From contig JAUIII010000002.1 in NCBI GenBank assembly GCA_030431855.1, positions 1 through 64,000 on the forward strand: DNA of 64,000 bases. The letters are read 5' to 3'. Below are positions 1 to 64,000 of this stretch, piece after piece (the first letter of the stretch is position 1; the number at the start of each line of letters is the position of its first letter). This DNA is from a bacterium (GTDB taxonomy: Bacteria > Patescibacteriota > Saccharimonadia > Saccharimonadales > Saccharimonadaceae). The translations under genes and the position numbers were made by a program. The notes under the pieces are model-generated. The model saw only the letters and a list, made by a program, of their open reading frames with translations. It was not told the DNA's origin and made no database searches.

Positions 1-18
1 TCAACTAATTTTCCATTA

Positions 19-95
19 TGGTACACCCGACAGGATTTGAACCTATGGCCTCCGGCTCCGCAAGCCGGCGCTCTATCCAGCTGAGCTACGGGTGC
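19..95 (-). tRNA. tRNA-Arg (anticodon GCG), CCA encoded
   Basis: Reverse complement GCACCCGTAGCTCAGCTGGATAGAGCGCCGGCTTGCGGAGCCGGAGGCCATAGGTTCAAATCCTGTCGGGTGTACCA folds as a cloverleaf; anticodon loop TTGCGGA. Confidence 0.93.
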
Positions 96-237
96 ATATT
101 CACCCTCTGTTGTTGCAAATGCAACACTTTGGGTGTATATCACAACCTTGTTTCCAAGATTGTGCAGTGTAACTATAAGGTACTTCTGCCGAAACGACAG
201 ACCAAATAATTGTACCAAAACAGAGGTAAAAAAGCAA

Positions 238-870
238 CTACAGGTGCAGTCTGCGCACTAGCTTATCGAACGCGTCGAGCTTGGCTTCGTGCATAGGGAT
301 ACGAGCGCCTAAAAAGTCGACCAACTCTTCGCCAACCTCAGCCGGAAAGTGAAGTGTGGTAGCTGGGCGGAATCGTTTTACCGGAGTAAACACAAGTGTC
401 GGCAAGCTATCTTCTTGCAACACACCAAAGCTACGAAACTCTGAGAGTGGGTGAATTTGCTCGTTGATATACACGCCGCTACCGCTTACCACGTAGGTTA
501 TCATTCGTGCTGGGCGGTGCGTATAAATCATCAGTGCGGCTGCCATAACAGGGATTAAAATTACGAATGTCCACGAACGAATCAGTAGCGCGGCTATCGC
601 CATCATTACTAGTACAGTACCCCAAAACCCGAGAAACCATAGCGGTGTGCGCTGGCCAGATAAATACTCTGGTGCTTGCCATTGAATGGTTTGGTCGTCG
701 GTTATTTGGCCACTTGCTTCCGGTTGAGCAGGCTCGACGGGTTGAGTTTGCGCTTCTACCGGCTCAACGGGCGCAACTGGCTGAGGCTGCACAGGTTGTG
801 CCACAGGCGCCGGGTTTGGCGCTGGCTCCTGAGGTGGCATAGCTGGTTGCGGCTGTTCGTTTGGCTGCAT
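238..870 (-). CDS. Pro/Gln-rich membrane protein, unknown function
   Basis: ORF with Pro/Gln/Glu-rich N-terminus, then hydrophobic segments (TPLWFLGFWGTVLVMMAIAALL); start chosen at MQPNEQ. Confidence 0.7.
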   Translation of the reverse strand: MQPNEQPQPAMPPQEPAPNPAPVAQPVQPQPVAPVEPVEAQTQPVEPAQPEASGQITDDQTIQWQAPEYLSGQRTPLWFLGFWGTVLVMMAIAALLIRSWTFVILIPVMAAALMIYTHRPARMITYVVSGSGVYINEQIHPLSEFRSFGVLQEDSLPTLVFTPVKRFRPATTLHFPAEVGEELVDFLGARIPMHEAKLDAFDKLVRRLHL

Positions 871-939
871 ACTGCTATTGTATCGCACCCTAGGGTTGGC
901 CGCTACTGTTTAAACAACGTGAAGACACTATCCAGGAGT

Positions 940-1296
940 TTAGCCGAGATGCTTGATAAGCGCGGCTACTAGTTCTGTTTGATTGCTATAGGCAAACACA
1001 TCGTCGGCTACATGTGTTACGGCGCCGGAAGGTGTGGCGTCCTGTGTATAGAATGCAAGAATGCGTTTATTGGCAGCGCTCGCCCAGCCCAGTTCAATGC
1101 CTTGGCCAGTTGATGCCCTCGATACCTCCGCCAGCACCACGTCGCTTGTTTCTATAATCTCTTTTGAATGCTTCCCGTTGTTTTCCGGGTCGTGCGGGTA
1201 GAACACTTCTAAAGCAGCAGGCAAACCAGCCTTCAGAGGCTCGTACAGTTCTGCCTGGTAGTCGTAACCGCTGGCGTGTGAGAGGTAGAGTTTCAT
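940..1296 (-). CDS. nucleoside 2-deoxyribosyltransferase-like small protein
   Basis: MKLYLSHASG...SDVVLAEVSRASTGQGIELGWASAANKRILAF resembles the nucleoside deoxyribosyltransferase-like fold. Confidence 0.55.
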   Translation of the reverse strand: MKLYLSHASGYDYQAELYEPLKAGLPAALEVFYPHDPENNGKHSKEIIETSDVVLAEVSRASTGQGIELGWASAANKRILAFYTQDATPSGAVTHVADDVFAYSNQTELVAALIKHLG

Positions 1297-1739
1297 GCTT
1301 TCAGCCTAGCATATTCATAGATACGCCGTTCGGCATCATTTTGCGAATCTTTAAGCGATTCTGGATCCATAAATGCTACCTCGTCGCCATCTACACCTGG
1401 TGAAAATTCCATATTTTCGGCAATTACTGTAAAAATAACACGCACCTGCAATACATTTGCATGCTGAAGTAATGCCGGATCCTCAATGTGAATTACCGAA
1501 TACACAAAGTCACCTTTCAAGTTGACTTCCTCGGCAAGCTCGCGCGCAAGTGCAGCCTTGATGCTTTCGCCGTGATCCATGCCACCACCTGGCAAATCCC
1601 ACCAGTCACGACCCGTTTCCTTCACAACCAGCACATTGCCGCTGTCATCAACTATCAAGCCCTTTAGGGTCAGTCGAAACAGGTAATCATCCTTTCTGCC
1701 AAGGGCGCTTTGGTCAATGTGTCCATGCTGAGGATTCAT
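1293..1739 (-). CDS. NUDIX hydrolase
   Basis: NUDIX box GGGMDHGESIKAALARELAEEV; start set at MNPQHG because the upstream extension reads through a hairpin repeat. Confidence 0.85.
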   Translation of the reverse strand: MNPQHGHIDQSALGRKDDYLFRLTLKGLIVDDSGNVLVVKETGRDWWDLPGGGMDHGESIKAALARELAEEVNLKGDFVYSVIHIEDPALLQHANVLQVRVIFTVIAENMEFSPGVDGDEVAFMDPESLKDSQNDAERRIYEYARLKA

Positions 1740-1756
1740 TACTTCATCATAGCAAA

Positions 1757-1795
1757 ATAAAAACGACCCTGATGGGCCATTTTTATTTGGCGGGG
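1757..1795. terminator. hairpin terminator / repeat copy 1 (AAATAAAAACGACCCTGATGGGCCATTTTTATTTGGCGG)
   Basis: 39-nt block identical to the copy at about 3619-3657; A/T-flanked GC stem. Confidence 0.7.
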
Positions 1796-1834
1796 TATGT
1801 GTCATACATTACTAGCAGCAGTTATAATAAACAC

Positions 1835-2191
1835 ATGAACGATAAAAACTGGTTAGCTAACTTGGTTACACGGAGAGCAACTGTTATGACGCCGCTCCTC
1901 ATTTTAAATGTCGTTATCCTTGCGTTTAGCGCTCTAATATATTGGCAATCGAGAAATCTTTTTGTCTTCGTTCCCTGGCTACTTGTATTGACATACTCGT
2001 TATGGCGACACGAGCAATGGGCACAGAAATCACCTCATCTACTGGCGCCCGAACAAATTGCTCTTAAAGGACTTGAGCTGTACGGAACTAGCGAGAAACG
2101 TATCGAACCGCAAAATGTAATAGACATGGATCCTATAAGCAATCCAGAAAGCGAAGCAAAAAAACCTCTGACAAAGGAGGTGAGAAAATGA
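1835..2191 (+). CDS. small membrane protein, unknown function
   Basis: Hydrophobic N-terminal half; overlaps the next ORF (ATGA-type). Confidence 0.55.
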   Translation: MNDKNWLANLVTRRATVMTPLLILNVVILAFSALIYWQSRNLFVFVPWLLVLTYSLWRHEQWAQKSPHLLAPEQIALKGLELYGTSEKRIEPQNVIDMDPISNPESEAKKPLTKEVRK

Positions 2192-2460
2192 ATGCATATC
2201 TTATTTCATATGATACCAATCTAACATCAACCCGAGCTGCACATGCTGCAATCACGGAGAGTGGTGCAATCAATGAGTGGTGGCACTACCTTAATGGAAC
2301 CTACATTGTCACTTCAAATAAAAACCTTGATGACTTAACCCAAGCCGTGAAGATAAAGTGGCCAGGGGACGACAGTTTGTTAATTATGCCCGCTACGAAA
2401 CCAACAGGTGGTTGGTTGCCCAAAGACGCATGGTTATGGATAAATACTCGACTGTCTTGA
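2188..2460 (+). CDS. SinR/Cas2-like small protein
   Basis: MNAYLISYDTN...WWHYLNGTYIV...GGWLPKDAWLWI matches the SinR-family (Cas2-like ferredoxin fold) pattern as recalled. Confidence 0.6.
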   Translation: MNAYLISYDTNLTSTRAAHAAITESGAINEWWHYLNGTYIVTSNKNLDDLTQAVKIKWPGDDSLLIMPATKPTGGWLPKDAWLWINTRLS

Positions 2461-2693
2461 TACAATTCGTTTTTATCAAGTTCATGCTTGAGTTCTCTTA
2501 ATAACAATTTCGGTGGAGGAGGTAGAAGCTTCAAATCGGGAGATTCGGCGTAGCGAGAAAGGAAACTCGTGCTTGCATGTGTCCCTTTCGAGCGGAGGAG
2601 CGAAGGGCTTCAGCCCGAAGCGATACTCCTGCATTTTGAGAGCTTGCGAGCAAAATCAGCGCGGAGTTTGGATCTTTCCGCCACCGTAGGTAT

Positions 2694-2729
2694 GAAAAAT
2701 GCCCAGACCTTTTGGTCTGAGCGTTTTTC
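2694..2729. terminator. hairpin terminator followed by TGGCGGAGG
   Basis: GAAAAATGCCCAGACC-TTTT-GGTCTGAGCGTTTTTC. Confidence 0.65.
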
Positions 2730-2819
2730 ATTCTGGCGGAGGTTGGTTGATGTGTTGCGAACCTCGAACTGATAACGTATATGCTTGCTTTAACAATTTT
2801 GAATACGGATAATTATTGA

Positions 2820-3422
2820 ATGATCATAAAAGAACCAGGCGAATCCACACACGACGTTAAGAAACCAACAGACTTCGACCCAATAGCACTAATCGGGCAG
2901 ATTTTGCCACGGGGTCACTCTTTCCATGGTTATTCGTCTGCATCAAGCGAGCGTGTTATAAAGATCCTTGCAACTACTGAATATAGCGATGGTGCCCCGT
3001 TATTAGGCTTCGGAGTTGACGGAGACGCTGAAATGGCATTGGGTCGCGCTATAGCCACATACCTACAAAGGGAACAGGATGGTCTCGAATACATGTCAGC
3101 AAGTCAATACCCTCATATAACCGAAGGCGAGCATCCAGGCGGGGGACATGCGTCCAAGTTCGACAACATCGTATGGGGCGATGACTTTACTCTGTATCAG
3201 GACGGTGACGAGGTTGTAGCTTCGACAAGATTCGGAAATGGCTTGAATATGGGCGGTATTGAAGTTCGTGCAGCTACGGCACTCGAAGCTATCGACAAAT
3301 TAGCATCAAAATACAAATTTGCTTCGTCGTTTCGATCAGTCAGGGATAGCTTAAACGCCTTGCCTAATCTTGTTTGGGGTCAGGTAAGAACTGACTTACA
3401 AACTCCTGAAGTTGAAGAATAA
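2820..3422 (+). CDS. hypothetical protein
   Basis: Uninterrupted 200-aa ORF; no family recognised. Confidence 0.5.
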   Translation: MIIKEPGESTHDVKKPTDFDPIALIGQILPRGHSFHGYSSASSERVIKILATTEYSDGAPLLGFGVDGDAEMALGRAIATYLQREQDGLEYMSASQYPHITEGEHPGGGHASKFDNIVWGDDFTLYQDGDEVVASTRFGNGLNMGGIEVRAATALEAIDKLASKYKFASSFRSVRDSLNALPNLVWGQVRTDLQTPEVEE

Positions 3423-3618
3423 AACACACTATTTTCTTGCTACATTCTAAGCTTACGCCTCTCTGTGCGGGAGGGGAGATAGCGCTCATTTCATTCGCTT
3501 CTCCGCTTGCTTGCCAGAAAAATACTTCGTGCTTTTCTGGCTGCGCTGCGCTCCACCGAACTTCCCGCTCTCGCTTTCAGCGAGTACGCGGGAGCTCAAA
3601 TCTCCTCCTGGTTCCGCC

Positions 3619-3657
3619 AAATAAAAACGACCCTGATGGGCCATTTTTATTTGGCGG
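3619..3657. terminator. hairpin terminator / repeat copy 2, immediately 3' of tRNA-Ser(GCT)
   Basis: Same 39-nt block as 1757-1795, here within a longer palindrome CCGCCAAATAAAAA...TTTTTATTTGGCGG. Confidence 0.75.
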
Positions 3658-3744
3658 AGGAGGGGAGATTCGAACTCCCGCTACAGATCTCTCCGTACTA
3701 ACGATTTAGCAAACCGTCCCCTTCAGCCACTTGGGTACTCCTCC
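3652..3744 (-). tRNA. tRNA-Ser (anticodon GCT), CCA encoded
   Basis: Reverse complement GGAGGAGTACCCAAGTGGCTGAAGGGGACGGTTTGCTAAATCGTTAGTACGGAGAGATCTGTAGCGGGAGTTCGAATCTCCCCTCCTCCGCCA; long variable arm. Confidence 0.95.
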
Positions 3745-3854
3745 TTATAGAGTGAGATAGCTATCAAGTGCGTATTTGCGTAATTCACATTTCTACACTT
3801 CTGCAGCTGGGCTGAAGGGGACGGAGACCGTCCATCGATTTGCGTTTCACGCAG

Positions 3855-3870
3855 CAGCCACTTGGGTACT
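3855..3870. repeat. 16-nt direct copy of tRNA-Ser(GCT) 5' half
   Basis: CAGCCACTTGGGTACT identical to 3724-3739 inside the tRNA. Confidence 0.7.
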
Positions 3871-3884
3871 GCCTCACATTCTTT

Positions 3885-3904
3885 GGGAAGGGCTCGCCCT
3901 TCCC
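3885..3904. repeat. perfect palindromic stem-loop
   Basis: GGGAAGGGCTCGCCCTTCCC, followed at 3905-3936 by AGTTTTCGT...ACGAAAACT. Confidence 0.6.
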
Positions 3905-4098
3905 AGTTTTCGTCGAAGTAAATTCGAACGAAAACTTCCCATCCCCTAAAGGCTCTGCTATCGCATCACTGTACTAGGTTCCTGGAGCTCGTGCTTGCAC
4001 GTAACTCCCACCATTCTAGCACATAACAGGGGCGAATAGTAGACTTTTGTGAGCGCTTTGTTATAGTTTATGTAAGACCCTAAATAGGAGAATCCAAC

Positions 4099-4503
4099 AT
4101 GTTGAAAGTTATAAAAGCCTTTGCCCCAAGTATCCTGAGTGCCGCATTCGTCCTTGCTGTCGCCGCTGCACCTCTGGTAGGTGCATTTGATGGCACAGTG
4201 CAAGACGGTGCCGACGCAGCACGTGGCGCACAACAATCAGCCGATCTATTTGGTAGTAGCGGTATTTTCCGCACCATTACAAATGTACTGCTGTTTGTTC
4301 TAGGTGCTGTATCGGTCATTATGATTATTATTGGTGGCCTGCGCTATGTGATTTCAGGTGGCAACTCTACCGCTGTGACAGCGGCGAAAAATACCATACT
4401 GTATGCAATTGTCGGTGTAATCGTGGCCTTGTTAGCCTATGCAATCATCAACTTTGTGCTGAACAGCTTTGCAAGCAGCGGCACTGGTGGCACAAACGTC
4501 TAA
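4099..4503 (+). CDS. T4SS pilin-like protein (TrbC/VirB2-like), orphan copy
   Basis: Signal-like N-terminus; ITNVLLFVLGAVSVIMIIIGGLRYVISGGNSTAVTAAKNTILYAIVGVIVALLAYAIINFVLNSF, closely matching the ORF at 7190-7600. Confidence 0.85.
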   Translation: MLKVIKAFAPSILSAAFVLAVAAAPLVGAFDGTVQDGADAARGAQQSADLFGSSGIFRTITNVLLFVLGAVSVIMIIIGGLRYVISGGNSTAVTAAKNTILYAIVGVIVALLAYAIINFVLNSFASSGTGGTNV

Positions 4504-4516
4504 ACCATAGTGAACG

Positions 4517-4545
4517 AAAAATAGCCCAACAATGGGCTATTTTTT
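4517..4545. terminator. rho-independent terminator
   Basis: AAAAATAGCCCA-ACAA-TGGGCTATTTTT, 12-bp stem. Confidence 0.8.
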
Positions 4546-4546
4546 A

Positions 4547-4564
4547 TGGCGGAGGAGGAGGGAT
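4547..4564 (-). repeat. tRNA-Ser 3'-end fragment (partial duplication)
   Basis: TGGCGGAGGAGGAGGGAT identical to 4710-4727, the 3' end of tRNA-Ser(UGA). Confidence 0.75.
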
Positions 4565-4709
4565 GAACGCTTTGATGCCACAGCTATACTAGCTGCGACA
4601 TCAGCTAAACCCTGTAAAATCAAAGATTTGACAGGCTTCTGAACCCTAGGCGTTCAAATTCATTACACCCGGACAAGAAAATTAGAGCCCAGATGGACTC
4701 TATTTTTCT

Positions 4710-4797
4710 TGGCGGAGGAGGAGGGATTCGAACCCTCGAAGCCTCTCAGCTTGCCGGTTTTCAAGACCGGTGGAATAAACCACTATCCGACTCCTCC
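4710..4797 (-). tRNA. tRNA-Ser (anticodon TGA), CCA encoded
   Basis: Reverse complement GGAGGAGTCGGATAGTGGTTTATTCCACCGGTCTTGAAAACCGGCAAGCTGAGAGGCTTCGAGGGTTCGAATCCCTCCTCCTCCGCCA; anticodon loop CTTGAAA. Confidence 0.95.
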
Positions 4798-5766
4798 ATA
4801 GGTAATAAACCTTTCTACGTGTTTCGGGTTACTACTTCCAATTATTCTAAAGTATTTCTCTATATCTGTAAATCTCTCTATTGATACGCTTCTGGACTGG
4901 CGAATTTTAGCGTGTATTCCAAAATGACATAGTGTCTCATGCACCGAATCTAAAAGCGTTTGTGAACCACTTACAAACATCATCCTTGGATATGCGTACG
5001 TACCGTTTTTGGTGTTGTGTTTCTCAAGAAAGATGCTCCCATCTGTGTCAAATAACCCTCTGATACAGGGAACTAAAAGGTCGTCCTCGTTACGAATCCA
5101 GTCGGGTACATCCAAGCCGCCGCGTAGTTTGTCTCCATATGGCAAGCCTTTTCTGTGTAAAAACTCGACGAGATTTGCGCTCGAAAACACTATGTTTACA
5201 CATTTTGCAGATTTACGATAAGTAAGCCTCGGCCGGATACTGAACAGCTTTTCTCCAAGCTCAGCAACAAATTCCACATAAGCTGCGTCGTCAACCGAGT
5301 TTAATGAGATTACTAATTGGTACTTTGATACACCTCCGTCCCCCATACATATGCCTACAAACTCAGCCAGGTCTGTATCTTCACCTGGAAGCGAGATTGC
5401 TTTTCGTGTGTATATGCTAGGTTTAGTTTTTCGGAGCTCGAAGGACACTTGGCCGCCCTTCATTTTGTCGTCTATTGAACCCAAAATTCCATACTTTGCC
5501 CAATACTGTCTGCCGCCAATTTTACCTGCATTAGATTTCATAGTTTTCTCATCAATTGTCTCGTACTCGAACTCAGATTCGTGAAGATTTGATAACTCAC
5601 ACAGTTGATTAAACACACGTAACGGTATCGAGTGACGACCAGCTCTCCAGTCTCTTAAAGTCCTTGGACTACATGCGAGTATTTCGGCTAGTTCGCTTAA
5701 TTCATAAGATGTACTTAACAGAGAAAATAATCGACTTAAACTTTCAGGAGCAAGTATCACACGCAT
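4783..5766 (-). CDS. LAGLIDADG-type (homing endonuclease-like) protein with N-terminal HTH-like region
   Basis: Two LAGLIDADG-like motifs, LAEFVGICMGDGGV and VPCIRGLFDTDGSIF; N-terminus ELAEILACSPRTLRDWRAGRHSIPLRV is HTH-like; stop codon lies inside tRNA-Ser(UGA). Confidence 0.8.
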   Translation of the reverse strand: MRVILAPESLSRLFSLLSTSYELSELAEILACSPRTLRDWRAGRHSIPLRVFNQLCELSNLHESEFEYETIDEKTMKSNAGKIGGRQYWAKYGILGSIDDKMKGGQVSFELRKTKPSIYTRKAISLPGEDTDLAEFVGICMGDGGVSKYQLVISLNSVDDAAYVEFVAELGEKLFSIRPRLTYRKSAKCVNIVFSSANLVEFLHRKGLPYGDKLRGGLDVPDWIRNEDDLLVPCIRGLFDTDGSIFLEKHNTKNGTYAYPRMMFVSGSQTLLDSVHETLCHFGIHAKIRQSRSVSIERFTDIEKYFRIIGSSNPKHVERFITYGGVG

Positions 5767-5809
5767 ACATACATCTTATCATTAAACTGCTTAGACAGCT
5801 TTCCATAGC

Positions 5810-6484
5810 CTATTTAATTGGTTTAGCAATGGGTTGGCGGGCAATAATTGCTGCCCATACATGCTGTGCGCCAGCATCGTGTAAGGTTTTTGCGGCATAC
5901 TGCAAGGTTGCACCCGTTGTCAAAACATCATCAATAAGTAGATACGGAGGCTGGCTTTCAACCGCCGAGCCAACGCTAAACGCCGCTGCTGCTTGCTTAA
6001 ACCGTTCACTTCTAGATGCGCCGCGCTGATGCGATGTGGTCGCACGCTTTAGTAGGGGAGTGTAGGTAAGGCCTCGCTTACGGGCGAACGCTTTAGCGAT
6101 CAATGCGGTGTGGTCGTACCCACGCTGACGTATATGAGCAGCGATGGTAGGAATCGGCACGACAACTGTATCGGCCGGGAGATCGGGAATATACATATCA
6201 AGTAAATCAGCGGCAGCCTTATAGGCTACTCTTACCCGCTCGAACTTGTAGTCGTTTATCAGCTGCAATAATGCACCTTCACGACTACCAATATGCCATG
6301 CTTTTTCATAGAACGTACGACACGAAACACAGATACCGCTGGGCTCGGGCGCATTGCAAATAATACAGGCTTCAATCGCCTCATCTACGATGTCGTATTT
6401 ACAACTATCGCATAATACACTGCCTGTCTTTTGGCAGTTATAACAGTAGTGGGGAGCGACGATTGAGAGTGCTGTATCTATCAT
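5810..6484 (-). CDS. ComF family phosphoribosyltransferase
   Basis: N-terminal CxxC pairs; VVPIPTIAAHIRQRGYDHTALIAKAFA; PRPP motif LLIDDVLTTGATL. Confidence 0.9.
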   Translation of the reverse strand: MIDTALSIVAPHYCYNCQKTGSVLCDSCKYDIVDEAIEACIICNAPEPSGICVSCRTFYEKAWHIGSREGALLQLINDYKFERVRVAYKAAADLLDMYIPDLPADTVVVPIPTIAAHIRQRGYDHTALIAKAFARKRGLTYTPLLKRATTSHQRGASRSERFKQAAAAFSVGSAVESQPPYLLIDDVLTTGATLQYAAKTLHDAGAQHVWAAIIARQPIAKPIK

Positions 6485-6515
6485 TGTACTTTTTACGTTT
6501 TAGGTGCTTATGCTG

Positions 6516-6544
6516 TTGATTATAGCTTATGCATTGGCTATACT
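6516..6544 (+). promoter_or_regulatory. sigma70-like promoter upstream of hsp20
   Basis: TTGATT - 17 nt - TATACT. Confidence 0.55.
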
Positions 6545-6591
6545 GTAAGAGACTATCTGTCAATAGAGCCTTAGATGAAGTGGAGGAATCA

Positions 6592-7065
6592 ATGGCCCGT
6601 AAACAAAACGACGATTTGTTGATCGAGGACGAGCTGGCTGCAGCATTCTTGAACGACGACGATCTGGCGCAGGGTGGCAGCGACCAACAACAACCAGCAG
6701 TACCGGCTGACGAAAACTGGGACGAAAGCGAAGACGACTTTCCAGGGCAACTAGCGGTAGACGTGTATGAAACCGAGGAAAAATTGGTAGTAAAAGCACG
6801 TACAGCCGGTGTAAACAAAGAAGACCTCGATGTTAGCATCTCTGACGGTATTCTTACCATCAGTGGCACGCTATCAAGTGGCGACGACACCGACGCTACC
6901 AACTGGCACATTCAGGAATGTTACTGGGGCGAATTTAGTCGCACCGTAGCTCTGCCTGTTGCCGTAAAGGAAGACGAAGTAGAGGCTGTTCTAAAAGATG
7001 GCGTTCTGAGCATTATCTTCAACAAGGTAAAGCAAGAACAAGCTAAGAAGATTACGATTCAGTAA
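6592..7065 (+). CDS. Hsp20/alpha-crystallin small heat shock protein
   Basis: DVYETEEKLVVKARTAGVNKEDLDVSISDGILTISG...LPVAVKEDEVEAVLKDGVLSI. Confidence 0.9.
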   Translation: MARKQNDDLLIEDELAAAFLNDDDLAQGGSDQQQPAVPADENWDESEDDFPGQLAVDVYETEEKLVVKARTAGVNKEDLDVSISDGILTISGTLSSGDDTDATNWHIQECYWGEFSRTVALPVAVKEDEVEAVLKDGVLSIIFNKVKQEQAKKITIQ

Positions 7066-7088
7066 TAGCTCTAGCAGACTTTGAAGGG

Positions 7089-7112
7089 GCCACCCAGACG
7101 GGTGGTTCTTTT
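7089..7112 (+). terminator. rho-independent terminator of hsp20
   Basis: CCACCCAGACGGGTGG followed by TTCTTTTA. Confidence 0.75.
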
Positions 7113-7140
7113 ATTGCCACATATGCGCCACCCAAAAAGA

Positions 7141-7167
7141 AACCGCGTCGGCACTGTGTCGACGCGG
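7141..7167 (-). terminator. terminator of the pilin operon
   Basis: ACCGCGTCG-9 nt-CGACGCGGT perfect stem; T-rich tract (TTTCTTTTT) after it on the minus strand. Confidence 0.75.
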
Positions 7168-7189
7168 TATACCTATTCGAAGGTGGGGT

Positions 7190-7600
7190 TTAAACGAAAC
7201 TTCCAATAACGAAGTTGACGATTGCATAGGCGAGAATCGCCACGACGATACCAACAATTGCGTAAAGAATCGTATTCTTCGCCGCTGTCACAGCTGCTTG
7301 GTCACCACCAGAGATGGTGTAACGGATACCACCGATGATAAGCATAATCACCGAAATAGCACCGATAAGGAACAACAGCACGTTTGTAATGGTGCTAAAT
7401 ACACCGCTCGTACCGAACAGTTGGTCTGATTGTTCTTCGCCCTGGGCACAGTCAACGCCATTAGAGAGCGTTACGTCGTCACTACAATTTGATGCCGCAC
7501 CAGCAATTGCTGGGACCGCTGCAGTTACACCAAGTGCCATCACTGGTACAAGGAGAAGTGCTTGCAAACTCTTTTTTATACTACTTTTCATTCGTTTCAT
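7190..7600 (-). CDS. T4SS pilin-like protein
   Basis: Signal peptide; FSTITNVLLFLIGAISVIMLIIGGIRYTISGGDQAAVTAAKNTILYAIVGIVVAILAYAIVNFVIGSFV. Confidence 0.87.
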   Translation of the reverse strand: MKRMKSSIKKSLQALLLVPVMALGVTAAVPAIAGAASNCSDDVTLSNGVDCAQGEEQSDQLFGTSGVFSTITNVLLFLIGAISVIMLIIGGIRYTISGGDQAAVTAAKNTILYAIVGIVVAILAYAIVNFVIGSFV

Positions 7601-7662
7601 TTCCTTCCTTCGAATGGTTACTGGTGGTAGTGTAGCAAATTCACTACTGTTTGTTAAGAGGC

Positions 7663-8043
7663 TTAGTTGAACGCGCCAACAACCCATTTCACGATTGCGT
7701 AGGCCAGAATAGCAACCACTAGCCCAATAACAGCATATAAAATGGTGTCCTTGGCCGCCTTGGCTGCATTTTGATCGCCAGCGGAAAGTGTGTAGCGAAT
7801 ACCCCCCACAACAATCATTATGACCGCAATAGCACCAATCAGGAACAGTAGCACGTTAATGATTTGCTCGAGATTATCGTTCAAGTCTGTTTTAGTGGTT
7901 GTGTCGCCACCCGAAGCATTCACGCCATCGAGTACTTTATTGCTTGGGTTCAGTGCCCCGACAGTTGCCGATGGCGCCAGTACGGCCACACCGCCAAGTA
8001 CAACAGCCAGCGCTACTACCATGTGTTTTATTTTCTGTATCAT
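7663..8043 (-). CDS. T4SS pilin-like protein
   Basis: Signal peptide; INVLLFLIGAIAVIMIVVGGIRYTLSAGDQNAAKAAKDTILYAVIGLVVAILAYAIVKWVVGAF; RBS AAAGGAG. Confidence 0.87.
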   Translation of the reverse strand: MIQKIKHMVVALAVVLGGVAVLAPSATVGALNPSNKVLDGVNASGGDTTTKTDLNDNLEQIINVLLFLIGAIAVIMIVVGGIRYTLSAGDQNAAKAAKDTILYAVIGLVVAILAYAIVKWVVGAFN

Positions 8044-8057
8044 ATATTCTCCTTTAC

Positions 8058-8432
8058 CTAAAACCATCCTACAATAAACTTCACAATCGCGAATGCAAGC
8101 AGTGAAATCACCAGACCAACCACCGCATAAATAATCGTTTCACGCGCAGACTTTACCTGGCTTGGGTCACCTCCAGAGAGGTTAAACCGAATACCGCCCA
8201 CAATTATCATGATGACACTTATGACACCGATGACAAACAGCAAAATGCCAACGATAGCCTGAATTAACGGATCAACCGAATCCTTTTTTGCCTTACATAT
8301 GGTTGTATTGTTGTTGGTACCGGTACATGCATCATCAAATACATTAATGGCACCAGCAGGGACAGTCGCCATACTGGCCACTCCCAGCGCAAGCGCCAGT
8401 GATAGTACCATTTGGTTGAATCGTTTTCGCAT
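8058..8432 (-). CDS. T4SS pilin-like protein
   Basis: IVGILLFVIGVISVIMIIVGGIRFNLSGGDPSQVKSARETIIYAVVGLVISLLAFAIVKFIVGWF. Confidence 0.87.
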   Translation of the reverse strand: MRKRFNQMVLSLALALGVASMATVPAGAINVFDDACTGTNNNTTICKAKKDSVDPLIQAIVGILLFVIGVISVIMIIVGGIRFNLSGGDPSQVKSARETIIYAVVGLVISLLAFAIVKFIVGWF

Positions 8433-8436
8433 AGAG

Positions 8437-8724
8437 TTAAAAGCTTCCTATGATAAAGTTTGTTATTAAAAACGCCATCATTACGACTACGAGACCCACC
8501 GCTGCGTACACTATGATGTCTTTGCCAAGTTTAACCTTAGAGGGGTCACCAGCAGACAAGACGTATACCAATCCTCCAATGATTATCGATATCACGGCGA
8601 TAATGCCCGCTACTGTATACACAGTGGTCAAAATTCCCGCCAACGCATCTGATGCGCTTACTTTCGGAACGCCAGCATCGCTTGCGTTGATTTTAGTAGC
8701 CGCTAGGTAAAACAGTTGCATCAT
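8437..8724 (-). CDS. T4SS pilin-like protein
   Basis: VYTVAGIIAVISIIIGGLVYVLSAGDPSKVKLGKDIIVYAAVGLVVVMMAFLITNFIIGSF. Confidence 0.85.
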   Translation of the reverse strand: MMQLFYLAATKINASDAGVPKVSASDALAGILTTVYTVAGIIAVISIIIGGLVYVLSAGDPSKVKLGKDIIVYAAVGLVVVMMAFLITNFIIGSF

Positions 8725-8726
8725 GA

Positions 8727-9167
8727 CTATTTTATATTACCTGCTATCAGAGTCACAATGGCGATGGAGAGGAACGATAAAACGAGCCCGACAACTGCAT
8801 TCTGTATAGTTGTGCGCGCAGCGGTGATTTTATTGGCATCAGATGCAACCGTCAGGTATTTAAATCCACCGTAAATAATAAACCCAGCTGATATGTACGC
8901 TACCAGCTGCAAGGCAATCTCGAGTACGTTGAGTACAATTCGAAAAATATAGCGCGTTAGTTTGGTTTCTTCATTACCCCCTAGTTTTGACGGGCTCTTT
9001 AATCGACAGTTGCCATCGGTAAGTCCGTCGTACCAGGCAGGGAAGGTAAGAAAGCTACTGCTACATTTGCCCGCTGCATGCGCGCTGGGCGACAAGGCCA
9101 CCATGCCGGCGCCAAACGATACCACCATCATTGCAGCCACCATCAGTTGCTTTATACGGTTAATCAC
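8727..9167 (-). CDS. T4SS pilin-like protein (divergent; probable GTG start)
   Basis: VAYISAGFIIYGGFKYLTVASDANKITAARTTIQNAVVGLVLSFLSIAIVTLIAGNIK; GGAGGAGT upstream of GTGATTAACCG. Confidence 0.8.
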   Translation of the reverse strand: MINRIKQLMVAAMMVVSFGAGMVALSPSAHAAGKCSSSFLTFPAWYDGLTDGNCRLKSPSKLGGNEETKLTRYIFRIVLNVLEIALQLVAYISAGFIIYGGFKYLTVASDANKITAARTTIQNAVVGLVLSFLSIAIVTLIAGNIK

Positions 9168-9697
9168 GAGAACACTCCTCCTGGAATAATAAAGTTGAGT
9201 AGAGACCACATGAGAATAAACATCACGAGGCCAATAACGACATTGGTAATAATCTGCTTCGCTTGGCTCACTTGCTCGTTCTTGTCTTCGGCGCTGGCAT
9301 ATAAAATCGATGCGTACACAATGCCGCCCACGGCGACCACGCCGATTCCCGCCGTCAGTAGATTAATCGCGATCAACAGCAGTTTCCACACGCCGTTATC
9401 CTCTACGTCGGTACCGTTGTCACACAGGCTTGAAGGCAAAATTGAGGTTGCACAGCCGGGGTCGGCAGACCCCGTACTTGTCGATGCCGCTTTCGGAGCA
9501 GTGTAGCCACCGTGGCCCTTACAAGCTTTTTGGTAATCTTTTAGCGTGAAGGTGCTGCCAGATCGCGTAGCGGTGACCTTTTTGCCATCGTTACACACTA
9601 CCTTGGTCGTAGCTGGGTCGGCAAAGGCAGTTTGCACGCTAATAAACGCGAACAACGCGCTCAAGCTAACAAGTCGAATTATTTTTTTGTATTTCAT
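9164..9697 (-). CDS. T4SS pilin-like protein with extended N-terminal domain
   Basis: Signal peptide; GIGVVAVGGIVYASILYASAEDKNEQVSQAKQIITNVVIGLVMFILMWSLLNFIIPGGVF. Confidence 0.8.
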   Translation of the reverse strand: MKYKKIIRLVSLSALFAFISVQTAFADPATTKVVCNDGKKVTATRSGSTFTLKDYQKACKGHGGYTAPKAASTSTGSADPGCATSILPSSLCDNGTDVEDNGVWKLLLIAINLLTAGIGVVAVGGIVYASILYASAEDKNEQVSQAKQIITNVVIGLVMFILMWSLLNFIIPGGVFS

Positions 9698-9780
9698 GGG
9701 TTAATCCTATGCTATACAGTTTACACATATTCAATATAAAAAGTAAAGCTTTTGCTTCAAGACTTTCCCCTTATAGACTA

Positions 9781-9809
9781 TTGACTTTTTCTCTGTAAAA
9801 TGATATTGT
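9781..9809 (+). promoter_or_regulatory. sigma70-like promoter for the VirB6-led genes
   Basis: TTGACT - 17 nt - TATTGT. Confidence 0.5.
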
Positions 9810-9819
9810 CGTAAGTGAT

Positions 9820-12800
9820 ATGTGGGAAGCTCTAATACAGCGCCCGCGCGGTAGAATATTCGCGCGGAATTTACTCATGATGCTCGCCACCTTTTTCGTG
9901 GCGTCCCTTGCTGGTAGTACCTCTGTTTCAGCCGTCCCTGGCCCAGACGACCTAAAGCACAGCGCCAACTGGAACGGCAGCGTAATTAGCTACAATGCAA
10001 CAGATTACACTGGCCCGGTGACCGCCCGCAACAACGACCCGTCCACGCTTCCACAAGGCACCATCTACTTCTACACATTTGATGCTACCTCTAGTACCAA
10101 AACAACTGGCTACCTGATCTCATTCAAAAAGGGAACCAACCTCAGCAAAGCCACCTCGGCTACCTACCAAACAGGCGACTACGATATCAACAGCGGCCGC
10201 TTTAGCAATCTGTCCCCGCCCGAAACCATAGAAGTTGACGCTTCAACCTACGGTAGCGCGGCTGCTGTTCAGGCCACCTCGTGTGACGTTGACGGCATTG
10301 GCTGGCTAGTGTGCCCGGTCTCGAATTGGATAGCAAATGGTATCGACGCGCTATACGGCGTGCTGACCAATTTCCTTACCGTAACACCACTTACCACAAG
10401 CAACGGCAGCCTATACACTGCATGGAAGTTTGCCTTGAATATCGCAAACATCAGCTTCATCCTTGGTTTCTTAGTGATTATCTACTACTACCTGGCTGGC
10501 ACTGTAGAAGGCAAATACACCATCCGAAAAATTGTACCGCGCGTCGTAATAGTGGCGATACTGGTGAACGTTTCCTACTGGGTGTGTGCTGTTGCTGTTG
10601 ATATTTCCAACATCCTCGGCTACTCGGTACAAGAAATGTTCACGACACTACGCGACCAGCTAGGCGCGGCCAATTCAGCGGCCGACGATATTGGCTGGAA
10701 GGCTGTCACCGCTGTTGCGCTCGGTGGGGGTGGGGCTGCCTATGCTGGTCTGGCCGGCATTGCAGGCGCAACTGCGCTGGGCGGCACCAGCATGTCACTT
10801 CTTCTCATGGCTGCACTTGTGCCTGTATTATTCGCCATCTTTGTTGCGGTAGCCGTTCTAGCTGCACGCCAGGCGCTTATTACCATTTTCATCATTATCT
10901 CACCTCTAGCGTTCGCTATGTACTTGCTACCAAATACCGAAGAGTGGTTTGGCAGGTGGCGCAAGCTATTTGTTTCGATGCTCATTATGTTCCCGGCGTT
11001 TTCAGCCATCTTTGGCGGTTCTCAGCTGGCCGGTGTTATTATCATCCAAAATGCACCGAATAGCCCGTACGGCCTAGCCATTGTTATCCTGGGGCTTGTT
11101 GTTCAGGCGATTCCACTGTTTATCACGCCGTTCTTGATTCGTCTCTCAAGCGGTCTACTAGGTACCATTGCAGGTCTTGCAAACGATCGTTCAAAGGGTA
11201 TCTTCGACCGCACACAAAACATGCTGCGCGACCGCGCCGAAGACCAAAAGGCCCGTGTTATGAAAAACCAGCCCCACCGAGCCAACCTGTGGCGACGCGC
11301 TGGTAATCACTACGGCATGAGCAAGCATAACCGTGAGCGTTTGCGTGCTGCTCGTATGGCACAAGCCGAGGCAAACTACGACCGCACACGACGCGGTTAC
11401 CGTGCGTACGAAGAGGGTCGCCTAGGTGAAGACCAAAAAGAAGCCGCTAAAAACGCCAACGAAAAGCAGCTACAAAAGCGTATTAGCGGCAACTACGACT
11501 ACTCGGACCTTAGCCGACGCGAACGCGCCTCGCCTCTGCATGCCATGCGCCAGGAAAATAAATACGCCGACTGGCGCGAACGGCTGCATGAATCACACGC
11601 CGATTCTGTAGGTGCCGATATTATGAAGCAAAAGATTCACGACGAGGGCGAGCGCCATGTTCGTAAAGATATTGCAACTGGTTCAGACTCATACAACCGA
11701 GCGCTGCGTGGCATGCAACAGCAATCTGTTGCCGATAAGGGTGTCGCCGAGTTGTACAAGGGCAGAGTTGAGGCCCAGGGCGAGAAACAATTCAGAAAAG
11801 AAGTGGCCGATTCGCGTGAGCTGACTCGTGTCGTGAAAGATAGCTACCACGACAAGAAAATGGCCGAATCGTACCAGACGATTGTTGATAAGGCCGCCGA
11901 GAAGAGCTGGAGCAACCGCGTACGCAACGACGATGCGACTCAAACCCTGTATCTGCGCGCCAAGCGGAATGAAGATGGCGCCGAGCTAGCCGAACAACAG
12001 GTTAAAGAGTTCGTGCAGAATGTGCGCACCCAAGGTGGCACCGCGCCGGGCGTCGCAGCCAGCGCAATTGGCTACGCAGATAATATTAAGACGATTTACA
12101 CCGAGACTGATATATCGAAGAATGCCGAAGCTGCGGCCCAGAAACTCGAGCAAATTGAACTGGCCAAAGCCTACGAAGGCAACGCACAGCTGCGCCGACG
12201 GGCAGGTGGTATCGGTGGTGAAGCGGCAGCCAACCTGGTGTTCGCGAAGGCCAAGCAAACCATTATCAACAACCAAATCGAAGGTACCAAAGCTGAAAAG
12301 AGTATTCTTACGCAGACCGATTCAAGCGAGCTATTCGCCGGCATGGACGACCCAACCAAATCTGTCGAGCAGCTAGCTGCCTACGCCGGTACCATTGCCG
12401 AGCGTGGTTACCACGCCGACCACGTACGCTTGCTAGATAAAGTAAGCCGCATGTACCAAGATGCCGAAGCATCAGGCGACGCCGAGCGTATTGGCGTGAT
12501 GAAAGATGTGATTCAACAAGTAAAGGCAGACCTATCGAAAGACGCCTTCGGTATTAGTGATACCGACCGCACACTACTGAGCGAAGGTCGCTACAACACC
12601 AATATCTACGAAAGTACCCGCGACCGCATAATGACCAACCTGTCTGTTGAAGCTATGTCTCAACTCGACCCAGACGATATGTACCTACTGTACGAGATGG
12701 ACCAAAAGGGCTTCCTAACCCAAGAACAGCACGACAAGATTGTTGAGACATACAACAAATGGAAGGTACACGAAGTGCTTGGACCAAAACTGAAAGACAA

Positions 12801-12939
12801 GCAAAGGAATGTGTACGAACGAATGATTGATCCAACCATTCGTGGTGTGTGGAACGATAATAAAGAACCGCCTCGTGACCTCTACCACGTGGAAGATGGC
12901 ATCAAGCTGACAAGGCCGTCTCGCCCTTACACGCCGTAG
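9820..12939 (+). CDS. VirB6/TrbL-like multi-TM protein with long charged C-terminal region
   Basis: Signal peptide, multiple TM segments including AILVNVSYWVCAVAVDISNI, long Arg/Lys/Glu-rich C-terminus. Confidence 0.78.
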   Translation: MWEALIQRPRGRIFARNLLMMLATFFVASLAGSTSVSAVPGPDDLKHSANWNGSVISYNATDYTGPVTARNNDPSTLPQGTIYFYTFDATSSTKTTGYLISFKKGTNLSKATSATYQTGDYDINSGRFSNLSPPETIEVDASTYGSAAAVQATSCDVDGIGWLVCPVSNWIANGIDALYGVLTNFLTVTPLTTSNGSLYTAWKFALNIANISFILGFLVIIYYYLAGTVEGKYTIRKIVPRVVIVAILVNVSYWVCAVAVDISNILGYSVQEMFTTLRDQLGAANSAADDIGWKAVTAVALGGGGAAYAGLAGIAGATALGGTSMSLLLMAALVPVLFAIFVAVAVLAARQALITIFIIISPLAFAMYLLPNTEEWFGRWRKLFVSMLIMFPAFSAIFGGSQLAGVIIIQNAPNSPYGLAIVILGLVVQAIPLFITPFLIRLSSGLLGTIAGLANDRSKGIFDRTQNMLRDRAEDQKARVMKNQPHRANLWRRAGNHYGMSKHNRERLRAARMAQAEANYDRTRRGYRAYEEGRLGEDQKEAAKNANEKQLQKRISGNYDYSDLSRRERASPLHAMRQENKYADWRERLHESHADSVGADIMKQKIHDEGERHVRKDIATGSDSYNRALRGMQQQSVADKGVAELYKGRVEAQGEKQFRKEVADSRELTRVVKDSYHDKKMAESYQTIVDKAAEKSWSNRVRNDDATQTLYLRAKRNEDGAELAEQQVKEFVQNVRTQGGTAPGVAASAIGYADNIKTIYTETDISKNAEAAAQKLEQIELAKAYEGNAQLRRRAGGIGGEAAANLVFAKAKQTIINNQIEGTKAEKSILTQTDSSELFAGMDDPTKSVEQLAAYAGTIAERGYHADHVRLLDKVSRMYQDAEASGDAERIGVMKDVIQQVKADLSKDAFGISDTDRTLLSEGRYNTNIYESTRDRIMTNLSVEAMSQLDPDDMYLLYEMDQKGFLTQEQHDKIVETYNKWKVHEVLGPKLKDKQRNVYERMIDPTIRGVWNDNKEPPRDLYHVEDGIKLTRPSRPYTP

Positions 12940-12974
12940 CCTTAGCACCTAATGCGCATACAACCATAAGCCTC

Positions 12975-13003
12975 TTGACATTTTGAATGATTTGGAGTAT
13001 AAT
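12975..13003 (+). promoter_or_regulatory. perfect consensus sigma70 promoter
   Basis: TTGACA - 17 nt - TATAAT. Confidence 0.8.
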
Positions 13004-13054
13004 ACGAAGGTAACATTGTTAGTGCCCCAAGCGCACAAGGAAAGACAACCAATC

Positions 13055-13894
13055 ATGTCAATTACTCACAAAGAACCAGTCACTCACTCTAGCGATCCAA
13101 ACGACCGCGATCCACAGTCAACTCGTGGACACCGCAGGGGACGCGTAGCCGGTTTCGCTGTTGGCTTATTGACGCTTGGCGGTGTTGGCGCGTTTGGCTA
13201 TAATGCACTAACTTCCGGCGATAACGCTGAACCCGACCGTGTGGATGAATCTACCAGCGGCCCAGCCGTTGCCGGCGGTGACGCGTCTGAATCAGCTGCA
13301 CCTGAAGCAACAGAAAGCCAGGCGCCTGAAGTGCTGTCCCCGGAAGAAGCTATTGGTATTGAACAAACAACCTATGCTGATGTAAACACCCGTGAAGCAG
13401 CTAGTGCCCCAGATATATTGCAGCAAGCCCGTCAGCCAATTTCAGCCGATACCCCGCTGGATGAAGCGGTGGTTGAAATGGGTAACAAATTTAATATTTA
13501 CAGCTTGACGGGTGACGAACAGGTACTTGCATCCATTTTTGGCGCTGAAACTGCTGCGAACAACTCAACCAACCTTGTGGTGCAAGTTCGTGAAATCCAG
13601 GCCCACAGCGACAACCGATTTGACTACTTTAAGGATTACCCAGCAGAGTTAATCATAGACAGTGAAACTGGCGAAGTGGTTGATGTCACCCGTCATGAAT
13701 CATTCGAGCCACTTGAGACTACAGGTGATTTGTCCGTACGCTTTAATGAGCACTACAATACTAACTTTGAAAGAGTTGATCGTAGCGAAGTGTTTGAAAA
13801 CGACCAGTTAGATAACCCCTACGTAATCGAGAAGACCATCACATTTACTGTTGATGGAGGCAACCTCGTGGTTAGTCACATCGCCAGGTCCTAA
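13055..13894 (+). CDS. single-TM hypothetical protein inside the T4SS-like locus
   Basis: GRVAGFAVGLLTLGGVGAFGYNAL anchor, then acidic linker and soluble domain. Confidence 0.6.
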   Translation: MSITHKEPVTHSSDPNDRDPQSTRGHRRGRVAGFAVGLLTLGGVGAFGYNALTSGDNAEPDRVDESTSGPAVAGGDASESAAPEATESQAPEVLSPEEAIGIEQTTYADVNTREAASAPDILQQARQPISADTPLDEAVVEMGNKFNIYSLTGDEQVLASIFGAETAANNSTNLVVQVREIQAHSDNRFDYFKDYPAELIIDSETGEVVDVTRHESFEPLETTGDLSVRFNEHYNTNFERVDRSEVFENDQLDNPYVIEKTITFTVDGGNLVVSHIARS

Positions 13895-13925
13895 TGTAGC
13901 TATACGCTAATACATCTATATATAA

Positions 13926-13951
13926 ATAACGGCAAACTGATTGCCGTTATT
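13926..13951 (+). terminator. rho-independent terminator
   Basis: AATAACGGCAAACTGATTGCCGTTATTTT. Confidence 0.75.
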
Positions 13952-16717
13952 TTGATGAAGCATTATACTACAAAAGTAGTTATGGTTAAAATAAATACCG
14001 TTATTCAGCGCACTGGCATATATCTATTAGTAGGTTTGCTGCTGACGACCCTTCTCAGCACTATGCTTTCCTCGGTTGCCCGGGCAGATGGACAAAATGG
14101 ATCGGCCATCAACTCAGAGTTGAATTCGAAGGTGCTTGACCATCAGTTGTATTTCTTCCTAGTATCATGCGCCGCGCAGGTAGACATGGACAAAACCACC
14201 AATGATGAGGTTGATGCATGGGAATGGTTTTACAGAGGTGACTATACAAAAGATGCTGTACGTGGCGACATGTACGACAACGGCGAGGTAGACTGTGCCA
14301 GGGGCGGCTTTATTCGTGAGGCATTCGGCCGATTCGGGTTTAGCGACCCTCGCACTACAATTTGTAGCCTGGATTTTGTGTACCACACGGAAACAGGTGG
14401 GCTAGGCAAAACGGTGAATGGCGGCAACAACGCCGCAGCCTGTGAAAGCGGATTTGATCAAGATGGCGGCCATATCGAGGGAGCAGGTAGCGAAGATACA
14501 GCTCGCGAGAATCAGCGAACAGCAATGATTAATCTGCTCGGGTCTACTGCTGCAGGCAAGGCTGCCGCACTGCCACTCACACCAGAAGCCGAGTACATTC
14601 GAAAATACCGCACCCTGATGAATGGCTGCCAGATAAACTTAATTCGAAAGATTACGCAGGATAGCTCGGCAGCCACTGGCAACGCACAGCTATTTAAGAT
14701 ACCCGTGGTGAACTCAGACGGCAGTGTGGAGTGGTGGCTAGGCGAGGCACCATGGAGTAATGCTGATAGTCGCAAACAGCTGCTAGTAGCCACCACGTCT
14801 ACCAAGTCAACCGAAGACCACAAGGAAATCTCCTGCGGCAAACTCTCTACCGATCTACAAGGCGGGCTGTACAAGAGCTACGCGACCTTCGTAGAAGCTC
14901 ATCCCGACGATCCGTATTCAGACGTCGGCACTAAGGATGACGACGACACGACAACCAGCTGTAAGGTTGACGGCGTTGGCTGGATTGTATGCCCCGTGAT
15001 GAATTTCATCGCCGAGCTGAACGAACAAGCCTTTGGGCAATTACAAAAATTCTTGGTTATCGAGCCAGAGCTGCTAACGCAGAGCGCATCGAAAGTCGCC
15101 TGGCAGACCTTCCGAGACTTTGCCAACGCCGCCTTTGTGGTTGCGTTTCTGATTATTATCTACTCGCAACTCACTGGTGCCGGCATTACCAATTACGGCG
15201 TGAAGAAAATGCTGCCAAAACTGGTGGTAGCAGCTATACTGGTAAACGTTTCATATTATGTGTGTCAGCTTGCGGTTGATATTAGCAATATTGCCGGCGC
15301 CAGTATTTATGATATGTTTAAAAACATTCCGATTGGGCCAGACGGTAAAAGTCCGGGCGAAATAGGCAGCCAGTGGCAGTCGATAGCGTTTGCTATCTTG
15401 GCAACGGGCGCAACCGCGGCTCTGCTGGCGTTGGTAATCTTCGCGCCAATGACTATGCTGGCAGTTGGCCTGGCACTAATGATATTGATAGCCCGCAAGG
15501 CTTTCCTAATCCTTCTCGTAGTTATCTCGCCACTTGCGTTTGTTGCCTACCTACTACCCAACACCGAACAGTGGTTTAAACGGTGGTGGAAAGCATTTTC
15601 AACGCTATTAGTACTCTACGTAGTAATCGCCGCGATATTTGGCGGCAGCTACTTAGCGTCGAATATTCTGATGCAAACGGCCGAATGTAGCGGAGCAGAC
15701 TGTGCCGGCGACGACCAACAGCTGCTGGCAATTACCGCCATGGCGGTGATGGCTATCCCGCTATTTGCCGTTCCCACCATTACCAAGGGCGCGTTGTCTG
15801 CTGCGGGCAGCGTGGGCGCCAAGCTGTCTGGCTTACAAAATAGCCTGGATAAACGTGGGCTTGGACAAGCCAAGCAAAGGTACGACAACACCGCCTTTGC
15901 ACGTGGTCGCGCTGCCCGCAAGCAAGGAAAGCAGAATTACCGTGATAAGAAATTTGCCGAAGCTCTTGCTGGACAAGGTGACGGTCGCATAGATAAGGCA
16001 CTGGGTAGGGCTCGTCGCACCGCCGCGCGAGGACTACCTGGCATAATGCCCGGTACAAGAGAAGCTCTCGAAAAAATTGACACCAACGCGCTAACGGCGT
16101 ATGACAAGGCCTTCGAAGAAGACGTGCGAGCAGCAAGCTTACGTCAATCAGGGCTTAGCAACGCCCAAGTTTCTACGATAAGCAGGTATGGATTAGTCGA
16201 CAAGGACGGTCCAAACCAACGAAAGGCAACCACCCATGAATTAGCGGCTGCCACCGACAGAATCATGGCTACGGGCAGCTTCGACGAGCGAAAATATGCC
16301 CTTGAATGGCTGGCCGAGAACAAAGGAGATGAGCGCAATACAGAGGCGTTGCGAGCACGTGCAGCTGGTGGCGCCGCCAAGCGTGGTGATGGCAATATAT
16401 ATGGTAAAGGCTTTGCCAACAAGATTACCGAAGAGGGCCCCGGTACAGTTAATAGCGCCCAAGATCTTGCTGCTGAAGCAATGATAAATGCCAAGGGTGG
16501 TAACATCTCAGCTGAACACTTGGTGCAGAGTGATAGCGCGACCGAATACGTGGTAGCTGCTGCTACAGGCACTGATTACAAGGGCAAGGTCTTCACCACC
16601 GGTGATGCTGATGCCAAGAAGTATGTGAAGGAAGCAGCGGATCGCGCGACGGCAGCAGACAGCCAGGTACTCGACAAGGTTAGCGAACGAAGCAAGACTG
16701 CGTTTGGCAAGCTGTAG
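13952..16717 (+). CDS. second VirB6/TrbL-like multi-TM protein
   Basis: Shares with the first copy CxVDGVGWIVCPVMNFIA, AAILVNVSYYVCQLAVDISNIAG, ISPLAFVAYLLPNTEQWFKRWWKAF. Confidence 0.78.
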   Translation: MMKHYTTKVVMVKINTVIQRTGIYLLVGLLLTTLLSTMLSSVARADGQNGSAINSELNSKVLDHQLYFFLVSCAAQVDMDKTTNDEVDAWEWFYRGDYTKDAVRGDMYDNGEVDCARGGFIREAFGRFGFSDPRTTICSLDFVYHTETGGLGKTVNGGNNAAACESGFDQDGGHIEGAGSEDTARENQRTAMINLLGSTAAGKAAALPLTPEAEYIRKYRTLMNGCQINLIRKITQDSSAATGNAQLFKIPVVNSDGSVEWWLGEAPWSNADSRKQLLVATTSTKSTEDHKEISCGKLSTDLQGGLYKSYATFVEAHPDDPYSDVGTKDDDDTTTSCKVDGVGWIVCPVMNFIAELNEQAFGQLQKFLVIEPELLTQSASKVAWQTFRDFANAAFVVAFLIIIYSQLTGAGITNYGVKKMLPKLVVAAILVNVSYYVCQLAVDISNIAGASIYDMFKNIPIGPDGKSPGEIGSQWQSIAFAILATGATAALLALVIFAPMTMLAVGLALMILIARKAFLILLVVISPLAFVAYLLPNTEQWFKRWWKAFSTLLVLYVVIAAIFGGSYLASNILMQTAECSGADCAGDDQQLLAITAMAVMAIPLFAVPTITKGALSAAGSVGAKLSGLQNSLDKRGLGQAKQRYDNTAFARGRAARKQGKQNYRDKKFAEALAGQGDGRIDKALGRARRTAARGLPGIMPGTREALEKIDTNALTAYDKAFEEDVRAASLRQSGLSNAQVSTISRYGLVDKDGPNQRKATTHELAAATDRIMATGSFDERKYALEWLAENKGDERNTEALRARAAGGAAKRGDGNIYGKGFANKITEEGPGTVNSAQDLAAEAMINAKGGNISAEHLVQSDSATEYVVAAATGTDYKGKVFTTGDADAKKYVKEAADRATAADSQVLDKVSERSKTAFGKL

Positions 16718-16756
16718 CGTCACTACAACATAAGCGCTCTGATATACTAACTACAT

Positions 16757-17710
16757 ATGGCTGTGTACAAAGTACCGCAAGATGTTGAGGCCGACGACAA
16801 ACTCATCGGCCCCTTTAGCTTTCGCCAGTTTATCTACCTAATGATAGTGGCAGCGGGCCTAGCGATGGGGTATTTCCTAAGCCGCCTATTTGCACCGCTC
16901 GCCATTATCCCAGCGCCTATTGTCATCTTTTTTGGCGCGTTGGCATTGCCGCTGCGAAAAGACCAGCCTATGGAAACCTACCTCGCGGCCATTGTATCGT
17001 TTTATTTAAAGCCACGCCGCAGGCTATGGGACCCAGACGGCGCCGACGATTTAGTACAAATAACGGCACCCAGAGTCGTCGAAGTACAGCGAGTGAAAGA
17101 TTTATCTCAAAGCGAGGCCGAGCAACGACTTAGTTACCTGGCGAATATTGTTGATACCCGCGGTTGGGCCGTGCGCGGCGTTGATGGCCAAATGCCAGGG
17201 GCGGGCAGCGCTATGAATACCGACGTATATAACGAAGCACAGCAAACACAAGATATTTTAGACGCCAGCGGCACGATAGGCCAAACCTTCGACGCCAAAC
17301 TAGACCAAGCCAACGCAAAATACCACGAACAGATGCTAGCGCGCGTGCGACAGCCACAAGCAACACAACAACCGGTGGCCGACCCCTATGCAAGCTTGCC
17401 CACGGAGCCAAGTAACCCAGTAGCTAGCCAACCCGCAGCCGATACCAGCAACGACCCACACGTCACGTTCAACCCGTATCCAGTCATGCACCAATCTGTT
17501 GTAACACCGGTCGATCCAAACGCGCCAAAGCAAGAGCCAGCAGCAGCAAGCGCAAAACAGGAAAACACTAGCGCTAAAGAGGTGTCCCCTGATATAATAA
17601 ACCTTGCAAACAACTCTGATTTGTCTGTGGAGACGATTGCGCGTGAGGCGAATCGTATTCAGAAGAAGCAAGATCTAGAAGACGGCGAAGTCGTCATCTC
17701 GCTTCGCTAG
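16757..17710 (+). CDS. PrgI family protein
   Basis: YKVPQDVEADDKLIGPFSFRQFIYLMIVAAGLAMGY...PLRKDQPMETYLAAIVSFYLKPRRRLWDP. Confidence 0.85.
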   Translation: MAVYKVPQDVEADDKLIGPFSFRQFIYLMIVAAGLAMGYFLSRLFAPLAIIPAPIVIFFGALALPLRKDQPMETYLAAIVSFYLKPRRRLWDPDGADDLVQITAPRVVEVQRVKDLSQSEAEQRLSYLANIVDTRGWAVRGVDGQMPGAGSAMNTDVYNEAQQTQDILDASGTIGQTFDAKLDQANAKYHEQMLARVRQPQATQQPVADPYASLPTEPSNPVASQPAADTSNDPHVTFNPYPVMHQSVVTPVDPNAPKQEPAAASAKQENTSAKEVSPDIINLANNSDLSVETIAREANRIQKKQDLEDGEVVISLR

Positions 17711-17746
17711 ACAACTCAGCATAACTGGAGTGGGGAATCTAGGCGA

Positions 17747-18613
17747 GTGCCACCAGTAACAAATAACCAAACACCGCAGCCAGCTACACCTACACCGCTT
17801 GGTGCTGTTAATGGCGCCCCAGCCCCTCAGGCCCCTCAGGCACAAGCAGCGGCTAACGGCTCTGGGCCAGCCACAACGCCCGCGCCAAAGCCCGCCAACC
17901 CGAATTCGACACAAAACACCCTGCAAATATCAGAGGTACGCGAAAATATGGCGATTATGCGCGACGGTAGTTTTCGAGCTATCGTGGCCTGTAAGTCTAT
18001 CAATTTCGACCTTATGAGCTCGCGCGAGCGTGAAGGCGTGGAATACAGCTACCAAAACTTTTTGAATTCACTGTACTTTCCAGTACAGATATTTATTCGT
18101 TCTCAGCGAGTAGACATTGGGCCGTATATTGACCGCCTGGTAGACATGCGCCGCAACCAAGACAACATGCTACTTGGTGTATTAATGGATGATTACATCA
18201 ACTTTATCGATGCGCTTGCCCAAGAGGCAAACATTATGGATAAAAGTTTCTTTATAGTGGTGCCGTACTACCCATCAGGTGATTTAAGCGACCTGCGCGA
18301 CCAAGCCAAAGGCTTTTTCGGCAAAATATTTTCCAAGCCAAGCAACGAAACAATCAAGATTGACGAGGCTGCCTATCAAAAGGCTCGTGAAGAGATAAAA
18401 AACCGTGTAGACGCCGTAATGAGCGGTTTGTTTCAGATGGGTGTTAAAAGCGTGCAGCTAAATACCAAGGAGCTCGGCGAGCTGTACTACAACATGTACA
18501 ACCCCGACACCGCCGTGCGCGAACCACTGGGCGATTTTGAAACGATAACCAGTACCTACGTAAAGAAAGGGCAAGTGCCTACCGCGCCAACCCAACAAGG
18601 TGGAGCAGCCTGA
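17747..18613 (+). CDS. TraC-like protein (VirB4 partner), probable GTG start
   Basis: LQISEVRENMAIMRDGSFRAIVACKSINFDLMSSREREGVEYSYQNFLNSLYFPVQIFIRSQRVDI. Confidence 0.75.
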   Translation: MPPVTNNQTPQPATPTPLGAVNGAPAPQAPQAQAAANGSGPATTPAPKPANPNSTQNTLQISEVRENMAIMRDGSFRAIVACKSINFDLMSSREREGVEYSYQNFLNSLYFPVQIFIRSQRVDIGPYIDRLVDMRRNQDNMLLGVLMDDYINFIDALAQEANIMDKSFFIVVPYYPSGDLSDLRDQAKGFFGKIFSKPSNETIKIDEAAYQKAREEIKNRVDAVMSGLFQMGVKSVQLNTKELGELYYNMYNPDTAVREPLGDFETITSTYVKKGQVPTAPTQQGGAA

Positions 18614-20547
18614 TGGCCAAGAAGCTTGATCCAGTAGATATCGCCGCTCAACAACGCGCCAAAGAACAGGCCGAGGTAGAGCAGGCGTTCTTGAAGGGGG
18701 TTACCACGCTACGTGATTTGATTGCCCCAAGCAGCCTTGAAATTCATTCAAGCCACTTCCGCCTAGGCACCAAGTACGGCAGAACACTATACGTATACGG
18801 CTACCCTCGCCAAATCTATACTGGCTGGCTATCAAGTATCATCAACATCGACGAAGTGCTGGATATCTCAATGTTCGTCTACCCGGTTGAAAGCCAGGTG
18901 GTACTAAACAACTTGCGGAAAAAAGTAACTCAGCTTGAAGCCAGCATGGCGATTAACCAAGAGAAGGGACGCACGCGTGACCCTGGACTTGAGGTTGCAA
19001 TTCAAGACGCCGAAGAGCTTCGTGACCAACTACAGGTTGGCTCCGAGCGTTTTTTCCGATATGGACTGTATATCACGCTGTACGCTGACAGTATGGACGA
19101 ACTGAGTTTCGTGCAACATAAAATTGAAACTATTTTTGGTCAGCAACTCGTATTTAGCAAAGTGGCTTCAAGCCAACAAGAACAAGGCCTCAACAGCACG
19201 ATTCCCCAGATGACCGACCAGCTGCAGATTCGCCGCAACATGAACACAGGCGCGATTTCTACTAGTTTCCCGTTCACGAGCGCCGACCTTACCGACAACA
19301 AAGGTATTTTGTATGGCATCAACATGCACAACAACGGCTTGGTCATTTTCGACCGTTTTACCCTAGAAAACGCCAACATGGTGGTATTTGCGAAGTCTGG
19401 TGCAGGTAAGTCGTTTACCGTGAAGCTTGAAGCCGTTCGTAGCATGATGACCGGTGCGGATATTTTGATTATTGACCCGGAAAACGAATACCAAAAACTG
19501 TCCGACGCGGTGGGTGGTAGTTACATTCGCCTAAGCCTCAATAGCGACACGCGTATCAATCCGTTTGATTTACCTCGCGTTATCGATACTGAAGAAGCCG
19601 ACGATGCCCTGCGCGCCAACCTTGTAACGCTGCACGGCTTGCTACGCCTTATGCTTGGCGGTAGCCAGATGACTGCTGATGGCCAGATGATTGCCGGCCT
19701 TAGCCCAGCCGAAGAAGCCGACCTCGATCAAGGGCTCATCGATACGTATGCTCGCGCCGGTATTACCTCAGATCCGCTGACGCATAATTCAACGCCGCCT
19801 ACCATTTCTGACTTGTACGATACCCTGCTACACATGGGTGGCACGGGGCCACAACTTGCGCAGCGACTGCGTAAATACACCAGCGGTACGTTTGCTGGCA
19901 TCTTCTCGCAGCAGAGCAATATCGACATCAACAACCACATGGTGGTATTCAACATTCGTGACCTTGAGGATGAACTGCGGCCTGTTGCAATGTACATTGT
20001 CTTGTCCCACATTTGGAACATTACTCGTAGCGACCAGCGCAAGCGCATGTTGATCGTTGATGAGGCATGGCAACTGATGAAATACGACGACAGTGCAAAC
20101 TTTTTGTTCAGCCTAGCAAAGCGCGCTCGTAAGTATCAGCTTGGCCTTACCACTATCACACAAGACGTAGAAGATTTTATGGGAAGCAAAATGGGCCGCG
20201 CGATTGTCGCCAACAGCTCTATGCAACTACTGCTAAAGCAGTCGTCAAGCGCGGTTGATGTGCTGTCTGATGTGTTTAAACTAACCGAGGAAGAACGCAA
20301 ACGACTGGCGAACTTCCCAGTAGGCCAAGGCTTGTTCTTCGCCGGACAAAACCACGTACATATACAAATTGTCGCCAGCCAAACCGAACAGGGCCTCGTG
20401 ACAACCGGTGGCTCAGCCCCGAGCGCACAACCACAACCTATGCCAGAACAGCCCGCCGAACAACTACCACCACAGCAGGCGCAACAAGGTGGCCAGCCAG
20501 CCGTAAACCCAGGCTATATGGAGCCAGGGGAGTATAGTATTCGCTAG
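18613..20547 (+). CDS. virB4: VirB4-family T4SS ATPase
   Basis: Walker A FAKSGAGKSFTVK; Walker B RMLIVDEAWQLM; ITQDVEDFMGSKMGRAIVANSSMQLLLKQS. Confidence 0.93.
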   Translation: MAKKLDPVDIAAQQRAKEQAEVEQAFLKGVTTLRDLIAPSSLEIHSSHFRLGTKYGRTLYVYGYPRQIYTGWLSSIINIDEVLDISMFVYPVESQVVLNNLRKKVTQLEASMAINQEKGRTRDPGLEVAIQDAEELRDQLQVGSERFFRYGLYITLYADSMDELSFVQHKIETIFGQQLVFSKVASSQQEQGLNSTIPQMTDQLQIRRNMNTGAISTSFPFTSADLTDNKGILYGINMHNNGLVIFDRFTLENANMVVFAKSGAGKSFTVKLEAVRSMMTGADILIIDPENEYQKLSDAVGGSYIRLSLNSDTRINPFDLPRVIDTEEADDALRANLVTLHGLLRLMLGGSQMTADGQMIAGLSPAEEADLDQGLIDTYARAGITSDPLTHNSTPPTISDLYDTLLHMGGTGPQLAQRLRKYTSGTFAGIFSQQSNIDINNHMVVFNIRDLEDELRPVAMYIVLSHIWNITRSDQRKRMLIVDEAWQLMKYDDSANFLFSLAKRARKYQLGLTTITQDVEDFMGSKMGRAIVANSSMQLLLKQSSSAVDVLSDVFKLTEEERKRLANFPVGQGLFFAGQNHVHIQIVASQTEQGLVTTGGSAPSAQPQPMPEQPAEQLPPQQAQQGGQPAVNPGYMEPGEYSIR

Positions 20548-20555
20548 GAGTCTCT

Positions 20556-23500
20556 ATGCCCGATACAGATACCGATAACGACCTACAGCGTGAAGACCGA
20601 ATCGATGAGCGCCTTAATAAGCGGTTTGATATTACGTCTCGTCCGGGTTCTCAAGGCACCGCCAAAGACCTACAATCCAGAGAGTCGAATACAGGTAGTG
20701 CGTATACCCAGGCCGGTATCGACCAGGCCCATGCCTTTGCGAATGACAAAAACAATGCCAGTGCCGCACTAGGCAGCCAAGAAGATAACCCCTACAGCTA
20801 CGCGCCCGGCGGCTCAAATAAAAAGCCACGTAAAAAGATGTTCAAATCTGCCGTTACTCGTAGCGCGGTCGCCTTTATTGTCGTGCTCATCCTTGGCCCA
20901 CTCGGTGCTTTTTTGATGTTTATCAGTAACCCGCTGTTATCGATAGTCGAGAACGCGACACTAAGCAACGACTCACGCTCATCATTTCTTGAACGCCGGT
21001 TGGTAAAAGTGCTCGACCGCAAGGCAAAGCACGCCACCGACAAAAATATCGCGAAATCTATCGAGACTGTATCGGGTAGGCTAAATGCATTTCCGAATAA
21101 GTTACTGCTTGAAATGGACAAAGCAGGCCTAAAGCCGGTGGGAGCGGGTGATTACTCAAGCGGAAAGGGCTACAGTGAAAAACCCCCGACCCACGTCGAG
21201 GTAAAAGACACAGGTAAGCGTATCGCCATTCCTGATTTGCCAGACGCCCTGCGGAACGACTCAGCCGTACGAACATCTGTGGCGAAGGCGGTTGATGTGA
21301 GGTTCCGCGCCTACACCGGCAAGTTTATGAGTAAAGTGTTTTTCTCTGTTCGTAATATTAGCAAAAGTGGTGGCGTGATAGATGGTACCGATGAAAAAAC
21401 AGACGTCAAAAAGCTGAACGAAAAGATAAAAACACTCACTAGCGCCGAAACTGAATTTAAAGACGCCAATGCTGTAAAAAGTAGGCTAAATCCACTACTG
21501 GAAGACGTGCTAAAAAAGCAAGCGACAAAGGCTACCAAAACCGGCGATCCGATATTGATGGCGGGTGGTGCGGGTTGTATGGCAATTAATGGCCCGCGCA
21601 CCATTGCATCGGTAATACGCGGCGTTCTTTTGGGGCAGGCTGTGTTAGCCGCATCTGATATAGTTCTTTCACCTGGGCATAAAATTAAAGCAGGTGAGGC
21701 AACACCGGAAGAAGCCGGGGCGGCCGCTTCGGCCCTCACGGCTACCGATAGCAATGGCAAATCGGCGCTTGATTCGCCAATACTGCAAAGTGCTTTGGGT
21801 ATAAACAAGAACAAGGTAGAACTCGGCGCTTGGGTCGCCGCCTATAGCTTTATGTCGAGCGCGCTTGTGCAAAGCTCGATGGTAGCCGGTGCCGCTTCGC
21901 GACCAGGTTGCGACGCGATACTCAGTCCACAGGCTTTTGCCGTTTCGGCCGCCATATCGGCAGCATCGGCGGCGACCGGCCCAGGTGCAGCCGCCTACAA
22001 TGCAGCCAAAGCGGCCGCATGGGTACTGATAAAGTTCAAGGGCGCCGAGCTAGCAATCAACGCATTAGCTCCGCTTGCTGCCACTGTTGCCACGCTGATA
22101 CTGGCGAAAACCGGTGCGGGTGACTTGTTGGTGAAGTTGATTCAATACAATGCGAAGCAAGGTGAAGACCTTGGCAACTATCTGGGCATGGCGTTGCTAG
22201 CGTTCTTTTCTGACGCCGGCCTAAAAGCCTACACGCCAGCACTCACAAAAGAACAGCTTGCCACATACAACGCGACCGTGCTAACTCCATCACAACTTGC
22301 ATACCAACAAGAAATACGCTCAAACCTTAGTCCATTCGACACCTCCAGCCAGTACACCTTTATGGGTAGTATCGCCTCAAAGTTCCGCTCTAGCCTAGGC
22401 AGCAACCCAATGCAACTATCTAACGCTCTTTCAAGCGTCATCCGGATTCCATCAATGGCACTTTCGTTCACGTCGCCGAATACGTTCGCCGCAGCGCCTA
22501 CACATGACTACAGCGAAGAATGTGGGTTTGGAACGTCAAAGGTAGCCTTGAATGCCGCTTGTACCCCTTATATAGGAATGCCTGCCGAGTTTATCGACAT
22601 GGATAGCGAGGAAGCCGAGTCGCTCATCGATAGCGATGCCATCGACCAGACCGCAACTGACCCAAATGATGCAATAGACCCAGAAAGCGAACTAGGACTT
22701 AAGCTTTCAGAGTGTGCCAGCGGTGCCATCGAAGTGCTCGATGGCTGTACCATACAAACAGTGAGCGGAGGCGGCTCTTCAACCTTGTCTCCATCAGAGA
22801 TAGCACAGCAATGTAGCAACGTTGGTGACATCGAAAATGACGATCAAGCAAAACAAGCCTACGAAAACTGCGTTGAGGCGCTTTCAAACACTAACACCCG
22901 CAAGCAACCAAAGAGTGCTAGAAAAAATGCCGCCGACTTTAACTTTGCGACCGATCTGCAAATTGAATCGATTTTGAGCGGTGAAGATGACGAGCCCATA
23001 GCAAGTGCAAATGCAAGCGCAGGTGAGTTTACCATGTCATCCTACAATATACTGAGGGTTACAGACAAGAAACACACTGCCGAGGTGTGTCGAGCTCTTG
23101 GGCTACCAAACAACCAGGTGTGTACGGCACGCCGCATTCAAAATCAAGCAAACATCATTAATGGTAAAACCGAACTAAACAATAAGCCATTTGACCTTGT
23201 TATGACACAGGAGATGACTCCAGAAAATTACAGAGAGATGAAAAAGGTCCTCCCAGATTTTGACAGTTCAGTAAATGAGGAATATGGCATTTTCTGGAGA
23301 AAATCAACGTTCCCCGAAAAGTTTGAAGAGGGAACGGTGGCATCAAACAGCGGTAGTGGACGAACGCTGCAGGCGCCCTGGGTAGGCCTAAAATCGGCAT
23401 CTGGTCAAACTGTCTATGCACTATCCTTTCACTATTCTTCGTTCGCACAATTTAACGGATCGCCAGCCGAAACCACTAAAGGCGCCAAGCGCACGCTTGA

Positions 23501-24332
23501 TTGGGTAAGGTCGAAAAATAGCGACGATGCAATTGTGGTTATTGGAGGTGATGCTGGATACTTTTCACGATCAGCGGCTAGAGTGTTTAATGGTAGCGGC
23601 ATCCTAGAGAATGCCGGCCTAATGGCAGAAGGTAAGCCCTCCAAGGGTGATGAGAAGGCGGTTGGTGCCGACCAACTATACATAACTCCGAAATTTAACC
23701 TGACTGTACAGGACTACAAACGACCGCCAGAAACACCAGGATCAATCGTAGTAAAGGCATCAGATCACGCCCCCGTGTACGGTACAGTAGTCATACCGGG
23801 TGTAACATCAGCGGCGACCTCAGCCGGTAACATATCGTGGCCTGTCGACAAAAAGTGGTGGACAAGAAATAAAACTGAATTTATAGAGGCACACGGGGTT
23901 ACCTCTGGATCCTGGACAAATGGAAAGGCCGGGATTGCAGCAGACCTGAGTCTTCCTGCGGGCACCCCAGTATACGCGATGTTCGGCGGCGCAGTGAGCA
24001 GGGCAGACTTAAGGTCATCGGTGGGTGGACCGCACGGTTTAGCGATTAAGTCTAACGTGCAGGGTGGCGTATTAGAAGTAGCCTACGCACACGGCCCAAG
24101 AACAGACAGAGCCAAGTCATATAACGCAGGTGACAAAATCATGAACGTAGGATCCCTTGGAAATAGCACAGGTAACCATGTTCATATTGATATGTCTTTT
24201 AATGGAAAAGCTGTATGTCCACAGGATGTATTTATAGCGATGGGAAACGGGCAAACGCCAAACTTCTCTGAATTAACAAAAAAAGCAAAAGCTCCGTGCG
24301 GAAGGGTGCAGTATGCGTTTAGCCCGGCTTAG
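20556..24332 (+). CDS. large membrane protein with C-terminal endonuclease/exonuclease/phosphatase (EEP)-like domain and M23-like domain
   Basis: TM near N-terminus; EEP-like motifs SYNILRV, LVMTQE, ALSFHYSS, IVVIGGD, GADQLYIT, KASDHAPVYGTV; M23-like GTPVYAMFGGAVSRA...GPHGLAIKS...AYAHG...GNSTGNHVHIDM. Confidence 0.75.
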   Translation: MPDTDTDNDLQREDRIDERLNKRFDITSRPGSQGTAKDLQSRESNTGSAYTQAGIDQAHAFANDKNNASAALGSQEDNPYSYAPGGSNKKPRKKMFKSAVTRSAVAFIVVLILGPLGAFLMFISNPLLSIVENATLSNDSRSSFLERRLVKVLDRKAKHATDKNIAKSIETVSGRLNAFPNKLLLEMDKAGLKPVGAGDYSSGKGYSEKPPTHVEVKDTGKRIAIPDLPDALRNDSAVRTSVAKAVDVRFRAYTGKFMSKVFFSVRNISKSGGVIDGTDEKTDVKKLNEKIKTLTSAETEFKDANAVKSRLNPLLEDVLKKQATKATKTGDPILMAGGAGCMAINGPRTIASVIRGVLLGQAVLAASDIVLSPGHKIKAGEATPEEAGAAASALTATDSNGKSALDSPILQSALGINKNKVELGAWVAAYSFMSSALVQSSMVAGAASRPGCDAILSPQAFAVSAAISAASAATGPGAAAYNAAKAAAWVLIKFKGAELAINALAPLAATVATLILAKTGAGDLLVKLIQYNAKQGEDLGNYLGMALLAFFSDAGLKAYTPALTKEQLATYNATVLTPSQLAYQQEIRSNLSPFDTSSQYTFMGSIASKFRSSLGSNPMQLSNALSSVIRIPSMALSFTSPNTFAAAPTHDYSEECGFGTSKVALNAACTPYIGMPAEFIDMDSEEAESLIDSDAIDQTATDPNDAIDPESELGLKLSECASGAIEVLDGCTIQTVSGGGSSTLSPSEIAQQCSNVGDIENDDQAKQAYENCVEALSNTNTRKQPKSARKNAADFNFATDLQIESILSGEDDEPIASANASAGEFTMSSYNILRVTDKKHTAEVCRALGLPNNQVCTARRIQNQANIINGKTELNNKPFDLVMTQEMTPENYREMKKVLPDFDSSVNEEYGIFWRKSTFPEKFEEGTVASNSGSGRTLQAPWVGLKSASGQTVYALSFHYSSFAQFNGSPAETTKGAKRTLDWVRSKNSDDAIVVIGGDAGYFSRSAARVFNGSGILENAGLMAEGKPSKGDEKAVGADQLYITPKFNLTVQDYKRPPETPGSIVVKASDHAPVYGTVVIPGVTSAATSAGNISWPVDKKWWTRNKTEFIEAHGVTSGSWTNGKAGIAADLSLPAGTPVYAMFGGAVSRADLRSSVGGPHGLAIKSNVQGGVLEVAYAHGPRTDRAKSYNAGDKIMNVGSLGNSTGNHVHIDMSFNGKAVCPQDVFIAMGNGQTPNFSELTKKAKAPCGRVQYAFSPA

Positions 24333-25578
24333 TCTATTGGTTGGCTTGTTATTCAGCGTTGTGGTTGCGCAACCCGTTGCCGCGTTTGATGAGCAGTTCT
24401 ATGCCGGAAACGACATTTTGTTTTACAACCCAAACGGAAACGGCTGTGAAGACGGACTGGTGTCGGTTGGACTGGTTGGTAAAGATAATCTTGAGAAGAT
24501 TTTTAATTACCTCGTATCGGAAGACAAGGGCTTGAGCGATGTTCAAGCAGCCGCCGTCATAGGAAACATCTCCGTGGAATCAGGCGGAGATCCAACCCTA
24601 GCGCAAGGTGGTATACCAAAAAACACCAACGATGACTTACCGCTAAGCAAGTGGGTTTTCGATGAGAAACACGTTAAAGATCCGTCTGTTTACGGATCTG
24701 AGGCGGGTGTTGGAAAAGCTTGGGGTTTAATTCAATGGGATGCTGGCGGGCGAGCAATAGACTACGCAGAAGATGCTGGTGTTAGCGGGGAGATCTATCG
24801 ACTTGGAACACAATTAGACATTATCTGGTGGCACATGAACAACAGAAGCCCAACCAGTAAAACGTCTATGATAACAGAGTTTAAGAAAATTACCGACCTA
24901 GAGAAAGCGACACTCTACTACGAACAAACCATGGAAGGGGCGGGCAAGCCAAACATGGTCGACCGCTACGCTTCGGCAAAATTAGCACTGGCAGAGTTTG
25001 GGGGTAGTTTGGCAACCTCAAGCGCCAGCTCTACAGACATCCCGTTGGGTAGTTGCGAAGGAGTGGGGGGTGGGGCGGTTGCAGGAAATGTGGCGAAGAC
25101 AGCCATAAGCTATGCATGGCCAGAGTATCATGCCCCTAATTACTTACGGTTAAAGCCCGCCTACGCGAGCGCAATTTCTCAAGCTCAAGCGAAGGGTAAG
25201 TATGTTGGTGGCGGTATTCACCCAGGTGTCGACTGTGGCGGGTTCGTGACAAGAGTACTGCAAGATAGTGGAGTAGACCCATCGTATGGAGGTGGGGGCA
25301 ACACGACAAGCCAGCTAGCGTATCTTGCCAGCAGTAGTAAATACAAAGAACTCGTCAACCCGTCAACAAGCGACCTCGACACGGGTCGAGGTGGGTTTGC
25401 TATAGCTATTAAAACGACTGGTGGCGGGCACACATATCTTTACATTGGCAAAAAAGACGGGTTTGAAACACAAGTAGCTTCTGCATCTTACAGCCCAAGC
25501 GGGACCGCTTGGCGATCGCCGATGGCAGGATTAGAAGCTCCCGCTGATTCAGAATATAGATGGTTTGTATTGAGGTAG
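24313..25578 (+). CDS. secreted phage-tail-lysozyme-like plus NlpC/P60-like cell wall hydrolase
   Basis: VQAAAVIGNISVESGGDP...AWGLIQWDAGGR; C-terminal HPGVDCGGFVTRVLQDSG...GGGHTYLYIG. Confidence 0.78.
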   Translation: MRLARLSLLVGLLFSVVVAQPVAAFDEQFYAGNDILFYNPNGNGCEDGLVSVGLVGKDNLEKIFNYLVSEDKGLSDVQAAAVIGNISVESGGDPTLAQGGIPKNTNDDLPLSKWVFDEKHVKDPSVYGSEAGVGKAWGLIQWDAGGRAIDYAEDAGVSGEIYRLGTQLDIIWWHMNNRSPTSKTSMITEFKKITDLEKATLYYEQTMEGAGKPNMVDRYASAKLALAEFGGSLATSSASSTDIPLGSCEGVGGGAVAGNVAKTAISYAWPEYHAPNYLRLKPAYASAISQAQAKGKYVGGGIHPGVDCGGFVTRVLQDSGVDPSYGGGGNTTSQLAYLASSSKYKELVNPSTSDLDTGRGGFAIAIKTTGGGHTYLYIGKKDGFETQVASASYSPSGTAWRSPMAGLEAPADSEYRWFVLR

Positions 25579-25587
25579 GAGTAGAAT

Positions 25588-26220
25588 ATGGTAATACAAA
25601 GAAAACACATCGTCTACATAGTTCTCGTGTTTGCTGCACTCTGTGTTGTTTACTTTGTATTTGTCACCCTGCCCAGACTAGGTAAGGTGGCGGTCGATAT
25701 TACGACACACCCAGAGGATGCTATTGTTTACATTAATGGAAATGAGTCCCCTTCAGGAACCGTGTATTTACGCCCCACACAGTACGACTTTAGCGCAAGA
25801 AAAAAGGGTTGGGAAACTGCAACGGCTACCGTAACCGTTTCAGAAAGTAATAAAACAGTTGCACTCCTGCCAGACCCTGTTTCGCAAGAGGCAATAAAAG
25901 AAGCGGAGGATCCAGAAGTACAGGCGCTGCGCGAATCACTTGCTGGTATCGCGGCAATAGCAAGGGGCAATACACTACGGAACGAGAATCCTATTATAAA
26001 TAGCTTACCGTATACAGACGTCTCGGGACCCTTCAAGATAGACTTCGGGTTTGAACAAGAAGATAAAAGCACCCCCTACTTAATTGTGTCGTACTCTACT
26101 CCAAATGGCAGACAAGCCGCGACTAGTTGGCTGAAGAAGAAGGGTGTTAATCTCACAAAAACAGAGGTCATCTTTAGTGATTTTGAGAATCCACTCAGTG
26201 TAAAGGAGGTAACCCATTAA
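25588..26220 (+). CDS. membrane-anchored PEGA-domain protein
   Basis: N-terminal TM, then VDITTHPEDAIVYINGNESPSGTVYLRPTQYDFSARKKGWE. Confidence 0.7.
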   Translation: MVIQRKHIVYIVLVFAALCVVYFVFVTLPRLGKVAVDITTHPEDAIVYINGNESPSGTVYLRPTQYDFSARKKGWETATATVTVSESNKTVALLPDPVSQEAIKEAEDPEVQALRESLAGIAAIARGNTLRNENPIINSLPYTDVSGPFKIDFGFEQEDKSTPYLIVSYSTPNGRQAATSWLKKKGVNLTKTEVIFSDFENPLSVKEVTH

Positions 26221-26824
26221 AAAAATTATTGCTTTCCTAATCGCATGTATTCTTTTTATAGTGGGCGCGCTTGTTGTCTTTAATTACCTCGATTCTGTTC
26301 CTGTGTCTTTAAACACTAAGAACATCTCAATTATTAAAGTCAGTTCTGGTAGTGGCGACATTTCTGTAGAAAAAAAGGGCGACAACTTTCTGTTTCGCGC
26401 ACCCAAGAACTCTATGGTATCTGTTGATTATGTAGGAATAAGTGGATTTGATAGTGGTTCAAGAAGTTTTAGTATCGGCGTCACGCCAAAAACAATAAAA
26501 CTCGAACCCTACTACTCTCAAGATAGACTTCGAGGCTTACTAATAAATGAATTACCTTTGATTACAAACGTATTGCGTTCAAAAATATCTGGTATTAGCG
26601 ATTATAAGATTACAAAACCAGTACTATATCATTATGGCGAATGGTCATCCGTGCAGCTTGAAAGAAAAGGTTTGTATTCATCAAACTCAGACACGCTATC
26701 GGTTGTGTTGTACAAGGAAGATTCTAGCGCGTGGCGTATCGCTGCCAGCCCAGACATCCTCTTTTTCTATAAAAACTATCCGAAAATACCTACAGACATC
26801 CTAGACCAGGTAAATAACCGTTAG
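26216..26824 (+). CDS. membrane-anchored hypothetical protein, probable ATT start
   Basis: AAAGGAGGT upstream of ATT AAA AAA ATT ATT GCT = (M)KKIIAFLIACILFIVGALVVF; the track gives only an internal GTG start at 26261. Confidence 0.55.
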   Translation: MKKIIAFLIACILFIVGALVVFNYLDSVPVSLNTKNISIIKVSSGSGDISVEKKGDNFLFRAPKNSMVSVDYVGISGFDSGSRSFSIGVTPKTIKLEPYYSQDRLRGLLINELPLITNVLRSKISGISDYKITKPVLYHYGEWSSVQLERKGLYSSNSDTLSVVLYKEDSSAWRIAASPDILFFYKNYPKIPTDILDQVNNR

Positions 26825-27924
26825 CTCTTCAGCGGCATAATTATATGCTTATAGTTTGGTGATTTGGTGTGATCAGTGAGAATACACGGGGCAAGTTTAC
26901 CAGAGAATTCGAATTTTACCACCTCGCTATCCATTACAGACAGTGCTTCGGTAAGGTATTTAGAGTTTAGGCTCACCGAGCCGCTATTACCACCTAATTC
27001 CACCTCTGCCTCTGAGGTATTTTCGCCAACTTCAGTTGCAACAGAATGAACAGAAACAGTACTTTTATCTGAATCGACTGTTATGGTAATGCCACCACCT
27101 GATTCACGGGCAAACAAACCGGCAATTTTGGTAATTCGCGCAAACTCTGATTCATGAATTGCAAAGTACGTCTCTGTTTTAGCAGGGATGAGCTGGCGGT
27201 AATCCGGAAAGTTTCCGTCGATAAGCCTACTGGTTACTTCGACACTATCGAATAGAAAGGTGACTTGTGTTTCGTCAAAAAGCATCTGTATTTCTGTAGT
27301 GTCGTCTTTTATTGTGCGCAAAACCTCCTGGAGAGTCGCTGTTGGCGTAATCGCTTTTAGATCGCTGCTTGTTTTGGTTATCTTTTTCTCAGCCAACCGA
27401 TAGCCGTCTGTTGCTGCACAGTATAGTGAACTGTCGTATGAATGCCAAAACACACCCGTTAGAACTGGCCGCGTACTGTCGCTACTGGCAGCGATAATTG
27501 TTTGTGAGACAGCGCTTTTAAAATCTTGGGTTGTAAGTGTATAGGAAACAGCTTCTTTTTTGTTCACAGAGGGTAGTTCAGGAAACTCATCATCGACAGT
27601 TCCGTTTATTGTAGAGGTGTATTTACCTGAAGATATATACACTTGATTGTTTTTTACTTTCAAGTGGATGGTTTCTTTTGGTAAGTTTTGAACAAACTCA
27701 CTGATAAGTTTCGCTGGTATAGTAATTGATCCTGGTTTTATCACTTTTGCTCCAACATGGTGCGTTGCTGCCATTTCTAGGTTCGTACTGGCTACTATAA
27801 GTTGTGTTTTGTCTGCTCTTAGTAATATATTCCCTAGGATAGGTAACCCGGTCCTGCTACTCGCGACTCTACTGACACACGATAGCGCAAAGGTTAGTTT
27901 TTCTTGAGTGACTTCTAGTTCCAT
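26821..27924 (-). CDS. dnaN: DNA polymerase III beta subunit (sliding clamp)
   Basis: MELEVTQEKLTFALSCVSRVASSRTGLPILGNILLRAD...YKHIIMPLK; adjacent to dnaA. Confidence 0.97.
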   Translation of the reverse strand: MELEVTQEKLTFALSCVSRVASSRTGLPILGNILLRADKTQLIVASTNLEMAATHHVGAKVIKPGSITIPAKLISEFVQNLPKETIHLKVKNNQVYISSGKYTSTINGTVDDEFPELPSVNKKEAVSYTLTTQDFKSAVSQTIIAASSDSTRPVLTGVFWHSYDSSLYCAATDGYRLAEKKITKTSSDLKAITPTATLQEVLRTIKDDTTEIQMLFDETQVTFLFDSVEVTSRLIDGNFPDYRQLIPAKTETYFAIHESEFARITKIAGLFARESGGGITITVDSDKSTVSVHSVATEVGENTSEAEVELGGNSGSVSLNSKYLTEALSVMDSEVVKFEFSGKLAPCILTDHTKSPNYKHIIMPLKS

Positions 27925-27981
27925 ATTTATACCAATCCTTTTTCATTCTTTCTAGTAATAATAGGCAGTGTGGATATGTGT

Positions 27982-28021
27982 AAAAACACCTCACCTAACA
28001 GGGTAGCTAGCGGGTGTTTTT
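27982..28021 (-). terminator. hairpin terminator between dnaA and dnaN
   Basis: AAAAACACC...GGGTGTTTTT. Confidence 0.6.
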
Positions 28022-28182
28022 GCTGTGTAAAGCGTTGTGGGCGAGTGGTGGCGATAGTGGGGAGAACACAAAACTTGTTCACAAAACTAAACCCCTTCGT
28101 ATGAGAAAAACTGAAACCTGTGAACTGTTTTTCACAAGACAACCCCACACGAGACCACAACAAATGCTCAGTTTTTCCACAA

Positions 28183-29529
28183 CTACACATACAACTTCTC
28201 CCGAATACTTGCCACCTGTTCACGCAGTAGCATGTCGAGCTTTACTGCACGTTCTATTTTTTCAACAGAGTGAATGGCGGTTGTGTGATCTTTCCTGCCA
28301 AGCTCTTGGGCAATCTTAGGAAAACTCAAGTGCAACTCGCTCCGTAGAAGATACATCGCCACTTGCCTAGGGGTAACAATATGCTTGTCCCGCTTCTCGC
28401 TACATATCTCGACAGGGGTTATTTGAAAATGTCGAGCTGTTTTATCAATAATCTGTTTCGGACTAATATGTTGTGGCCGACTTTGACGGATATTACCTAT
28501 AAGTCCCTCAACAGTACCAATATCAGGCTCAATCCCGCGCATTTCACAGTAAGCAAGAAGCTGGTTAAGGGCGCCTTCAAGTTCGCGAATATTCGACTTT
28601 ATATTGTTTGCTAAATACTCAATCACATCGCGCCCAAGCTCGACATCAGTCATGGCAGCTTTTGCCTCAACAATCGCGCAACGAGTTTCAAAGTCGGGCA
28701 TCTGTATATCAATAGACATGCCCCACTCAAAACGGCTACGTAAACGCTCCGTCAGTGTTGGTATACTTCGAGGAGGCTTATCGCTAGAGATAATGATTTG
28801 TTTGTTGGCCTGGTGAAGGGCGTTAAATGTGTGAAAAAACTCCTCCTGAGTCTTCTCTTTGCCTGCGATAAATTGCATATCGTCAACTATCAACACATCA
28901 ACATTACGGTATTTATCAGCGAAGCCTTTTTTCTTGAAGCGGATACTTTCTAGGAAATCGTTTACAAACGTCTCTGAACTAATATATAGCACCGATTTTT
29001 CTGGATTGGCGCGAAGAATTTCGTTGCCCACGGCTTGTATAAGGTGGGTTTTACCAAGGCCAACGCCGCCATACAGAAACAAGGGATTGTATTTCGTACC
29101 AATGTTTTTCGACACAGCTTGGCATGCGGTATATGCTAGGTCGTTACTAGAGCCAACAATGAACGACTCAAAGGTATAGCGGGGGTTAAGGGAAGATCCT
29201 GGCTGTGAACTTCTTTTCGGCTTCGCAACCGCGATGGGTTGTTGCTGAACCGTAGTTTCACGAGATACGGTTTGCTTCTGCGCGCCAGTACTTTGAACGA
29301 TAAATCGAATATTTTTTGGTGTTACACCTTGTTTTTTAAGAATATCGCGAACTTGGTCGTTGAACTTTACCTCAAATTGACGCTTGGCAAAAATATTTGC
29401 CACAGAGACAACCAGTTCTTCATCACTTAACTCAACCAGCTCGGTATTTTTAAACCACGTGAGGTAGGTAGCGCGCGAGACAGATAGCTCGACCTCATCC
29501 AAGACAGATTGCCACACGGCACGACTCAT
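28183..29529 (-). CDS. dnaA: chromosomal replication initiator DnaA
   Basis: Walker A LYGGVGLGKTHL; VDVLIVDDMQFIAGKEKTQEEFFHTFN; C-terminal GRKDHTTAIHSVEKI. Confidence 0.98.
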   Translation of the reverse strand: MSRAVWQSVLDEVELSVSRATYLTWFKNTELVELSDEELVVSVANIFAKRQFEVKFNDQVRDILKKQGVTPKNIRFIVQSTGAQKQTVSRETTVQQQPIAVAKPKRSSQPGSSLNPRYTFESFIVGSSNDLAYTACQAVSKNIGTKYNPLFLYGGVGLGKTHLIQAVGNEILRANPEKSVLYISSETFVNDFLESIRFKKKGFADKYRNVDVLIVDDMQFIAGKEKTQEEFFHTFNALHQANKQIIISSDKPPRSIPTLTERLRSRFEWGMSIDIQMPDFETRCAIVEAKAAMTDVELGRDVIEYLANNIKSNIRELEGALNQLLAYCEMRGIEPDIGTVEGLIGNIRQSRPQHISPKQIIDKTARHFQITPVEICSEKRDKHIVTPRQVAMYLLRSELHLSFPKIAQELGRKDHTTAIHSVEKIERAVKLDMLLREQVASIREKLYV

Positions 29530-29800
29530 TCACTACCCCCGCTCAAGAAACCGAGCAAGCTTATATTTGTAACTAATGTAATTGTAGCGAACAAAAAAGT
29601 TTTCCACAAGCAGAAGTAGATTAAAGCCACGAAGCTACCAAAAGAGGTGATTTTTCCACACGTAACCACTAACACCTTTTAATTTGTGGATAAATAGCTA
29701 GCATTTGTGCAAAAGTATAATTACCGCACAATAATCACTCGCCGCACGCAAGGCGCCCCTTCTTGAAAAAACTCTTATTTTCTGGTAAACTTACACAGAT
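29530..29800. other. candidate replication origin region (DnaA boxes)
   Basis: TGTGGATAA at 29685-29693 (consensus), TTTTCCACA at 29600-29608 and 29652-29660; between dnaA and rpmH. Confidence 0.7.
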
Positions 29801-29938
29801 ATGCCAAAAAGAACTCACCAACCACACAAGCGCCATCGTGCTCGTACGCACGGTTTTCGTGCGCGCGTTGCATCGAAGGCTGGACGTGCGGTATTGAAGC
29901 GTCGTCGCGCCAAAGGTCGCGCCCGGCTTGCGCTATAG
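29801..29938 (+). CDS. rpmH: 50S ribosomal protein L34
   Basis: [45 protein letters not shown]; absent from the ORF track because it is 45 aa. Confidence 0.97.
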
Positions 29939-29943
29939 AACAA

Positions 29944-29970
29944 CACCGCGCCAAATAGGCGCGGTCGTTT
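29944..29970 (+). terminator. rho-independent terminator
   Basis: ACCGCGCCAAATAGGCGCGGTCGTTTT. Confidence 0.7.
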
Positions 29971-29982
29971 TATAATAAGTAC

Positions 29983-30333
29983 ATGCTCTCATACAACCAT
30001 CGATTCCATGGACACAACAGCCTCCGATACGTGTATAAGAATGGACGTACACAGAGAACCACAGAGGCTTCTTTGCGATATATTGAAAACCCAAAACGAA
30101 AACATACACGGATTGCTGTGGTTGTGAGTAAAAAGGTTTCCAAATCTGCAGTGACACGAAACAGAATTCGACGCCGAGTGTATGAACTGTTTCGCCGCGA
30201 ACTAGTCTCACTACAAAATCGCCACGACATAGTAGTGACGGTTGTTGCGCCGACTTTCGCAACAATGCCGCCAGACGAGCTTGAGGCTGTGATGACAAAC
30301 ATGCTTCGTTCGGCGAAACTCTATAAAACCTAA
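29983..30333 (+). CDS. rnpA: ribonuclease P protein component
   Basis: RIAVVVSKKVSKSAVTRNRIRRRVYELFR; between rpmH and yidC. Confidence 0.94.
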   Translation: MLSYNHRFHGHNSLRYVYKNGRTQRTTEASLRYIENPKRKHTRIAVVVSKKVSKSAVTRNRIRRRVYELFRRELVSLQNRHDIVVTVVAPTFATMPPDELEAVMTNMLRSAKLYKT

Positions 30334-30386
30334 GATGAAACTGGTATACTATGTAGAGTAATAGCTAGTGGAGTCTACTATCTGCC

Positions 30387-31343
30387 GTGAATATTTTTGA
30401 TCTTTTAGTTGTACAACCAATCTTTAACCTTCTCTTAGGGTTATACGCCATCATTCCAGGACACGACTTTGGTATTGCCATTATTGTGTTTACTATTATT
30501 GTACGTTTTGCCCTGTACCCGCTGACTCGAAGCATGCTGCACCAATCGCGTGCCATGAGAAAACTGCAACCAAAGCTTGCTCAGATTAAAAAAGAGTCGA
30601 AGGGCAACAAGCAGCAGGAAAGTATGCGAATGATGGAGCTGTATAAAGAGCATGGCGTTAGTCCGTTTCGCTCGATCGGCATTTTGCTGATCCAACTACC
30701 TATTTTTATCGCCCTGTACCATGTTATTCAGATATTTACGCAGCACCGTGACGAAATTCAAAAGTTTACATACGACTTTCTAGAGAATTTTGGCCCAATC
30801 GCAGAGCTCATAAAAGACCCACAAAGCTTCAATGAAAAGCTGTTTGGTGTAGTAGATTTAACCAAAACAGCATTTTCTAACGGAAGCGTAGAGATATTCC
30901 TGGTACTGCTGGCGGTAGTTGCTGCATATACGCAGTACATTATGTCGAAGCAAGTTTCTCCACAAAATCAATCAAAGCGCCGACTGCGTGACATTATGGC
31001 AGAGGCTGCCGAAGGAAAGCAGGCTGACCAATCAGAAATGAACGCGGTGGTAATGGGAAAAATGACAAAAATCTTACCGTTTTTCATGTTCGTTATTATG
31101 ATAAGCGTCCCGGGCGCGTTGGCGCTTTACTACGCCGTCTCTAACCTCGTAGCTGTTGGACAGCAGGCGTATTTACTAAAGCAAGACGAAGAAGAACTAG
31201 AAGAAATTGCAGAAGAGAAACCAGCTAGGCAAACTCAGCCAAGTAAAAAAGCCAAGAAGGCGCCACGGCCAAAATCACGCAAATCCGAAACGAACGTCGT
31301 TCGCATTGTTGCAAAAGACAGTCGGAGTAAAAAGAGGAGATAA
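30387..31343 (+). CDS. yidC: membrane protein insertase YidC/Oxa1
   Basis: GIAIIVFTIIVRFALYPLTRSMLHQSRAMRKLQPKLAQIKKESKGNKQ; GTG start. Confidence 0.95.
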   Translation: MNIFDLLVVQPIFNLLLGLYAIIPGHDFGIAIIVFTIIVRFALYPLTRSMLHQSRAMRKLQPKLAQIKKESKGNKQQESMRMMELYKEHGVSPFRSIGILLIQLPIFIALYHVIQIFTQHRDEIQKFTYDFLENFGPIAELIKDPQSFNEKLFGVVDLTKTAFSNGSVEIFLVLLAVVAAYTQYIMSKQVSPQNQSKRRLRDIMAEAAEGKQADQSEMNAVVMGKMTKILPFFMFVIMISVPGALALYYAVSNLVAVGQQAYLLKQDEEELEEIAEEKPARQTQPSKKAKKAPRPKSRKSETNVVRIVAKDSRSKKRR

Positions 31344-31345
31344 TT

Positions 31346-31807
31346 ATGGATCAAACAGCATCCCTAGAGTTCGCACAAAAGTACCTAGAAGACCTACTGA
31401 GTTTCTATGGTGTCAATGTTTCAGTTGACGCTTCGATCAGCGATGACGTTATTGAATTGTCTGTACCCTCAACCGATGACAACAGCATACTTATCGGCCG
31501 TGGCGCAGAGACACTGCGCGGCATGCAGTACGTCATTTCTACGACCCTGCGAAATCAAAATGCAGCTGTTGTAAGAGTAAATATCGACATTGCGGATTAT
31601 AAAAAACAGCGCGCAGAAAAGCTAGCCGAAAAAGCACGAGGCTGGATAGAGCAGGTACGTGAGACTGGTGACTCACATGTAGCAAGTATAAATGCTGCAG
31701 ATCGTCGGGTGGTCCATAAAGTCGCATCCGAATACGATGATATCGAAACCTTCTCAGAGGGCGAAGGGAGAGATCGTCGTATTATTATTGCCCAGAAATC
31801 TTCGTAA
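31346..31807 (+). CDS. jag: Jag/KhpB-like RNA-binding protein
   Basis: IGRGAETLRGMQYVISTTLRNQ...DRRVVHKVASEYDDIETFSEGEGRDRRIII. Confidence 0.9.
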   Translation: MDQTASLEFAQKYLEDLLSFYGVNVSVDASISDDVIELSVPSTDDNSILIGRGAETLRGMQYVISTTLRNQNAAVVRVNIDIADYKKQRAEKLAEKARGWIEQVRETGDSHVASINAADRRVVHKVASEYDDIETFSEGEGRDRRIIIAQKSS

Positions 31808-32720
31808 TTTTCTTATAGCTCGTTGCCACAAGATAGAATAGTACATCCACGACAGCAGACCACAACCTGCTAAATACAGTAATGGCGAGCGCTATTTCTT
31901 TTGGCATAATAATACTCAGCAGTACGAGCTGCACACCGTCTCTTACACCAAGACCGCTTGGGACAAAGGGTGTTGCCATACCAAGCGCTCCAGCCAGTGT
32001 GAAGCTACCAACTATATACCAAAACGATTCGGGGCCAACAGCGGGGTATATAGCTATGGTAAGGAAATAGTAGGAGCTTCCGGCGACCACTGCGCCTGCA
32101 CTATAAAGCAGAAACGATCGCAGGGTTGCGCGCATATTGGAGTGCAGCTCCGCAAAGGCTTCCTTGCCTCGAATGAATCGATATGTTTTTCTCAGAATAA
32201 AGTTAAACAACGGTGGATAGAGGGCGGCAACCAATAATACGGCCAACACCACCATCGCGAGCTTCGCGTCCGAGGAGATAACATCCAACCTCGGGTCAAA
32301 GGCAAGTATAACAAGAGATACAGCAATGCTTGCGACAACTTGTACGCCACCTTCGAGAATCGAAGAAACAGTCAAACGACTCTTCGAGATACCAAGCTTG
32401 TTTGCCATGTAGACCTTGCCGGCAATCCAGGCGACGGTACCAGGGATATATCGAGCCATCCATGCTTTCGCGTACACATTCGCGAGCTCATAAAATTTTG
32501 GCAATTCTTTTGCGCCAAGATCACGCAAGATGAACCGCCACACCAACACGCCCCAGTAGCGGAAAGCAAGTGAGAGCAGGGTGGCTACCGCCAGCAGGGA
32601 CCATGAAAGCTCGAGACTAGACAGCTGTGCATAGTCAATATCGCGAAGGTAGACGACGAAAAAAGCGACGATAAGAGCAATAAAAATAATGGTGCCAACA
32701 CGTTTGTAGCGACTATTCAT
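31785..32720 (-). CDS. lysylphosphatidylglycerol synthase TM (AglD-like) family protein
   Basis: Multi-TM; YAKAWMARYIPGTVAWIAGKVYM...PFVPSGLGVRDGVQLVLL. Confidence 0.8.
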   Translation of the reverse strand: MNSRYKRVGTIIFIALIVAFFVVYLRDIDYAQLSSLELSWSLLAVATLLSLAFRYWGVLVWRFILRDLGAKELPKFYELANVYAKAWMARYIPGTVAWIAGKVYMANKLGISKSRLTVSSILEGGVQVVASIAVSLVILAFDPRLDVISSDAKLAMVVLAVLLVAALYPPLFNFILRKTYRFIRGKEAFAELHSNMRATLRSFLLYSAGAVVAGSSYYFLTIAIYPAVGPESFWYIVGSFTLAGALGMATPFVPSGLGVRDGVQLVLLSIIMPKEIALAITVFSRLWSAVVDVLFYLVATSYKKITKISGQ

Positions 32721-33948
32721 GTCTCATAACCTCCTGAAATGTCGTCACTACTTGGTCGCGCAGTACACCGGTAGAAGCAGAAATGCTCTTGCGTATAGAC
32801 GATTGTTTCTTTACAACTTCGCGAACCATGGTATCTAATCGGGTTACAAAGCCATCTTCAAGCGTCGTTTCAATCGGAAGGGCATACACACTCTGTTGTA
32901 TCTGATCAAAAAACACTCTCCCTTTGTCGACGTAGTACAAAGTAATCGAGGGTACACCAGCACTTACAGCGATGATAGTTGAATGTAGGCGGAAGCCAAT
33001 CATGGTCTTTGCTTTAGCCATTGTTGCGCGTATGTCTGCTGGTGACAGGATGTCTTTATCGAGTACGGCAGATTTCTGTGACGGGTTTACATATGCCGCT
33101 AATGTTTGGCATAGTGCACTGTCGCCTTCGCTCATATGCATAGGTACAAATAATACATTTGTTTTCTGTTTTCTGCTTATCTCGCGAACCATCTTGCCTA
33201 GCTGCCCAACATATTGTTCATATTGCGGGCTTTTCGTCTCGTACGATTTTCCTACCAGCTCGAATAACCGTTTTCGGTACGCAAACGGTAATATACCCGA
33301 CTGTTTGTAGTGAAACCAGTCACGCGGACCGATACAAATAAAATTTTCTAAGAACGATTTATCAATGGCGAACTCGGCAGAGAGGGTTGCACGAAGATCG
33401 GCGCTCATTGGCTGTGGCGTAGGCAGCACGGCGGGATCCGAGGCCCAGCGAAGTGTATCCTCGTTTGCGCCCCATTGAACGAGTTTTTCGTACGACTCTT
33501 CATCGCGAACAATAAAGCCCTTGCATCTGTTCACGAGGTAGACTATCAACCGTTTACTGCTCGTAGATTTGGTTGGCCCAATACCTTGATACATCCCAAA
33601 CAGTGAGCTGTTCGACAGCCTAACAGCAGTCATTTTCACTGTCCAGTACCATAGTGAAGCCTTGTTTGTGTAGTCTTTAAGAAGTTCTCCGCCCCCCCAT
33701 AGCACAATATCATTGCTGCGCGCGGCACGACACAACCGCAACAGTTGCCACGGACTAAGCGACTGAAAGTCCATATCAAGAAAATTAATACCAAACCACT
33801 TGGCGTCGCGCTTGGGTGACTGAGAAATGCCTGTTATCGTTGCGTCGGGGAATTGTGATCGAATAAGCTCAATGTTACCTTCGGCAATAGCTCTGTCGCC
33901 GCGATTGCGAGATAAGTCGCTGTTGATTAGTAAAATCTTTTTACCCAT
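32713..33948 (-). CDS. polysaccharide pyruvyl transferase family protein
   Basis: NRGDRAIAEGNIELIRSQFP...GGGELLKDY...TMIGFRLHSTIIAVSAGVPSITLYY. Confidence 0.85.
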   Translation of the reverse strand: MGKKILLINSDLSRNRGDRAIAEGNIELIRSQFPDATITGISQSPKRDAKWFGINFLDMDFQSLSPWQLLRLCRAARSNDIVLWGGGELLKDYTNKASLWYWTVKMTAVRLSNSSLFGMYQGIGPTKSTSSKRLIVYLVNRCKGFIVRDEESYEKLVQWGANEDTLRWASDPAVLPTPQPMSADLRATLSAEFAIDKSFLENFICIGPRDWFHYKQSGILPFAYRKRLFELVGKSYETKSPQYEQYVGQLGKMVREISRKQKTNVLFVPMHMSEGDSALCQTLAAYVNPSQKSAVLDKDILSPADIRATMAKAKTMIGFRLHSTIIAVSAGVPSITLYYVDKGRVFFDQIQQSVYALPIETTLEDGFVTRLDTMVREVVKKQSSIRKSISASTGVLRDQVVTTFQEVMRHE

Positions 33949-35176
33949 GCACAGCCTCTTTTAGCAGAAAGTCGATATGCTGCCGGGCAATGACAGGCCA
34001 TGAATACAGCTGTGCGGTAGCATGCGCGGCTTTTGTCATAGCTTCACGCTGCTTCGTAGACAATGCAAACGCCTCTTCGAGCGCCTGCGTTAGGGCGTCA
34101 CTGTCTTTTTGAGGCACCAACAAACCGTCTTTGCCGTGCGTCAAAATGCCATCCGCGCCACTTTCATTGGTCGCGATACACACCTTCGAATGGGCAAGTC
34201 CCTCAAGCAATGACACTGGTAATCCTTCGACATCACCATCGTCGGTTATGATAGACGGCACGATATAGATGTTGGCAGACTGTATCAGCTGCTCTTTCTC
34301 TTTTCCAGTCACATAGCCATGAAACGTGACCGATGAACCAATGCCCAAGTCACTTACCTGTTGCTTTAGGCTATCCGCCATCAGACCATCGCCGCCAATA
34401 TGCAGCTGGAGGTCGGGGTTATTTTTTGCCAGCGTCGCAAAGGCAGGTAGTAGATACTGAATGCCCTTTTTCTCAACGAGTCTGCCGATGAATACAATGC
34501 GCGTGCCTTTACTATTTACCGTCGGCAGCTTTTCAGGAAGTTCAACGCCCATGGGAATAATGCGTGACCGTTGCCTCAAAGCAGACCACTCGCTTGGCGA
34601 GAAAAACACCTCGAGTTTATGCATTGAACGTTCGCTCACTGCCGTGAATGCGTCTGCCTTTCGAGTCGCCCAGCGCACAATGTATGTTCCGACAAGAGGT
34701 ATTTTGTGCCATACGTCCACGTCAGACGCATGGGTGGTGAATACGAAGGGAGCTCGTCGAACAAATAGGGCCGCACACCGCGCCACCACCGCCTGAGGCG
34801 TAAACCAGTGTGCGTAGATAACATCTGGCTTGAAGCGTGCCGTATGCCACACCACTGAAACGAATTCACCAACAAACAAAAATGGAATGAGGGCATAGTT
34901 GAGCGGGTTTGCTTTTAGAGCAGATAAAATACCGCCCACACCAGCAAGACGTTCAAAACGAAACGGCCAGAAGTAGTGAAAGCGATATTCTTCGTATGCG
35001 GTGTGCTTTGTGTACGAGGTTGTGTTTGATCGCTTGTCGTGAGGTGCGAGGACGCGAAACTCTAGGGAAGAATCAACATCTTTCATGGCTCGTACCTGGT
35101 CTTTTACAAATGCAGGTATGTGATCAGCATCAGATGCTGGCATCGTAGAGGTAATGACGAGTACGCGCCGCGTCAT
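33941..35176 (-). CDS. glycosyltransferase family 4
   Basis: RIVFIGRLVEKKGIQYLLPAFATL...IVPSIITDDGDVEGLPVSLLEGLAH. Confidence 0.9.
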   Translation of the reverse strand: MTRRVLVITSTMPASDADHIPAFVKDQVRAMKDVDSSLEFRVLAPHDKRSNTTSYTKHTAYEEYRFHYFWPFRFERLAGVGGILSALKANPLNYALIPFLFVGEFVSVVWHTARFKPDVIYAHWFTPQAVVARCAALFVRRAPFVFTTHASDVDVWHKIPLVGTYIVRWATRKADAFTAVSERSMHKLEVFFSPSEWSALRQRSRIIPMGVELPEKLPTVNSKGTRIVFIGRLVEKKGIQYLLPAFATLAKNNPDLQLHIGGDGLMADSLKQQVSDLGIGSSVTFHGYVTGKEKEQLIQSANIYIVPSIITDDGDVEGLPVSLLEGLAHSKVCIATNESGADGILTHGKDGLLVPQKDSDALTQALEEAFALSTKQREAMTKAAHATAQLYSWPVIARQHIDFLLKEAVHG

Positions 35177-36117
35177 TTTTGCTTGTACTGTACTTCCTTT
35201 ATGCGCTCCAGCAAGTCTTCCAGTAGTATTCGGTTGGTCTTTTGTAAATCGGCTATTACCAGTAACGCGAATGACAGCATGGCGCCGAGCAGCATGGCGG
35301 TACCAAAGATAAGCGACTGAATGTGGCCGTTACCTTGGCCCACGATAACAAAGTAGAAAAACCTAAGGAATGGTACTGCCGCCGCGACTGAAAATACGAT
35401 CCCCAGTGAAACAAAAATCGCATGTGGTTTGTACATTACGTAGTTGCGCAGTATGGCTTGGCCAGACTTAGCCATATGCTGCCAGATATTGTTAAACAGT
35501 CGTGATTCACGAGTCTTTTTATTGGTCGTAATAGGGATGCTTACAATCTTTAGCCGTTTGTGCCCAGCTTGAATGATAGTTTCCATGGCGTAGCTAAATT
35601 GCGTCACGATGTTGAGCCGATACAAAGAGTAGCGCGAATAGGCACGAAAGCCGCTTGGAGCATCAGGCAGGTCCGTATTGCCGGCTTGGTTGACTACCCA
35701 GCTACCAAACCGTTGCATGATTTTTTTGAATCCAGAGAAGTGAGCAATCTTGCTTGTCTGTCGATCGCCAATAACGATATCTGCCTCACCTTTGATGATT
35801 GGCTGCACGAGGTCGGCGATACGCTCTTGAGGGTATTGATTGTCACCATCTGTGTGCACGACAATATCTGCTCCATGCTTTAGAGCGTAGTCGACGCCAT
35901 CACGAAAGCCTCGCGCAAGGCCCATAGTTTTTGTGTGGTGAACAAAATGACGTACGCCAAGTTTTTTGGCCACCTCTACCGTTTTGTCGGTACAGCCATC
36001 GTCTATTATCAGCCATTCAACCTGATCAACGTAAGGTATTTTCTTGGGCATTTTTTCAAATACCAATGGTAGGGTCTCGGCTTCATTTAGGCAAGAAATT
36101 TGTATAAATACTTTCAT
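35173..36117 (-). CDS. glycosyltransferase family 2 with C-terminal TMs
   Basis: IDDGCTDKTVEVAKKLG...HTDGDNQYPQERI. Confidence 0.9.
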   Translation of the reverse strand: MKVFIQISCLNEAETLPLVFEKMPKKIPYVDQVEWLIIDDGCTDKTVEVAKKLGVRHFVHHTKTMGLARGFRDGVDYALKHGADIVVHTDGDNQYPQERIADLVQPIIKGEADIVIGDRQTSKIAHFSGFKKIMQRFGSWVVNQAGNTDLPDAPSGFRAYSRYSLYRLNIVTQFSYAMETIIQAGHKRLKIVSIPITTNKKTRESRLFNNIWQHMAKSGQAILRNYVMYKPHAIFVSLGIVFSVAAAVPFLRFFYFVIVGQGNGHIQSLIFGTAMLLGAMLSFALLVIADLQKTNRILLEDLLERIKEVQYKQK

Positions 36118-36161
36118 TGGTGCTCCACGGCTAGGTTACTTTTCTATTATATCATCAGGGG

Positions 36162-37523
36162 CTAACTACCGCGCCCTACGCCAATATAGTCAAACCCTGC
36201 TGCTACAGCACCTGTACTGTCATATTGGTTAACAGCGTCTAGTAGAGTGGTTCCGCGCATGTGCTTGGCGAACGATTCGGCAGGGTATGTCAGAATTTCC
36301 TGCCACTCTGTAGCAACAACAACGGCATCGGCGTCTTTTGTGGCTTGTTCGATCGTATCTGCTTGCAAGATTCCTTTTCGTAAATCATGCGATGCCTCGT
36401 CGTTGGCCTGAGGATCGTGTGTTATCACGTCTGACCCAGCCTGGTATAGCTTATTCGCGATGGCAACGCCAGGGGATTTACGCACGTCACTAGTACCAGC
36501 TTTGAAAGCAAGGCCAAGTATTGCGATGCGCTTGCCTCTTAGGTTTCCCCCCATTGCATCCTGTAACTTATCAACTACATAGCCTGGCATTTGGCTGTTT
36601 TGTGCCTGCGCTGCCTGCATGATATCTAGATCAACGCCATACTCGAGGCCACTGGAAATTAAGCCACTTACATCTTTCGGAAAGCAGCCGCCGCCATAAC
36701 CCCGGCCAGCGTTTAAGAATGCTCTTCCAATACGACTATCGGCGCCAACGGCATCCATAACTTCCACTACGTCCGCACCAGCTTTATCGGCCAAAATCGC
36801 AATCGAGTTTGCAAACGATATTTTTAGTGCAAGAAATGCGTTTGCGGTGACTTTTATTAATTCAGCGCTATTGAGACTGGTCGCGATATATTCATCGCCA
36901 CGCGGCCCCTTGGGAACTCGGGCAACGTGAGCGATATGGTCGCGAAACTTTTCAAGCTGAATATATATGTCGATAATTGTGTTGACAGCCGCTTTGTCAT
37001 CACCGCCCACGACTACGCGATCGAAAAACAACGTGTCGTACACGGCAGTACCTTCACGCAAAAATTCGGGGTTCGAAACATAACTGATTTTTGCTTTTGT
37101 CTCGGCGAACTTTTTTTGCACAGCCACCCCCGTGCCTACAGGAACGGTACTTTTTTGCACATAGATAAGTCCGGGCTTGGCATACTTTGCTGTGGTTTCG
37201 GCTGCGGCGAATACGTAAGAAAGATTAGAGCTTCCGTCGGGATTATCCGGCGTGCCAACGCATGAAAATACAACATCGCTATGAGAGACAGAGCTCTCGT
37301 ATGAGTCGGTCGGAATCAAATCGCCTGAATCAAGTGCAAGCTTAATAACCGGGTCAAGGCCTTCCTCATAGAAAAATGACTTTCCCTTTTTTATTACATC
37401 CAGCCGTTCCTTGTTTGGTTCAACAAGATACACTTTGTAATCGCAATGTGCCAAAAGTGCGGCGGTCGTAAGACCAACGTAGCCCGCACCTAGCACGGTA
37501 ATCGTGCGCTGTTTGTTCATCAT
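36162..37523 (-). CDS. ugd: UDP-glucose/GDP-mannose dehydrogenase family protein
   Basis: VLGAGYVGLTTAALLA; GRGYGGGCFPKDV; ILGLAFKAGTSDVRKSP. Confidence 0.92.
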   Translation of the reverse strand: MMNKQRTITVLGAGYVGLTTAALLAHCDYKVYLVEPNKERLDVIKKGKSFFYEEGLDPVIKLALDSGDLIPTDSYESSVSHSDVVFSCVGTPDNPDGSSNLSYVFAAAETTAKYAKPGLIYVQKSTVPVGTGVAVQKKFAETKAKISYVSNPEFLREGTAVYDTLFFDRVVVGGDDKAAVNTIIDIYIQLEKFRDHIAHVARVPKGPRGDEYIATSLNSAELIKVTANAFLALKISFANSIAILADKAGADVVEVMDAVGADSRIGRAFLNAGRGYGGGCFPKDVSGLISSGLEYGVDLDIMQAAQAQNSQMPGYVVDKLQDAMGGNLRGKRIAILGLAFKAGTSDVRKSPGVAIANKLYQAGSDVITHDPQANDEASHDLRKGILQADTIEQATKDADAVVVATEWQEILTYPAESFAKHMRGTTLLDAVNQYDSTGAVAAGFDYIGVGRGS

Positions 37524-37586
37524 CTAGCATTATACGCTACCAAACCACCATGCGACCACCGTGAGTTAATGCTATAATCAGATAGA

Positions 37587-38402
37587 ATGCTACAGAAAGT
37601 ATATAAACGGTATCGCTACTCATTAATTTTGCTGCGCGAGCTAGTAATCACCGATTTTAAATTGCGGTATCAAAACTCGACTCTCGGCTATCTTTGGGCG
37701 CTGCTTCGACCTTTATTTCTATTCGTCATTATTTATGTATTCTTTGTATATGTGCTGAACGTTTCGCGCGGTGTCGAGCATTGGGGTCCAGCACTCTTGC
37801 TTGGCGTTGTGCTGTGGAACTTTTTCTCAGAAGTAGTCCGACAAGGTCTGAAATCAGTAGTTTCATCAGGTGGCATTATTCGCAAAATTAACTTCCCGAA
37901 ATACATTATTGTTGTTTCAACAAGCCTTTCAGCGATCATTAACCTGCTTATAAACCTTGTCGTTGTCGCGATTTTTGCGGCGATTAACGGCGTAGAGCCA
38001 ACGTGGGGATTGCTAGCAGTACCCGTCTTCATATTAGAGCTGTATGCGTTTGCACTGGGCTTGGCGTTTATCCTAGGAACAGTAAATGTAAAATTTCGGG
38101 ATGTAAGCTACATATGGGATGTAGTGAGTCAAGCATTGTTCTACGGATCGGCTATCATGTTTCCGATGAACCGTGTCGTTGAGATAAATTACAATGTTGC
38201 CATTGCGCTGCTTATCAACCCCGTCGCAACCGTTATTCAGGACGCAAGATATTATGGCATTACCACAACAGTCGATACTCTACAGGGTCTAACAAGCAAC
38301 CCATTCCTTATCGCTTTGCCGGTAATCATTTCTATAGCCACACTTTATATTGGCGCGGTGTATTTCCACAAACGTTCACCGTACTTCGCGGAGGATATAT
38401 AA
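37587..38402 (+). CDS. ABC-2 type polysaccharide export permease (Wzm/TagG-like)
   Basis: LVITDFKLRYQNSTLGYLWALLRPLFLFVIIYVFF; adjacent Wzt-like ATPase. Confidence 0.88.
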   Translation: MLQKVYKRYRYSLILLRELVITDFKLRYQNSTLGYLWALLRPLFLFVIIYVFFVYVLNVSRGVEHWGPALLLGVVLWNFFSEVVRQGLKSVVSSGGIIRKINFPKYIIVVSTSLSAIINLLINLVVVAIFAAINGVEPTWGLLAVPVFILELYAFALGLAFILGTVNVKFRDVSYIWDVVSQALFYGSAIMFPMNRVVEINYNVAIALLINPVATVIQDARYYGITTTVDTLQGLTSNPFLIALPVIISIATLYIGAVYFHKRSPYFAEDI

Positions 38403-38403
38403 C

Positions 38404-39609
38404 ATGGTGAAAGCAAAGAAAAAGATCGCGGTTGAGGTAAAGAACGTCAAGAAACGCTTTTATTTGCCACACCACAGCAACAACTCAATAAAGAGCGCTA
38501 TCACCCAGGCGTTTAAGCCAAAACGAAAAGGCGGAGATTCATTCTATGCACTTGATGGAGTGAGTTTTTCTGTTGAAAAAGGCGATTTCTTCGGAATTTT
38601 AGGACGAAATGGGTCTGGTAAGAGTACGCTGCTCAAAATTATCTCGGAGATATACCAGCCTACAGAAGGGACGGTTTCACACAAAGGCAAGCTAGTATCG
38701 TTTATCGAACTAGGTGTTGGATTTAAGGCAGAACTTTCAGGACGAGAAAACGTGTTTCTTAACGGAGCCTTGCTCGGGTTTTCGAAATCTGAAATTGAAT
38801 CAATGTACGACGATATTGTAAGTTTTGCTGAGCTTGAACGATTTATGGATCAAAAGCTCAAAAATTATTCCAGCGGCATGAAGGTTCGATTGGCGTTTTC
38901 AGTGGCGATACGCGCAAAAGCGGACATACTGATACTAGATGAAGTCCTAGCGGTAGGTGACGCAGCGTTTAGAAAAAAGTGTAACGACTATTTCCAGACG
39001 CTCAAAGATGAGGATAAAACCGTGATCTTAGTAACACACGGCATGGGTGCGGTAAGAGATTTTTGTAATAAAGCTATTGTAATTGAAAACGGCAAAGTGG
39101 CGTTCGAGGGTTCTGGCGACGAGGCGGCGGACGAGTATCTTCGCCTATTTGATAAAGATATTGCCGATACATCCGAAAAAAATAAAGAGAAGCGCTGGGG
39201 AGACAAGGCAGTGGTGATTGATGATTTCAACGTTGATACTGACAAAAACAACGTACGTGTTTCTATTGTTGCGAAAGCCGGCCCCAAGGCACTAAGCAAT
39301 GTAGCTGTTGGCTTTCGGATAAAGAGTGCTAAAGGCAAAGTTTTGATTGGCGCAAATAATCTCAATGTTCAGGATACAACAACCATAGATTTTGCCGCAA
39401 ACGAGACAAAAGAAATTGAGTTTGTCCTTCCAAACATCCTTGGCAATAAGACGTATATCTTTTCCGCGACGATTAACTCATCAGGTGGCACTGCAACGCA
39501 CGATTGGTGGGAAAACATCACCTCCATCGAGCATAAGCGTGCAAGTGGCGGACGATACCCACTTATCGCGCCAGCAAAGATCCAGACTCGCAGTTCGAAA
39601 AAGAAATAA
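38404..39609 (+). CDS. ABC polysaccharide export ATPase (Wzt/TagH-like) with C-terminal Wzt-type domain
   Basis: GILGRNGSGKSTLLKIISEIYQPTEG; LKNYSSGMKVRLAFSVA; ILDEVLAVGD; C-terminal beta-rich domain. Confidence 0.92.
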   Translation: MVKAKKKIAVEVKNVKKRFYLPHHSNNSIKSAITQAFKPKRKGGDSFYALDGVSFSVEKGDFFGILGRNGSGKSTLLKIISEIYQPTEGTVSHKGKLVSFIELGVGFKAELSGRENVFLNGALLGFSKSEIESMYDDIVSFAELERFMDQKLKNYSSGMKVRLAFSVAIRAKADILILDEVLAVGDAAFRKKCNDYFQTLKDEDKTVILVTHGMGAVRDFCNKAIVIENGKVAFEGSGDEAADEYLRLFDKDIADTSEKNKEKRWGDKAVVIDDFNVDTDKNNVRVSIVAKAGPKALSNVAVGFRIKSAKGKVLIGANNLNVQDTTTIDFAANETKEIEFVLPNILGNKTYIFSATINSSGGTATHDWWENITSIEHKRASGGRYPLIAPAKIQTRSSKKK

Positions 39610-39611
39610 GG

Positions 39612-40865
39612 CTAATCTCCGATAAGGCCGCGCTTTACAAAATCATACGCAGTATAGCTATGCTTTTTTAGAGTCATCCCCATACCATTCCAGTCGATTG
39701 GAAGATTCTCACGGTAGATCCGACCGACATTCTTTGCAAAATGGATAGAAGGCATGTCGATGTAGCGCTCAAAGTAGTACGTGACAGGTATCTGTACAAG
39801 AACGGTAATGATAAAGGTGACTACCGTTGCAAGACTGAAGCCTAGTGGCTCGCTGAGGGTAATAATAAGGGCTGCGGAAACGGTGTAAATAACTAATAGG
39901 TGGGTAAGATAGAGTGAGAAAGTGTACTTACCCAACATACTGAGAAATGGTTTCTGCAGAAATGTCTTTACGCGCGCGCTTAACAGTACAACGAGAATAA
40001 ATAATGCGGCTGCTATAGTGATGTAAAAGATGCGGTAGTGGATATCGATAAAGGGGAATTCCAAGTATTCATACACACTATCGCCACTTCTCTTCGGATA
40101 AGAGCCAAGGAAAATGGCACCGGCAGCGAATATGAGCAGAATAAGAGGGTGCTTGAGCTTCTCTAATAGCTTATTGTTGTAAGCATCAGCAATAGCCATG
40201 CCTATAACAAATGCCAAGAACCAGGTTCCAAACGTGCCGATTGCTAATATAAGATAGGCGAGCAAACGGTAACGTGACTTTGCAAACAATAGCAAAAAGC
40301 CAAAGACTAAAAACGATCCAAAGAACTCTGTATGCATTGTCCAGAGCACATGGTTAACCGGAACGGATTTATCATAAATAAATATGTCGTAGGTACCTAT
40401 TTTGAGCGCCTCAAAAATATTCAGGTCGAACGACCATTTGTGCGCGTATGCCGACGACCCAGTGATAGCACCTGCCGCCTTGGTGAGTTCACTTGAGTTC
40501 AAGGATATTAATATAAATGCAAGCAACACAGAAGCAAGCGCCGGCAACATGAGTCGTAGGTAGCGTCCCGTTGCAAGTTTTTTTACAATCGCTTCATCTC
40601 CGGTTTGAAAGAACCCAATTGAAAGTACAAAGCCACTTAAGACAAAAAATATTGCCACCGCCAATGTTCCAGCAAATAACAGAGTTATGGGCGTTCCATA
40701 AATAGCAGATTCAATTGGTGTATGTGCAAGTCTTGCGTCGCCATCGCGAAGCGTTGGATACATGAGCACAATAAAGTGGTACAAAGCAACCGCAATAGCT
40801 GCCAAGCCTCGCAGACCCTCCAACTCCATAAACCTATTGATTTTCTTTGTCTTCAAAACACACAA
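39612..40865 (-). CDS. acyltransferase 3 family protein
   Basis: ELEGLRGLAAIAVALYHF; FFVLSGFVLS; multi-TM. Confidence 0.88.
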   Translation of the reverse strand: MCVLKTKKINRFMELEGLRGLAAIAVALYHFIVLMYPTLRDGDARLAHTPIESAIYGTPITLLFAGTLAVAIFFVLSGFVLSIGFFQTGDEAIVKKLATGRYLRLMLPALASVLLAFILISLNSSELTKAAGAITGSSAYAHKWSFDLNIFEALKIGTYDIFIYDKSVPVNHVLWTMHTEFFGSFLVFGFLLLFAKSRYRLLAYLILAIGTFGTWFLAFVIGMAIADAYNNKLLEKLKHPLILLIFAAGAIFLGSYPKRSGDSVYEYLEFPFIDIHYRIFYITIAAALFILVVLLSARVKTFLQKPFLSMLGKYTFSLYLTHLLVIYTVSAALIITLSEPLGFSLATVVTFIITVLVQIPVTYYFERYIDMPSIHFAKNVGRIYRENLPIDWNGMGMTLKKHSYTAYDFVKRGLIGD

Positions 40866-40951
40866 TGTGAGCGCATAACACGCCCACCATTACTTATCCC
40901 CTTTGTGCTTATTTTACCAGATAATCAAGCGTTGCGATAGTGCGAGAAAGG

Positions 40952-42097
40952 CTACGCATCTTTGGTGGCGAGGCTTTGAAGGAAGGTGGCAATATGCACC
41001 GCGCTTGATCCATCGTAGTCATAAAAACTATTCTGTTTTGTCTGTTCCCATAGTGCGGTGTCAACGCCTTTTTCGAGAGCCGCTTGAATAATTGTATCGG
41101 TGCTATCCACCGTATCAGCGGCAATAGTTTGGCTAAACTGCTGAACTTCATGAAGTTGATTATGAGAATTAGCGTTGCGTGAACTATCTGTCTCTACAAA
41201 CACCAAAGGTTTGTCAAGTAACAGTGCTTCTAACATAACGCTACTTAAATCTCCCATGATGACTGAGCTTGCCAAGAGGATATCAAGCAAGCTAGGAGAC
41301 TCAGGACCAGACTCAGCAACAAGGAATATATTGTTTTGTTTGCAGACGTCGCTATACTTCTGAAGTATGTGCGGAGGCGTTTGTGGGTGAGGTCGAAAGA
41401 GCACCGTGTAGTCCGTAGGCATTGCCGCTAGAATTTTCGGCCCAAGATGCTCCACAGAACTATCACCCCAAAACGTCGGGAGATAGCTGACAATAGGCGA
41501 CTTTTTTGACACACCAAGTTTCTGCAAGCTTTGAGGAATGGATACTTTCCCCGACATTGCAACAATTTCATCAGTTCGAGCGATACCAATGTCTACCAGC
41601 TTGTCGGGGCTGATGCCGCTCTTGATGAATTCTTTTTTCATGTATGGACCAAGCGCTGCCATGTAATCGTATGTTTGAACAATTTCTAAACGTCGTGGAT
41701 ACATGTGGAAATAGTTTTTTAGCATGTTTCCGTGTGTCAAAAAGACTTTCTTCGGGGTATTAAGCGCGAGTTTGTGTGAGAATTCAAACAGCTCATACAG
41801 TATTAGTACCTGTGCACGTTCATTTAAGAACGTAGCTGTTTTTCCAAACCGAGGTCCGAGCGCTATGTATTCGCGTTGCCGATATGGTCGTTTACCACTC
41901 CACCGCCAAATGTAGGGTACATCATCTATACATACAACAGGGACTTTATATTGTTCGATTACTTTTTTTGCACTGCTTGAAGTAACGACGAAGGTCCCAC
42001 CTAAACGCTTCCATAAGGGAAAGGCGTGAAGCATATGACTTGTTATGTTGCCAATAAAGTAGTACATGCCGTTGTCAGAGTCGGTGGTATTATTCAT
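40952..42097 (-). CDS. CDP-glycerol glycerophosphotransferase-like protein
   Basis: KVFLTHGNMLKNYFHMYPRR...IVSYLPTFWGDSSVEH...VIMGDLSSVMLEALLLDKPLVFVE; start set at MNNTTDS, overlapping tagD end. Confidence 0.75.
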   Translation of the reverse strand: MNNTTDSDNGMYYFIGNITSHMLHAFPLWKRLGGTFVVTSSSAKKVIEQYKVPVVCIDDVPYIWRWSGKRPYRQREYIALGPRFGKTATFLNERAQVLILYELFEFSHKLALNTPKKVFLTHGNMLKNYFHMYPRRLEIVQTYDYMAALGPYMKKEFIKSGISPDKLVDIGIARTDEIVAMSGKVSIPQSLQKLGVSKKSPIVSYLPTFWGDSSVEHLGPKILAAMPTDYTVLFRPHPQTPPHILQKYSDVCKQNNIFLVAESGPESPSLLDILLASSVIMGDLSSVMLEALLLDKPLVFVETDSSRNANSHNQLHEVQQFSQTIAADTVDSTDTIIQAALEKGVDTALWEQTKQNSFYDYDGSSAVHIATFLQSLATKDA

Positions 42098-42515
42098 GGC
42101 CTGCGTCCTTATTCTTTGGGGCTGTTTGATGAATTGCTTGCTTGATGACTGTCGAGGATATCTCTGGTGTTCTACTGATGTAGGCCACCTCGCAGAACGC
42201 TGATAAATCGTCAAACTCTCCTTGCCAATCATCCCCCATAACGAACAAGTCTACCGAGTGGTGTTGTATATCAGCTGGCTTTTGTGACCAGTCTTCCTCC
42301 GGGATTACTAGATCGACATAACGTATTGCTTCAACCATTTTTTTTCGTTTCGAGTATTCAAAATGAGATGTCTTGCCCTTTTGTGTGTTAAATTCATCGG
42401 TTGATACACCTACAATCAATCGGCCACCACCGGCCATTTCTTTCGCACGGCGAAGGAGCTCGATGTGACCATAGTGAAGAAGGTCGTATGTACCATAAGT
42501 AATAACAGTTCTCAT
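42090..42515 (-). CDS. tagD: glycerol-3-phosphate cytidylyltransferase (TagD-like)
   Basis: VITYGTYDLLHYGHIELLRRAKE...LIVGVSTDEFN. Confidence 0.9.
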   Translation of the reverse strand: MRTVITYGTYDLLHYGHIELLRRAKEMAGGGRLIVGVSTDEFNTQKGKTSHFEYSKRKKMVEAIRYVDLVIPEEDWSQKPADIQHHSVDLFVMGDDWQGEFDDLSAFCEVAYISRTPEISSTVIKQAIHQTAPKNKDAGHE

Positions 42516-42566
42516 TGTATCTAGTATATAATATCTTCAGTTGCCTTTGGCAGAGTTTACAGTATT

Positions 42567-43565
42567 ATGAAAAGCCCCACCTACAGTGTCGTTATAGCAG
42601 TGTACAATGGAGAAAAATTTATCCAGGAGAGTATTGAAAGTGCACTGAAACAGACGCACGCGATCCATGAGATTATCGTAATAGACGATGGCTCGAATGA
42701 CGGTACGGCCACTGTGTTAAAGCAGTATAAAAACAATCCTCTTGTCTCGGTTCATTCACAAAAAAATCGTGGCCAGGGCGCAGCTAGAAATGTAGCAATA
42801 GCAAGAGTGTCATCAGACTATGTTTTATTTCTTGATGCGGATGACAAGCTCGATAAGGATTTATTCGCAGCTGTTCACGAAACGATAATGACGCATCCAG
42901 GTGTCGACTTGGTGCATTTCAACTGGAAATTTTTTACAGGTACGGATGACGTCGGCATAGTAGTCGATGAAGATGCAATATTACAAAAACCCTTACTTGT
43001 TGGGGCTGATTGTGACAGACTGCTGAGTATTACGAATTATTTTTCAATGAACAATGTTTTCAGTGTAAAGTTCCTGGTAAACAACGCCATACAATTCAGC
43101 GAAGGCATGATATACGAGGACAACGTATTCATGGTAAAAGCCAGCACTCGTGCAAATATGATTGCAGCTATTAATAAGCCACTGTACCTATACCGGCGCG
43201 ATAATGAACAATCAAGTAGCCGTAGCGACTACACGACGAAAAAACATCTCGTTGATTCAATACGAGCCATGAATCAATCAATCGATGTTCTCACAGAGCG
43301 CACCGACAGCACAGCCTTTTATTTACTGCAGTACTACCTGGAAAAAATGGTAATTTATTACCAACATCGTATACCAACACAATACCGCTCGGAGTTCATA
43401 CAACGAGCAGTCGACAGCTTGGCGCGGCTAAATGTTAAGGAGGTGCCCTCAAGTGCGTCAAAATTTGCTAGATTTATCGTGACGCGTCAGCTTGTGAATC
43501 GACGGAGGTATAAGCTGGTCAGTCTAGCCATTCGTTACAAAGTGTTTCGTAATCTATTTACGTGA
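42567..43565 (+). CDS. glycosyltransferase family 2
   Basis: YSVVIAVYNGEKFIQESIESALKQTHAIHEIIVIDDGSNDGT; LFLDADD. Confidence 0.92.
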   Translation: MKSPTYSVVIAVYNGEKFIQESIESALKQTHAIHEIIVIDDGSNDGTATVLKQYKNNPLVSVHSQKNRGQGAARNVAIARVSSDYVLFLDADDKLDKDLFAAVHETIMTHPGVDLVHFNWKFFTGTDDVGIVVDEDAILQKPLLVGADCDRLLSITNYFSMNNVFSVKFLVNNAIQFSEGMIYEDNVFMVKASTRANMIAAINKPLYLYRRDNEQSSSRSDYTTKKHLVDSIRAMNQSIDVLTERTDSTAFYLLQYYLEKMVIYYQHRIPTQYRSEFIQRAVDSLARLNVKEVPSSASKFARFIVTRQLVNRRRYKLVSLAIRYKVFRNLFT

Positions 43566-43604
43566 TGCGACCAGATTGCTTCGCTCAGATGATACAATAA
43601 TCAC

Positions 43605-44483
43605 ATGAACAATGTAGTAGTAGTTACACGAACGAAAGACCGACCAAACCTGTTAAAGCGAGCGCTTTCGTCTGTGCACGCCCAAACGTACAAAGATTTC
43701 GTCCATGTCGTTATAAACGACGGGGGCGAACAAAGTGCAGTTGACAATCTTGTCGCTAACATGAGCAAAGACGAGCGGGAACGTATAAAGGTAATACATA
43801 ATGTCGCCTCTAGCGGTATGGAAGCGGCAACGAATAAAGCCATTAAAAGCGTCGAGAGCAAATATGTCGCCATTCACGACGACGACGATACCTGGCACGA
43901 TGAGTTTTTAGAGCGAACGGTCAAACACTTGGAGGCGCAGGATGTAATGGGTGTAGTAGTGCGCACAAATAAAGTCATAGAAGAAGTACTTGAAGATGGA
44001 TCAGTGAAACACCACAAAACTACCCACTGGATGCCGCACATTAAGGCAATCAACCTGTATAGACAATGTATCGATAACCAAACGACGCCAATCACATTTA
44101 TCTACCGCCGAGAAGTATTCTCAGAAATCGGATACTACGACGAAGACTTGCCGGTTTTGGGTGACTGGGATTTTGGCATACGCTTTTTACAGAAATACGA
44201 TATCGACTACCTCGACCCAGGGTTTGCGCTTGCAAACTATCATCACCGAAAGTTCGTACCAGGCGCAGAGGGTAATACGAGCTTTGCTGGAAACGACAAG
44301 GCACGATACTATACAAACTATCTCCTCAATAAGTACTTGCGGCAAGAGCTTGCAGAAGGACGTCTAGGAGTCGGCTATATCATGAGCAAGCTGCGTTACG
44401 ACGAGAGTAAGCTGGCGCAAATGGCAAACAAAATGTTGCCCGGCTTTATCACCAGCAAGGTAAAAAAGCGACTCGGTAACTAG
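43605..44483 (+). CDS. glycosyltransferase family 2
   Basis: VVTRTKDRPNLLKRALSSVHAQTYKDFVHVVINDGG; AIHDDDDTW. Confidence 0.9.
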   Translation: MNNVVVVTRTKDRPNLLKRALSSVHAQTYKDFVHVVINDGGEQSAVDNLVANMSKDERERIKVIHNVASSGMEAATNKAIKSVESKYVAIHDDDDTWHDEFLERTVKHLEAQDVMGVVVRTNKVIEEVLEDGSVKHHKTTHWMPHIKAINLYRQCIDNQTTPITFIYRREVFSEIGYYDEDLPVLGDWDFGIRFLQKYDIDYLDPGFALANYHHRKFVPGAEGNTSFAGNDKARYYTNYLLNKYLRQELAEGRLGVGYIMSKLRYDESKLAQMANKMLPGFITSKVKKRLGN

Positions 44484-44504
44484 CTTTAGAGATGCTGCGT
44501 GTGA

Positions 44505-45218
44505 CTATGCTTCCTGTTCACGCTGCTTCTGTAGCGACGCATCAAGTTCCGCATAGGCAGCAGGGTGGCGTTCACGGTCTTGTGCAAGTAGCTCTTCGAA
44601 TATCATAGAATAAAAAACAGTGTTTGCTACTTGTCGTACATACTCTTGGTCGTGCGGCACCAGCGGTTCACCTGCCCCATCCTCTGCATCTGTCCATTCA
44701 AGGTAGCGTGAGAGGGGAACCCATTGTGATGAGTCTACCTCACCATCGTTGTACGCCAATTCGGCATCGTCAGGGAACCGAGCGGCATGAACAATATTAA
44801 GCTCATTTTCCCTAATCATATTTGCCACGTCATGCGTACCTATATTGACGCTATTGTCAGACCGACGACGAAAAATCTCTAACAGGCTCTCTGGTGGGAG
44901 ATTAATGCCAACTTCTTCCTCAACTTCTCGTAAAGCTGCCGCGTGAGGAGTTTTATCAGTGCCAGCGTCTATGTGGCCGGTCGCGGACATTTCCCAGTGT
45001 CCTGGCCATGTCGCAACCTTATCTGATCGGCGTTGTAGTAGTATTTCGGGTTCTGAACCTCCAGGGCGCCACAACACCGCATGCGCAGCAGCATGGAGGC
45101 CGCCTTCGCCAGCTTCTTGCATAGAGATTAGCCTACCTGTTTGCGTGCCATCTTCAGCATACTCATGCCATATGGGTTGACGGCGACGATCTGTAGCTTC
45201 AGTTACAGGGGTATTCAT
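44505..45218 (-). CDS. NUDIX hydrolase (IDI-like)
   Basis: GHIDAGTDKTPHAAALREVEEEVGI; start set at MNTPVTEA. Confidence 0.85.
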   Translation of the reverse strand: MNTPVTEATDRRRQPIWHEYAEDGTQTGRLISMQEAGEGGLHAAAHAVLWRPGGSEPEILLQRRSDKVATWPGHWEMSATGHIDAGTDKTPHAAALREVEEEVGINLPPESLLEIFRRRSDNSVNIGTHDVANMIRENELNIVHAARFPDDAELAYNDGEVDSSQWVPLSRYLEWTDAEDGAGEPLVPHDQEYVRQVANTVFYSMIFEELLAQDRERHPAAYAELDASLQKQREQEA

Positions 45219-45365
45219 GATTAATAATATAGCATAATCAGTAAAAAAAGTCAATATGTCTATGGCCTAGAGAGGGTTTTACACGCCCCTTATATCGGTG
45301 GTAGAATAGGAGTAATTTACTGCGAAAGTAATACAGAATCGACCTAACCCATACAAAGGAGGCAC

Positions 45366-46109
45366 ATGAAGAATATTGTAGTTGTTTTTGCTGGAGGTGT
45401 TGGCTCGCGCATGGGAAGTCCCAATGGACCAAAACAGTTTATGGAAGTTCGCGACAAAGCCATTATTGTCTATACTCTAGAACACTTTCAGAATCACAAA
45501 GACATTGACGGTATCTACATATCATGTATTGAAGGGCATATACCGCACATGAAAGGCCTTATGAGCGCCCATGGTATCGATAAGGTCCGTGCTGTGGTGC
45601 CTGGCGGTGAAACAGCGCAGGAATCAATCTATAACGGCTTACAGGCTGCTATGGATGATCCCGAAACAACTGGCGACGAGACGGTGCTTATTCACGATGG
45701 TGTTCGGCCAATCATCAACAACAAGCTTATCGAGGACAATATCGAGTCAGTTGAAAAATACGGCAATGCAATTTCGTCTATCCCTGCATTCGAAACGGTG
45801 GCACAGTCTGTTGATGAAGGCAAAACAGTCGACAAGGTGACCGCACGCGACTTGATGTATGTTTTACAAGCGCCACAAAGCTTCCGGTTGAAGGACATTC
45901 ACGCCACGAACCACCAAGCACTTGAAGATGGTCTGATGGGCAAATTCATCGATCAAGCACATATGATGAATTACTACGGTAATACATTACACATGATTGA
46001 TGGTTTTAGAGGAAATGTGAAGATTACAGTGCCGCTTGATTTTACCTATTTTAATTTCCTCGTTGAATCAGGTGAATTCAAAAACGTAACCGGCGAGACC
46101 ATCCAATAA
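45366..46109 (+). CDS. IspD/TarI-family cytidylyltransferase (probable CDP-alditol synthesis)
   Basis: VVVFAGGVGSRMGSPNGPKQFMEV; LIHDGVRPII; ALQAP-type QAPQSF; next to SDR and TagF-like genes. Confidence 0.85.
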   Translation: MKNIVVVFAGGVGSRMGSPNGPKQFMEVRDKAIIVYTLEHFQNHKDIDGIYISCIEGHIPHMKGLMSAHGIDKVRAVVPGGETAQESIYNGLQAAMDDPETTGDETVLIHDGVRPIINNKLIEDNIESVEKYGNAISSIPAFETVAQSVDEGKTVDKVTARDLMYVLQAPQSFRLKDIHATNHQALEDGLMGKFIDQAHMMNYYGNTLHMIDGFRGNVKITVPLDFTYFNFLVESGEFKNVTGETIQ

Positions 46110-47149
46110 TGTACACTAGCGTAGTCGCCGAAGATATTCGGGCGGTCCTTGGTGAACCGCTCCTTTGGGAAGAACTTAACAGCAAGACTGTACTAGTGAC
46201 AGGCGCTACAGGCATGGTGGGTCAGTCGATTGTTGCCACACTGCTTGCACTCAAGGAGCATAAGAAGGTAGCGGTAAACGTCATTGGGCTCGTGCGTGAT
46301 GAGGAAAGAGCTCGTACGGTACTTGGTAACGATGAGTCACTTGTATTGCTCGTGCAAGATGTAGCACAGCCACTCGAGGTAAGCCAAGACATTGACATCA
46401 TTATTCATGCGGCAAGCCCAGCAAGCCCAGACAAATATGCGGAGGACCCCGTAGGGGTTATGCGCGCCAACTTACTTGGTTCGTTTAACACGCTTGAGCT
46501 TGCACGGCAGAAAAATGCCAAGTATTGTTTCGTATCTACTATGGAGGTGTATGGTCAGGTAGGTAGTGAAAACGAAGACGTTGTGTTAGGCGAAGATGAC
46601 TATGGAAGAATAAACAACCTTGAGCTTCGTTCGGCGTATCCAGAGAGTAAGCGCGCGGCAGAAACATTAGCAATCTCGTACGGTGCGCAATATGGCGTAG
46701 ACTATGTCATTGCCCGTATGACACACAGTTATGGTCCTGGTATGTCCATTCACGACACACGAGTGCAGGCTGATTTCATGAAAAGTGCACTGCAGGGGAA
46801 CGATATTGTGCTGAAGTCCGACGGTAGTTTGCGCCGAACGTACACCTATATATCAGATGTAACGAAAGCGATTTTTTATATGCTACTGGTCAAGAGCGAA
46901 CATGCGGTATTCAATATTGCAAACGAGGATGCAAAGATATCAATTCGAGAACTTGCCGAGACAATCGTGTCGATTGCGGATAATGGTACGAAATTGGTAT
47001 TTGATATCGACGAGAGTGCAGTAAAACTATGGAGCAAGACGAAAAATACCTACGTAGATTGTAGTAGGCTGCGTGAACTTGGTTGGCAAGCAACTGTTAG
47101 CCCGTATGATGGCTTCAAGCGGACAATGCAATATCACAAGGAGCGTTAG
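46109..47149 (+). CDS. NAD-dependent epimerase/dehydratase
   Basis: VLVTGATGMVGQSIVATLL; AYPESKRAAE (YxxxK). Confidence 0.9.
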   Translation: MYTSVVAEDIRAVLGEPLLWEELNSKTVLVTGATGMVGQSIVATLLALKEHKKVAVNVIGLVRDEERARTVLGNDESLVLLVQDVAQPLEVSQDIDIIIHAASPASPDKYAEDPVGVMRANLLGSFNTLELARQKNAKYCFVSTMEVYGQVGSENEDVVLGEDDYGRINNLELRSAYPESKRAAETLAISYGAQYGVDYVIARMTHSYGPGMSIHDTRVQADFMKSALQGNDIVLKSDGSLRRTYTYISDVTKAIFYMLLVKSEHAVFNIANEDAKISIRELAETIVSIADNGTKLVFDIDESAVKLWSKTKNTYVDCSRLRELGWQATVSPYDGFKRTMQYHKER

Positions 47150-48804
47150 TGCGGCGAGCGCGTAGTATGTCGACAAGACAGCAAAATACAGGCAAGCGAA
47201 ACGGGGATAACGGTAGCTTTGTTGTAGAACTGCTCAACTATGATCCTCGAAAAGATGAATTTGTTATCGACGGATGTTCAAACGAGGCTAATGTAAAAAT
47301 CACATTTAACAATAATGAGGTTGCTCCCTCGAAAACATGGAAAATTCAAGACGGTAAAACACGCCTGAGGGTACACATAGCCACACACAGCATAGGTGTC
47401 CTTAAGATGTGTTTGCCAAATGGAGACAGCATGCCGTTATCGTATACGGATACGTCTCGGTTAACTGGTGTAAGCAGATACGATTACCGACTATTGCACG
47501 GCGTCATCTTTATCCCCGCTCAAGCGTCTCTTATTTTAAGGAAGTTTTCTTTGACAAGAGTGTGCTGGCGCGAGTTTCGTTTTTTTCTCGATAGTTTCTC
47601 GAATCGTATGGATATCCGACGTAACGCCATAAAAACCGTTATTGTTGAAGCACTGAGGATAGCGACACTCGTACGAGTGAGGTTCAATAAAAAAGAGATT
47701 TGGATTTTTAGTGACCGAGCTGTCTCTGGTGCAGATAATTCAGAGGTTCTGTTCCGTTACGTTGCGAATCAGCGGACAGAGAATATACAACCATATTTTG
47801 TCGTAAATAAAGATACCAAAGCATACGCTACGTTGAGACGGCAGGGCTACCGGGTGATTAAGTTTCGATCGGTTAAACACCTCTACATGACGATGGTAGC
47901 GAGTGTTATATTCCCGTCACATCTCGACGTGATGTATTTATATCCCTGGCCCGGCTTGCGTCAAAAGTATGCAGGTCTTTTGCAATACATCATTATCCAC
48001 ACACAACACGGCATCGTAATCAATGACATGGCTAGGTATATAGGAAAATACGAAAAAAATGCACAGCTATTCTTATCAATATGTAATTGGGAGCAACAAT
48101 ATCTACATTCAGACGACTATGGTTACAGCCTGGAGGAGCTGCCGGTAACAGGAGCTCCACGATATGACGCGCTTGAAGATACGAGCGGGGGAAGTCGCGT
48201 CATTGCACTACACCCTACGTGGCGTAGTTGGCTGGCAGGCAGAGAGCACGAAGGCCACAGACAGTACTCACGAAGCTTTAAAGAAAGCGACTACTTTAAT
48301 TTTTATCAAAGACTTATAAACGATCCACGCATTGTAGCAGCCCTTGAGAAACATGATTACACCCTGAAATTGTATCTACATCCAAACCACCGAGAGAACG
48401 TGACAGATTTTTCTGTACGCAGCAACAATGTTGAAATAATGAAGTTTCCGTATGATTATAATCTGATGTTTAGTGAGTCGAAGGCACTAGTAACTGACTA
48501 TTCAAACACACTATTCGACTTTGCGTATTTGAAAAAGCCAGTTCTGCACGCTCAGTTTGATCGCGATGAATTCTTTATTAAACAAACGACGCTAGGAGAG
48601 GGCCATTTTGACTACGTCAAGGATGGCTTTGGGCCCGTCTGTCATAGCTATGAAGAAACGGTAGAGCAGCTTCTTGTGTTGATAGACGATACATACGTAC
48701 CTGCGAAGAAATATTCGCAGAGGATCGAATCATTTTTCACGTATAGTGATCAAAATAATGCCCAACGAAGCTACGATGCAGTGCTTCATTTTCTTAATCG
48801 ATAA
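47149..48804 (+). CDS. CDP-glycerol glycerophosphotransferase family protein
   Basis: IIIHTQHGIVINDM; VIALHPTWRSWL; LVTDYSNTLFDFAYLKKPVLHAQFD. Confidence 0.87.
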   Translation: MRRARSMSTRQQNTGKRNGDNGSFVVELLNYDPRKDEFVIDGCSNEANVKITFNNNEVAPSKTWKIQDGKTRLRVHIATHSIGVLKMCLPNGDSMPLSYTDTSRLTGVSRYDYRLLHGVIFIPAQASLILRKFSLTRVCWREFRFFLDSFSNRMDIRRNAIKTVIVEALRIATLVRVRFNKKEIWIFSDRAVSGADNSEVLFRYVANQRTENIQPYFVVNKDTKAYATLRRQGYRVIKFRSVKHLYMTMVASVIFPSHLDVMYLYPWPGLRQKYAGLLQYIIIHTQHGIVINDMARYIGKYEKNAQLFLSICNWEQQYLHSDDYGYSLEELPVTGAPRYDALEDTSGGSRVIALHPTWRSWLAGREHEGHRQYSRSFKESDYFNFYQRLINDPRIVAALEKHDYTLKLYLHPNHRENVTDFSVRSNNVEIMKFPYDYNLMFSESKALVTDYSNTLFDFAYLKKPVLHAQFDRDEFFIKQTTLGEGHFDYVKDGFGPVCHSYEETVEQLLVLIDDTYVPAKKYSQRIESFFTYSDQNNAQRSYDAVLHFLNR

Positions 48805-48807
48805 TAA

Positions 48808-50868
48808 CTATAACTCTTCGAGTGAAGCGTAAGGGATGACCTTATAGTGGCCTCGTTCGGCGTCAAAGGTCGAGCGAAGATACAGTGTGTCATCTATGCG
48901 TATTTTTTGTGAAAACGATACGCTAGAGCCCGCTCTGATGGTAGTATCAAGTTTTGTAAGCGTAACGGGATCAAGCTTTTTCACGTTCATTGCCACGTTC
49001 ATCCGTCTTGGGGCGACCATATCATCAAATGTCACATCAACTGGGCTAAGTTCGTCAATTGGTATCGCGGCAGGAGTTTTATTGACGCCATCTCGTGCCG
49101 ACCGTAGGTATACTGTTCCATTTAGTGTGAATCGTGTTTGGAAGTAGATTTGCGTACCGGCCGTGAACGTACTTGGCAGAGATGTATTCATAGAAACGTC
49201 ATATTTATTTACATCATTCAAAAGTTCATATGCGCGCTGGTTTTTCATTGATCTAAAATCTGAATCATCGATATTACGAAGGTGTGCGTACGGTGTGCCC
49301 GTGTAGGTATCGACACCGGGCTGGCCTTGGCTCACGTACAAATTCCCATTGATATTTGTTTTGTAGTCAAAGTATATGCGTGAACCAGCTGCAATAGAGG
49401 GTGCTGGAATGCCTGGGTAGCGGAGGTCGTATGTTTTCGTATCTTTGGTAGCGATCATCCAACGAGGATAGCCGAAGCCGACGTATTCAGGTGGCGCGCC
49501 TGTTGCAGCCGAACTTAGTGGTATGACAGCAGATACATTGTTTGTCGTATCGGCCTGTGATCGCAAGTATGTAGAGCCTCCGACAGATGTTTTGGTTGGG
49601 AAGTATAGTAGGGTGCCAGCGCGTATCAAGGTTTTTGTTTTTTGCTTGGTTCGAGGATTAATCTTGTAGAGGTTTTCCGTTGTCTGCATCCAACGAGGGT
49701 ACTTTAATGATCCATAGGAAATATCTACCTCATCAAGCTTGCTGATTGGTACAACACGGTCAAGCCAGAGTTTCGAATCATGCTCGGTGCGTAAATAGAC
49801 TGTACCACCAATAGTGATTTTGTCTCTAAAGAACACTTGCTGGCCGTCCGTCAGGCTATTGTTAAGAGCCTCTTTTGTAAACGGATCAATTTTTTGAGTC
49901 GCCGTGTTGAGTTGCATCCATCGCGGTGTAGACATTCGCTTGAATTCTATCTTAGACTGGGTGCTACCAAACCAGTTACTAAAGACGTACCAGAAGTTCC
50001 TATTACCGTAGGAGCTGCAAGAGTTTCCTGTACCTGGATATGAGTTGAGTGAGGCGCTATTTGGTTGATACGGGGTGTAGGTATACAGTGCGGCAGTCGC
50101 CTTATTTGCAATGTAGACGTTTTTGCCACCACACGACGACGCAACCGTCCACTGAATATAGTTTGATGCGTATGGCTTTTTGTAAGACCACCAGCTTTGC
50201 GTCATGCTATCGAGGTACCAACGAAGTAGCTTGGCTGCTTCACGCATCTGGAGAGAAAAACCAGCGTAGTCACTATCACAATTGGCGCTACCGCCCGGCC
50301 CTGAATCGGGACAGTGAGCCCCCATTGCATAAGTATACTGCCGTTTGAATGGCCAAGTATCACTTGTCAGTGGCCCAGCTGATTCAGTTCCCAGTTTTAC
50401 AAGGAGAACTTTCGGGCTGATGTTATATGCCTGGGCTGCATCGTAAATCAGGCGCGCGGCACTTTTTGCCCCAGTGGGAATAGTTGACTTGCCGTAGTTG
50501 CTTGCAGGAACACCAGGCCCCGGAGAGGTTTTTGGGACTTCATAGTACTTATTAAGACAAGTAAATGGCGCTGGGTTGCCTTTCGTCTTTCCGTACTCGG
50601 CGCGGCTTACGACACCATTTCCGTTGTAGTCGATTCCTCCACCTAGCTCAGAAGCCTTCTTGCCGTAATAGTCGCAGCTGCCAACATGCGCGTTGAGCCA
50701 CAGCCTAATCTCTGTTACGGTCATGGCTTTTTTGTCGGTAAAAATTTTATCGTTAATAATGTTGCCAGCATTCCAGTCACTGGCCTTTACTGCACCGACC
50801 GGAACAGAGGTGAGCAGAGTAGCTGGTAGGATGAGGGAAATGAGTATGAGAGTGAAACGTTGCATCAC
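48808..50868 (-). CDS. secreted multidomain protein with five C-terminal beta-rich repeats
   Basis: Signal peptide; EF-hand-like IDYNGNGVVSRAEYG; lysozyme/glucosaminidase-like middle; repeated PRWM...(16-25 aa)...TVYLR modules. Confidence 0.7.
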   Translation of the reverse strand: MMQRFTLILISLILPATLLTSVPVGAVKASDWNAGNIINDKIFTDKKAMTVTEIRLWLNAHVGSCDYYGKKASELGGGIDYNGNGVVSRAEYGKTKGNPAPFTCLNKYYEVPKTSPGPGVPASNYGKSTIPTGAKSAARLIYDAAQAYNISPKVLLVKLGTESAGPLTSDTWPFKRQYTYAMGAHCPDSGPGGSANCDSDYAGFSLQMREAAKLLRWYLDSMTQSWWSYKKPYASNYIQWTVASSCGGKNVYIANKATAALYTYTPYQPNSASLNSYPGTGNSCSSYGNRNFWYVFSNWFGSTQSKIEFKRMSTPRWMQLNTATQKIDPFTKEALNNSLTDGQQVFFRDKITIGGTVYLRTEHDSKLWLDRVVPISKLDEVDISYGSLKYPRWMQTTENLYKINPRTKQKTKTLIRAGTLLYFPTKTSVGGSTYLRSQADTTNNVSAVIPLSSAATGAPPEYVGFGYPRWMIATKDTKTYDLRYPGIPAPSIAAGSRIYFDYKTNINGNLYVSQGQPGVDTYTGTPYAHLRNIDDSDFRSMKNQRAYELLNDVNKYDVSMNTSLPSTFTAGTQIYFQTRFTLNGTVYLRSARDGVNKTPAAIPIDELSPVDVTFDDMVAPRRMNVAMNVKKLDPVTLTKLDTTIRAGSSVSFSQKIRIDDTLYLRSTFDAERGHYKVIPYASLEEL

Positions 50869-51380
50869 TTTACCTCAACCGATGCTGTTTCACTGTAGGT
50901 ATTGCTGCCTGAAGATACAACTAGTTTGATATTCCACGTTCCAGGACCGAGCTCGTCTTTTTCGACCGAAAAGCCCGCACACGTAGAGTAAGCGGGTTGA
51001 TAAATGACTTCCGCAGTTTTCGAAACTTTTTTAGCACCATTCGATACGGCTACATCGCAGGTGCCATCGCTCGCACCGTAAAGCTTGGCAACGATAGTGA
51101 CAGTGTTACTATCATCCTGGGTCGCACTGAGTTCAATGTTGTCAACTTTAGGGTCAGGTTTCGCTCTAGAATAGGTGTCTTCGTTTGTTTTAGGATTATC
51201 TTTGGCGCTATTACCAGAAGCAGGTGTTGTACTGGTCGGTTTTGTCGTCGAGTTGTCGCTGCTCTTGCTCTCGGTTTCTTGCGAAGACGTAACATACGCA
51301 TATGCAGATACGGCACTCACGACCAACAGCACTGCAAGGGCAAGAACGATAGCGGATTTTCTACTTTTGTTTACATGCAT
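50865..51380 (-). CDS. secreted/anchored hypothetical protein
   Basis: N-terminal hydrophobic segment, Ser/Thr-rich linker, beta-rich C-terminus. Confidence 0.6.
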   Translation of the reverse strand: MHVNKSRKSAIVLALAVLLVVSAVSAYAYVTSSQETESKSSDNSTTKPTSTTPASGNSAKDNPKTNEDTYSRAKPDPKVDNIELSATQDDSNTVTIVAKLYGASDGTCDVAVSNGAKKVSKTAEVIYQPAYSTCAGFSVEKDELGPGTWNIKLVVSSGSNTYSETASVEVK

Positions 51381-51488
51381 ATTATATCTGTTTTAGACAC
51401 TACATTGTCTTACAGCTATTATATCGCTTATGCATTCAAGTGTCAAAGCTTGTCGATAGACGACGGCCTCTTAGCAATGACAGCGTCA

Positions 51489-52775
51489 CTACCGTGTCAT
51501 TAATTGTTCAATTTCATCGACAATTCGCTTTGATGCGTTGCCGTCGTCGATAGCACCGCACGTATCCAGGAAACTACCGATCTTCTTCTCATATTGTTTT
51601 TTGTCGAAGGCGCTAATATTCCTCATCAACTCAGCGTTATTGGTTGCCATGGTGAATGGTGTGTCTTCGATTTTGTGGTAGAAGCCTCTAGTTTTGTTGT
51701 ACTTTTTCACGTTTGCGCCGTATAAGAAGCTCGGCTTACGGGTGAGTATGTAGTCGCAGATCCAGCTTGAATAATCAGTCAGTCCAACGTCTGCTACCAC
51801 CATTAACTCCTGCATGTCTGGATAAAATGACGCGTTATGGCAGTACACTGGTAGACCAGCCAGCCATCTATCAGACTGACGCTTGTTGCTATTGTGAGTA
51901 CGAATCAGAATTTCCCAGTCTCCACCGTATTTATTCTTGAGTGTGTCACGCAGGTTCTCAAAATCTATATTGCCAAAGGCTTGGTTGAGATTTTTGTCAT
52001 CGTGTGTAGGAGCAAACAGTAAGAATTTCTGGCCTGTATCAGCGATGTTCAGTCGCTTTAGGACTTTCTTTCTAAGGTGCACAGCAGTTTCTTTGGAGCG
52101 ATCAAGAAGCACGTCGTTACGGGCATGTCCTAGCTTAAGAATAGGTACGCCAGGCCAGTAGGTTGATTCAAAAACAGTGTCCTCGAACGTGCTATTAGAC
52201 AGCATGAAATCAGTTTGCTTTGCATCAAGTGCGCGCATTTTTTCATAGAATTTTTTATCACCACCCGCACCTTCTAATCGCTTGAGGCCAAGCGAGCCGT
52301 GCCAGGTTTGCAGCCAATATTGATGCTTACCTTTTTGCACCTCATTCTTCTGCAATGAGTGACCATTTTGTACAACAACTTTCGCGCGAGCAATCGCTTT
52401 GTAGTATTCAGGAGTATCGTCCTTAACGAATTGCATGCCAGAAGGATATGGACCTAATGAAGCTCCGCGCAGCACCCACGTAATGTTGTACGGTAAGTCG
52501 CGTCGCAGAAGTTCATCGGCAATGTACTTGATGTTACAGGTGTATTCACCCTGCATGGTGGTGAGCACGATTGATTTGTCATCTACATCGGCTGTACGAG
52601 CAAGCCACCACTTGTAAACGCGTAAAATAACGTGATCAATCCGCGATGAGACAGCGAGTAGTAATTTATTCAATATTTTAAATGCGATATCAATGATACG
52701 TAGCAAAATACGTATTAAGCGAAATATAAAATTGATAAAAGTACTGACATATCCGTCGTTTAGGGCGTTATTCAT
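51489..52775 (-). CDS. CDP-glycerol glycerophosphotransferase family protein
   Basis: YWLQTWHGSLGLKRLEG; FLLFAPTHDDKN; VGLTDYSSWICDYILTRKPSFLY. Confidence 0.88.
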   Translation of the reverse strand: MNNALNDGYVSTFINFIFRLIRILLRIIDIAFKILNKLLLAVSSRIDHVILRVYKWWLARTADVDDKSIVLTTMQGEYTCNIKYIADELLRRDLPYNITWVLRGASLGPYPSGMQFVKDDTPEYYKAIARAKVVVQNGHSLQKNEVQKGKHQYWLQTWHGSLGLKRLEGAGGDKKFYEKMRALDAKQTDFMLSNSTFEDTVFESTYWPGVPILKLGHARNDVLLDRSKETAVHLRKKVLKRLNIADTGQKFLLFAPTHDDKNLNQAFGNIDFENLRDTLKNKYGGDWEILIRTHNSNKRQSDRWLAGLPVYCHNASFYPDMQELMVVADVGLTDYSSWICDYILTRKPSFLYGANVKKYNKTRGFYHKIEDTPFTMATNNAELMRNISAFDKKQYEKKIGSFLDTCGAIDDGNASKRIVDEIEQLMTR

Positions 52776-53971
52776 TATTTATCATCCTGTTCTTTGTGCA
52801 AATCGTCTAAGAATTCTCCTATGTATTTCATAGTCTTTTTCTTCAGGGCTTCCTTCTTTTTGTTATCAATGGTAAGTTTGTCGCTATTGCACAATAGGTC
52901 GGCGATTTTTACATGATCAAGCTCGTATTCATTGAAATAGGTTTCACGTTCCCCGATTATATTTGCTAGGAAATCAATTTTTTCACTCCATATAAGGCCA
53001 ACTTTTGGGATGTCCATAGCATATGCAACGATGCCGGCGTGCATACGTGCAGCCAAAATTACCTTGAATCCTGACATTTGTTCCAGGAATTCCTGTGAGT
53101 CTGCTGGGCGGTGGAGTAGCTTTGTTTTTGGAAGATTCATAGCTGCAATCAGCCGACGACCAAACTTCTGATCAACTTCCATGCCATTTGAGAAAAGATA
53201 GAAGTCGGCATCTCGCATCGTCAGTTCCTGGATAAGGTTCTTATAAAAGTTATCAACGATGAAGTAGTCGGCCTCGCCACCGTATGCTTTGTAGTTGTTC
53301 GGATTGATAAGGTTGATGCCAATCTTTTGTGTATCGGTATTCCTTCGGATCGAGAAGCAGTCTTTTAGCCAAAATACCGGGTCACCAACTTGAGCAGTCT
53401 TGATGTTTGGATTGTCAATATATTTGTCACGTAACGTGTCGATATCATCTCGGGTCGTGATAGTTTTTACGACGTCGGAGTTGATTGCTTTTTTTAATTT
53501 TCGACAACGAATATCCTTTTCGTCGTAGCCTTCGATACCAACTGCGCTAAACATCACAGGTATATTGCGCTTCTTGGCGATATTAATAATCAGTTGATCA
53601 AGGTAATTCAAGCCTTGGGTTCGGAATTTAAGAAAACCTCCGCCAGCTATTATCAGTGCATCAACATCGGTAATGACAGACTTGTAATACCAATTCACCT
53701 TTAGCCACCACGAGAAGTATTCGTACCAATAGCGAAGCAAGGGGATTCTTACTACAGTAAACAATGGCTTCTTGTATCGATCGAGTACATCAAATAGACG
53801 AAGATTAATCTTACGTCTGCCACTGTAGATATCCACGTCTCGTGGGTCAACATCGATATCTTTTAGTGCAATATCTGAACTGTGTTTTTTTAATAAAAAC
53901 TTGGCGCTTTCCACGAGTAAGTAATCGCCAATGTTTTCATTGCTGTATAAGCCTACGACTCCAATTTTCAT
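52775..53971 (-). CDS. polysaccharide pyruvyl transferase family protein
   Basis: SNENIGDYLLVESAKFLL; AGGGFLKFRTQGL; LAARMHAGIVAYAMDIPKVGLIW. Confidence 0.85.
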   Translation of the reverse strand: MKIGVVGLYSNENIGDYLLVESAKFLLKKHSSDIALKDIDVDPRDVDIYSGRRKINLRLFDVLDRYKKPLFTVVRIPLLRYWYEYFSWWLKVNWYYKSVITDVDALIIAGGGFLKFRTQGLNYLDQLIINIAKKRNIPVMFSAVGIEGYDEKDIRCRKLKKAINSDVVKTITTRDDIDTLRDKYIDNPNIKTAQVGDPVFWLKDCFSIRRNTDTQKIGINLINPNNYKAYGGEADYFIVDNFYKNLIQELTMRDADFYLFSNGMEVDQKFGRRLIAAMNLPKTKLLHRPADSQEFLEQMSGFKVILAARMHAGIVAYAMDIPKVGLIWSEKIDFLANIIGERETYFNEYELDHVKIADLLCNSDKLTIDNKKKEALKKKTMKYIGEFLDDLHKEQDDK

Positions 53972-54073
53972 AACTTCTTTCGATTATACGGGGTTATCGA
54001 ACAGATGAAAACCCTAGACAAAAAATTATTCCTATGCATAGGCATAAAATCTAAGTGAATCACCCGCTTCTGT

Positions 54074-55084
54074 TTAATTTATGTAACCATTTGGGTTCGA
54101 TGATTGCCACTTCCACGAATCTCGGCATGCATCTTGTATGGTTTTCTCCGTGCTCCAGCCTAACTGCTGAGCGGCTTTATCTGTATGTGCATAGTACGAT
54201 GCAAGATCGCCTGGCCGACGCGCAGTGATAGTATAGGGTATCTCGTGACCAGCTGCCTCTGAAAACGCGGCGATAAGCTCAAGAACTGACGTTCCGTGAC
54301 CGCTGCCAAGATTGTAGGCCTGAAAACCTGAAGCCAAATGTTCGAGTGCCGCCACATGTCCACGTGCGAGGTCAACCACATGAATGTAGTCGCGTACGCC
54401 AGTGCCATCTGGTGTAGCGTAATCGTCGCCAAACACTTTCACTTTGTCTAGCTTGCCAACGGCCACCTGTGCAATATAAGGAAATAGGTTATTAGGCGTG
54501 TCGCTGGGGTCTTCGCCAATTAAACCACTTTCATGCGCGCCAACAGGATTAAAGTATCGCAGCGAAACGAATTCGAGCTGCTGATTGCTGCTTGCTACAT
54601 CTTGCATCATCGTCTCTATCACATATTTTGTTTGACCATATGGGTTCGTAATGCCAACACCCGTCGGACTTGATTCGCTATAGGGCGATTCGGCAGATCC
54701 GTATACCGTGGCAGAGGAGCTAAAGACGAGTTTGCCTACGCCATGTCGTTCCATCGCGCGTAGTAACGTTACGCTCGAGCCGACATTGTTGTCGTAGTAC
54801 TCAAGTGGTTTCTCGACGGATTCGCCAACAGCTTTTAAACCAGCGAAGTGGAGCACGGCATCAATCGATTCTTTCTGAAAGACATCGTCTAGTAATGCTT
54901 CTTCGCGCAAATCAAACTCGTAAAATGTAATTGTCTTGCCGACGATTTTTTCTAATCGAGTAAGGACTTCAGGTTTACTATTACAGAGGTTATCAACAAT
55001 GATAACGTCGTGGCCATGAGCGATAAGCTCGACGGCGGTGTGTGATCCGATATAGCCAAGACCACCAGTCAGAAGTATGTTCAT
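54074..55084 (-). CDS. galE: UDP-glucose 4-epimerase
   Basis: ILLTGGLGYIGSHTAVELI; SSSATVYGS; NPYGQTKYVIE; GTGVRDYIHVVDLARGHVAAL. Confidence 0.95.
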   Translation of the reverse strand: MNILLTGGLGYIGSHTAVELIAHGHDVIIVDNLCNSKPEVLTRLEKIVGKTITFYEFDLREEALLDDVFQKESIDAVLHFAGLKAVGESVEKPLEYYDNNVGSSVTLLRAMERHGVGKLVFSSSATVYGSAESPYSESSPTGVGITNPYGQTKYVIETMMQDVASSNQQLEFVSLRYFNPVGAHESGLIGEDPSDTPNNLFPYIAQVAVGKLDKVKVFGDDYATPDGTGVRDYIHVVDLARGHVAALEHLASGFQAYNLGSGHGTSVLELIAAFSEAAGHEIPYTITARRPGDLASYYAHTDKAAQQLGWSTEKTIQDACRDSWKWQSSNPNGYIN

Positions 55085-55166
55085 GACTCTATTATACTAG
55101 CCGAGCGACGATTATGGTGGTTATAATGGAGCATAGCTACTGTAATTGTCTAAAAGGAGAACTTTC

Positions 55167-56981
55167 ATGTGCGGAATAGTTGGATACATTGGGCCAAAGC
55201 AAGCGCAGCAAGTATTAAGAGAAGGTCTTCAAAGGCTTGAGTATCGCGGCTATGATTCTGCCGGAGTGGTAACTATAGGCGACAACGCAACACTGCTGCG
55301 TGCCAAAGGCAAGGTGGCCGAGCTTGAACAAAAAATAGAAGAACATCCCACTACCGACGGTATCGGTATTGGGCATACCCGATGGGCAACGCATGGCGAG
55401 CCGAGCGAACCCAATGCGCACCCGCATCATGTGGGCGATATTTATCTTGTACACAACGGAATTATTGAGAACTACAAAGACCTTAAGCAGCAGCTAGAGG
55501 CATACGAATTTGCCAGTGAAACTGATACCGAAGTGCTTGCGGCACTAATAGATAGCCTGTATAAGCGTGCCGATGTGAAGTTAGAAAACGCCGTTGCGCA
55601 GGCGCTGAAGCTAGTCGAAGGTACCTATGGAATCAGTGTTGTGAGCCAAAAAGAGCCTCACAAAATAGTCGTGGCTCGTAAAGGCAGCCCGTTGATAGTT
55701 GGAGTCGGAGACGAGGAAACGGTCATCGCAAGTGATGCCGCAGCACTGATTGCTCATACAAACGACGCAATATACCTGAAAGACGGTGAGATTGCAGTGT
55801 GCACGGCAGGCAACGTGGAGGTGATGAATCTAGATGAACAGCCCATCAGCGCCGTGGTCGAAAAAATCGAGACCAACCTAGAAGCAATTGAAAAGCAGGG
55901 CTACGACCACTTCCTTATTAAAGAAATTATGGAACAACCTGACACACTGCGCTCTACTCTTAGTGGGCGAGTGGTAAAGGAACAAAATCTGCTGCGACTT
56001 GGTGGACTGAATATGTCTGAAGAAGAGTTGCGTGCCGTAAAACATATTTTCGTGGTAGCGTGTGGCACGGCGAGCTACGCAGGTCAGCTGGCAAGTTATT
56101 ATATAGAGCAATTTTGTGATGATGTGACTATACGGAACGAGGTTGCCAGCGAGCTACGCTACCGTTCATTTAATGTACCAAGCAACTCGATCGCTATATT
56201 TGTGTCACAATCCGGCGAAACCGCCGATACACTGGCGTGTCTGAACGAAATGAAAGCACGTGGCGTGCGTTGTTTGGGTATTGTGAATGCAGTTGGCAGC
56301 ACGATAGCGCGTGAAGTTGACGGTGGCGTGTATGTACACGCTGGGCCAGAGATTTCCGTCGCAAGCACAAAAGCGTTTACCTCACAGGTAAGCGCGTTGC
56401 TGCTCGTTGGCCTCGTAATGGCTCAGGCAAAGGGAATCGAGCCAAAAGTGATCGAGCAGTACATTAATGAATTCGACGCGTTACCAGGCGAAATACAAGC
56501 CGTGCTTGATAGGCACGACGAAATACGACAAGTAGCCGAGCGCTATAAAGATTATGACAATGCTATTTTCATGGGCCGAGACACTCTTTTCCCAACCGCT
56601 ATGGAAGGCGCGCTGAAACTAAAGGAAACAAGCTACATTCATACTGAAGGCCAGGCAGCGGGCGAGCTGAAACATGGTTCAATTGCCCTGGTTGATGATA
56701 GGTTTTTTGAGGTTGCGTTTATAGACGAGCACCGATTATTCGAGAAAACGATGAGTAATGTCATAGAGGTAAACGCCCGTGGCGGACATGTCATGGTGAT
56801 AACGAATAGCACGCGTGACATCGACGCCGAGACAGTTGTTCGTATTGAAAGCCAGCTGCAGCTACTTACGCCGCTAGTGCTCAACGTAGTTTCTCAATTG
56901 TTTGCTTACTATATTGCCGTTGCTCGCGGCAATGATGTCGACCAACCACGAAATCTTGCAAAGAGCGTCACTGTCGAATAG
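55167..56981 (+). CDS. glmS: glutamine-fructose-6-phosphate aminotransferase (isomerizing)
   Basis: MCGIVGYIGPKQAQQVLREGLQRLEYRGYDSAGV; HTRWATHGEPSEPNAHPH; ends PRNLAKSVTVE. Confidence 0.97.
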   Translation: MCGIVGYIGPKQAQQVLREGLQRLEYRGYDSAGVVTIGDNATLLRAKGKVAELEQKIEEHPTTDGIGIGHTRWATHGEPSEPNAHPHHVGDIYLVHNGIIENYKDLKQQLEAYEFASETDTEVLAALIDSLYKRADVKLENAVAQALKLVEGTYGISVVSQKEPHKIVVARKGSPLIVGVGDEETVIASDAAALIAHTNDAIYLKDGEIAVCTAGNVEVMNLDEQPISAVVEKIETNLEAIEKQGYDHFLIKEIMEQPDTLRSTLSGRVVKEQNLLRLGGLNMSEEELRAVKHIFVVACGTASYAGQLASYYIEQFCDDVTIRNEVASELRYRSFNVPSNSIAIFVSQSGETADTLACLNEMKARGVRCLGIVNAVGSTIAREVDGGVYVHAGPEISVASTKAFTSQVSALLLVGLVMAQAKGIEPKVIEQYINEFDALPGEIQAVLDRHDEIRQVAERYKDYDNAIFMGRDTLFPTAMEGALKLKETSYIHTEGQAAGELKHGSIALVDDRFFEVAFIDEHRLFEKTMSNVIEVNARGGHVMVITNSTRDIDAETVVRIESQLQLLTPLVLNVVSQLFAYYIAVARGNDVDQPRNLAKSVTVE

Positions 56982-57081
56982 CTATTCATTAACAGGAGAT
57001 GGATGCTTTGTTTTTTGTGTGGCGTAGTCTTGCGAAAATAGTGATTAGTCCACTACAATACGATTAGCAACAGGAGCAAAC

Positions 57082-58830
57082 ATGGAAGACAACAAAGTTA
57101 ACAACCAAGAAGAAGTCAATACAAAACACAATACGAAACAGTCTATTACCCAGACCCTGAAGGCTCGCGCAAGACAGCATAAAAGATTACTCGTCGTTGG
57201 TCTGGCCAGCGTAGTTATCTTGGTAATTATTGCATTGTTTGTGCCAGCAGCAAGGGACGTGACAATAGGCAAACTTGTGAACCGCACTGTAGTAGTGGTG
57301 GTAAAAGACGATCGCACCAATACGCCGATTTCAAACGCAATAGTCTCATCGGGTGATCAAAAAGTTAAAACCAATGCATACGGAAAGGCAGTACTAAAAA
57401 ATGTTGCATCCGTCTCGCAAACATTTTACATATCTAAAGAGAACTACGACACCATTACCAGCACGTACTCAGTGCCAATATTTGGTACAGTAGAACAGCA
57501 GTCGATCTCCCTCCATGCAAATGGCGTTCCGGTAACGCTTCGTGTACTCAATGCGATTACCAAAAATCCTCTTGAAGGAGTTACGGTGGTCAGCGAAAAA
57601 TCGACTGCGACCACAGACGCAGAAGGTATGGCAGTAGTTGTAAGGAAAATCGGCGAAACCAAACAGTATGTAGCTGTAAAGGAAAAAAACTACTTAGATA
57701 AAAAAATACTACTCTCGCCAGCTGAGGATGGTCCACAGACCATGGATAAAACCGTTCTGCTCGTGCCAGAGGGAACCGTCCAGTATCTATCAAAGGCAAC
57801 CGGGGTCATTAATGCTGTAAAATCAAATCTTGATGGCAGTGGAACCAAGGTACTCGTTCGTGGAACAGGAAATGAAAACGATTCAAGTACTGCGCTATCA
57901 TCATCAAAAGACTGGAAGTACTCAGCACTTTCTACACAGGCTAATGAAGATGTCAGTCAACTTTACGTTATTGATGCAGGTACTGGTGAAAAAACCCTTA
58001 TTGATCAAGGCAAGGTGACATTTAGTGTGAAAGGCTGGTCACAACATAAACTTGTGTATCAAATTTATCGATCAAATCGTGAATACTGGCAAGACAAACA
58101 ACAAGCTATAAAAGTATATGACGCCGACAGTAACAATCTGCAGGTTGTTGATGAATCACAAGGACGCTATAGCAAGAACAGTGGGTTATACTCTGTCGAG
58201 TCATACGATGGCTGCTTCTCGCTGGGAAGTGAGATAGTACTAGTGAAAAGTTGGTCGTATGGATCGCGTTATGGATATGACCCATATAGAAAACCGAGCA
58301 CCAAAGCATCGCTAATAAGCGTCGATGTAAACTCGTTAAGTAAAAAGACAATCACGTCCTTCACTAATACCACCGAGACATCTATAACTGCGCGTGTAGC
58401 AAAACCTAGACTTGTGTATATACGTGTTCAGGATGGATGGGATGATGATAAAAAGGTGCGCTACTATGCGTACGGAAACGGATCTATGCAGGATTCTAGC
58501 GGAGTTTCAGAGGCAGCGTATAGGAACGCAAAATATACCTACATAGAGTCACCAAGCGGAAAGAAGGTAATGTGGTTTGATGAGCGCAATGGAAAAAACA
58601 CTGTATTTGTTAGTAAAGTAGACGGCTCAGATAAAAAAACTGTGGCTCGACTTTCTAGCTATAAGCCTTATGGATGGTATGGCAGCAACGACAACTATAT
58701 ATTAGTCACAAAAGATGACGACACGCTATATGTTGGTTCTGTCGATATGATTGGCAAAAAGGATTACTCTCCATTAGAGCTATCAACCATCCATAAACCG
58801 AATAATCGATACGGCGGTTATGGCTATTAA
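57082..58830 (+). CDS. membrane-anchored protein with Ig/carboxypeptidase-regulatory-like repeats and propeller-like C-terminus
   Basis: TM HKRLLVVGLASVVILVIIALFV; DDRTNTPISNAIVSSGDQKVKTNAYGKAVLKNV. Confidence 0.65.
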   Translation: MEDNKVNNQEEVNTKHNTKQSITQTLKARARQHKRLLVVGLASVVILVIIALFVPAARDVTIGKLVNRTVVVVVKDDRTNTPISNAIVSSGDQKVKTNAYGKAVLKNVASVSQTFYISKENYDTITSTYSVPIFGTVEQQSISLHANGVPVTLRVLNAITKNPLEGVTVVSEKSTATTDAEGMAVVVRKIGETKQYVAVKEKNYLDKKILLSPAEDGPQTMDKTVLLVPEGTVQYLSKATGVINAVKSNLDGSGTKVLVRGTGNENDSSTALSSSKDWKYSALSTQANEDVSQLYVIDAGTGEKTLIDQGKVTFSVKGWSQHKLVYQIYRSNREYWQDKQQAIKVYDADSNNLQVVDESQGRYSKNSGLYSVESYDGCFSLGSEIVLVKSWSYGSRYGYDPYRKPSTKASLISVDVNSLSKKTITSFTNTTETSITARVAKPRLVYIRVQDGWDDDKKVRYYAYGNGSMQDSSGVSEAAYRNAKYTYIESPSGKKVMWFDERNGKNTVFVSKVDGSDKKTVARLSSYKPYGWYGSNDNYILVTKDDDTLYVGSVDMIGKKDYSPLELSTIHKPNNRYGGYGY

Positions 58831-58836
58831 AGGCAG

Positions 58837-60273
58837 CTACTTGGCGCCTTGTTTGCGAATGACGACACCGATTGTTTTAAATAGAATTTTTATATCCAGC
58901 CAGAAACTCCAGTTTTGAGCATAATAGAGCTCGAGCTCAATGCGTTCCTCAAAGCTGAGTTCGCTACGGCCAGAGACTTGCCACAAGCCAGTGACGCCTG
59001 AGCGTACACTATGCAGCAAGGCGGCACGACCTTTATCAAACCTTACCTCCTGTGGCAAGATCGGACGCGGTCCAACCAGGCTGAGGTCTCCACGTAGCAC
59101 ATTCACAAGTTGTGGCAGCTCATCGAGCGATGTATCACGTAAAAACTTACCGAATCGTGTAACCCGAGGATCGTTTGTTACCTTATGGTTCTTTTCATAT
59201 TCAAGCGCCAAATCTTCACGACCCATCGCTCGAAATTCCTCAGCTGCATCCTTGCCACCGTATGCAGCGTCCATGGTGCGAAACTTGATAAGGTTGACTG
59301 GGTCTGAAAAACGACTGAGACGCTGCGAAATGTAGAAGATGGGTCCTGGGTTGAGAATAAGCTGGAGCAGTGTAATGACAGCAAAGACAGGTGAGAGAAC
59401 AACCAAGAGTATTAGCGAGACAAGCGTGTCGAAAATTCGTTTCACAATCTCGCCCCAGCCCGTGAGAGGCGTTTGATGCACAGTAATCATTGGGTAGCCG
59501 AGGAAGACATCGACAGTGTTTTTGCCTGCGTAAAATTCTGGCTCACCTGGAATAAAGCTGTACTGAATATGATTGCGCTGCGCAGCCGCTAAAATACGCT
59601 GGTTTCGTACCTCGCTATCGTATAGGTCGGTCTGAATAATAGTACCTACACGCAAGCGTTCAATGCTTGCGAGCGCACTATCAGCACTAGAAAAATGTTC
59701 TGCCTGCATAGTGGCAGGATGAAGAGATTTTGGACAGGCGACGGCCACAATTTTGTAGCCACTTTTATGTGTTTGGCTAAGGCTTTGAGCGATGTCTATA
59801 GTCGCAGAAGAGTTACCGATAATCAACACGCGTGAAATGCCACGACCAAATCGATACAGCACTGAACGTGTGAAGCGCAGTAGTTCGCGCTCTAAAATTA
59901 ACAACAGTGCAGAAGCAAAAAACGCGTACACTACAACCAGTCGTGCCGGGAATAATGTTTTTTCAGTAATATATTCCCAGCCAATGAAGAATAGAATCCC
60001 GATGAAGGCACCAACCAGTACCCGGCTCCATTCAGTGAGACGGCGATTATATACGTTGGCCGAATACAGACCTACAAACGCAAAGGCGATAATCCAAAAT
60101 GGCAAGATAGTAAGGACGGTATATAAATAGTCGACAGCAAAAACAGGTGCCACGAGTGGCCTGTCGTCAAGTTGTACGCGGGCTATGTAAGCAGCGCTGA
60201 ATGCCGCAAGTAACACAGCAAAATCAGCTAGAATTAACAGGACACTATAAAACTTGGTATTTCGGGTCGGCAT
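58837..60273 (-). CDS. polyprenyl-phosphate sugar phosphotransferase (bacterial sugar transferase)
   Basis: N-terminal TMs; KRIFDTLVSLILLVVLSPVFAVI; LDELPQLVNVLRGDLSLVGPRPI; SGVTGLWQVSGRSELSFEERIELELYY. Confidence 0.93.
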   Translation of the reverse strand: MPTRNTKFYSVLLILADFAVLLAAFSAAYIARVQLDDRPLVAPVFAVDYLYTVLTILPFWIIAFAFVGLYSANVYNRRLTEWSRVLVGAFIGILFFIGWEYITEKTLFPARLVVVYAFFASALLLILERELLRFTRSVLYRFGRGISRVLIIGNSSATIDIAQSLSQTHKSGYKIVAVACPKSLHPATMQAEHFSSADSALASIERLRVGTIIQTDLYDSEVRNQRILAAAQRNHIQYSFIPGEPEFYAGKNTVDVFLGYPMITVHQTPLTGWGEIVKRIFDTLVSLILLVVLSPVFAVITLLQLILNPGPIFYISQRLSRFSDPVNLIKFRTMDAAYGGKDAAEEFRAMGREDLALEYEKNHKVTNDPRVTRFGKFLRDTSLDELPQLVNVLRGDLSLVGPRPILPQEVRFDKGRAALLHSVRSGVTGLWQVSGRSELSFEERIELELYYAQNWSFWLDIKILFKTIGVVIRKQGAK

Positions 60274-60312
60274 TTACCCCGTATTATAGCATTTTCGCTA
60301 TACTAAGAAGAT

Positions 60313-61593
60313 ATGAAGCGTCTGCAACTACACGAGTTATTCGCCGGGATACTGCTAACTATCGCAGGCCTTGTTGTACTTCATGCGCCGCTAAGCGTTG
60401 CGTTTTCAACGCTGTTTCCAGATAACGCCTTATTAATAAAAAGCTGGAAGGAAGTATTATTGCTTCTTGCTCTTGGGCTAGCTATCGCGCTTGTTGCGAA
60501 GCAGAACGCCTGGCGACGATTTGCCCAAGACAGGCTGCTACAGCTTATTCTTGCGTTAGCTGTTGTGCATCTACTGAGTATGGTGCTGTGGAATGGTGCC
60601 GTCGCAGTGATGGCGGGCTTGGCAATAGATCTGCGTTTTTTGCTGTACTTTAGCTTGGTCTATGTACTAATAACACTATACCCGCACTACAGAACATTGT
60701 TTATGAATGTCTTTCTCAGTGGAGCGATAATTGTGATGAGTTTCGCGACGCTACAATTGTTTTTGCCGGCCGATTCGTTGAAAGTACTTGGATACTCAGA
60801 CGCAACTATTGAACCGTATTTGACGGTAGACCAGAACCCAGACTTTATTCGGCTGCAAAGTACACTACGCGGACCAAACCCGCTTGGGGCCTACGCGATG
60901 GGGGTGCTGCTTGTATGTGTATCGTGGTTGCTAGCACGCCGAAACCAACTCAATTGGCGACTGGTAGGGTTGGCTATGCTCAGCGCGCTGGCGTTGTACA
61001 ATAGCCATTCTCGTAGCGCCTTTTTAGGCACTGCGCTAGGAATCGCTATTCTTGCAGCACTCTACTTTCGTAAGCATCTTTCATTGAAACGTTGGTTCAT
61101 GATAGGAGCGGCCGTACTCGTTGCGGGCGTGCTCGTGTTCTCACTCCGATCGAACGATTTTGTATCGAACGTCGTATTCCACGAAGACCCCGAAGAGGCT
61201 GGTGTGATTAATTCAAACGACGGTCACCTAAGCTCACTTGCGAACGGAACAAAACGGTTGCTAGAACAGCCGTTTGGCGATGGTATTGGCAGTAGTGGGT
61301 CAGCATCGCTACTAACCGGTTCACCAAATATTATCGAAAACCAGTACCTATTGGTAGCTCATGAAGCTGGCTGGTTGGGGTTGTTGCTCTTCGTTGCAGT
61401 ATTTAGTGTATTGATGTGGCGCCTATGGCAGCGTCGTGCTGACCCGATTACACTTGGAGTGTTTGCGGCCGGTGCAGGCCTAGCGCTTGTGGGCATGCTA
61501 TTGCCCGTATGGACGGACGATACAGTGTCGTTAGTATGGTGGGGTGTGGCTGCGGTGATGGCAGCGCAGCTAATCAAACGGCTTAGTAAATAA
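60313..61593 (+). CDS. O-antigen ligase/polymerase (Wzy/WaaL-like)
   Basis: Multi-TM; LYNSHSRSAFLGTALGIAILAAL. Confidence 0.82.
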   Translation: MKRLQLHELFAGILLTIAGLVVLHAPLSVAFSTLFPDNALLIKSWKEVLLLLALGLAIALVAKQNAWRRFAQDRLLQLILALAVVHLLSMVLWNGAVAVMAGLAIDLRFLLYFSLVYVLITLYPHYRTLFMNVFLSGAIIVMSFATLQLFLPADSLKVLGYSDATIEPYLTVDQNPDFIRLQSTLRGPNPLGAYAMGVLLVCVSWLLARRNQLNWRLVGLAMLSALALYNSHSRSAFLGTALGIAILAALYFRKHLSLKRWFMIGAAVLVAGVLVFSLRSNDFVSNVVFHEDPEEAGVINSNDGHLSSLANGTKRLLEQPFGDGIGSSGSASLLTGSPNIIENQYLLVAHEAGWLGLLLFVAVFSVLMWRLWQRRADPITLGVFAAGAGLALVGMLLPVWTDDTVSLVWWGVAAVMAAQLIKRLSK

Positions 61594-62251
61594 ATCCGCC
61601 AAACGTTCCGGGCTGAACGGTACGCTTGTTGTAATTGCCAGCAGTGTAGTTCCAGCCCATTTCGGAAACAACGTAGCTACCATCGGCGTTTACTTTTTCA
61701 ACATAAGCGACATGGCCGTTGGTTACAGCCACGGCACCCGCTTTTGGCGTAGAACCAGTTGACTTGCCGTCGGCTTTGGCCGAGCTAATCCAGCCATAAC
61801 CAGCATTGCCGTATACCGGAATGTCTGAACGCTTCGCGTGCACATAATCGGTACACCACATGCCGTTTCCTACGTAGTAGCTATTTTCGTTTACCGGAGC
61901 ACTGGTGTATTGCTGAGTAGTGTACGTTTCAGTTGCCGCAGCAGGTACTGTCTGCGCGCTAGCGAAACGGTTTGGTAGTTTCGCATTCTTTTTCGGAATA
62001 CGAATTTTGTCGCCAACGTCGATAACATCCGGGTTGGCGATGTGCTTATTGGCATTGAAAAGCTGTACATACGTACGGTGATGCTTTTTCGCAATCTTTT
62101 CCAGCGTATCACCAGCTTTTACTGTGACAACTACAGGCTTAGATTTTTTATTGGTTTCGGTTTTACCCGAGGTGGCGTGCGCGGAAGCCGAGGGCAGCAG
62201 CACACTAATACCTATGACGCCGAGCGCCATTATGGCTTGTTTGACTTGCAT
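61583..62251 (-). CDS. secreted LysM-CHAP domain protein
   Basis: VTVKAGDTLEKIAKKHHRTYVQLFNANKHIANPDVIDVGDKIRIP; C-terminal NGMWCTDYVHAKRSDIPVYGNAGYGW...GHVAYVEKVNADGSYVVSEMGWN. Confidence 0.88.
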   Translation of the reverse strand: MQVKQAIMALGVIGISVLLPSASAHATSGKTETNKKSKPVVVTVKAGDTLEKIAKKHHRTYVQLFNANKHIANPDVIDVGDKIRIPKKNAKLPNRFASAQTVPAAATETYTTQQYTSAPVNENSYYVGNGMWCTDYVHAKRSDIPVYGNAGYGWISSAKADGKSTGSTPKAGAVAVTNGHVAYVEKVNADGSYVVSEMGWNYTAGNYNKRTVQPGTFGGFIY

Positions 62252-62498
62252 AATATTCTCCCTTATACCCGCCTCTATATGACCCCAGATACTATTTGTG
62301 GGGGCCACCCTAGAAGACGATTGCTTTGAAATACCTGGTGCGCAGGTTTTCAAAAGATACAAAGACGAGCTTATGACAAATTTGTAATACTGTCAAAAGA
62401 AATTTTAAAAATATTTTCAAAAACAGAGGAAAATTGGCCGGTGTAATATTTACAATTAAATCTACCTTAAAGCGAAAATGCTACATCTTGCCGCTTAT

Positions 62499-62527
62499 GG
62501 CAATGTGTTGTATGCTATAGCCATAAG
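62499..62527 (+). promoter_or_regulatory. candidate promoter of the TasA-like gene (approximate position)
   Basis: TTGCCG - 17 nt - TATGCT. Confidence 0.4.
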
Positions 62528-62555
62528 TACTAATCAATAAAGGAAAAACACTTCA

Positions 62556-63059
62556 ATGAGAAATAAACTTATCGTTGCAGCGTTAGTCTTGGTCGGACTT
62601 GCCTCTGTAGCCTACGCCGCATTTGCACAAACGCTCACTATCAACGGAACAGGAACAGCAGCGGGTACATGGGACGTGGCGATTACTAGCATCACGCAAA
62701 CCTCAGCAACTGGTGCTACTGACAACGTAGCCCCTAGCTTCAACGCGACATCTGCAACATTTGATGTTAACTTGGCCTATCCAGGCGCAACAGCTACCTA
62801 CGATGTAGTGGTTACCAACAACGGTTCAATTCCTGCGATTCTTTCAAGCATTACCGACCTATCTGGTACCAACGCAGCTGCTCCTACGTACATTACCTAC
62901 GGCACAAGCGGTGTAACGGCAGGTTCGACTACGTTAGCTGCAAGTGGTGGCACCAATACCGTTCAGGTGACAGTGACTTGGGATTCTGCATCTGCACCAG
63001 TTACGCCAAACGAAAACAAATCAGCTACCATTACGCTTGATTACGCACAAGACACCTAG
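62556..63059 (+). CDS. TasA/camelysin-like secreted protein with SipW-type signal peptide
   Basis: MRNKLIVAALVLVGLASVAYAAFAQTLTINGTGTAAGTWDVAITSI. Confidence 0.7.
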   Translation: MRNKLIVAALVLVGLASVAYAAFAQTLTINGTGTAAGTWDVAITSITQTSATGATDNVAPSFNATSATFDVNLAYPGATATYDVVVTNNGSIPAILSSITDLSGTNAAAPTYITYGTSGVTAGSTTLAASGGTNTVQVTVTWDSASAPVTPNENKSATITLDYAQDT

Positions 63060-63095
63060 GATTTAGTCTAGAAACAACACAAACAGGGAGGGAAC

Positions 63096-63923
63096 GTGTC
63101 GCGATATCGTCAGAAGTACTCTATTGTGCGACGTGTTCTCATGCTGATTGCCATACCTCTGCTGCTTTCCAGCACGGGGTATGCTCTGTTTAGCCAGCAG
63201 TTATCAATCGATGGCACGACCGCTAAACCTTCTTATACCTACAGTCAAAATCTACTCATGACGTATGACAAGGTGGTAACTGTGTTTAACACCAGACGCT
63301 GGGAGTACAATCTTACCGTAACCATATCAAACCTGGGAACAAAGAATACAGACTCTTGGCATCTGACTTTCGATACACCTGCTAACGTAAATGGTATAAA
63401 ATGTTTTGACGACACGGTCTGCGTCGAAGATGGCAACGGACATTTTACGATAGACAATGGCAACTCAACTGGCCTTATTTTAGCGGGTGGTTCCGTGAGT
63501 TTTACCATGCGGTTTCGCTTAAAAACCGACACGTATACGCTGGATAACATCAATGTATCGGGCACCTACGCCCCAAACTACCAATCTTTACCAGGGCTAA
63601 CGACCGCGTACGTAACGGGATCGCGTAATAAACACCAAGGTCTATTTTACTGGTATCAAACCTTTACGGTGACAAACAATTCGGGCTTCGACCTCGATAA
63701 TTGGCGCATTATCGCTGGATGGGATAGCTCGTACGCGGTGTGGGCGAATGGAACCGATACCACAATAAATTATTTTGAAGATACTTCGGAAATCCGTATG
63801 CTAAGCACAACCCCATTATTAGATGGTGATAGCTTTGTATTTACCATTGATGTCGGTGGTGTTACGGACAAAAAGTGGGTATGGGACCCAGGTAGTTACT
63901 ATATTGAAGGGAACCCAGCCTGA
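63096..63923 (+). CDS. secreted protein with SipW-like signal and CBM2-like beta-sandwich regions
   Basis: VLMLIAIPLLLSSTGYALFSQQLSIDG; two repeats of the type VTISNLGTKNTDSWHLTFD / FTVTNNSGFDLDNWRIIAGW. Confidence 0.65.
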   Translation: MSRYRQKYSIVRRVLMLIAIPLLLSSTGYALFSQQLSIDGTTAKPSYTYSQNLLMTYDKVVTVFNTRRWEYNLTVTISNLGTKNTDSWHLTFDTPANVNGIKCFDDTVCVEDGNGHFTIDNGNSTGLILAGGSVSFTMRFRLKTDTYTLDNINVSGTYAPNYQSLPGLTTAYVTGSRNKHQGLFYWYQTFTVTNNSGFDLDNWRIIAGWDSSYAVWANGTDTTINYFEDTSEIRMLSTTPLLDGDSFVFTIDVGGVTDKKWVWDPGSYYIEGNPA

Positions 63924-64000
63924 TGTTACGTGCATTTCGATCAGTTCACCATGCAGCCTGGCCGTTACTGGTGTTAGTAGCTGTAACGAGTGCCATAGGC
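63923..64000 (+). CDS. partial ORF truncated by the window edge; possibly signal peptidase I (SipW-like)
   Basis: MLRAFRSVHHAAWPLLVLVAVTSAIG..., translationally coupled to the preceding gene; identity from context only. Confidence 0.4.
   Translation, partial: MLRAFRSVHHAAWPLLVLVAVTSAIG

Follow-up and report, generated by a model that had tools for sequence, protein, structure and literature searches.

EEP and M23 domains in a variable hydrolase slot downstream of VirB4 in a type IV secretion locus of Saccharimonadia

We have analyzed a gene of a type IV secretion system (T4SS) locus in a stretch of 64,000 nucleotides (called the window here) from a genome of 830 kb, in 28 contigs, of a very small, host-dependent bacterium (Saccharibacteria). 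Directly downstream of the VirB4 gene this locus encodes a large membrane protein in which a helical core is followed by an EEP (DNase I-like fold) domain and an M23 domain; both of these domains were detected far beyond chance. From its sequence and surroundings we interpret the product as a VirB1-slot protein that would form the changeable, envelope-breaching end of the Saccharimonadia T4SS, its M23 domain likely working and its EEP domain probably weak or inactive. The probability that we attach to this reading is a little above one half (roughly 0.5).

Organization of the locus and of the protein

The features of the locus are summarized in Table 1. VirB4, PrgI, VirB6 and pilin genes occur together in the window, the combination that identifies an MPF_FATA-like T4SS of Patescibacteria, and the gene studied here stands in the T4SS operon with wall-hydrolase domains, the location of a VirB1-like hydrolase. 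Its assignment to a T4SS locus in the original prediction was therefore correct. VirB4 is present at E<=1e-100 in 260 of 295 genomes of the family, and the gene order PrgI-TrsD-VirB4-core-lysozyme is kept across the family. PMC12102498 describes a T4SS of Patescibacteria that usually lacks a relaxase. With reference to Wang 2023 (PMC10633639), it states that Ca. S. epibionticum cannot do without the homologues of a peptidase and a lysozyme encoded immediately downstream of virB4; PMC10633639 gives the T4SS locus as essential. Judged by the published description, the T4SS of Ca. Southlakia epibionticum ML1 (SEML1_0006-0019) is alike in gene order and in this slot. There the slot pair is essential for epibiotic growth (PMC12102498, PMC10633639), and an EEP domain is not mentioned in the portions of these two texts that were searched.

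Table 1. Features of the T4SS locus and of the EEP-M23 protein (coordinates in the window)
Feature	Coordinates	Strand	Basis or remark
T4SS pilin	4099-4503	+	PF18895, clear match
T4SS pilin	8727-9209	-	PF18895, weaker match
T4SS pilin	9164-9697	-	PF18895, Pfam match
Second VirB6-like protein	9820-12939	+	similar to paralogue, E 7e-56 to 5e-61; no Pfam match of its own
VirB6/TrbL-like membrane protein	13952-16717	+	1.5e-4, just under curated cut-off
PrgI/VirB3-like protein	16757-17710	+	Pfam 6.3e-13
TrsD-like protein	17747-18613	+	named by position and conservation
VirB4 ATPase	18613-20547	+	TraG P-loop 2.6e-28
Whole gene: core, EEP and M23 membrane protein adjoining VirB4	20556-24332	+	1258 aa
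N-terminal core, residues 1-819	20556-23012	+	mostly helical; conserved Cys 341, 452, 720
Strongest hydrophobic (main TM) segment, residues 105-123	20868-20924	+	hydropathy scan
EEP (DNase I-like fold) domain, residues 820-1082	23013-23801	+	family profile, predicted fold
Degenerate GDxN motif (GDAG), G998-D999-A1000-G1001, Asn lost	23547-23558	+	copy comparison
M23 domain, residues 1084-1251	23805-24308	+	Pfam match 1129-1222 (23940-24221)
His1113, displaced invariant His	23892-23894	+	alignment A6 (the M23 group of the window)
Next gene: phage-tail-lysozyme and weak NlpC/P60	24313-25578	+	variable insert in relatives

Residues 1-723 of the core were modelled as an all-helical membrane protein (AlphaFold-type scores: pLDDT 73, pTM 0.73). 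No significant match to the core was found in the PDB, either by sequence or by fold (Foldseek), and we therefore do not assign it to VirB6, VirB8 or another T4SS part. The main hydrophobic segment supports the original prediction of a membrane protein; by the hydropathy-based topology, the C-terminal end with both enzyme domains is presumably extracytoplasmic, as had also been proposed. All of the short sequence landmarks that had been named in the last ~430 residues are present in the order given.

The EEP domain

Taken alone, the EEP domain of the window matches nothing in Pfam, and nothing in the PDB by phmmer. Relatives were therefore collected, and the family alignment resolved the fold. 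Catalytic positions are conserved across this alignment of 11 EEP-like domains, window copy included; all but the window copy (10 of 11) match PF03372 (Exo_endo_phos), with a best E-value of 4.9e-14. The closest solved sequences to the resulting profile are two uncharacterised Bacteroides proteins, 3g6s (1.7e-25) and 3mpr (4.6e-18), and the mannosyl-6-phosphatase 4c1r (1.5e-17). TDP2 follows at about 4e-10. DNase I, CdtB and sphingomyelinase have the superfamily fold in common with the window domain, but DNase I (0.02) and CdtB (0.12) score far worse with the profile than 3g6s does. The AlphaFold2 model of the window domain (pTM 0.85, pLDDT 79) has the four-layer EEP fold, and all 50 of the Foldseek matches listed for it are of EEP type, 3mpr and 3g6s again being closest (TM 0.75). 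The Bacteroides structures differ from the window copy in that the structural alignment has only ~16% identity and the window copy lacks the Asn of the GDxN motif. We know of no T4SS link for 3g6s, 3mpr or 4c1r. The predicted DNase I-fold domain is thus confirmed by homologue alignment, profile, structure prediction and fold search: the window domain is a member of the EEP superfamily by fold and descent, with an incomplete active site.

This domain had been proposed to degrade nucleic acid. As a surface nuclease it would turn host or environmental DNA or RNA into nucleotides for an organism that cannot make them, and de novo nucleotide synthesis is indeed absent in Saccharibacteria according to PMC10633639. 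Many nucleases have the EEP fold; with the family profile TDP2 gave a match and DNase I a weak one, and six members of the alignment match exonuclease III models weakly (xth, best 1.4e-8). NCBIfam models for EEP specificity gave nothing near curated cut-offs, the weak matches being mostly to nuclease families, and a single relative, L099, gave a weak match to the sphingomyelinase model (0.0018). That relative is a pilin-EEP fusion just under the Pfam cut-off, encoded outside any T4SS cluster. We nevertheless regard a nuclease as improbable. The closest solved EEPs include a mannosyl-6-phosphatase and are not DNase I, the GDxN Asn is missing from the window copy, and the domains that occupy the same slots instead (see below) are wall, glycan or lipid hydrolases. 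Moreover, EEPs of the same group occur in the hydrolase of plasmids with a DNA-exporting T4SS (MOBF relaxase, coupling protein), and the viability of S. epibionticum is unaffected by loss of comEC (PMC12857230).

Active sites of the EEP and M23 domains

From the catalytic set N, E, H, GDxN, D and DH, the window copy keeps everything except the Asn of GDxN, the other EEP landmarks (N, QE, H, D, SDH) being intact. It is the only exception, as the Asn is kept in every other EEP copy that reaches the motif. The copies are mostly just about 20-40% identical to each other, and retention of GDxN at such identities indicates that catalysis is selected in the relatives. This Asn is important for catalysis in EEP enzymes such as APE1 and DNase I, and the window domain is therefore probably impaired; its sequence suggests a weak or inactive enzyme, for which nuclease activity is unlikely.

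The window EEP may even serve only as a recognition or spacer module, a pseudo-enzyme, for which we see even odds and which is compatible with our preferred interpretation. It is the sole copy without the Asn, it has a long branch (1.34) in a tree of 39 EEP domains, and there is a precedent in the degenerate LytM domain of PrgK, which appears to regulate a neighbouring muramidase (PMC11323569). On the other hand, the remaining landmarks are kept and the fold model is good, so that residual or altered activity is possible.

The M23 domain matches PF01551 with an E-value of 7.4e-9 (36.1 bits against a curated cut-off of 28.7), and the M23 profile matches the LytM structure 2b0p at 7.2e-11. An M23-like domain had been predicted, and is present; of the wall-cleaving activity that had been attached to it, a plain canonical active site did not hold up, since the Asp and HxH of the zinc motifs are kept but the His of HxxxD is replaced by Gly. 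Our first reading of the domain as simply inactive was softened once a displaced invariant His appeared. In the M23 group to which the window belongs, His1113, D1130, H1179, H1208 and H1210 are invariant in all 11 sequences. Only four His columns are invariant in this group, namely the three other active-site His and the displaced one, which sits 14-24 residues before the Asp in 11 of 11 members. His1113 may serve as the first Zn ligand in place of the missing His.

The membrane protein PrgK of pCF10, which is linked to an MPF_FATA T4SS, also carries several wall-hydrolase domains, all outside the cell (LytM-SLT-CHAP), and its LytM/M23 domain, like that of the window protein, has an unusual active site (PMC11323569). 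This LytM, which is degenerate and appears regulatory, has neither HxxxD nor HxH (PMC11323569), whereas the window M23 keeps D, YxH and HxH in addition to the displaced invariant His. The two proteins also differ in that PrgK has no EEP domain, and in that the lysozyme and NlpC-like parts of the window locus belong to the next gene and not to the same protein.

A variable enzyme slot downstream of VirB4

Sixty further regions downstream of VirB4 were read across the family. A core of about 1000 aa is nearly always followed by a lysozyme gene. Pfam matches in the C-terminal tails of the core proteins (n=55) were to M23 (15), VanY (10), NlpC (2), M15 (2), amidase_2 (1) and CHAP (1); those in the next genes (n=55) were to Phage_lysozyme2 (43), C39 (9), NlpC (7), glucosaminidase (6), CHAP (6), M23 (4), amidase_3 (3), GDSL (3) and GH3 (1). 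EEP domains in the core slot occur in the genus of the window and a few other genera. The suggested search for homologues beside other VirB4 genes did recover EEP-bearing versions in several loci and genera. There is one EEP in the window and in L036, L038, L040, L089, L092, L093 and L094, two in L035, L037, L039, L041, L086 and L088, and three in L085; the same slot holds GH43 and M23 in L044, and M23 plus a BSP peptidase in L045. The lysozyme gene contains an EEP in L037, L038, L092, L098 and L100, and its other inserts are GDPD (L093), GDSL (L048) and amidase_3 (L036, L043). Any EEP match at all was found in just 31 of 394 genomes of the family, and the domain is therefore not a required part of the T4SS. 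The predicted domains make the core slot a changeable hydrolase cassette (zero to three EEPs, M23, VanY, CHAP, amidase, GH43) and the slot of the next gene variable as well (EEP, amidase, GDSL, GDPD).

Enzymes that vary at the C-terminal end of a carrier are reminiscent of polymorphic toxins, and one might suppose that the C-terminal domains are released from the core and delivered into a host or rival cell as an antibacterial effector. We consider this quite unlikely, as the core diverges as fast as the tips, the gene directly following encodes a lysozyme and not a small immunity-like protein, and wall hydrolases of the kind usual for VirB1 make up most of the cargos.

Mosaic divergence within the genus

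Pairwise identities over 9 loci of the window's genus have medians of 93% for VirB4, 82% for DnaA, 80% for TrsD and 69% for PrgI. For the parts of the slot the medians are 46.5% (M23), 35.5% (EEP), 30% (core, where identities near 25-30% vary with the alignment) and 28% (lysozyme protein). The window core is nearest to that of L092 (45% over 807 aa), which has an M23 of another type (30%); the window M23 is nearest to that of L035 (57%), the core of which is, within the same dependence on alignment, about 25% identical to the window core; and the window EEP is nearest to that of L036 (30%). Since core, EEP and M23 have three different nearest relatives, the simplest reading of these sequences is that the window protein is a mosaic produced by module exchange.

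Many of the loci come from metagenome bins, and the window genome is itself in many contigs, so both fusion and mosaic could in principle be assembly artefacts. The same architecture is found with intact ORFs in genomes of one to three contigs (G072, G049, G017) and in several genera, and related architectures occur in plasmids of isolates. With several high-quality assemblies and isolate plasmids in agreement, we rejected this explanation as extremely improbable.

EEP-bearing hydrolases of actinobacterial plasmids

A tblastn search of plasmids identified EEP-bearing proteins in Pimelobacter simplex pA-N39, Nocardioides pCHL, Nocardioides pNOCA01 and Paenarthrobacter pTC1. The pA-N39 protein has two EEPs and an M23 domain, and the pNOCA01 and pTC1 proteins have two EEPs, SLT and CHAP. 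In pNOCA01 and pCHL the EEP gene lies between an ATP-binding VirB4-like gene before it and a TraM-type coupling protein after it; in pTC1 an ATP-binding gene is found a few genes upstream and a TraG-family gene downstream, and the locus of pA-N39 is similar. Both pNOCA01 and pTC1 are typed as conjugative, MOBF. As in the window, EEPs of the same group accompany other hydrolase domains (SLT/CHAP or M23) in a slot behind the VirB4-like ATPase, although the plasmid proteins have no large helical core and the plasmids carry a relaxase and a coupling protein. In the tree of EEP domains, those of the plasmids fall at two places among the Saccharimonadia domains, one group joining the lysozyme-gene EEP of L038 with support of 100/100. 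A conjugation machine that exports DNA would be an odd home for a DNase, which leads us to favour an envelope substrate. No relative was found in viral contigs, and phages gave only M23-sized matches.

The fusion had originally been described as unfamiliar from T4SS machinery. This does not hold for the slot, already known from the literature cited above as an essential peptidase and lysozyme pair in Ca. S. epibionticum. It does hold for the EEP part, in that we found no paper describing such a domain in a T4SS-slot protein; as far as the literature was searched, a T4SS variant with an EEP part is new. EEP domains as such are not foreign to T4SS machinery, since hydrolases with EEP domains are found in the same slot of the actinobacterial conjugative plasmids.

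Proposed role

In the interpretation that we prefer, a fast-diverging membrane core directly downstream of VirB4 bears interchangeable C-terminal enzyme domains, which would lie outside the cell. These may open or modify the envelope at the contact between bacterium and host, or the cell's own wall, allowing the T4SS or its pilus to assemble and dock; we infer this envelope action by association with the other hydrolases of the slot. The M23 domain would cut peptide cross-links, and the EEPs of the relatives could be metal-dependent phosphodiesterases or phosphatases acting on a phosphate-bearing polymer or lipid of the envelope. In the window organism the M23 domain and the neighbouring lysozyme are the likely working enzymes. 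Recombination would exchange the modules, plausibly as an adjustment to different hosts. More tentatively, and in our estimation probably overreaching, the EEPs might represent a new T4SS-borne class that cuts, in Actinobacteria, a wall polymer or lipid containing phosphate and that, together with GH43, GDPD and GDSL, forms a host-range cassette swapped among Saccharibacteria and exchanged with conjugative plasmids of the host phylum.

These results bear on the way in which Saccharibacteria breach and select their hosts, and on the function of their essential T4SS. An almost unchanging motor (VirB4, 93%) stands beside a swappable enzymatic tip (30-46%), which therefore becomes a concrete candidate for the part that is specific to the host, with testable chemistries. 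The EEP groups common to Saccharibacteria and actinobacterial conjugative plasmids suggest that tools for breaching the envelope have been exchanged between these epibionts and the phylum of their hosts.

Domain partners of the core, EEP and M23

The large helical core with conserved cysteines holds a fixed position in nearly all family genomes examined; no relative of solved structure was detectable for the core of the window protein (20556-22724, residues 1-723). Away from the main T4SS cluster, EEP + M23 proteins are also encoded at loci of their own (L087, L090, L091 and L095), those of L090 and L091 additionally carrying NlpC/P60. Judged by eye, the surroundings of these loci look like an actinobacterial-type conjugative element; the three L091 neighbours tested gave no Pfam matches.

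The N-terminus of the EEP fusion at L099 resembles the T4SS pilin family, a match with an E-value of 7.9e-6 that narrowly misses the cut-off. Its gene has housekeeping surroundings, not those of a T4SS cluster, and they are resembled by the surroundings of an EEP protein with a single TM at L097.

The table gives the location of the L099 fusion and of other proteins. The LAGLIDADG-type gene adjoins a gene for a pilin and another that is comFC-like. With its FG-GAP protein the window genome encodes a second M23 protein, located outside the T4SS cluster. In the L044 protein, GH43 is the glycan-cleaving counterpart in place of EEP.

Locations of proteins with related or neighbouring domains
Protein	Location	Strand	Remarks
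Core, canonical M23, C-terminal BSP-type metallopeptidase	L045:6172-9999	-	
GH43 + window-type M23, partial	L044:11185-12159	-	adjoins lysozyme gene
M23 + FG-GAP repeats	G000:C25:9502-9858 (locus L101:6350-7852)		
Pilin-like + EEP, 440 aa	L099:7739-9061	+	PF18895 at N-terminus
LAGLIDADG-type, free-standing	window 4783-5766	-	PF14528, 6.9e-10
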